Below, piece by piece: positions 1 to 31,039 of a stretch of 31,039 nt of DNA. Positions within the stretch are counted from its first letter, which is position 1. Each line of letters starts with the position of its first letter. A program made the position numbers and the translations under genes. The stretch is from a virus, in IMG/VR virus record IMGVR_UViG_3300002514_000036, positions 1 through 31,039 of that record. One strand, written 5' to 3'. The notes under the pieces were generated by a model that saw nothing but the letters and a program-made list of their open reading frames with translations, did no database searches and was not told the origin of the DNA.

Positions 1-1
1 T

Positions 2-97
2 GACTGGGGATCCCGTACAGAGGGAATGCCGAAGGCTAGGAAGGGCAAAGCAGAAAAGGTCGTTTTAAGCGAAGACTGCTGCGAAAAGAAAAGCTAA
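2..97 (+). CDS. C-terminal end of an unknown gene, cut by the left edge
   Basis: Reading from base 2 an open frame runs 31 codons to a TAA at 95-97. The visible tail is short, basic and then acidic (DWGSRTEGMPKARKGKAEK, followed by VVLSEDCCEKKS). It ends four bases inside the convergent small gene on the minus strand, which is the tight packing seen elsewhere in the window. The composition is noticeably more GC-rich than the structural genes and closer to the primase/nuclease cassette. No family can be named from so little. A second frame, starting at base 3, is open to about base 66 and cannot be fully excluded. Confidence 0.45.
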   Translation, partial: DWGSRTEGMPKARKGKAEKVVLSEDCCEKKS

Positions 98-321
98 TCT
101 ACCATATGTCCTAATTTATGGAGGCGTATTACTCTTTGAGTATATGTCCTCCTAAAGTTATTGAGGGTGTTTATCATATTTTCTAGTCTGGTGACACCCT
201 CACTACTTACTTCATCACTTTCTAAGAATGTAGCCATTTCTGTATGAAGCCATTGAATATCTTCAAGCTCTGATGTATTCAGTTTGCTTATAATTTCTTT
301 AAGTTCTTCGGGATTTTTCAT
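94..321 (-). CDS. small hypothetical protein coupled to the UvsW-like helicase gene
   Basis: A 75-aa, charged, mostly helical-looking protein (MKNPEELKEIISKLNTSELE at the start). It has no signal peptide, membrane segment or recognisable motif. Its ATG overlaps the stop of the helicase gene as ATGA (318-321), the classical arrangement for translational coupling, so the two are almost certainly co-transcribed from the minus strand. In T4 the uvsW gene is followed by a small reading frame, uvsW.1; this is a positional parallel only, and I see no sequence likeness I could defend. It ends convergent with the partial plus-strand gene at the left edge. Confidence 0.7.
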   Translation of the reverse strand: MKNPEELKEIISKLNTSELEDIQWLHTEMATFLESDEVSSEGVTRLENMINTLNNFRRTYTQRVIRLHKLGHMVD

Positions 322-1688
322 AATACAGTTACCGTATGTCCTTCATTTTCATAATGCCGTTTTCTTGCTCTTGAGTGATTACTCAAGTATTTTTCTTTAT
401 CCATGAAATCATAGATAAAAACCCTTTCTTTGCTTTCATGTCTTCTTAAAGCTCTTCCTAATGCTTGAAGGGTTGCTATTTCAGACTTCATTCCTCTAGC
501 ATTTATGAAATGGGTTATTTCTTCAATGTTAATACCTGTTTGCAGTATTTTAGTGCCAATGAGGACGCTAGACTTTCTACATCCTCTGAATCTAGATATA
601 GCGTTATACCTCTGTCCGACCGAATCAGCCCCCTCAAGGAACTCGCAATTCCCTCCAAGTAAGTTTTCCAAGGTTCTTCCGTGATCAAGTGATTTGGTAA
701 GAATAAGGATACGGGCTCGTTTGCTATGTTGTCTAATGTCATTTACAATCTCCTTTATTTTATTGTTTCTTTCTTCATTATTTACGATATAATCATCGTA
801 AACTTCTAAATAGCTTTTATCTTCATCTAATCCACTAGCTGTATAGTCTCTATTCAGTAACTGGATAATAGGTTTTGTTAATTTTCCATCATCTACAAGA
901 GCCGCAGTGCTAACTGAAGCCCATACTGGACCTAAAGAACCTTCCAAATTCAATTTAGGGATTATATCGGAGGGAGGGGTAGCTGTAAATCCCAGACGAT
1001 ATAGAGCTTTAGGAAAGGCTTTTAGGGCAGCGAGAGTAGTTTTTCCATTAGCAAACTCATGACACTCATCTACCATCAAAACTTCAGCTTCTTCCAAATG
1101 TGTGTCGAGAATTTTTTCAATGCTTTGGACGGTACAGAGCATAATATCTCCGTAAATATAACCTTCACCATAACATAGGCCAACATTATCAATTCCGCAG
1201 GTATCAGTAAGAAAATTATAAGTCTGTGTTAGTAGTTGTTTTGCATTAAAAAGAAGGACCATCTTCCTCCCAGCCAGGGCTTTTACTAATCCTGCCATAA
1301 TTAGTGTTTTTCCTGATCCTGTGGGGGATTTTATGATTCCTCGTTTTTCTCTAAGACCTGTTGAAATAAGCTCTTTTTGAAAATCATAGTAAGAAAACCC
1401 CTCAATGTCCCAATTTTCGGTAAAATCCTCTAAATCAGGGGTTTCTAGTACTAATTCTGGGGTACAATTAATTTTTTTTAGATCGTCTAAGACTCGTTTT
1501 AGAAGACCAGTCCTAAAAGTTCCATTTCTGGAGATAAAATGTGTTTTACCGTCCCACTGCCTACGCTTATACGCAGCAGAATATTGGTATCCAGGTACTT
1601 TTTCTGAATATAACCTATATAAAGCATTTAAAAGGTCCATATTGTCGGTTACTATCCTAGATTTTAAGGAATTTATATGTATCTTCAT
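318..1688 (-). CDS. uvsW: UvsW-like superfamily 2 ATP-dependent DNA helicase
   Basis: 456 aa, close to T4 UvsW (about 500 aa). The N-terminal region carries the short domain seen in T4 UvsW, with a WDGK signature near residue 45. The SF2 helicase core follows: Walker A SPTGSGKT (residues 121-128), Walker B DECH (207-210, the same variant as in T4), motif III TATP (235-238) and motif VI QALGRALRR (408-416). UvsW-type helicases remodel branched DNA, regress stalled forks and unwind R-loops, so they act in recombination-dependent replication and in the switch away from origin initiation. I chose the ATG at 1688 because MKIHINSL matches the start of the family; an upstream start at 1751 would add 21 hydrophobic residues and run into the divergent gene. 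No good SD precedes it; a TATAAT lies only six bases upstream on the minus strand. Confidence 0.9.
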   Translation of the reverse strand: MKIHINSLKSRIVTDNMDLLNALYRLYSEKVPGYQYSAAYKRRQWDGKTHFISRNGTFRTGLLKRVLDDLKKINCTPELVLETPDLEDFTENWDIEGFSYYDFQKELISTGLREKRGIIKSPTGSGKTLIMAGLVKALAGRKMVLLFNAKQLLTQTYNFLTDTCGIDNVGLCYGEGYIYGDIMLCTVQSIEKILDTHLEEAEVLMVDECHEFANGKTTLAALKAFPKALYRLGFTATPPSDIIPKLNLEGSLGPVWASVSTAALVDDGKLTKPIIQLLNRDYTASGLDEDKSYLEVYDDYIVNNEERNNKIKEIVNDIRQHSKRARILILTKSLDHGRTLENLLGGNCEFLEGADSVGQRYNAISRFRGCRKSSVLIGTKILQTGINIEEITHFINARGMKSEIATLQALGRALRRHESKERVFIYDFMDKEKYLSNHSRARKRHYENEGHTVTVL

Positions 1689-1715
1689 CAGACTATTATA
1701 GAGTAACCCCACACT

Positions 1716-1731
1716 AATACTTAGGAGTATT
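1716..1731 (+). promoter_or_regulatory. small hairpin holding the ribosome binding site of the gp26-like gene
   Basis: AATACT-TAGG-AGTATT is a perfect 6-bp inverted repeat. The Shine-Dalgarno (AGGAG, 1723-1727) lies across its loop and 3' arm, just ahead of the ATG at 1734. It could tune initiation, but the stem is all A/T but for one pair and would be weak. Confidence 0.3.
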
Positions 1732-1733
1732 TT

Positions 1734-2510
1734 ATGAGTGAAAAAACACAAGAGCCAAAGGAAAAAGCTGATAAGTTCAAGAAATTATCAGAACAAGAGA
1801 TCATTGATAACATTTTAGCTAACATGCCTTCTTCTGAGGAAGTTGCGGTAGAGCTTCCGTCAAAAAATAAATTTTACACCCTGAAAGATTCATCAAAGCC
1901 TATCTCTCTTCGGCCCATGACCTTTGAGGATGAACGAGCAATGATGAGCAAAAAAAATGTTAATGTTGATGTTCTTAATACTTTGTTAGCTAGGTGTGTA
2001 AGTAACATTGATGTGGGGGCGTTGCTTCAAATGGACAAGCTCTTTCTGATTATGAAGTTGAGAGAGATTTCCTACGGTGAAAAGTATAATGCTGCTATTA
2101 ATTGTAACTCCTGTAAAAGGGATAATGCTATTACATTCCAACTCAATGCTTTGCCTGTTACCTATGTTGAGGATGATTTAAATGAGCCGATTACAATTCA
2201 TTTATCTGTATTAGAAAAAGATGTAAAAGTTAGATTCCCCAGGGTTCAAGATGAAAACTATTTTTCTAATGCTGATCAGGCTATAACTAATTTGTGGAGA
2301 TTTGTTGAAGAAATTGATGGACACGCTGAAAAGAGTGTTATTTCTAAAGTTCTTCCACAATTACCTCTGCAAGATGCTCATACTCTTTTGGATGGGATGT
2401 CTGCATCCAAATATGGAGTGGACACAAAAGTACGCTTTGTGTGCAATTATTGCAGTCATAACGAAGTAATGGAGTTACCGATCACGGCTGATTTTTTTAC
2501 AGGGAAATAG
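1734..2510 (+). CDS. T4 gp26-like baseplate/tail assembly protein with zinc ribbon (0-frame product)
   Basis: 258 aa. It resembles the T4 baseplate hub protein family (gp26/gp51, Pfam T4_baseplate): a hydrophilic N-terminus, then LRPMTFEDERAM, then a core with two CxxC pairs, CNSC (near residue 124) and CNYC (near residue 243), that would form a split zinc ribbon. Family members help assemble the baseplate hub and are not all found in the mature virion. It is the first plus-strand gene after the divergent helicase, with a clear AGGAG SD seven bases before ATG. The last codons contain a run of seven T at the ideal frame for -1 slippage, so this is probably the shorter of two products, as with gpG of lambda-type tails. 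The zinc ribbon and family call are fairly secure; the exact T4 equivalent is not. Confidence 0.8.
   Translation: MSEKTQEPKEKADKFKKLSEQEIIDNILANMPSSEEVAVELPSKNKFYTLKDSSKPISLRPMTFEDERAMMSKKNVNVDVLNTLLARCVSNIDVGALLQMDKLFLIMKLREISYGEKYNAAINCNSCKRDNAITFQLNALPVTYVEDDLNEPITIHLSVLEKDVKVRFPRVQDENYFSNADQAITNLWRFVEEIDGHAEKSVISKVLPQLPLQDAHTLLDGMSASKYGVDTKVRFVCNYCSHNEVMELPITADFFTGK
2492..2498 (+). promoter_or_regulatory. -1 ribosomal frameshift slippery site T TTT TTT
   Basis: Seven T follow GA in the order GA-T TTT TTT ACA GGG AAA TAG, with the 0-frame codons TTT TTT. Both tRNA-Phe can re-pair perfectly after a one-base backward slip. The -1 frame is closed by TGA at 2489-2491 immediately upstream, and the 0 frame is closed by TAG at 2508-2510, so the two frames share only 2492-2507 and the slippery run lies exactly in that window. 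A GGAG lies 17 bases upstream (2471-2474). A 9-bp stem-loop with three G-T pairs (2513-2521 with 2527-2535) follows 14 bases downstream; both are possible stimulators with looser spacing than usual. Confidence 0.8.
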
Positions 2511-2692
2511 TTGGGTCTTTTAAATTAAAAGATCTGCTATATGAAGCCTATATACTTGTAAAGCACTCCAACTTCACCTATGGTGATGTAAAGGAGATGG
2601 CTCGATCAGAACGGGCTATTTTCTTAGAATTCTTAACCCAAGAGATAGAAGAGCAAAACAATGCAAGTAAACACCACAACAGTCGTAGATAG
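2492..2692 (+). CDS. -1 frame extension of the gp26-like protein (frameshift product C-terminus)
   Basis: After the slip the -1 frame continues for 64 codons (2498-2689) to TAG at 2690-2692, giving a fused protein of about 319 aa. The extension begins YREIVGSFKLKDLLYEAYIL and contains FTYGDVKEMARSERAIFLEF, a helical segment ending in charged residues. It has no plausible start of its own: there is no ATG/GTG/TTG with SD, and its only ATG would leave about 30 residues. The YGD-x-M-x-R-E-R-x-x-FL pattern recalls short second-frame segments of tail assembly chaperones (the T part of gpGT), but that is pattern memory, not a search. It overlaps the start of the next gene by 32 bases. The long/short pair is expected to load onto the tape measure during tail assembly. 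Confidence 0.75.
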   Translation, partial: FFYREIVGSFKLKDLLYEAYILVKHSNFTYGDVKEMARSERAIFLEFLTQEIEEQNNASKHHNSRR

Positions 2693-3632
2693 AGGGAACA
2701 GACCTAATGTTAGCCAAATAGTAGGGTTACGAACTTATTTCATTAATGATGGAGCCTATGTAGATCCTTATGAAATAAGTAGTGTGCAACTATTTAGAAA
2801 AGGAGATACCCTGACACCTCTAAGTGTCACGGGTACTGACGGGTTAGTGACCGCAACACCTAAAATGGCTTTTGCTGCCTATGGTACTAATCCAAATGGA
2901 ACTATGGCCCACTGTACTATTACCGCAGGTACTGATGTAGGCACCCCTTGTGAAGATGCTTTTAATGTTACTAATTATATTCCCGCAGTAACGGCTAGTG
3001 GAATCTATAGGATGGGACAAGGGGAGTATGTTGTTGTTTTAGATCAAACCTTGGCTTTATCGGGGTGGGACTATACTACCAGTACTCAAGTTGCCGCTGC
3101 TAGTTTATCTGCTGTTAATGATTATGTTGATCTATGGACGGTAAAACTAAACTCTGCTTCTAAGTATCAAGTAATTACGAATCAGTTTTCATTAAACGAA
3201 GATACCTTCTTTGCTTTCACTGAACCCCTTCTCTTAAATACTTCTAACAAGCTTATGAATAAGCATGTTAGGCTAGGAGAAACAATTGACCTTAAAGTTA
3301 CAACAGAAACCACAATCCAAAATCATGACATACCTAAGAATGTCCAAGATATTTTTAAAGATTCGGTTATAACGGATGCTGCGGTGAGCATTAAAAAAGT
3401 AAATCAAGATGTTGCTTTTGCTGGGCCATTTGAAGCAATCACAAATGGGGCTATGACCATTACTAAAGATAATACCCTAATCTATAATTGGCCTACAAAT
3501 AATTTAAAAAATCTTACATCGTTTACAAATGGAACTTTCGGAAGTTTAACAGGGACCTATAGTGTACAGGTGAAGTATACCTTGTTAAATGAATATATAT
3601 TAAGCCCACTGTTTTATCTCACAGTGTCGTAA
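2661..3632 (+). CDS. putative virion structural protein, unknown family
   Basis: 323 aa, rich in Thr, Asn, Val and Ala with few Cys and many alternating beta-type stretches, as is usual for phage capsid or tail surface proteins. It opens MQVNTTTVVDRGNRPNVSQI and ends in a beta-like tail (YSVQVKYTLLNEYILSPLFY). No signal peptide, membrane helix or catalytic motif was seen. Its ATG lies inside the frameshift extension of the gp26-like gene, so it is in the same transcript. Its 3' end overlaps the convergent primase gene by 14 bases, and a rho-independent terminator lies about 110 bases downstream. I do not recognise the family; a baseplate, neck or tail decoration role would fit the position, but this is inference. 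Confidence 0.7.
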   Translation: MQVNTTTVVDRGNRPNVSQIVGLRTYFINDGAYVDPYEISSVQLFRKGDTLTPLSVTGTDGLVTATPKMAFAAYGTNPNGTMAHCTITAGTDVGTPCEDAFNVTNYIPAVTASGIYRMGQGEYVVVLDQTLALSGWDYTTSTQVAAASLSAVNDYVDLWTVKLNSASKYQVITNQFSLNEDTFFAFTEPLLLNTSNKLMNKHVRLGETIDLKVTTETTIQNHDIPKNVQDIFKDSVITDAAVSIKKVNQDVAFAGPFEAITNGAMTITKDNTLIYNWPTNNLKNLTSFTNGTFGSLTGTYSVQVKYTLLNEYILSPLFYLTVS

Positions 3633-4605
3633 GGAGGTGATTCATGAGATAGTCGTAATCATACTTTTTAGTATGATCGGTGACAAATCTACTTAGGTCG
3701 GTGCCCTTAATGTGGGCATCATTCCAATCGTTTACTTCTGAAGGAGGATGGCAAATGTAGAGATTTGCCATCCTTTTTATGCGTCTGAGGTAGTCGAACT
3801 TGTTTACCCCTCTTTTTCCCGCATCATCATTATCATACCCGATAATTATTTTACCTTCAAATTCTTTAAGAGCTTCTACTTGGTACTCGGAGACAGAACA
3901 CCCCATAGTACAAGTAGCATTAATCCCCTGAATCTGGAGAGAGACAGCATCTAACGGTCCTTCACAGACTACTAAATGGTCAGCCTCTGTGTCATATGGA
4001 TATAGGATGTGAGAAGGCTTAGGCCAGCCTTCTGAGGGGTTAAGGTATTTAGGTGTCTCGTCGCCCAGAGTACGGGCCTGAAAGTAAAAAATTTCCGAAT
4101 CTTCTTCAAACGGAATAATTAACCGTCCTTTGTATCGGCCCTGGGTGGACACATAATACTTAGATTCCCCTGTGTCTAAATTAAAGAGACCGCGTTCGTA
4201 TAAGAAGGTCCACGCTTTTTGCATGAGGGGGTCTTCAGTCTCATAGTCCTCTACAGTTACAGGGGTAAGATGCAGATCTTCTCTTTCGGCCCTCGGTGCG
4301 GAGATTTTTATTTCTAACTTTTTCGGGAAATCCCCTTCTAGGTCTTTAAAGAGGAGAGCGGCTTCTGCTTGATTATATGTAATACTTTCTAGGAAAGCAT
4401 AGATCTGGACGAAGTTACCTCTATTTCCACTCTTAAAGCATTGCCACAGACCACTATCTAAGTTAATGCTCATGTGGCGTTTGTAGTCATCAGAGATAAA
4501 TACAGAGGGTACGATTAGCTCTGTATCCCCAGAGGACAATCTATAGTTATCCTTGAACTTCTCAAGTAAGTAGTCTCTAATAAACTGAGGTGCAACTATG
4601 TTCAT
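3619..4605 (-). CDS. DnaG-type primase with Toprim domain and degenerate zinc finger
   Basis: 328 aa from ATG 4605. The N-terminal part aligns in layout with the zinc-binding domain of DnaG primases (SINLDSGLWQCFKSGNRGNF, residues 46-65) but only one of the usual four ligands, C56, remains. The RNA polymerase-like region follows (GRLIIPF at 160-166, KYLNP at 186-190). The Toprim fold then shows CEGPLDA (E215) and YDNDDAG (D258, D260), the acidic triad that binds metal. It would make RNA primers for lagging-strand synthesis, as T4 gp61 does with the gp41 helicase. A TTG at 4641 would add 12 residues, but the ATG is preferred; it overlaps the start of the divergent nuclease gene by eight bases. 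Codons are richer in G/C at third positions than in the tail genes. Confidence 0.85.
   Translation of the reverse strand: MNIVAPQFIRDYLLEKFKDNYRLSSGDTELIVPSVFISDDYKRHMSINLDSGLWQCFKSGNRGNFVQIYAFLESITYNQAEAALLFKDLEGDFPKKLEIKISAPRAEREDLHLTPVTVEDYETEDPLMQKAWTFLYERGLFNLDTGESKYYVSTQGRYKGRLIIPFEEDSEIFYFQARTLGDETPKYLNPSEGWPKPSHILYPYDTEADHLVVCEGPLDAVSLQIQGINATCTMGCSVSEYQVEALKEFEGKIIIGYDNDDAGKRGVNKFDYLRRIKRMANLYICHPPSEVNDWNDAHIKGTDLSRFVTDHTKKYDYDYLMNHLLTTL
3630..3652 (+). promoter_or_regulatory. near-perfect Shine-Dalgarno followed by a two-codon minigene
   Basis: TAAGGAGGTGATT (3630-3642) matches the complement of the 16S rRNA 3' end over about 12 bases and is placed six bases before ATG AGA TAG (3644-3652). 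It starts at the stop codon of the 323-aa protein. It is far stronger than any other ribosome site in the window yet leads nowhere. It is also the antisense of the codons for the last residues of the primase, so it may be chance, a minigene, or the fossil start of a gene lost when the primase cassette arrived. Confidence 0.4.
3741..3778 (+). terminator. rho-independent terminator inside the primase gene (antisense)
   Basis: AGGATGGCAAAT (3745-3756), loop GTAGAG, ATTTGCCATCCT (3763-3774): a perfect 12-bp stem, extendable by four pairs, running directly into TTTTT (3774-3778). The T-run is on the plus strand only. It would end transcripts from the gp26-like/323-aa genes about 110-145 bases beyond the last stop, within DNA coding for primase residues 279-290 on the other strand. 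Confidence 0.8.
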
Positions 4606-5377
4606 AAATACAATTTCCGAATCAAAATCCAAGACATTCAAAGAATGTCAACTTAAGTACCGTTATCGGTACATTGATCGTTTTAAAGAGGGGGATCGAA
4701 ATACTGACCCGCTTCACTTTGGTTCGTTCATACATAAAATCTTTGAGGATGGCTTTGAGGCAAAGAGCCTTGCCGACCTCACTGTTATAGCGGAAAGTGC
4801 TAAAAAGGACTACACTTTCTCGGAATCTTATGCTCCTAAGACCAAGAAGTGCTTAGAGAACTTCCTGCGTTTTAATGCCACCTTGGCAGAAACGGTGGCT
4901 ACTGAAATGGTCTACGAGATTATCCATGATAAAGAAAAGGATATTAAGCTCAACGGGATCATTGACCGTGTGATTAAAGGCAAGGATGGAGGGTATCTTG
5001 TAATCGACTACAAAACCTCTAAAAGGGAGCTATCTGAATTGGACCTGTACCAGGACAGACAGATGCAGGGGTATGCTTATGCGGTACACAAGTTGCTAGG
5101 AGTGCCCTTGAGTGACATTGTGGTGGCTCACTACTACCCCGTCACCAATAACTTTGTCACATGTAAGTATTCTGCGAACCAGATTAGGCATTACCTTAGA
5201 GAGAAGGTTGATCAAATCTGGAAGATTAGAAAAATGAAGAAGGCTGAGTTTCAAGCCATGCAGAATCAGTTCTGCAACTGGTGTGGCTACAAGAACATCT
5301 GTCCTGAGTTTAACTCTGGTAGACTCTGTGAAGAGCGTATGCAGCAGTTAAAGAATACCAAACGCACCAAGAAGTAA
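4598..5377 (+). CDS. PD-(D/E)XK nuclease with Cas4/AddB-type iron-sulphur cysteines
   Basis: 259 aa. The RecB-like nuclease motifs are in order: GSFIH (H46), GIIDRV (D123), VIDYKT (D137, K139) and the QMQGYAYA box (Q157, Y159). Four cysteines are placed as in Cas4, AddB and eukaryotic Dna2: C17 near the N-terminus and C-x2-C-x5-C at C226, C229 and C235, which in those families hold a 4Fe-4S cluster that locks the fold. Such enzymes trim or resect DNA ends; in phages they are expected in recombination, end processing or host DNA degradation. The start is ATG 4598 with GAGGTG six bases upstream. It is transcribed divergently from the primase with an eight-base overlap and convergent with the tiny membrane protein downstream. 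No cas1/cas2 or repeat array is near, so a CRISPR role is not supported. Confidence 0.85.
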   Translation: MFINTISESKSKTFKECQLKYRYRYIDRFKEGDRNTDPLHFGSFIHKIFEDGFEAKSLADLTVIAESAKKDYTFSESYAPKTKKCLENFLRFNATLAETVATEMVYEIIHDKEKDIKLNGIIDRVIKGKDGGYLVIDYKTSKRELSELDLYQDRQMQGYAYAVHKLLGVPLSDIVVAHYYPVTNNFVTCKYSANQIRHYLREKVDQIWKIRKMKKAEFQAMQNQFCNWCGYKNICPEFNSGRLCEERMQQLKNTKRTKK

Positions 5378-5518
5378 TATAACACCACTAGCGATAGCTA
5401 TCAATGCTATCCCTCCGTAGTATAGCATAGCTAAAAAATTAGCTACTCCTGGCATACTATCGGTAATCTCGGCAGCGATTAGATATTCGAAAATCTCGTT
5501 TTTATCTTGGTTTGTCAT
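5348..5518 (-). CDS. 56-aa putative membrane protein
   Basis: A short reading frame, ATG at 5518 to TAA at 5348. The first 20 residues are polar and acidic (MTNQDKNEIFEYLIAAEITD). The rest, residues 24-56, is almost wholly hydrophobic (FLAMLYYGGIALIAIASGVI, then LLLGAFGIL) and would form one long or two short membrane helices. It begins inside the 3' end of the 94-aa gene (17-base overlap) on the same strand, which suggests coupling since no SD is visible, and its end overlaps the nuclease gene by 30 bases on the other strand. Small phage membrane proteins of this size include holins, antiholins and superinfection-exclusion proteins; no endolysin is nearby to favour a lysis role. It fills what would otherwise be a gap. 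Confidence 0.5.
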   Translation of the reverse strand: MTNQDKNEIFEYLIAAEITDSMPGVANFLAMLYYGGIALIAIASGVILLLGAFGIL

Positions 5519-5786
5519 TTATTATTAATGGGTAGTATATACTTATATCAATAGAGCCAAAGAAGTTTTCTACTTGTTCAGACGAGTATCTACACTTTTT
5601 AGTTAGATAATTATATAAGCTACTTAATTTTATTACTTTCTGTTTAGTTAAGGATTCTAATATCTTTATCTGAAAGTGCTTAATAAATTTTTCTGAATAC
5701 TTATATCTCCATTTCTCTACAAAGTCTTTATGTAAAGTATAGTTAATTAAATCCATAAAATCTATTAAATCAATATCTGTATTCAT
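5502..5786 (-). CDS. hypothetical 94-aa protein
   Basis: Small, rich in Ile, Lys, Tyr and Phe (MNTDIDLIDFMDLINYTLHK), helical in appearance, with no motif I recognise and no membrane segment. It is the first gene of a two-gene minus-strand unit with the 56-aa membrane protein. No SD is seen; a TATAAT lies 16-21 bases upstream on the minus strand (5802-5807). It is extremely AT-rich compared with the nuclease beside it, so the cassette is not uniform in composition. The frame closes without overlap against the divergent 145-aa gene. Confidence 0.6.
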   Translation of the reverse strand: MNTDIDLIDFMDLINYTLHKDFVEKWRYKYSEKFIKHFQIKILESLTKQKVIKLSSLYNYLTKKCRYSSEQVENFFGSIDISIYYPLIINDKPR

Positions 5787-5801
5787 GTTTAAAGCGTTCT
5801 T

Positions 5802-5807
5802 ATTATA
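5802..5807 (-). promoter_or_regulatory. candidate -10 element for the 94-aa gene
   Basis: TATAAT on the minus strand in the 32-base divergent gap before the start at 5786. No convincing -35 hexamer lies at 16-18 bases. The only other divergent start, that of the helicase, also has a TATAAT (1695-1700), but too close to the ATG for a usual leader. Confidence 0.3.
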
Positions 5808-5818
5808 TTAGAGGCAAG

Positions 5819-6256
5819 ATGGTCCAATTTTCAAAAGAATCTCAAAGTTTTTTAAAATCTGTTGGAGGGGACAGGAAGAAGATCCTTACCCCTACCCCAG
5901 CGAGTGCTGACAGGATGACTCCTGGGGATATTCTTATTTTTAGATATTATGTGGCCCCTACAAATAAACTTCCAGGAACAAAGGGACAAAGAGTAATATT
6001 GATCGTAAGATGTAAACGAGGAGATGGGGTGTTCCCAGGAAAATATGGAGATAAGTTAGTAAGTTGTTTTAAGCTAGAGGGAGATTCTGAGGTTGTTATT
6101 GATACTATCATAGAGAACCTATATAAGAAGAGACGTAAATCTTCTTATTACGGTAAGATTAAGAAAAGTTTGATTAAATTATTAGGAATAGATAGCTATA
6201 GAACCTACAAATTAGGACAAATGAAAGAGATATATAAAGTAGCTTTAGGAAAATAA
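5819..6256 (+). CDS. 145-aa phage protein of the tail gene cluster, function unknown
   Basis: The first gene of the long plus-strand tail operon, with AGAGG four bases before ATG. After a polar N-terminus it has a PGDILIFRYYVAP strand-like block (near residues 36-48), a basic middle (KKRRKSSYYGKIKKSLIKLL) and a C-terminal YRTYKLGQMKEIYKVAL. The layout (PGxLxxFxY start, hydrophobic core, YRxYKL near the end) recalls uncharacterised proteins that sit among baseplate genes in T4-like and marine phages; I state this from memory of the pattern only. The predicted fold would be mixed alpha/beta. It lies directly upstream of the tape measure gene (one base between stop and ATG), so a role in tail assembly is likely. 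Confidence 0.65.
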   Translation: MVQFSKESQSFLKSVGGDRKKILTPTPASADRMTPGDILIFRYYVAPTNKLPGTKGQRVILIVRCKRGDGVFPGKYGDKLVSCFKLEGDSEVVIDTIIENLYKKRRKSSYYGKIKKSLIKLLGIDSYRTYKLGQMKEIYKVALGK

Positions 6257-6257
6257 A

Positions 6258-9059
6258 ATGGCCCCTCCCCCCGAAGACTCCCCAGACCTAGAACAGAGCT
6301 TAAGAGACATTGCAACAGCTTTAGCTGGTCTAACTCCTGTGTTACAGGAGATAGCAGATTCAGAAGTGGAGCAATTGGAGAAGGCTGATGGCTTGGGGAA
6401 AATAAATAAAAAGAGTTATCTTTCATTAGTAAGACAGGCTAAAGCCATTCCTATAGTAGGTAAAGCTGTTACAATGGGATCTCAGGAGATTGTTGCCGCT
6501 GTTAAGGGTAGCATGCAAATGCAGGAGAAAGCTCTTTCTAGAGGATTAAACTTAACCAAGGTTATGGAGCAGCAATCTGCTACTACAACTTATCTAACAG
6601 AAGGCATAACTGGGTATGGGAAAGCTCTTGAGATAGGTTGGGAACAGTTTGCAGCAGGTTCAAGAAGATCCAATAAAGCCACGGATTTACTCCTTGCACA
6701 AACCAAGCTTACAGGAGGCAACTCTCTAAAGTTAATGAAAGAGATGCAGGGATTAACTGCTGGAACTTTAATGTCTAATGAGCAACAAACTAATCTTCAT
6801 AGCTCCATTCAATCTTTAAGCCAAAGATTTGGAATGACTACGGAGGAGTTAGTGGGGGCGATTGGAGAATTAAAAGGTTCCATGAAGATGTATTCTCTTC
6901 TTAATATTGGACCTGAGATTTTAGAAGCGGGTGCTGCAATTGGTGCTGCTCTTGGTCCAGAAATGGCTAAGTCTGGTACTAAATTTTTAGATTCTATGTT
7001 ATCAGCAGAAGGGGCCATTACAGCAGGGATGTTAGGGGTGAGTGCAGACAGGGAAGCTCTTCTGAAAGGTGAAGGGGATGCAACTAGAAATGCCCTGATG
7101 ATGGTTGAATCTGCGGGTAGGGCGGCTCATGATATGTACCAGTCTTATTTGCAGGGCTCAGGAGACCCTGCAATCGCGTACAAGGCTGTTTCTGATGCTC
7201 TTGGTCCTGCTATGGCTGAGGGAGCTATGGTCTATAAGGGGATGAAAGAGGAGGCTGACAGGATGGGCATGACCATGAGCAACTATAGTAAAATGGTTGC
7301 AGAGAGAACTGCTGTTAGTAAGGAATTTGCAACTACTTGGCAATCTATAAAAGATGAAGCGTTTAGTCCTTTAATAGAGAAAATTACTCAAACGGTTGGG
7401 TGGATTACTGAGTTTGTAAAAGCTCATCGTGAATTGACAGTGAGGATCGTCCAAGTTGGAGGAATCCTTGCAATAATTGCAGGGCTTCTAATTGCTGGAT
7501 TAGCAGTACAAAAAGCTAAGGGCATAGCTAAGAGTGTGAAAGGGGCTCTTGGAGGAGATGCGGCTCAGGGTGCTGGTAAGGCTGCTGGTAAGGCTGGTGG
7601 GGGCTTTGGAAAAAGTCTTTCAAGTTTAGGAAAAGGTCTAGCTAATTTAGGAAAAGGAATTGGAGGGGGAGTAGGTGCTTTAATACAAAAAACTCTTCTA
7701 GGGATTGGACAGGGTTTATCTTCTTTAGGAAAAGGGCTTGGAGGAGGAATAGAGGCTTTAATATCTAAATCTCTGAGGGGAATTGCCAAGGGAGTTGGAT
7801 ATTTTGCTAATCCAAAGGTTTTACTGGGTGCATTAGGAATCTTAGCCGTAGGGGCTGCTCTTATTCCTCTAGCCTTTGCCCTAACATTAGTAAAAGATGT
7901 GGGGATAGGAGCTATGTTAGCCTTTGCAGGAGCCCTGGTTGTTTTCGGTTTAGCGGCAGTGGGCTTCGGCTTTATCGCGCCACTCATCGGTGTAGGATCA
8001 TTAGCTATCCTAGGATTAGGACTTGCTCTTATTCCACTAGCGTACTCTTTAAAACTAATAGCTGGGGTGGGGATAGATACAATGTTTGCCTTTGCAGGAG
8101 CCCTGGTTGTTCTAGGTGTTACGGCTGCTGGGTTAGCCTTTATTTCACCTTTTATCATTATGGGGTCAATAGCTATAGCAGCATTAGGACTTGCTCTTCT
8201 TCCTCTAGCAATGGCTATAGCTACTGCCGCACCAGGACTTGAACAATTAGCTGTTGTAATGACTGCATTAGCAGGAGTTTCTATAACGAGTCTTTTCCTA
8301 TTAGGTCCTGCTTTATTCTCTGTTGCAGCAGGATTGTCTGCACTTTCCGCAGGAGGGGCCGTCTCTGGATTCTTCTCCATGTTTACGAAAGGAGATGATC
8401 CTATAGAAAAACTAGTAAAGATGGGAAAAGCTGCTAAACATATTAATAAATTAGTAGACTCTCTTAATAAACTTCCTGCTGCAATAAATGCAACAGCAAC
8501 TGGTTTAGGAAACCTCTCTATGGATGATGTTGAAAAAATGGGAAAAATGGGTGAAGCTGTTAGTAAGGGAGGAACTGCTAGTCATTTCAAGAAAAATAGG
8601 AATCCCTATGTGGAAAGGATACTGCAAAGGGAGTATGCAGATACTGACCGAATGAAATTGAACGATGCGAAAATGAAGGCTGGAATTGGTCCTGGCTTGG
8701 CTGCTCAAAGTGCTTATTCCACAATGAAGAGGAACAGCCCTATGAACCTCTATGGTGATTCCTCTCCTGTATCTAAAGCAGAGAACATAAGAAATCTTCA
8801 GGCAGATATTGCAGAATCTAAGCGTGAGGAGACTTTGTACGAGGATGAATTTATGGTAGAAGTCATTAAAGAGCAAACACAAATGCTTGAGCTAGTACTA
8901 AATAAATTAGTAGAAGGAAATGATCAGAGAGCAGATGGATTAGAGCAAGGGTCTCACAGTATTAATCAAAGAAACCGACAAATAGCTAATAGTAGAGTTT
9001 CTCCTGGTGTAGAAAGACGATCTATGGGACAGGGTTTAGTGGGGAACATTGATGGCTAA
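6258..9059 (+). CDS. tail tape measure protein
   Basis: 933 aa. The protein has a helical N-terminal part, a long Ala/Gly-rich middle with Gly-Lys repeats (residues 464-489 and 490-515, LGKGIGGGVGALI / LGKGLGGGIEALI), then several strongly hydrophobic segments (about 520-700) and a charged C-terminus. This is the usual composition of tape measures that set tail length inside the tube and pass into the host membrane. By the rule of about 1.5 A per residue it would measure a tail of roughly 140 nm. A second tandem repeat of 56 residues lies in the hydrophobic part (FAGALVV at 556 and 612). AGGA seven bases before ATG supports the start. It is followed by LysM-type baseplate proteins, the expected order. 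The large minus-strand reading frames within it are antisense shadows of the Gly/Ala codons. Confidence 0.8.
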   Translation: MAPPPEDSPDLEQSLRDIATALAGLTPVLQEIADSEVEQLEKADGLGKINKKSYLSLVRQAKAIPIVGKAVTMGSQEIVAAVKGSMQMQEKALSRGLNLTKVMEQQSATTTYLTEGITGYGKALEIGWEQFAAGSRRSNKATDLLLAQTKLTGGNSLKLMKEMQGLTAGTLMSNEQQTNLHSSIQSLSQRFGMTTEELVGAIGELKGSMKMYSLLNIGPEILEAGAAIGAALGPEMAKSGTKFLDSMLSAEGAITAGMLGVSADREALLKGEGDATRNALMMVESAGRAAHDMYQSYLQGSGDPAIAYKAVSDALGPAMAEGAMVYKGMKEEADRMGMTMSNYSKMVAERTAVSKEFATTWQSIKDEAFSPLIEKITQTVGWITEFVKAHRELTVRIVQVGGILAIIAGLLIAGLAVQKAKGIAKSVKGALGGDAAQGAGKAAGKAGGGFGKSLSSLGKGLANLGKGIGGGVGALIQKTLLGIGQGLSSLGKGLGGGIEALISKSLRGIAKGVGYFANPKVLLGALGILAVGAALIPLAFALTLVKDVGIGAMLAFAGALVVFGLAAVGFGFIAPLIGVGSLAILGLGLALIPLAYSLKLIAGVGIDTMFAFAGALVVLGVTAAGLAFISPFIIMGSIAIAALGLALLPLAMAIATAAPGLEQLAVVMTALAGVSITSLFLLGPALFSVAAGLSALSAGGAVSGFFSMFTKGDDPIEKLVKMGKAAKHINKLVDSLNKLPAAINATATGLGNLSMDDVEKMGKMGEAVSKGGTASHFKKNRNPYVERILQREYADTDRMKLNDAKMKAGIGPGLAAQSAYSTMKRNSPMNLYGDSSPVSKAENIRNLQADIAESKREETLYEDEFMVEVIKEQTQMLELVLNKLVEGNDQRADGLEQGSHSINQRNRQIANSRVSPGVERRSMGQGLVGNIDG
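7647..8111 (+). repeat. tandem in-frame repeats in the tape measure gene
   Basis: Two repeat types. A 78-base (26-codon) unit occurs twice from 7647. A 168-base (56-codon) unit is marked by an identical 23-mer core (CCTTTGCAGGAGCCCTGGTT plus GTT) at 7921-7943 and 8089-8111. The near-identity at DNA level of the 56-codon core suggests a recent duplication; gain or loss of units would change tail length in whole steps. Confidence 0.7.
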
Positions 9060-9993
9060 TTTAGATACTTACGGAAAAATGTTTCATAGTCGAGCAATGG
9101 ATCAACGGTCTCGTATCGTTTTCCATTATGGAGGAGATCCAGAACCTCTTATCTTTTTGCCCTTCTATGAAAATCCCACTATTACAGAAACTCAAAGTGC
9201 TAACTATGCTGAGTATAATCCTGTTGGAAGAGCAGGAAGTTTGTTTGCTTATACAGGAGCGTCTTCCAGAAAGATAAAGGTTAAGATGCATTTTACTTTG
9301 CCCCACTTAGCAATGCATGAGATGGGAATTAATAGGTTTACGAGAGTCTTTGCTAACTCTGGAAAGGAGTCTGAGAAATTGTTGTTTACTCAAAACGCAA
9401 AATTTTCTTCAATGCAAAAAAAAGGTGACGCTGCAAATTCTTTATCCAAGGCTGTAGAAAAAGTTTACTTGTCTATACTAGCAGAATCAGAAGGATCCTT
9501 TTTAAATAATGCTCAACTATCTACTCTTTATGGAAACCAAGCTACCCAAGCGGTCCTGAATTCGGTATTAGGACCTCTTGGAGCTAATGTTGATTTACCT
9601 GAATCTGCTGTAACTGAAATACATAAAGTTATTGATACTCTTTTATTCTTTATAGCTCTTTTAAGAACTTCTGTTACTAATAAGGCTACTAATCCTTTGT
9701 ATGGTCCTCCTCTACTAAGATTAGATTTTGGAACCCTGTATCAAAGTGTTCCTTGTATCTGTAAATCCTATAATCTATCTTGGGAAGAGGAAGCGGGGTA
9801 TCATTTAGAAACCCTTACCCCCAGACGCTTAACGGTGGCTCTAACTTTAGAAGAGGTGAGGGTGGGGGATTTCGGACAGTACGAACCTGCAAAATTTTTA
9901 ACGAGAGATAATCTTGCAGGATGGGAGAGTGCTATAAATTCACCCTACACAACAGATCCTCTCCCAGAACAGGGCTTTTGGTCTGAAGGTTAA
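9052..9993 (+). CDS. baseplate/tail tube initiator-like protein
   Basis: 313 aa. The N-terminal half carries the block LPFYENPTITETQSANYAEY followed by NPVGRAGSLFAYTGASSRKI, which I associate with the N-terminal domain of LysM-bearing baseplate proteins in contractile-tail phages (tube initiator or hub adaptor). These connect the tape measure, tail tube and hub. The middle (residues 110-210) is helical; the C-terminal part has beta strands, ending with LTVALTLEEVRVGDF. The start is ATG 9052, with GGGG eight bases upstream; a TTG one codon earlier (9049) is less likely. It overlaps the tape measure stop by eight bases. The next gene supplies the LysM module as a separate protein. A gp48/gp54-like role in T4 terms is possible, but not shown by sequence. 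Confidence 0.65.
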   Translation: MANLDTYGKMFHSRAMDQRSRIVFHYGGDPEPLIFLPFYENPTITETQSANYAEYNPVGRAGSLFAYTGASSRKIKVKMHFTLPHLAMHEMGINRFTRVFANSGKESEKLLFTQNAKFSSMQKKGDAANSLSKAVEKVYLSILAESEGSFLNNAQLSTLYGNQATQAVLNSVLGPLGANVDLPESAVTEIHKVIDTLLFFIALLRTSVTNKATNPLYGPPLLRLDFGTLYQSVPCICKSYNLSWEEEAGYHLETLTPRRLTVALTLEEVRVGDFGQYEPAKFLTRDNLAGWESAINSPYTTDPLPEQGFWSEG

Positions 9994-9996
9994 AAT

Positions 9997-10308
9997 ATGC
10001 AAAATAAATATCCTGGAAATAGAAGTGGTTTTGGATATGTAACTATATCCCACAAAGGAGTTCGTATTCCTACTAGCGTTGGTAGTACTCAATATGAAAA
10101 TACTTTTGGAGGAAGTGGGAGTAGTCGATCTTTTAAAGGTCTTTCTGGTAAAATACCCGCTGGATATGAGCATAGACCCGACCTAATTTCTAATCTGTAT
10201 TTAGATACTCCAGCAGCGTGGTGGATAGTTTGCGAAAGAAATTCGGCATTTGATGTGTTCGAAGCGTTAAATACTGGAGATCCTATTAGAATCCCTATAA
10301 GCCTATAA
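9997..10308 (+). CDS. LysM-like baseplate protein, T4 gp53-like
   Basis: 103 aa. The C-terminal half has the LysM-like layout of T4 gp53 and relatives: RPDLISNLYLDTPAAWWIVC then ERNSAFDVFEALNTGDPIRI, that is, a first helix, a WW pair, an N in the turn, and a final P-x-R-I-P strand. In T4, gp53 clamps neighbouring wedges together to close the baseplate. The N-terminal 50 residues are Gly/Ser-rich and probably extended (FGGSGSSRSF). AAGG lies seven bases before the ATG. It sits between the tube initiator-like and hub genes, consistent with an inner-baseplate part. Confidence 0.75.
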   Translation: MQNKYPGNRSGFGYVTISHKGVRIPTSVGSTQYENTFGGSGSSRSFKGLSGKIPAGYEHRPDLISNLYLDTPAAWWIVCERNSAFDVFEALNTGDPIRIPISL

Positions 10309-10315
10309 TATAAAT

Positions 10316-13156
10316 ATGCAAGTTGTTCCCACAGTAAACATTGTCATGTCTTATGACCCTGAAGTTATGATTAAATTTCAGGAAATGGGATCTTTAGAAG
10401 CGTTTAAAATATATAAAGATCAACAGGAAGCCTTTAGACTACAGGCTCAACTAGGTTTAAATCTTATTGGTTCTACTATAACCTCTAATCCTCAAACCTA
10501 TATTTTTAATAATGCCCCTGGATCTACTTTTATTTCCCTTAACCATTCAGTAGGTGGGGAAGCATCAGACGCTCTTGTAGAGATAGAACTCATGGACCCT
10601 CAGGGAGTCTTTGAACAGGCTATGTTGGATAACACCGTAGAAGGAATTTTGGATATTAAAAGTAATCCAGTGGGTAGAAATCTTCTTAAAAAGAAAAATG
10701 ATCTAGTTTTTCAAGAATCTCTTAGAACCAAACTAAAAAAAGAAGAGAGGCGATTAAACAATATTGATGGTTCTGCTGAAAAACTAAAAAAACTAGCTAA
10801 CGAATTAGCAGCCGTAGAAGATAAAATTGGGGAAGAGGAAACATTATTTTCTAAAGGTACAGGGCTACAGGGGGAGGTAGAAGCGGGAGAAGCTATTAAT
10901 GAGAACGATGCCGCTATTGAGATCCTCAATAAACAGTTAGCAACAGCCACTACACAATTTCAAAGACCTATTTATATTACTTATGGTTGTGGAGATGACT
11001 TGATAGACTGGGCTCCTGTACACTGTTATGGAAGAATTATAGGGGTTGATTATTCTTTTGCTGGGCCAGAGCCCCGCACTCTAAAATTGAAATTTGCTGG
11101 GATAAGTGCGCACCCTAATGCTGTGCAGGGAATGGGAGTTAAACCTTTTGGATCCTTATTTACAAAGGGTCTTGTTACAAAGGGAGAGTCCTATCGAATA
11201 TTTAATAAGGATGCAGCCAAAGCTTATGCTGATAAATATAAAGAGATCTATAAAGCCAACAATCAAGTAGAAGGAGTTTCTCCTGACATTGATACCGATG
11301 CTTATGCTGAAGAAGATATTGATTATTACTTGGGACGGCCCAATAGACCAAGTTTTCATAAAGTAGTAAAAGATGCTATAACACAGTTTATTAAAAACGG
11401 TACAAACTATGATAATGTTTTAGTTTGTTTTCCTGATTTAGATAAGCATCTTAAGAAGTATTTAGAGGACTGTGTTAATAGTGCTAGTTGGAGAGCCCCT
11501 GATTGGATAAAAAGGGATACTACAATTGATGTTGATTTTGAGGTAGATTATCTTAAGGGATTTGGTGAGGCTTTAGAGGGAATTGGGATGAAGTTGTGTC
11601 AAACCACTGAGTCTTCTATGAATCCAGGAGTTCATTCCTCCAACGGACCTGTGGGGGAGAATACTTTTGAAAATTTAGAAGAGTGTGAATGTGTAGAAGA
11701 TGTTGGAGATTGGTTTGAGAGTAAAAATATTAAAGCAGTTATGGAATGTGATTACGTTTCCCAGACCTTTCTAGAAAAACTATCAGCAGTTGGAAAAGCG
11801 ATTCAAAATAAAATTGAAGAGTTTGCCCCAGACGACTCTCCACCAAAAATGGATTTTCTAACACAAGTAAAAGGAGAAACAGATTTTGAGTTATTAAGAA
11901 TTATGCATAGATCGGGATTAATAAACACTCCAGCAGAACCCTTACTTTATTGGGGAGATAATGTTTTTATTAATAACTTTCTGGAAGCTAGAATGCTGGA
12001 ATATAGCAGTCAACAAATGGCTCAGGAGTTTGGTTTAGATACATCTGAGAATCTCAAAGATAAGGAGCCTACACTGAGTCAGGATAATATTGAGTGGTTT
12101 ACTGAAACCAAAATGGTACAAACTGTCCATCCTTTAGATGTTATTGATGGATTAGATATTGGCTATATGAAGAATGTAATAGACTTAGTATATCCCATAC
12201 CGTGGATTGGTCCTTTTGGTCCTATGAATAGTGGGGATCTTGAGGAGGCTCTAGCTCTTACAGAAGATACCAATTTAGAGAGTAACAGTCTTGCTAGTTT
12301 GAAAAAGAACCAGCCTTTACAATCGTCACGAATGCCAGTATTTACTTTTGGGGTAAAGAATCCTAATGTTCTTGGTGTAGATATTGATATTGATGGAATT
12401 TATTTCGCAGCTATGAGTACAGGAGCAGCAGGCTCCCTTCCAGGACAAGCGAAGGTGGCTGGAATTGTTCCAAAAGATTTCGCAGGAACTTATACGGCAA
12501 TGTTCCAAAAAATGGCTAATTTAGATTTAGCTGATAAAGATAAAGATAATGTGCCTAAGGGTTTTTGGAAACTGATTGAACCTTATTATGATGCGGATTG
12601 GTGGAATGGGGATGATGTTCAGGACTTTGATGAGTGGAATACTATTTTTAATAGTTTGGGAGAAAAAGATTTTGTAGATATAAAGGATATGACTTTTGAG
12701 GGAGACGCCCAAAAAGATAAATTTAAAATATTTATGTGGAAAGCCTTCTCTGCTCTTTTTACTCAACCAGATCCTATTCCTTTATCAACTAAAAATATGC
12801 CAGGAAATGCCCCCTCTAAGCCCTTTATAACTCATAGTATGAAGGTTGCTGATAAAATTACTAATTCAGCAATGACAGGGAGGGTTACAACTCTTCCACT
12901 TTTTAATCTTGCTAGTATGAGAAGAGTGATGAATAGAGCTTGTCTATTATACTGTGTAGAACCGCAGTTTACGAAAGCCGTATCAGAAAGCGGTTCTATT
13001 AATAAGCCCTCAACTTGGTTTAGCGGTATTTATAATCTTTTTAGTTTTAAGCACACTATAAGTGCGGATACGGTTGAGTCAGAATTTTTAATCGTAAAAG
13101 GAGCAGGAAAAGGGGCTGCACTAATTAAAGAAGATAAAGAGGTTTACGAGACATAA
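10316..13156 (+). CDS. baseplate hub protein (gp27/gpD-like) with a helical insertion
   Basis: 946 aa, very large for a hub. The N-terminal part has the beta-barrel style of hub proteins: TFISLNHSVGGEASDALVEI, LMDPQGVFE, then after a break PIYITYGCGDDLIDWAPVHC and YGRIIGVDYSFAGPEPRTLK, the usual 'y-G-x-I/f' strand order. Between residues about 124 and 212 a highly charged helical stretch (KKEERRLNNI, AEKLKKLANELAAVEDK) interrupts the barrel and should form a coiled-coil hairpin. The C-terminal two thirds, with many acidic loops, I do not recognise. Immediately downstream is the spike, the natural partner of a gp27-like trimer. No SD is seen; TATAATATAAAT precedes the ATG and overlaps the previous stop. 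Confidence 0.7.
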   Translation: MQVVPTVNIVMSYDPEVMIKFQEMGSLEAFKIYKDQQEAFRLQAQLGLNLIGSTITSNPQTYIFNNAPGSTFISLNHSVGGEASDALVEIELMDPQGVFEQAMLDNTVEGILDIKSNPVGRNLLKKKNDLVFQESLRTKLKKEERRLNNIDGSAEKLKKLANELAAVEDKIGEEETLFSKGTGLQGEVEAGEAINENDAAIEILNKQLATATTQFQRPIYITYGCGDDLIDWAPVHCYGRIIGVDYSFAGPEPRTLKLKFAGISAHPNAVQGMGVKPFGSLFTKGLVTKGESYRIFNKDAAKAYADKYKEIYKANNQVEGVSPDIDTDAYAEEDIDYYLGRPNRPSFHKVVKDAITQFIKNGTNYDNVLVCFPDLDKHLKKYLEDCVNSASWRAPDWIKRDTTIDVDFEVDYLKGFGEALEGIGMKLCQTTESSMNPGVHSSNGPVGENTFENLEECECVEDVGDWFESKNIKAVMECDYVSQTFLEKLSAVGKAIQNKIEEFAPDDSPPKMDFLTQVKGETDFELLRIMHRSGLINTPAEPLLYWGDNVFINNFLEARMLEYSSQQMAQEFGLDTSENLKDKEPTLSQDNIEWFTETKMVQTVHPLDVIDGLDIGYMKNVIDLVYPIPWIGPFGPMNSGDLEEALALTEDTNLESNSLASLKKNQPLQSSRMPVFTFGVKNPNVLGVDIDIDGIYFAAMSTGAAGSLPGQAKVAGIVPKDFAGTYTAMFQKMANLDLADKDKDNVPKGFWKLIEPYYDADWWNGDDVQDFDEWNTIFNSLGEKDFVDIKDMTFEGDAQKDKFKIFMWKAFSALFTQPDPIPLSTKNMPGNAPSKPFITHSMKVADKITNSAMTGRVTTLPLFNLASMRRVMNRACLLYCVEPQFTKAVSESGSINKPSTWFSGIYNLFSFKHTISADTVESEFLIVKGAGKGAALIKEDKEVYET

Positions 13157-13157
13157 A

Positions 13158-14444
13158 ATGACACTTAGATTAAAAATAGGAACTGTAAAGAGTAAGGCTG
13201 ATGTTACCAGAACGGGTGTCTTCCAAGTTGCATTTAAATTAGATCAAACGGAAGATGTGAGATATGTCACCCCTTATGGCAATAGTCAGCAAGGATTTAT
13301 AGCAATACCTCCAGCGGGCAGCCAAGTTTTATGCTTGTATGAGGATTCAGTAAATCTTGAGGGAGATGAGCTTAGAGGAACTTTTTATATAGGTTCTGTA
13401 ATGGGGGCTATTACAGGTCTTAATAAGGATGTACCTTTAGATATTTCTGAGTTACCTCAGGCTGCGGAAGATTTTATATCTTATGTAGAAAAAGATAAGC
13501 CTGGATTAGCAGGACCAAATATTCCAGAGGGGATGTTCCCTGAAATGACAGAAGATCAGAAGGGTTCGTGGCCTCGGAGGTTCCAAGATATGTATGATGG
13601 AAAGGGAATTACACCAGAAGCTATTGGTATTACGAACTATGGAGGAGATGCTTTTAAAATTTCAGAAAGATATAACTCTACTGAAAGATCCAAGCAGCCC
13701 TTTCAAGATTTTAGAGTTGGGATCATGAGTGGAAACGGGAAACGGATTGAGGCTGTTGACAGTCCCATTGTAGATGGGATTGTTATGACAAACGAACACA
13801 GGGGTAAGGACTTCTTTATTTGGAGTAGTGGTATGAGTGCCCAAAGCCCCTTTGCTCAAGGAGAGTACCATATGAGAACTCATGGTCCTGTGAACATGTA
13901 TACGCTCATGAATAGGTTTCATATTTGGGTAGAGGATGGTCTTAATGTAGAGATTGAAAATAAATCTACTTCATCTAAATCCTATGGTGGAGGAATCAAC
14001 TGTGATGGAAGAACGGATGGGGCTGGAAACCCCTCTACTGGGTTAGGAGATCCTGGTGCTGGGGGGTATAAGGCTAGTAGACAGGGAGTTTTTGGAAACG
14101 AAAGTACGGGCTGCATTCAATTACTGTCTCACCATAACAACATATCTCTAAGTGCTTTAGAACAGGATTCAGTTGTCCATATACATACCCCAGGACCTCA
14201 TAGCAGGGTGATTGTAGAATCAGGAGGAACAGTAGATATAGTAGCAAATAAAAAGATTACACTTCAGAGTGATCTAGAAGTAGAAATTAACGCCCCTTTG
14301 GTACAACTTAATGGATCGACCGAAGTAGAAATTAATGGAAAGGAAGTAGATATTAATGGTGGGGCCGTACATATAGATGGTGGCCCTTATATCTATTTAA
14401 ATGATGACGCAGACGGTGCGAATAGCGGAGGGTATACTCCTTAG
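13158..14444 (+). CDS. central tail spike, gp5/VgrG-like, without lysozyme domain
   Basis: 428 aa. Residues 1-95 look like the OB-fold of gp5/VgrG spikes (RLKIGTVKSKADVTRTGVFQ, then AIPPAGSQVLCLYED). The C-terminal 80 residues are a triple-stranded beta-helix with short alternating repeats: VDIVANKKITLQS, LEVEINAPLVQLNG, TEVEINGKEVDINGG, AVHIDGGPYIYLN. This forms the membrane-piercing needle at the tip of the tail tube. T4 gp5 carries a lysozyme domain between these parts; here the middle (about 130-330) shows no such motif and instead a Gly/Asp-rich stretch (near 275-300). It follows the hub gene with one base between. No PAAR tip protein was seen in the window. Confidence 0.85.
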   Translation: MTLRLKIGTVKSKADVTRTGVFQVAFKLDQTEDVRYVTPYGNSQQGFIAIPPAGSQVLCLYEDSVNLEGDELRGTFYIGSVMGAITGLNKDVPLDISELPQAAEDFISYVEKDKPGLAGPNIPEGMFPEMTEDQKGSWPRRFQDMYDGKGITPEAIGITNYGGDAFKISERYNSTERSKQPFQDFRVGIMSGNGKRIEAVDSPIVDGIVMTNEHRGKDFFIWSSGMSAQSPFAQGEYHMRTHGPVNMYTLMNRFHIWVEDGLNVEIENKSTSSKSYGGGINCDGRTDGAGNPSTGLGDPGAGGYKASRQGVFGNESTGCIQLLSHHNNISLSALEQDSVVHIHTPGPHSRVIVESGGTVDIVANKKITLQSDLEVEINAPLVQLNGSTEVEINGKEVDINGGAVHIDGGPYIYLNDDADGANSGGYTP

Positions 14445-14452
14445 GAACTAAT

Positions 14453-17400
14453 ATGGCAACATTCGATTTTTCAAAAGCAGCAAGTATTATTACAAGCTCA
14501 CCAACCCCTATTTTAGATGCTATGGGAACCCATTTTGGAGTTCCTCAGTGCATGTTAAATTTTGCTAAAGATGTTTTAAACGCCTTCCCCTCCCCAGTCT
14601 TAAACTCTATTAATTCAGGAATTGAAGATGGCAAAAATTTAGCTGATTCTGTATTCAAAGATATAATGAGAAAGGTGTTCTTGGATACTGGAATTATTGA
14701 ATACGATACTACTTTGGGAAGATTTGTGTTTGTTTCTAGTTCCTCAAATCAGGGGGTAGAGCAGGATTTACTACAAGGTCTTGATAACTTACATGGCTTG
14801 GGTACTATCTTAGGTTTTGGAGCAGAAGCTTGGGTTATAGGACAGAATGTTGCTAATCAGCTTGATGTTATGAAATCGTGTATAGATAAGATGAAATCCT
14901 TTAACGCTCTTCAAAAAGGGCCTTCTGCTATTGCAGATAAGATGGCTGGATTTGACATGGTGGATGCAAACGGGAATATCGTGGAGTCTTTCCCCGCACC
15001 CCCTCCAGCACTTAAGGCTGCTAGTTTGATTTATGATCAAAATAAGGAAATTTTAGAGGAGGCTGCTGGGTTTGTGGCTCAAGCAGACGCCCAACAACAA
15101 AACATTAGAGAAATTCAACAAGCTCGTTTGGCAGACCCAGAGAATAATCCAGAGCCCGTTTTCTGGAAAAACATGAGAAACGATGATCCAAATAGCCCTT
15201 GGTTCGGACAAACTCTGGGGGAAGCTCTCTCTGGAGCAACCACCTTTACTTTAGTGGATGCGGAAGCGGGGCGTGATGGATTCCCTATTGTTCCTCCTGA
15301 TTTATCTGGAGATGCTTTTAATCCTTTTGTAGATGTTATTAATTCTAGTGGTATGCTTCCTCCTGTGTCAAAAGATGGACAATTTTTATTCTCTAAAACG
15401 GGGGTTTACTATGATTCTTATGGAGGAGGATTAGACTACTCTGGATGTATTACTAATATTGTTAATGCAATTTACTATGATTCTTCTGGTAATGCTATTC
15501 CTGGAACTGGAGTCCCTGCTAATGCTGTAGAGTGGTTGCATGCTTATAACCCTAACCTAGGGGGAAAGGGGGATCCTGTAAAGTGGGCTACGTTTAATAA
15601 ATGGGCTAATACCGCTTTTGATATAGATCAGATTAATGAAAGTCCTTTGGTACAAGATTTTTATGCAGAAGATCACTTCTTACAGGTTATTATTGATCAA
15701 CGTAATAGAGAAGTATATGATCTCTCCTCCTATATTACTGAGCTTCAACAACAGGGGTATGCTGAAGATAGTGCCGTTTTAACTAATCAACGCCAAACTC
15801 TCTATGCTAAAGTAGCTGCCCATGATAAAAAAATTAATAAACGGAAAAAACAAATTGAAGTGCATATACTACTTTCTCCCACTGATGCTCCAGCGATTAA
15901 GGGACGGATCCCTATTAATAATTTCGTAGATTTAGATGCTTCTTTACTTGCAATTGAAAAACAAAAGCAAGAACATCTACTTTTCAATCCTGGTGAGGTC
16001 TCTGGGGTGGTTCTCCCCCTCTGTCCTACTTTTATTAAGAGTGACATCCCTCAAGACGCTTTTACTGTAGAAGGTTTAATGGTGCCCCCTGTGGGAGTTG
16101 GTCAAATAATTACTTCTGATTTTCCTGTTAGTGGGACTAGTGGAACTTTGCTATCTTTAACTGATCAAATTACTACAGACGGTCTCGTTAGTGTTTATAA
16201 CTTTTTAGATGCAGATATAGTTAAACCAGATTCCTCTAAGTATTTATCAATAAACTGTGCTACAAGCTCCTCTAGCGAAGGTGCTGCACAATTGGTTGCG
16301 TCTTCTATAGATAGTATGTTCCCGTCAGGTATAGGACTTCCTTATTTTAGAGGAATGTGTAACTTCTTTTCTGGGGTAAACGGTGACGGTAATACTAAAG
16401 TAAGTAAGTATACTACTAACAATGAGTATTTATATTCAGCATATAGACCCTATGGATATGGAAAACTTCAAAGCGGTTATTCGGATATAGATAGTTTGTT
16501 ATATAATAAAACAGGAGCTACGTTTGATTTTTGGACACATTTACCAGACCTTGACGAGGCTAATGGATTAGGATGGAATGGGGATCAGTCTTTATCTGCT
16601 CTCCACAGAGTTGTTCTTTCTTGTGAGAATAGAGGAGGGACTTATAGTTCTACTGATGAGAGTTGGAGTATAGGTCCTAAGAAGGATGAGGATACTGTCA
16701 GAGGATTGTTAATGGGCTTTACACGGGATAGACGTATTACTAAGGGATTTGGACCTAGTAATAATCCTGCCGATAATGACATACTTGAGGGTCTTGTATT
16801 TCATATGAGCCCTACTCAATCTATTAATACTAGTGGGGTTGCTTTCTTAGCGGCTTCTGGGGATCCTAAATACTGTCCTACTGATCAAGTAGCCCCTAGT
16901 GGGTTTTATGGGATTTCTATAGATACTTCTACTACTACTTCTGTTGGAGACATGTTTAATGATTGTTCTAGTGGCTTTGTTCATACTACCGTTACGGTAG
17001 ATTACGGACAAGATTTAGTAAGTATTTATTTAAATGGGAACTTGTTAACTGCATCTAGCGTAGAGAGGACCTTTGGAGAGGTAGGACCTCCCCAAATCCC
17101 TTCTATGGTAAATGCTTCTTCTTTCTTTTACGATGTCCAATATGAGGAAGATCTCCCCCCCAATGCTCCCTTGTTTCCCCCCGATAGTCTTGGATACAGA
17201 GATTTTTGGTACTGGGACGGTCCCCAACCTGGAGGGAGAACAAGACTTGCTTTTACTCCCTGGGTTATAGGAGGAGGTTATACTGACGGTATGCATACTA
17301 AAGACCTCAGAACCTACTCTTCTGGATCTAATGAGGGGATGAATTTCATGGGAGGAAAATGGGGAGGTAAAAAAAGTGGTTTGTATGGGTTCTTAGGAAG

Positions 17401-17500
17401 TCTTAAACTATATAATAGAGCGATTACTGCTGCGGAGGCATTAAAGAACTATAAAGCTCAGAAAGGGTTTTTCACCAATATTAGAACTTACGAATACTAG
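14453..17500 (+). CDS. large virion protein with C-terminal LamG/ConA-like domain
   Basis: 1015 aa. The N-terminal 200 residues are helical (MATFDFSKAASIITSSPTPI; VIGQNVANQLDVMKSCIDKM) and should serve as a baseplate anchor. The middle includes a long helix near residues 400-470 (QQQGYAEDSAVLTNQRQTLY). The last 300 or so look like a laminin-G/concanavalin-like jelly roll: VDYGQDLVSIYLNGNLL and the family-typical end FLGSLKLYNRAITAAEALKN. Such domains bind sugars and occur in phage adhesins. AGGA lies six bases before ATG. It lies between the spike and the gp25-like wedge, a place where T4 has no such protein, so it may be a hub-proximal adhesin or receptor probe; that role is inference. Confidence 0.65.
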   Translation: MATFDFSKAASIITSSPTPILDAMGTHFGVPQCMLNFAKDVLNAFPSPVLNSINSGIEDGKNLADSVFKDIMRKVFLDTGIIEYDTTLGRFVFVSSSSNQGVEQDLLQGLDNLHGLGTILGFGAEAWVIGQNVANQLDVMKSCIDKMKSFNALQKGPSAIADKMAGFDMVDANGNIVESFPAPPPALKAASLIYDQNKEILEEAAGFVAQADAQQQNIREIQQARLADPENNPEPVFWKNMRNDDPNSPWFGQTLGEALSGATTFTLVDAEAGRDGFPIVPPDLSGDAFNPFVDVINSSGMLPPVSKDGQFLFSKTGVYYDSYGGGLDYSGCITNIVNAIYYDSSGNAIPGTGVPANAVEWLHAYNPNLGGKGDPVKWATFNKWANTAFDIDQINESPLVQDFYAEDHFLQVIIDQRNREVYDLSSYITELQQQGYAEDSAVLTNQRQTLYAKVAAHDKKINKRKKQIEVHILLSPTDAPAIKGRIPINNFVDLDASLLAIEKQKQEHLLFNPGEVSGVVLPLCPTFIKSDIPQDAFTVEGLMVPPVGVGQIITSDFPVSGTSGTLLSLTDQITTDGLVSVYNFLDADIVKPDSSKYLSINCATSSSSEGAAQLVASSIDSMFPSGIGLPYFRGMCNFFSGVNGDGNTKVSKYTTNNEYLYSAYRPYGYGKLQSGYSDIDSLLYNKTGATFDFWTHLPDLDEANGLGWNGDQSLSALHRVVLSCENRGGTYSSTDESWSIGPKKDEDTVRGLLMGFTRDRRITKGFGPSNNPADNDILEGLVFHMSPTQSINTSGVAFLAASGDPKYCPTDQVAPSGFYGISIDTSTTTSVGDMFNDCSSGFVHTTVTVDYGQDLVSIYLNGNLLTASSVERTFGEVGPPQIPSMVNASSFFYDVQYEEDLPPNAPLFPPDSLGYRDFWYWDGPQPGGRTRLAFTPWVIGGGYTDGMHTKDLRTYSSGSNEGMNFMGGKWGGKKSGLYGFLGSLKLYNRAITAAEALKNYKAQKGFFTNIRTYEY

Positions 17501-17502
17501 AA

Positions 17503-18006
17503 ATGGCTATTACTACTACCCACAACACTTACGGAGCAAAAACCAGTATTAATGTTAAGAAAGTTATTACTTCAAAAATTAAAAGTAAGAATGGTTTTGT
17601 GTATCCCCTTGCTGGTTCTTTTAAAACGGCTACAGGCCACCCTCCTGAGCTTAGAACTAATTTAAATGAGGGGGGTTATTTTAGTAAGGCTCAAGGTCTT
17701 TCCCTCATTAGGAACAATTTAAGACAGCTTCTTTTGTGTGAGCGTGGAGAGAGAATAATGCTTCCAAATTATGGAATCTCCCTTCAGAAGTATGTGTTTG
17801 AACCTTTAGATGAAACTACTTTTTATCTTATTAAGACAGAAATTTTAAAAACTTTAAAAACTTATTTTAGTATGGCGCATGTGATTAGTATAAGTGTTTT
17901 ATCTAATGAATTGGAAGCAGTACGAAGTGAGATTGTAGTAAAACTAACCCTTCAACTTTTGGATGGGTCCTTAGATATTTTTGACGCAGAGGTTAAGGTA
18001 GCATAA
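17503..18006 (+). CDS. baseplate wedge protein, gp25-like (GPW/gp25 family)
   Basis: 167 aa. From residue about 65 it follows the GPW/gp25 family: SLIRNNLRQLLLCERGERIM, LPNYGISLQKYVFEPLD (the N-Y-G and F-E-P positions are typical), a helix with ETTFYLIKTEILKTLKTYF, then beta strands to the end. In T4, gp25 forms the core bundle of the wedge with gp6 and gp7 and primes sheath assembly. The first 60 residues are an extra polar N-terminal arm. The stop overlaps the next gene's ATG as TAATG, implying coupling with the gp6-like gene, the usual partner. Confidence 0.9.
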   Translation: MAITTTHNTYGAKTSINVKKVITSKIKSKNGFVYPLAGSFKTATGHPPELRTNLNEGGYFSKAQGLSLIRNNLRQLLLCERGERIMLPNYGISLQKYVFEPLDETTFYLIKTEILKTLKTYFSMAHVISISVLSNELEAVRSEIVVKLTLQLLDGSLDIFDAEVKVA

Positions 18007-19601
18007 TGGTATTTTCAGGAACAACAAGCACAGATTTTATGAAACTAGGGACTATTCCTGACCGTAAAAAAAATCAATATATTGATTATGCGGGAACAGA
18101 TTTTTATTCCCTTAGAGAAAACTTATTGGGGTATATTAAATCAGTATATCCTTTAGACTACCAAAACTTTTCAGAATCAGATTTAGGTTTAATGCTAGTA
18201 GAAGTAGTGGCATATATGGGTACAGTCTTCTCTCTAAAGGGAGACATGCTGGCTAACGAAAACTATTTAAGAACAGTTAAGACTAGAAATAATTTAAAGA
18301 AGCTTTTAGAATTAGTAGGGGTGGATATGCGTGGACCTTTAGGAGCAGCAGCCTCTGCACGGCTTACACATAAAACTAGTTTAGCGGGAGAGTACCCAGT
18401 TACTTTTAGCCCTTCCCAAAGGGTCTTCGCTATAACCTCTAAAGAAGACGGGGCACCTGTTAACTATACTTTATATAAAATTGTTAATAATGCAATTCAA
18501 GATATTCAAAATCCTACTGCCAGTATAGCATTAGAGGAAGCGGAGGCTGAAGGGGATTTAGTTTTTCATAATATAGCACTATTAGAAGGGGCTTTAACCG
18601 TTCAACAGGGTACATTTAATACTTTAGAGGGAAATAAAAGAATTACACTAACAGACGCTCCCATTATTGATGGCAGTGTGCAGGTTTATGTTACAACTCC
18701 ACAAGCAGATAACCCAGCCCAAGGGGCATATACCCAAGTTAATAGGCTGTATTCAGCATCGGGTACTGATGATAAAATTTTTCAAGTAATTAGTGATGAG
18801 AATTATGCTGCAACACTTTTATTTGGGGATAATGCTTTAGGGATATCCCCACCAGCAGGAGCAAGTTTTACTGTTATTTATAGAGTGGGAGGGGGAACTA
18901 GAGGTAATATAGGTGCTGGTGTTATTAACGTAGAAACTACTGGAGAATTAAGTGTTGCGGGGACCTCTACTTTTACTACTGAAAACATATCAGCAGCTAC
19001 AGGAGGTGCGTCAGCAGAGACTGCGGAACACGCTAAAAAATATGCCCCTTATACTTTTAAGAGACAAGATAGGGTAGTTACTTTAGAAGATTTTGTTGCT
19101 ATTGGAAATACTTTTAGAAGTAAACAAGGTACTATAGGAAAGACTACAGCAGTAGTACGAGATGCTTTTTCTTCTGGAAATATTATTGATGTTTATACTT
19201 TAGAACGAGCTAATGATGTCACCCTACAAAAAGCTTCTACCACTTTTAAAAAGGAACTTTTAGAAGAGATAGAACCTAAAAAAATGTTAACAGATGAGGT
19301 GGTAGTTGTAGACGGTTTAATCAGAACTTTGGATATTGTTGTTACCATTCGAATTGATAGAGAATTAAAATCTATAGAGTCTCAGATTGAGCAAGAAACA
19401 AAGAACGTCATCCTTCAATATTTTAATGTTGATAATTCTGAGTTTGGGGCACCTTTTGTCAGCGGGGATCTTACTAGAGAAATTTTTAGACTTCCTCATG
19501 TGCGATTTGCTACGGTTGATAACCTTCCTGATGTTACTTCTGTAGACTTTAATGAGATTATCCAACTAAATAACTTTACAATTAATACCGTTCTCCTGTA
19601 A
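18006..19601 (+). CDS. baseplate wedge protein, gp6/BaseplateJ-like
   Basis: 531 aa. The N-terminal region has the gp6/gpJ layout: FYSLRENLLGYIKSVYPLDY, FSESDLGLMLVEVVAYMGTV, LANENYLRTVKTRNNLKKLL. This is the standard 'single-helix then Y-N-D-F-x-E-x-x-x-x-x-x-L' start of these proteins. The C-terminal half holds the conserved beta domains including APYTFKRQDRVVTLEDFVAI. It dimerises to build the ring that holds baseplate wedges together. The gene starts at a TAATG junction with the gp25-like gene, with AAGG upstream, and ends at a TAATG junction with the next wedge gene. It is shorter than T4 gp6 (about 660 aa). Confidence 0.9.
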   Translation: MVFSGTTSTDFMKLGTIPDRKKNQYIDYAGTDFYSLRENLLGYIKSVYPLDYQNFSESDLGLMLVEVVAYMGTVFSLKGDMLANENYLRTVKTRNNLKKLLELVGVDMRGPLGAAASARLTHKTSLAGEYPVTFSPSQRVFAITSKEDGAPVNYTLYKIVNNAIQDIQNPTASIALEEAEAEGDLVFHNIALLEGALTVQQGTFNTLEGNKRITLTDAPIIDGSVQVYVTTPQADNPAQGAYTQVNRLYSASGTDDKIFQVISDENYAATLLFGDNALGISPPAGASFTVIYRVGGGTRGNIGAGVINVETTGELSVAGTSTFTTENISAATGGASAETAEHAKKYAPYTFKRQDRVVTLEDFVAIGNTFRSKQGTIGKTTAVVRDAFSSGNIIDVYTLERANDVTLQKASTTFKKELLEEIEPKKMLTDEVVVVDGLIRTLDIVVTIRIDRELKSIESQIEQETKNVILQYFNVDNSEFGAPFVSGDLTREIFRLPHVRFATVDNLPDVTSVDFNEIIQLNNFTINTVLL

Positions 19602-22600
19602 TGTCAAGAAGATACATAAAAAAATCTAAGATAAATGACCTTAATCAGGTTATTCCTGAGATTGTAGCTGTAGTCAATGCTAAAGACAATATTGAGAGTA
19701 TTGCAACTTCTCAAAAGTATTTTAAGCAAAATTACTTAGACGCTATTAGGAAAATTATTCCTAATTTTTATTTTTCAGACGAACAAGCCATTAGTGGAAC
19801 CCAAGTCTCTTTTCCTAATCAGCTTATTAACTCTCATATCTTAGCTAATAAAAATCAAGATACTATTCTGCCAGTTTCTGCTTTAGAATATGATTCCCAT
19901 CTCTCTGCTATTAATAGTCCTTCGGGGTTTGCTAAGTATTTTCATAAGCAGCAGTCTCCAGCCCAAATTAGTCCTGATGATTTTATGAGGGATATACTTC
20001 TCCCTTTAGGAGTTTCATACGAGGATTATACTTCTAGTGCAGAGTTTTTAAATTATGTAAGTGGAACTTTTTTGCCCTCTATACCTATGGTCTGTACGGG
20101 TCATCATGCGACAGCAGATTTGTATGCACTAACAAACGGTGCTTTTGCTAGTGATTCTTCTGGAACTTATAAATATTTAGCCAATAATTTGGGATGGTTA
20201 TATTTCCTAAATAGGTTAGGCCCCACTAATGGATATGATGCTTCCTCAGGTTTAGCTGAATTAATAACTAATACACTTTGGTTTGGTCGTTCTGTAGTTT
20301 TAGAAGATACTATTAATCTATATCAAGAGTATCTATGGAAAAATGAGGCTGTGTGGGGGTTATCTGATAGAGTTATTCCCGTAGACTATGTTTCAGGTAC
20401 TAACACCCCTTCTGGAGTTTATACGAGCGGTACTCAATTATTAGACAGACTAAAAACTTTAAACACTGTTGTATACTCTCCTCATTATTTAAATAGTCCT
20501 GATAGAAAAGTACAAACTGCGTTTGATACTTATTTAACTACTTCTACGGCTATCCTAGATGGAACTCTTATCACAGACACAGAAGAGGCTGGTCCATTAG
20601 TTAGATTTTTAGAGGCTATGTCTTTTGGATTTGCTGATACTCTTGCTGAACAAAATGAGCTTAGTCTCCTTTATGATATAGGTAAGTGTCCTGAAGAGTT
20701 CCTGGAGTTGTTAGGCGAGCTTATTGGTTGGAAGTACATTGGGGCTGATTATGATAAGTGGAGAGTTCAGCTAAGGAATGCAGTTTATATTTATAAAATG
20801 AAAGGTACTAAGAGATCAATCCAATATTTGTTGGATACCGTGTTCTCTACAGGTATTTTTAATGTTACAACTAGTAACACCCTTTCTGAGTTATGGGAAT
20901 CCTATATTCCCGATATAATGTATTATTCGTTAGCTACTAGTTCAAATACTTTTAAGGATTTTACTTCTTACACTCCTGAGGTAGCTCTTAAATTCGGTAT
21001 CCCTCATTACTCTACTACGAGTATGGATACGAATATTAAGTATGCAGTAGATAAAATTATTTTTGATTTAGTGCGAGAATTTCCTGATGCATTTTATTTG
21101 GGAGGGGAACCTTTTCCTTCACCTCAATTATTATTAGATGGAGAACCTTATACTGGTCTTTATAACATTGTACCTAGTCGTGATCCTCGTAGTTTTAACC
21201 CCCTTTTCTATACGGGATCTGTTAAAACTTCTAGCTCGGTTCTATTAACTCTAGTGTATGACCCTAATTTCTTGTTTAGATACAGGGGCAGAGTGGCTAT
21301 GGTTCCTCCATATGAGAAGAGACAATATTACACGGGCACCCAATTAACCACCAATTTGGTAGAACGTATCGGGTTTTACCTTAATTGTTTTGGTGTAGAA
21401 TATAATTTTGTTACACAAGTAGTTGATTATATTAAATCTAATTTAGGACAAAGTTTAGATACCGAGAAGGTTTTAAATAGTTTTCTTTTATTTACAAAAG
21501 AAAAAACGTATCCTCCTAATTATGCTAACATTATTAAAGAAGCAACTAGTGAGAGAACCCCAGATCCTTTAAGTCTCTTGAGTATGTGGAATGGGAAGTC
21601 TTCGCACTTCCTTATGAATTTTACTTCTAGTGATTTTAATTGGTATACTTATAAACGTACAGCCTCTTCTAAGTATGGTATAACAAAGGTTATGAAAGTT
21701 TTAGACCAAGTTGTTCCTGCTCATGCTATACCACAAGTTCTTTTAACTGTTTCAGATGTAGCAGACGGATTAGACGCTATTGGGGATAACGATTGTAGAG
21801 AATGGAGACCTAACTTTACTAATCTTTATGAGGGATCTAGTACAGTTACAACAAACTTTGAAACCTGCGCCGTAAATATGGAATATGTGGCAACGCAAGA
21901 AGGACTATCTCCACACAGGTTCAAGAGGACAGCAGTGGACAGTCCTAGTGATCCACTGCTGTCTGGAACAGGAGAATCCTTCTATGCAGCTAACGACTAT
22001 ACGGCTGTACGAAGAAACTCATTACGGAGAAGAAACTACCATAATCTCCTCCCAGAGAATAAACTGTTTACCAGAGGAGGTAGAAATAATCCAGGAAGTT
22101 TAGAGCTATCCACAACCTATTACTCTTCTGGATTAGGATATCTTCCTTTAGGGTTTATTCCCTCTTCTTTAAGATATGAGGATGTTATTGTTAGGCCAAG
22201 CCGAGGAAAATATGGGATTGGAACCTTATTAGGAAGGGAAGCTTTAGATGGGGTATGGAATATTTGTGAAAATTTAAGCTCATCTAATGCGTTCTTCGGT
22301 TATGATATTAGTAATACTTTTGCTTCTAGAATTAAACAGGACGTTGCTTCTTCTGATTGTAACACTTATGGTAGAAGGGGAATGCTCCCTGAAATTTTAT
22401 ATGTAATGAATAAAACTCATGATACTGAAAAGTATCTTCAGGCAAGCTCTATGGTATCTGGATATCTTGGGGAGAATGGGGCTATCAATCCTGACTGGGC
22501 AGTAAGTAATTCTCTCTTGGAGCCAGCTAATTTTAGTGCATGGTATGCTCAAAGTGCAGCCTATGGAGGTTTAGATATTCCTAAGTCTATGGGAAACTAC

Positions 22601-24019
22601 CTTAATAACCAAGAAGCGTCTGATAAGTCCCTTAGCTATTATGAGCATTTTACTTTTGGACCAAAGGTTCACAGTTTATTTAATACTTATCTAAGCACTT
22701 TTTCTGGACACGCTACTAATAATAATTATGATCTAATTGGAGGTCCAAATATTTTTACCCATACTTATGGACCTTTAATTTATAATTCTAATTTAGATAT
22801 AGACGGTTCCGCATTAGAGGTTAGTGGGTATTTAGCAGCCAGTACAACTACAGAAGAGGTTGATATTTCTTACTATGGAGGAAGTGGGGTCTTGAGTGTT
22901 TCTGGGATGAACGGAAAAGGTAATCATGATCTAGGGACTTCGGCAGCGTCAGATGCAGGGGATTTATTCTTATCTTATCCAGAGTTTAGAAATAGGCATT
23001 TAGTAAGCTCGATTGAATTAGTTGATACTTCTACTTCTTATCTGTTTAGAGACCATACCATATTTTCTATCTTTGATTTAACTAGAGATAATCAGAGCAA
23101 GTATTCCTACGCTAAGTATTTGATTAATAATCAAATTATTAAGTACCATAGGCCAGAAACAAGAAATACTCTCCCCAGAATTAGAGTAAGAATTGATAAT
23201 TCTGATTCTACTGATTTAGCTAGAAATTTTCTAGAACCAAATCATGAGTATGAGGTTACTGTTAAGGCACACAATCTAGATCTCAGTAGTACCTTTATGG
23301 GAGGATTAAGTTTAGGATTCTGGATTCATACAGATCCTGAACTTAATCAAATATGGTCCTATGTGGCACGAGATAATTCTTGTGGAACATCAGAGAACTA
23401 TTGGGAACCCATAGCCGTTTCTGATCTGTCGGGGCCTGGAGGTATAAATAAGGTACTTAATAGGTCTCAAAGTAGAGATTTCACAAGGGGGGATGTGGAG
23501 GATGTAACAGACTATAGGTGTGTTGCTTATAATTTTGTTCCAGGATCTAATGAACAAGCTATTGCTAATATTAGTAAAAAAACTCTTAATACTATTAAGT
23601 TTAATTTTTCTACAAATAATAAACACTTTATACCGCCCCCTCGATATAGGGGGCAGTTTGGAAAGGTACATAGACTAGATCAGAAGTATACTCTTGAGTT
23701 TTTCCTAATGAAAGGGAGTTCTTCTCAATATATGGTCTTAGAAGATATCCAGGTAAAAGATATTACTAACTATAATAAAGCAGTTATCCAAACTAAATAC
23801 GGAGAAGCTCAATTAGATATTTCAGATTTGAAGGCAGTGTTCAGATTCTTCAATGATCTTAGTACTAATTTGGCTAGTAGAAACTCTACCATCACTTCTG
23901 GTATTATGGAAGTAAGTGGTGGTAGTAGACTAAATTACAGATCAAATATTCAAATGTATCCCAATACGATAGATTCAAATCATAACTTCCTAACAATGGT
24001 GGAAATAAATGAGAGGTAA
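19601..24019 (+). CDS. baseplate wedge protein, gp7/tail protein I-like, very large
   Basis: 1472 aa. Residues about 360-415 carry the tail protein I (P2 gpI) signature also found in gp7-type wedges: KCPEEFLELLGELIGWKYIG, WRVQLRNAVYIYKMKGTKRS, IQYLLDTVF. Its place after the gp25- and gp6-like genes is that of gp7 in T4 and gpI in P2. It is much longer than either (T4 gp7 about 1030 aa). The C-terminal 900 residues include VRRNSLRRRNYHNLL followed by FTRGGRNNPGSLELS, a segment I recall from other marine phage tail proteins, and then beta-rich domains, one with HEYEVTVKAHNLDLS that looks like a carbohydrate-binding fold. It starts at TAATG; no SD is seen. The gene ends with an 11-base overlap with the next. 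Confidence 0.75.
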   Translation: MSRRYIKKSKINDLNQVIPEIVAVVNAKDNIESIATSQKYFKQNYLDAIRKIIPNFYFSDEQAISGTQVSFPNQLINSHILANKNQDTILPVSALEYDSHLSAINSPSGFAKYFHKQQSPAQISPDDFMRDILLPLGVSYEDYTSSAEFLNYVSGTFLPSIPMVCTGHHATADLYALTNGAFASDSSGTYKYLANNLGWLYFLNRLGPTNGYDASSGLAELITNTLWFGRSVVLEDTINLYQEYLWKNEAVWGLSDRVIPVDYVSGTNTPSGVYTSGTQLLDRLKTLNTVVYSPHYLNSPDRKVQTAFDTYLTTSTAILDGTLITDTEEAGPLVRFLEAMSFGFADTLAEQNELSLLYDIGKCPEEFLELLGELIGWKYIGADYDKWRVQLRNAVYIYKMKGTKRSIQYLLDTVFSTGIFNVTTSNTLSELWESYIPDIMYYSLATSSNTFKDFTSYTPEVALKFGIPHYSTTSMDTNIKYAVDKIIFDLVREFPDAFYLGGEPFPSPQLLLDGEPYTGLYNIVPSRDPRSFNPLFYTGSVKTSSSVLLTLVYDPNFLFRYRGRVAMVPPYEKRQYYTGTQLTTNLVERIGFYLNCFGVEYNFVTQVVDYIKSNLGQSLDTEKVLNSFLLFTKEKTYPPNYANIIKEATSERTPDPLSLLSMWNGKSSHFLMNFTSSDFNWYTYKRTASSKYGITKVMKVLDQVVPAHAIPQVLLTVSDVADGLDAIGDNDCREWRPNFTNLYEGSSTVTTNFETCAVNMEYVATQEGLSPHRFKRTAVDSPSDPLLSGTGESFYAANDYTAVRRNSLRRRNYHNLLPENKLFTRGGRNNPGSLELSTTYYSSGLGYLPLGFIPSSLRYEDVIVRPSRGKYGIGTLLGREALDGVWNICENLSSSNAFFGYDISNTFASRIKQDVASSDCNTYGRRGMLPEILYVMNKTHDTEKYLQASSMVSGYLGENGAINPDWAVSNSLLEPANFSAWYAQSAAYGGLDIPKSMGNYLNNQEASDKSLSYYEHFTFGPKVHSLFNTYLSTFSGHATNNNYDLIGGPNIFTHTYGPLIYNSNLDIDGSALEVSGYLAASTTTEEVDISYYGGSGVLSVSGMNGKGNHDLGTSAASDAGDLFLSYPEFRNRHLVSSIELVDTSTSYLFRDHTIFSIFDLTRDNQSKYSYAKYLINNQIIKYHRPETRNTLPRIRVRIDNSDSTDLARNFLEPNHEYEVTVKAHNLDLSSTFMGGLSLGFWIHTDPELNQIWSYVARDNSCGTSENYWEPIAVSDLSGPGGINKVLNRSQSRDFTRGDVEDVTDYRCVAYNFVPGSNEQAIANISKKTLNTIKFNFSTNNKHFIPPPRYRGQFGKVHRLDQKYTLEFFLMKGSSSQYMVLEDIQVKDITNYNKAVIQTKYGEAQLDISDLKAVFRFFNDLSTNLASRNSTITSGIMEVSGGSRLNYRSNIQMYPNTIDSNHNFLTMVEINER
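21928..21963. repeat. perfect 12-bp inverted repeat inside the gp7-like gene
   Basis: GACAGCAGTGGA (21928-21939), 12-base spacer, TCCACTGCTGTC (21952-21963). No T-run follows on either strand, so it is not a simple terminator. It lies in a stretch of about 200 bases (21885-22090) with C/A-ended codons unlike its surroundings. Confidence 0.6.
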
Positions 24020-25217
24020 GGTAGAGGTTTTTAGTATAGAGGATGATGGGTCCTGTAGACTGCTGCATACAGAAAGTAATCTGGTTGTAGATGGGGCAGG
24101 GGAAACTATTGTAGATATGCTAACCACTCCCTCTAGTGTTTCAGTAGTTGCCCCCGCTATAATGGATACCTCTAATTGGAGAGTGAATGCTATCTCTTTC
24201 GGACCAGCAGGAGGAAACTTCGGTAATGATGCTGTATCGTCAACAGGTACTTGTAATGAAAAGCTTATTGGTGCCCCTGCGTCCTATGTTACTTTGGCTG
24301 CTATAGAGGACCCTACTTCCTGGGTTAACCCAGATAGGAGTGTTACCTCAAATCGAATAGTAAGGGCTTTATGGGTAAGTAGCACCTTTGCAGGAGGTGT
24401 TACTGCCTCCTCTTATACTCCTCCGTATAAACTTCCTTCTTACCCAGACCCCTTGGATACTAAACTAGAAGATGTTAATACTGCTTATGTTAATGTGAGT
24501 GGAGATGGAACACGATCTTTCGGACAGTTTGAAAATAGGATTAACTTTAATTTAGGTGATGCCTCTGCCTATACAGTTGGAGCCTTTGCTGTGGGTTGGA
24601 ATGCTGCTGATGGGCATGGTTACGGAAATTTTTGGACTGCCTTAGTTTCTTCCTTAGAGGGGGATTTTGTTGCTGACAGAACTCTTAATCTTGTAGCAAG
24701 TGCCGATGGAGTAGGGTCCGTAGCATCCTTTAATGGGAGGGGTAATGTGGACTACCGAGGGTTTTGTAGAGTACTTCCTGTAGATTTAGCAGATAGTGAA
24801 TGGAGCCCTGACTGGAGGTACGCTAATTCTAATAGCTGGAGAGGGCGTCCTACTGTTTCTGGGGTAGGGGCTCAAGACTATCTTACCTTTGTAAAAGATC
24901 CTAGAATTCAATTTTGCCTATCTCTTCACCCAGATGACTGTAAAATGTTTAATATCTATGGAGGTCTTCATCATATAGGACTATGGACTTTTGATGTAAA
25001 AAAATGTTTTGCTGATGTTACTGCCCCAGTGGTTAATCATCTTGAGTGGCCTTTAGATAGTGCTGGGGCTAATAACAGAGAATATAGATTGTTTGCTAAG
25101 AAGACTTTTACTGAAAATTTGGTTAGAAATAAAGATAATGGATTGTCTCCAGGCATTCAACAGATTAATAACTTAATAATTAAATGGACACTAGATTTTA
25201 GGTCAATTCATGATTAA
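24009..25217 (+). CDS. tail-associated protein, paralog 1 of 3
   Basis: 402 aa. The N-terminus GKVEVFSIEDDGSCRLLHTE then SNLVVDGAGETIVDML aligns position by position with the next two genes (G-x-[IVL]-x-[VI]-x-x-x-x-x-D-G-x-x-x, then N-x-[VI]-[TV]-x-G-x-G). The C-terminus again ends in a I-x-K-W-T-L-D-F strand. Between them is an insertion of about 180 residues not present in the others, with many aromatic residues. It looks like a beta-sandwich virion protein, placed after the wedge genes where phages keep peripheral baseplate or fibre-attachment proteins. It overlaps the previous gene by 11 bases and the next by eight. No enzymatic motif was seen; the family name is unknown to me. Confidence 0.7.
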   Translation: MRGKVEVFSIEDDGSCRLLHTESNLVVDGAGETIVDMLTTPSSVSVVAPAIMDTSNWRVNAISFGPAGGNFGNDAVSSTGTCNEKLIGAPASYVTLAAIEDPTSWVNPDRSVTSNRIVRALWVSSTFAGGVTASSYTPPYKLPSYPDPLDTKLEDVNTAYVNVSGDGTRSFGQFENRINFNLGDASAYTVGAFAVGWNAADGHGYGNFWTALVSSLEGDFVADRTLNLVASADGVGSVASFNGRGNVDYRGFCRVLPVDLADSEWSPDWRYANSNSWRGRPTVSGVGAQDYLTFVKDPRIQFCLSLHPDDCKMFNIYGGLHHIGLWTFDVKKCFADVTAPVVNHLEWPLDSAGANNREYRLFAKKTFTENLVRNKDNGLSPGIQQINNLIIKWTLDFRSIHD

Positions 25218-25923
25218 AGGACACATTACAGTTTGTAAAGTTTATAAGGATGGCACCCAAGAAGTGGTGCTAGATAGAGCTAATCTAGTTACTGCTGGGT
25301 TAGGATCTGCTTTTATAGATCTTCAGACAAATACAGGTTCTGATTATCCCGATGATTATTGTCCTTATTATTTTCAAGTAGGTACTAGTGCTATTGGGTA
25401 TGTCTCTACCCCTCCCCGTCAAGCATCTTCCACTTTTTATCAATTGAGTGCCCCCTTTGATTGGTCTGATTATGGAGAGGACACTGATCTTATTATTCAG
25501 CAAAGATATAGAGGGTTTAATGCTTCTACTATGAGTACTGCTAGACCCCTTACCTATACAGAATTACTTAATACAAGTGCCCCCCTTTCCTCAATTATTT
25601 TTAGTGGAAGTGATGAATATTTTGCAAAGATAAAAGAGGGAAGAGTTTCTAGGTTTTTTATGGATTCTTTTGAAAGTGAAATAGTTCTAGATGAGAGGAC
25701 AGCAAATGGAAAAAGCATTACGGAGCTTGGGTTATTTGCTAAAAACCCTAAAGGATTCAAAGATGATTCTCCCCTTCTTATGGCCTATAGAAGTTTTGCT
25801 GCTGTGGGAAAGACTTCAGAGTTTTCATTAGTGATTCATTGGAGTATTGGATTTTTAGGTATTTCCAGTAATGTGGATGATCACTATATTGGTGGAGGAG
25901 AAGGAGAAAGACGGGGAAGGTAA
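25210..25923 (+). CDS. tail-associated protein, paralog 2 of 3
   Basis: 237 aa. It begins GHITVCKVYKDGTQEVVLDR followed by ANLVTAGLGSAFIDL, and ends with ITELGLFAKNPKGF, LLMAYRSF and KTSEFSLVIHWSIGF, then a short Gly/Arg tail (GGGEGERRGR). The same N- and C-terminal blocks are found in the genes on both sides, closest to paralog 3. The tandem triplet implies duplication; in T4-like particles a set of related proteins at this locus would fit a hetero-oligomeric baseplate rim or fibre collar. SD TAGG lies eight bases before ATG. The Gly/Arg tail is absent from paralog 3 and may be a linker. Confidence 0.7.
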   Translation: MIKGHITVCKVYKDGTQEVVLDRANLVTAGLGSAFIDLQTNTGSDYPDDYCPYYFQVGTSAIGYVSTPPRQASSTFYQLSAPFDWSDYGEDTDLIIQQRYRGFNASTMSTARPLTYTELLNTSAPLSSIIFSGSDEYFAKIKEGRVSRFFMDSFESEIVLDERTANGKSITELGLFAKNPKGFKDDSPLLMAYRSFAAVGKTSEFSLVIHWSIGFLGISSNVDDHYIGGGEGERRGR

Positions 25924-25967
25924 TGAGAGACTTCCACCCTATCTATAATATATTGGTGAAACTATGA
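25923..25967 (+). CDS. 14-aa linking micro-ORF between paralogs 2 and 3
   Basis: ATG at 25923 overlaps the previous stop as TAATG and the TGA at 25965-25967 overlaps the next ATG as ATGA. The peptide would be MRDFHPIYNILVKL. It may exist only to carry ribosomes across the gap, or be chance. Confidence 0.25.
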   Translation: MRDFHPIYNILVKL

Positions 25968-26584
25968 AGAATAATGATACAATAGATGTCTCAGGACATT
26001 TAGAAATTTATAAAGTCTATGAAGACGGAAGGGAGGAGCAGGTATTCGGTCAACAAAATACCATCACTTCTGGGATGGGGGTAAGCCTAGGTCTGCTTTA
26101 TGCAGGTTCTGGGGCTACAGACATAACTAACTTTCAAATTAGATACTTTCAATTGGGAGTTAAAGGGGATACTGTTTTAGAGACCTATGGGGTATCCTCC
26201 TTTTTAATGGCTTCTGCCTTGGGACAAGAAAATGGTATCTCGGATTATCATACGGGGGCAGATACCAACCTTCCTGTAGTTTTTCAAGAGCTTATGGATT
26301 GGGATGGAGGGGCTGCACTCGATTCTCAAGGAGTAGATGATTGGTATTTTGGTCTAATTTCTGACAATAGTATTAAACGAGTTGATTTAAATTCTGTTAC
26401 CTATATACTATACATTGATAAAACTGCTTGTAATGGGCATATTCTTAATGAAGTGGGTCTTTTCATGCAGAATCCCTTTGGGTACGCTACAAAAAGGGCT
26501 CCAATGGTAGCGTACAGACCCTTTACTAATATTACAAAAACAAATGATTTTGCTTTAATCTTTAAATGGACCTTAAACTTCTAA
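25964..26584 (+). CDS. tail-associated protein, paralog 3 of 3
   Basis: 206 aa, the shortest of the set. N-terminal block GHLEIYKVYEDGREEQVFGQ, then NTITSGMGVSLGLL; C-terminal block HILNEVGLFMQNPFGY, PMVAYRPF, KTNDFALIFKWTLNF. The middle is short, so this is probably close to the minimal fold of the family. GGTGA stands ahead of the ATG. The 40-base gap to paralog 2 is filled by a 14-codon reading frame that overlaps both neighbours. The following gene is the beta-helix fibre. Confidence 0.7.
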   Translation: MKNNDTIDVSGHLEIYKVYEDGREEQVFGQQNTITSGMGVSLGLLYAGSGATDITNFQIRYFQLGVKGDTVLETYGVSSFLMASALGQENGISDYHTGADTNLPVVFQELMDWDGGAALDSQGVDDWYFGLISDNSIKRVDLNSVTYILYIDKTACNGHILNEVGLFMQNPFGYATKRAPMVAYRPFTNITKTNDFALIFKWTLNF

Positions 26585-26585
26585 C

Positions 26586-29500
26586 ATGGCATTTAACCAA
26601 TACGATTTATATTTAGCTTCTGGAACGGGGCAACTAATTAATTCTTGGACTGATCCAGTCTATAAATTTGATTCTAGTTCTTTTTATAATTGGGAGCAGG
26701 ACAATCTTCCTCTTTATGATTTAGAGGGTAGGGATGATTATCTACATGAGATGGCAGGATACCCTGGAGTAAGTGTTGATTCTATAATGCTAACAGTGTC
26801 TGACTGCGGAGTAGATAATAAGAAAATTTTTAGTACTCTTTCTGGAGCAATAGGAGCCCTTCCCAACACCATTAGGCAGCCTATTATTATTGAAGTGTGT
26901 GTTAGTGGTCAGTTAGGGGATCTGCGGTTAGAGAATAAGCAGTTTGCAGCATCTGGATCGGGTATAGAAATTATTAATAGGGGGTTTGCAAAAGTTCTTG
27001 CGGGAGAAGATGCCACAACATCTGCCTCAGTCTCCAGTACAGAGAACGGGGCTGCTGATGGAAGTAGTATTATAATTATGAGTTCTATAGATACTAGTAA
27101 TACTATGGCTAACACTTTCTGTGTTGGTCTAAGCGGTGTTCCTATAGACTCTAAATTATCTAATCCTTGGACATTTTGGAATAATTTTACTAGATCCTTT
27201 ATGTTACCCCCTGAGTGGAGTAATGTAGGAGCCGTTTCTACAAAAACAGTAACTATTTCGTCTAAATTTGCAGATACTGGTAGTGGCCTGATGGACACTA
27301 ATGTTAATGGGTTTAATGTAGCTCCATATGCAGATAATTCGGCAAGTTCGGATATTCAGATTATGAATAAGTGGCAAGGAACGGATATTCAAAGACCAGA
27401 TATAGATTATATTGATGAATATTCAACTCGTACTACTGGGTTTATTTATGCCAATGCTTTAAGTAATGTTACTATTAACAACTGTGCGGGTAATATCTTT
27501 ATTAGAGGTTTCTGTGTAGATGGGGGAAATAAAGCAGATCTTACTGATTCTGCGGCGACTCAAAGAACACAAATTGGTTTTGATATTCAGAACTCTGAAG
27601 TTGTCCTAGAAAATTGCACTGCCACCAGATGTAAAGATGCGGGGATAGCTGCCTACAATTCTAATGTGATTCTAAACAGGGGCTTTATTGCTTGTCATAA
27701 TTATGAATTAGAAGATCAAGGAGCCAATTATCTAAATCTTAAAACAACTTCCAATAAAACTCCAGGACTTAGAGCTTTAAATTCTAATATTACTTTAAGT
27801 GCTGCTATTACAGCGGCATATGGTCGCCCCGTAGATTCTCCCTTTGCATTTTCTCGCAATATAGTGGGAGTTGATTTAGAGAATTCGGAAATCATCACTC
27901 CTCCAAAGTATGGGTACGGAAGGAATACTGCTGGTACGAGAGATACTGATGCGATGGCTAACGGTATTGATACTTTAGTTCTACAAACCTTCTTTAATAA
28001 GGAGGAGGGCGTTAAAGCCAAACAATCATTACTTAATTTGGGCGGTAGATTATCCTCCTTCCAGAATAATGTTGGAGTTAAATTAGAAAACTCTACTTGT
28101 AGGGTGTCTGAAGTAAGCATAGATCATAACCAAGAGGCAGGATTAGATTCCGATGGCTCTATTTTTAATTATAATAAGAACGGCGAATTAATCACCAGAC
28201 TTGGGCCGTTCAATCCTATTACTAATTTCTTTCAAAACGGACAACATGTAACAATGAAGGAGTCGGAATTTATTCCAACTTATGTTAGTGGAATGGATAC
28301 TAAATACACCCAACTACTGTTTAGTGGAAACCACTCGGTTCAAAATTATGGAGGGGAAAGAACTACTGTTCCTTCAGTCTCCGTAGAAAATGGATCTTAT
28401 ATGAACGCTGTATGTCCTAATGCGGTAGGTTTAGTTTCTATAGATGATAGTGCCGAAGCTGTAGTCAATGCTCCTGTTAAAGGAGGGGCTTTTTATGTCA
28501 ATAATAATAGTACTTTAGACTTAAATGGTACACAAAATTTTGTTACCAAAATTATTGGACCAGTCCTTTGGAGTAAGCAACAGCACACAGCAGGAATATA
28601 CGCTGGGCAAAATTCTACTATAAATATTGCTGGTCCTACTTCTATTGTACAGTATGGAGTGGATGCATTAGCTGAAGATAACTCTACTATTCAAATAGGT
28701 CCTCATCAAAAAAACGGGCTTATAGACGTTAGCGGGTGGAGCCTCCTTGATACTCCTAATAACCATACTAGGGTGCAATTACATGCTACAAGAGCTTGCT
28801 TGGTTGCTAATCGTAATTCTACTATTAATATGCACGATCTTGGGGATTACCATAAAAATTGGAACTCTAAATATTATGGAACTTCTATTGGGTTAGATTA
28901 TCCTACTGGAGATGCGGTGGAGAGAACGGGTGGTGATTTTTATGGGACTTCGGGATCTTGTTATAATGGTTCGTTACAGTTTTATCCAAATCCTTTTGTC
29001 TCGTATACAGATTATGATTTTGTATCTCAGTCTACCTATCCCACAGCAGAGGCCAATATTCAGGGGATTGCTACCTGGACTGCTCTCCCTTTGAAGGATA
29101 CTAATACTACTAATGATGTTTCTAGTGCTTCTTATGGTGGAATGTGTGTTAGGGCTGTGGGGGGGAGTAATGTTGTGGCTAAAAATGTCACCTTCCCAGC
29201 AGGGTGGGGGAACCCGTCTGGTCCTTATTATGATTTGGAAACTGAAGGGGCATGTGATCTATTAAAGATTTGGAATATTGCAGACGATTCTAAACTTCAT
29301 GCCTCTTATTTAACGGTAGGAAATGCCGTAGCTTATGGGGGAACTATTGGGCATCCTCAAGATTTAAGCGGTTATTATTATGGTCCTAGTGCATTGTGGA
29401 CTTCCGACTCAGGTACTGGGCTTTCTGGTGCGCCATCTTCTACAGCAGATACTTCTACCCTTAGTATTTTAGATTCCTTTGGTTTGGGAGTTGAAACTAT

Positions 29501-30110
29501 AGGGGAGTTAGGGTATTACGGAAAAACTGCACAAGAAAATATTGGACCTTTTAGGATTTATGTATCTCCTCATCCTAAAGCTAAATTCTTAGGATCACCT
29601 AGAACTGTTGATGGAGCTTTTAATCCTATGGGGGGAGGATGGAACAATAATACACCTTATAGTATGGGATTTAGTTTTCCTAACAATGCCACTTTAGAGA
29701 CTGGAGGCCCTTATCAACTCTTTGCTCAAGGGTATTCCACCTCTTCCGACTGTAGTGCTACTAATACTCAAGGACCTAATTATACAAATGTGAGTGCTGT
29801 TTATCAAGACTTAGGCTTTAGTGGGTACATTACGTCCCTTCCCGTAGCTCAACAAGCAACTAATACTGCCTCTTCTTTCTACTATACCTCTGCTATGGTG
29901 GGAGATACGGTGAATCATATCTGGTTAGATGAGTCTGCAATGAATACCTTTGCAAATGCTAAAAACGGTACACTAAATACTTCAGGACGAAAACCGATAT
30001 TTAATTATTACCAATCTACAACTATCTATCCAGGAGAAGGTTTTGCTACAGGCAGCAAGGCTAAAGGACTTGGATCAGCAAACCTATTTGATCTAGAGAG
30101 AGACTTATAA
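26586..30110 (+). CDS. beta-helical tail fibre/spike protein
   Basis: 1174 aa. The N-terminal 55 residues hold an attachment-like block (FYNWEQDNLPLYDLEGRDDY, then LHEMAGYPG) also present in the next gene. From about residue 290 a right-handed beta-helix is likely: repeated turns ending in NS, such as IGFDIQNSEVVLENC, GIAAYNSNVILNRG, GLRALNSNITLSA, VGVDLENSEII and VGVKLENSTCRVSE. Further on there is an NST ladder (NNSTLDLNG, QNSTINIAG, DNSTIQIG, RNSTINMHD). Stacked Asn/Ser like this are usual in phage tailspikes and fibres that meet host polysaccharide. The C-terminal 350 residues are Gly/Ser/Tyr-rich and would be the receptor-facing part. No depolymerase active site can be assigned by eye. 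Confidence 0.75.
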   Translation: MAFNQYDLYLASGTGQLINSWTDPVYKFDSSSFYNWEQDNLPLYDLEGRDDYLHEMAGYPGVSVDSIMLTVSDCGVDNKKIFSTLSGAIGALPNTIRQPIIIEVCVSGQLGDLRLENKQFAASGSGIEIINRGFAKVLAGEDATTSASVSSTENGAADGSSIIIMSSIDTSNTMANTFCVGLSGVPIDSKLSNPWTFWNNFTRSFMLPPEWSNVGAVSTKTVTISSKFADTGSGLMDTNVNGFNVAPYADNSASSDIQIMNKWQGTDIQRPDIDYIDEYSTRTTGFIYANALSNVTINNCAGNIFIRGFCVDGGNKADLTDSAATQRTQIGFDIQNSEVVLENCTATRCKDAGIAAYNSNVILNRGFIACHNYELEDQGANYLNLKTTSNKTPGLRALNSNITLSAAITAAYGRPVDSPFAFSRNIVGVDLENSEIITPPKYGYGRNTAGTRDTDAMANGIDTLVLQTFFNKEEGVKAKQSLLNLGGRLSSFQNNVGVKLENSTCRVSEVSIDHNQEAGLDSDGSIFNYNKNGELITRLGPFNPITNFFQNGQHVTMKESEFIPTYVSGMDTKYTQLLFSGNHSVQNYGGERTTVPSVSVENGSYMNAVCPNAVGLVSIDDSAEAVVNAPVKGGAFYVNNNSTLDLNGTQNFVTKIIGPVLWSKQQHTAGIYAGQNSTINIAGPTSIVQYGVDALAEDNSTIQIGPHQKNGLIDVSGWSLLDTPNNHTRVQLHATRACLVANRNSTINMHDLGDYHKNWNSKYYGTSIGLDYPTGDAVERTGGDFYGTSGSCYNGSLQFYPNPFVSYTDYDFVSQSTYPTAEANIQGIATWTALPLKDTNTTNDVSSASYGGMCVRAVGGSNVVAKNVTFPAGWGNPSGPYYDLETEGACDLLKIWNIADDSKLHASYLTVGNAVAYGGTIGHPQDLSGYYYGPSALWTSDSGTGLSGAPSSTADTSTLSILDSFGLGVETIGELGYYGKTAQENIGPFRIYVSPHPKAKFLGSPRTVDGAFNPMGGGWNNNTPYSMGFSFPNNATLETGGPYQLFAQGYSTSSDCSATNTQGPNYTNVSAVYQDLGFSGYITSLPVAQQATNTASSFYYTSAMVGDTVNHIWLDESAMNTFANAKNGTLNTSGRKPIFNYYQSTTIYPGEGFATGSKAKGLGSANLFDLERDL

Positions 30111-30112
30111 CA

Positions 30113-31039
30113 ATGGCAACCCCTTATACTTTTTCACAACCTATTCGTTATTACAAAGCTAATGACCCTTATTACTATGAGGTTGACAATATTCCCTTGC
30201 GTCAACTGGAAGAGAATGTTTTATATGTTAAAAATTTAATAGAAGGCTTCACTGGAGGTCCAGGAGATGATGGGGGTGGAACTGGTGGAAATGGTGGAAA
30301 TCTTTTAAATGAGGGTAGTGAGCTTGATATCACTAATATTAAACAGCTAAGACCAAAATCTATAGGAGGAAGATCTGTTCAAGTTAATGCAGGTAGGTTT
30401 GTTTCAAGGATTAATGATGCTTTTGATATCTCGAAACCTCTTAATGAGTTAATGTTTAACGCTGGAGCCCCTACTCTTCCTAATGTACTTGCAGACCTAA
30501 AACAGAATTGGGATACAACAAAAAGAGATGAGGTATGGGATAGTTTTATAGGAACTACAAATGCGACCAACGCTTATAATATTAATGGGCTAGAGTACAC
30601 GCATACTTTTTATAGCACCCCTGGGGGACTAGGAAGTAATTGGGGATGGGAGGTCGGGACCCCTCCTACGGGGGAAGGTAGTGAGAACTATCCCAAGTAT
30701 CAAGGTATACCTATGTTGGACGCTATTAGGTGGCCTGGACAATCTAATTATAATGCTTTATCTCACTTAGTTTTTAATTATTTACTTATTGGGTCTGGGT
30801 ATAATTTTAATACTTTACCTTCGGTAAACTTAGCATTTGTTCAAATGTGGAGAGGAGTTTTTAGAACGGCTGTGGTGGAGTTTCCAGAGACAAGGATTCA
30901 AGTCCCTGCATGGAATGATGATGATTTTTATTACAACACTTATGATTCTCAAGGGAATATAGTAAAAACTCAACTAGATGCTACTCAAAGAATTGATTTA
31001 TTAGTTGCATATAGTTTACCCATTGATGCTAGTTCTACT
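30113..31039 (+). CDS. tail fibre/baseplate protein, 3' end cut by the window edge
   Basis: Open from ATG 30113 through 309 codons to the right edge without a stop. The start reads MATPYTFSQPIRYYKANDPY then YYEVDNIPLRQLEENVLYVK, matching the N-terminal block of the preceding fibre (YYxxExDNxPLxxLExxxxYL...GxPG). A short flexible Gly-rich linker follows (GGPGDDGGGTGGNGG, residues about 48-62), then a globular part with several Trp/Tyr residues. The shared N-terminal block suggests both proteins dock on the same type of baseplate site. GAGAGAG precedes the start, and only two bases separate it from the fibre gene's stop. The full length and end domain are unknown. Confidence 0.75.
   Translation, partial: MATPYTFSQPIRYYKANDPYYYEVDNIPLRQLEENVLYVKNLIEGFTGGPGDDGGGTGGNGGNLLNEGSELDITNIKQLRPKSIGGRSVQVNAGRFVSRINDAFDISKPLNELMFNAGAPTLPNVLADLKQNWDTTKRDEVWDSFIGTTNATNAYNINGLEYTHTFYSTPGGLGSNWGWEVGTPPTGEGSENYPKYQGIPMLDAIRWPGQSNYNALSHLVFNYLLIGSGYNFNTLPSVNLAFVQMWRGVFRTAVVEFPETRIQVPAWNDDDFYYNTYDSQGNIVKTQLDATQRIDLLVAYSLPIDASST

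Follow-up and report, generated by a model that had tools for sequence, protein, structure and literature searches.

We consider it highly probable that the gene at positions 1734–2510 of the window, the whole stretch of 31,039 nucleotides of viral DNA analysed here, makes two tail-assembly chaperones, one short and one long, the long one by a −1 slip that adds a T4 gp51-type domain. One gene would yield both proteins, as a fraction of its ribosomes would move back by one base on seven Ts. The features that bear on this reading are as follows.

1734–2510, + strand: short-product ORF (TAC-N), 258 aa, 0-frame; T4 gp26-type, PF12322, with two CxxC zinc-ribbon-like motifs
2472–2475, + strand: GGAG, 16 nt ahead of the heptamer; might stimulate slippage as an internal Shine-Dalgarno element
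2492–2498, + strand: slippery heptamer T TTT TTT, for a putative tandem slip of P- and A-site tRNA-Phe to −1
2492–2507, + strand: 16-nt overlap with both frames open, bounded by TGA 2489–2491 and TAG 2508–2510
2492–2692, + strand: −1-frame ORF, putative C-terminal extension (TAC-C) of the T4 gp51 C-terminal type; phrog_634 match, frame kept in 59 relatives
2507–2540, + strand: stem-loop, probable stimulator, 5+10 bp, −12.3 kcal/mol, z −1.98; includes the 0-frame stop
2508–2510, + strand: TAG, short-product stop in the 0-frame reading
2661–3632, + strand: neighbouring downstream gene, 323 aa, matching no family; shares 32 nt at its start with the −1 ORF
6258–9059, + strand: 933-aa ORF, likely tape measure protein

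The 258-aa protein matched the PF12322 T4_baseplate profile with 71.2 bits (curated cut-off 24.5) over residues 49–255 and profile positions 7–218 of 219, and phrog_150 'baseplate hub' at 3e-23. A search of the 52.6 kb record for a second gp26-type copy found none, and no other gene in it matches PF12322. Profile scans gave no homology to lambda gpG, and a match to Phage_TAC_7 (PF10109) remained below the cut-off. The AlphaFold2 model of TAC-N had a pLDDT of 82, and a PDB fold search with it returned no match at E ≤ 0.001; a weak fold match to YqbN (3klu, E 1.5) was left unused. A sequence-profile search against the PDB also returned no match.

The 0-frame ends in GAT (2490–2492) TTT TTT (2493–2498) ACA GGG AAA TAG (2508–2510), with the heptamer in register for tandem −1 slippage. 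As the last stop of the −1 frame is the TGA at 2489–2491 and the 0-frame stops at 2508–2510, the overlap is exactly 16 nt long. The first-pass annotation, made from the letters of the window, had placed T TTT TTT inside such a 16-base double-open stretch, and the coordinates bear this out. Among the 20 ORFs checked in the window, this gene is the only one with a slippery heptamer in a −1 overlap. Together with the presence of the heptamer in all 59 distinct relatives (see below), this places the slip site beyond chance.

From the heptamer onwards, the −1 frame reads FF + YREIVGSFKLKDLLYEAYILVKHSNFTYGDVKEMARSERAIFLEFLTQEIEEQNNASKHHNSRR (64 codons; stop TAG 2690–2692). Its earliest ATG, GTG or TTG is codon 35 (ATG at ~2597), which lies within the conserved domain. 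The frame is thus as first described, 64 codons without a start of its own, ending past the ATG of the next gene. The extension matched phrog_634 'baseplate hub assembly catalyst', the T4 gp51 family, with an E-value of 1.5e-4; the TAC-C peptide had no match in Pfam. With this gp51-family extension, the two products would be TAC-N and TAC-NC.

Scans of IMG/VR yielded 59 distinct marine relatives with 43–100% identity. Heptamer, stop spacing and second frame are kept jointly in 59/59, although as the clade shares ancestry these counts are not independent trials: T TTT TTT occurs in 33 and T TTT TTC in 26, FF always begins exactly five codons ahead of the 0-frame stop, and the −1 ORF always extends 54–62 codons beyond that stop. 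The codon that precedes FF ends in T in all 59, against a background of 72% for Asp and 68% for Asn. TTT encodes the first Phe in all 59 as well (background 78%). An alignment of homologues had been proposed in the first-pass annotation as a check on joint conservation of the T run and the second frame, and the two are indeed kept jointly. It had also named homologues in which the second frame is missing, or has a strong start of its own, as evidence against frameshifting; this check did not refute the −1 reading in the window's clade or in KVP40, Aeh1 and the cyanophages. In 40 representatives with <85% identity, which were used for the variability and folding tests, the most variable sites are 0-frame third positions 5′ of the slip site and −1-frame third positions 3′ of it. 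At the level of sequence, this variability switch is the pattern that a coding −1 frame leaves.

Two candidate stimulators flank the heptamer, both of which had been suggested beforehand. The stem-loop begins 8 nt 3′ of it. In the 40 representatives, the 48-nt segment directly 3′ of the site had a mean z of −1.91 ± 0.25, whereas 20 of 22 control segments had means between −0.52 and +0.25, the exceptions being those at +66 (−1.13) and +96 (−0.69). The hairpin signal is therefore specific to the segment directly 3′ of the slip site, and the stem-loop at 2507–2540 is a probable stimulator of slippage. As choosing the best register for each sequence would be circular, the comparison with control segments is the one test from which we argue for the hairpin. 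A single hairpin register for all relatives was rejected, as registers vary among subclades. A further stretch of below-average folding energy (mean z −1.13) was seen in the relatives ~66–114 nt 3′ of the first Phe codon. The GGAG on the 5′ side is present as proposed, and mean anti-Shine-Dalgarno pairing across the 40 relatives peaks at its position. However, GGAG lies within the codons of a conserved Met/Val-Glu-Leu-Pro stretch, and as this coding constraint accounts for part of the conservation, a stimulatory role of GGAG is no more than suggested.

The same two domains occur in T4 in another arrangement. T4 gp26 consists of PF12322 alone, and in T4 gp51 PF12322 is followed by a C-terminal part with a phrog_634 match; as both hold PF12322 and gp51 adds the phrog_634-type part, homology identifies them as paralogues, gp26 being the counterpart of the short product and gp51 that of the long one. 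Genes 26 and 51 are separate and lie on opposite strands, and T4 is without the heptamer: gene 26 ends in GAG TTC TTT GAG, and the junction in gene 51 reads GTG TTT AAG. T TTT TTC or T TTT TTT was found at the gp26 end in KVP40, D479, nt-1, Aeh1, ZPAH1, VmeM32, P-HM1, P-SSM2, BUCT608, S13, DSL-LC02 and S-CAM1, and in all 12 phages the gp51-type domain sits in the −1 frame.

In some of these phages a start lies at the gp26 stop (TAATG in KVP40 and nt-1, TGATG in BUCT608), and ORFs with such a start are annotated as genes of their own. TAC-C might then be translated on its own, through reinitiation or translational coupling once ribosomes have reached the gp26 stop, and not as a fusion. However, D479, Aeh1, ZPAH1, S13 and S-CAM1 have no start close to that stop, the earliest start in the −1 ORF of the window's clade is mostly at codons 21–22 or 35, within the conserved domain, and reinitiation leaves the invariant T TTT TTY unexplained. 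We regard a separate TAC-C as very improbable. In one locus (L022, LR756511.1) the −1 frame holds the second domain, but there is no slippery heptamer near the stop, and TAATG occurs at the stop; as its ATG overlaps the stop, this locus may use reinitiation.

The frames could also be joined by RNA polymerase, rather than the ribosome, as a run of seven Ts is able to slip. This is more improbable still: 26 of the 59 relatives have six Ts only and keep the tandem-slip motif, the T run keeps a fixed phase with respect to the reading frame, and transcriptional slippage needs no downstream hairpin. A sequencing or assembly error, to which homopolymers are prone, is in practice refuted by the identical split in 59 distinct sequences from many metagenomes and in finished phage genomes. 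Programmed −1 frameshifting at 2492–2498, which the first-pass annotation had proposed for this gp26-family gene, is very likely real and functional, as argued by the co-conservation, the codon-position switch, the lack of a usable start, the stem-loop and the gp51 homology.

The position of the gene counts against the chaperone reading, as do the lack of a significant match to the fold of any solved tail chaperone and the sub-threshold Phage_TAC_7 score. It lies about 3.7 kb from the 933-aa ORF at 6258–9059, which is likely the tape measure gene by its size, position and hydrophobic stretches and has no profile match, and genes lie between the two, some of them on the minus strand. Replication-type genes occur around and between them at 318–1751 (−), 3619–4641 (−) and 4598–5377 (+); by eye, the sequences suggest a UvsW-like helicase, a toprim/primase-like protein and a Cas4-like nuclease.

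The sequences show the two frames, the site, their joint conservation and the homology to T4 gp26 and gp51; we infer the slip at T TTT TTT and its efficiency and, from homology and analogy, the chaperone function of TAC-N and TAC-NC. The majority of ribosomes would terminate at 2508–2510 and release the 258-aa gp26-type TAC-N. A minority, with a tRNA-Phe in each of the P and A sites, would slip back one base on the heptamer, assisted by the hairpin and perhaps by GGAG, and would complete TAC-NC, a fusion of about 320 aa that carries the gp51-type domain at its C terminus. If the analogy with lambda gpG/gpGT holds, many copies of TAC-N and few of TAC-NC would coat the tape measure protein, recruit tail-tube subunits and then depart. 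The slippery sequence of lambda differs from T TTT TTT. Like lambda, the window has a short product and a −1 frameshift-extended product encoded by two overlapping ORFs (PMC5009743; Xu, Hendrix & Duda 2004); unlike in lambda, the likely tape measure gene does not directly follow these ORFs. The G–T shift was described as conserved except in T4 by Atkins et al. 2016 (PMC5009743).

A 2022 study by Vladimirov, Gautam and Davidson reportedly names gp26 and gp51 and describes frameshifting in several T4-like groups. According to PMC10885494 and PMC12846349, that study identified the T4-like chaperone genes. The link between the gp26 family and tail chaperones that the first-pass annotation had anticipated is correct and already published; the window's locus adds to a known kind, as T4-like chaperones were reported in 2022. 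Some T4-like phages are described as having a short gene alongside a long, fused one (PMC10885494), and T4-like TAC-N genes as containing poly-T slip sites (PMC12846349). Both the T4-like chaperones and the window combine a PF12322 gene with a gp51-type extension, and KVP40-, Aeh1- and cyanophage-type genomes share the poly-T −1 site of the window, but the window's clade is not part of the T4/KVP40/cyanophage branch of the tree, and T4 has two separate paralogous genes. The chaperone of Pakpunavirus Adele and the Vandenendeviridae likewise has a poly-T −1 site that ends TAC-N and a conserved uninterrupted second frame, although its motif is GTTTTT and the virus family is different (PMC12846349). 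The frameshifted gp26/gp51 chaperone is now extended to an uncultivated marine clade.

The new part, beyond the known link between gp26 and chaperones, is a probable switch of slip direction within the PF12322 family. The second domain lies in the +1 frame in 29 distinct loci, SP-15, LIS04 and GXN1 among them; a scan with the +1-type alignment found no further contigs. The +1 and −1 second domains are homologous in the better-matching members (best E-value 4e-9, in L134, against 0.013 for the best shuffled decoy), whereas several +1 members, SP-15 included, do not outscore the decoys, their link being through +1 neighbours and position. In the +1-type loci with a Phe-Phe pair, the preceding codon never ends in T (GAA, GAG, CAG, GAC, GGC or AAC), the second Phe codon is TTT in 25/28, and the site reads TTT CGN in 18/28. 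The Arg after the Phe pair is encoded by CGN in 18 of 18 cases, against 77 of 336 Arg codons elsewhere in these genes, where AGA is usual. The UUU_CGN +1 motif is also known from plant amalgaviruses. UUU_CGU is given as the +1 site of influenza PA-X in PMC3498833. A +1 tail-chaperone shift at TTT-CGC has been proposed for the HF1-group haloviruses (PMC7230728). This motif agrees with the TTT_CGN of the +1-type gp26 relatives; the haloviruses are archaeal, and the window's gene would shift to −1.

In a tree of 58 sequences, the root of which is arbitrary, the window's clade joins the +1 lineages (99/97), apart from T4, KVP40 and the cyanophages. The +1 label requires three changes on this tree, at least two of which are forced by well-supported branches. 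As the window's clade groups with +1 lineages and not with T4, PF12322 chaperones have probably switched slip direction two or more times at the same Phe-Phe pair, between −1 at T_TTT_TTY and +1, mostly at UUU_CGN. This amounts to a natural experiment in which the dipeptide and the domains are kept and the slip site is recoded backward, forward or, in T4, replaced by two genes. As the same domains occur with −1, +1 and two-gene solutions, selection on the short:long ratio can be directly tested against selection on the mechanism.

Sites other than TTT CGN must exist among the +1 types, as LIS04 has the junction TTT TTT AGT and a subgroup (L145, L148, L150 and L154) reads TTA TTT/TTC AAT CCC AGT or CTA TTC AAT CCC AGT, with no TTT CGN. 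CCC_A is a candidate slip site in this subgroup. In public annotation, the gp51-type domain appears as a separate gene, truncated or missing. Many records truncate or miss gp51, as seen for Aeh1 (L032), ZPAH1 (L033), S13 (L038), S-CAM1 (L041), D479 (L029) and SP-15 (L021).
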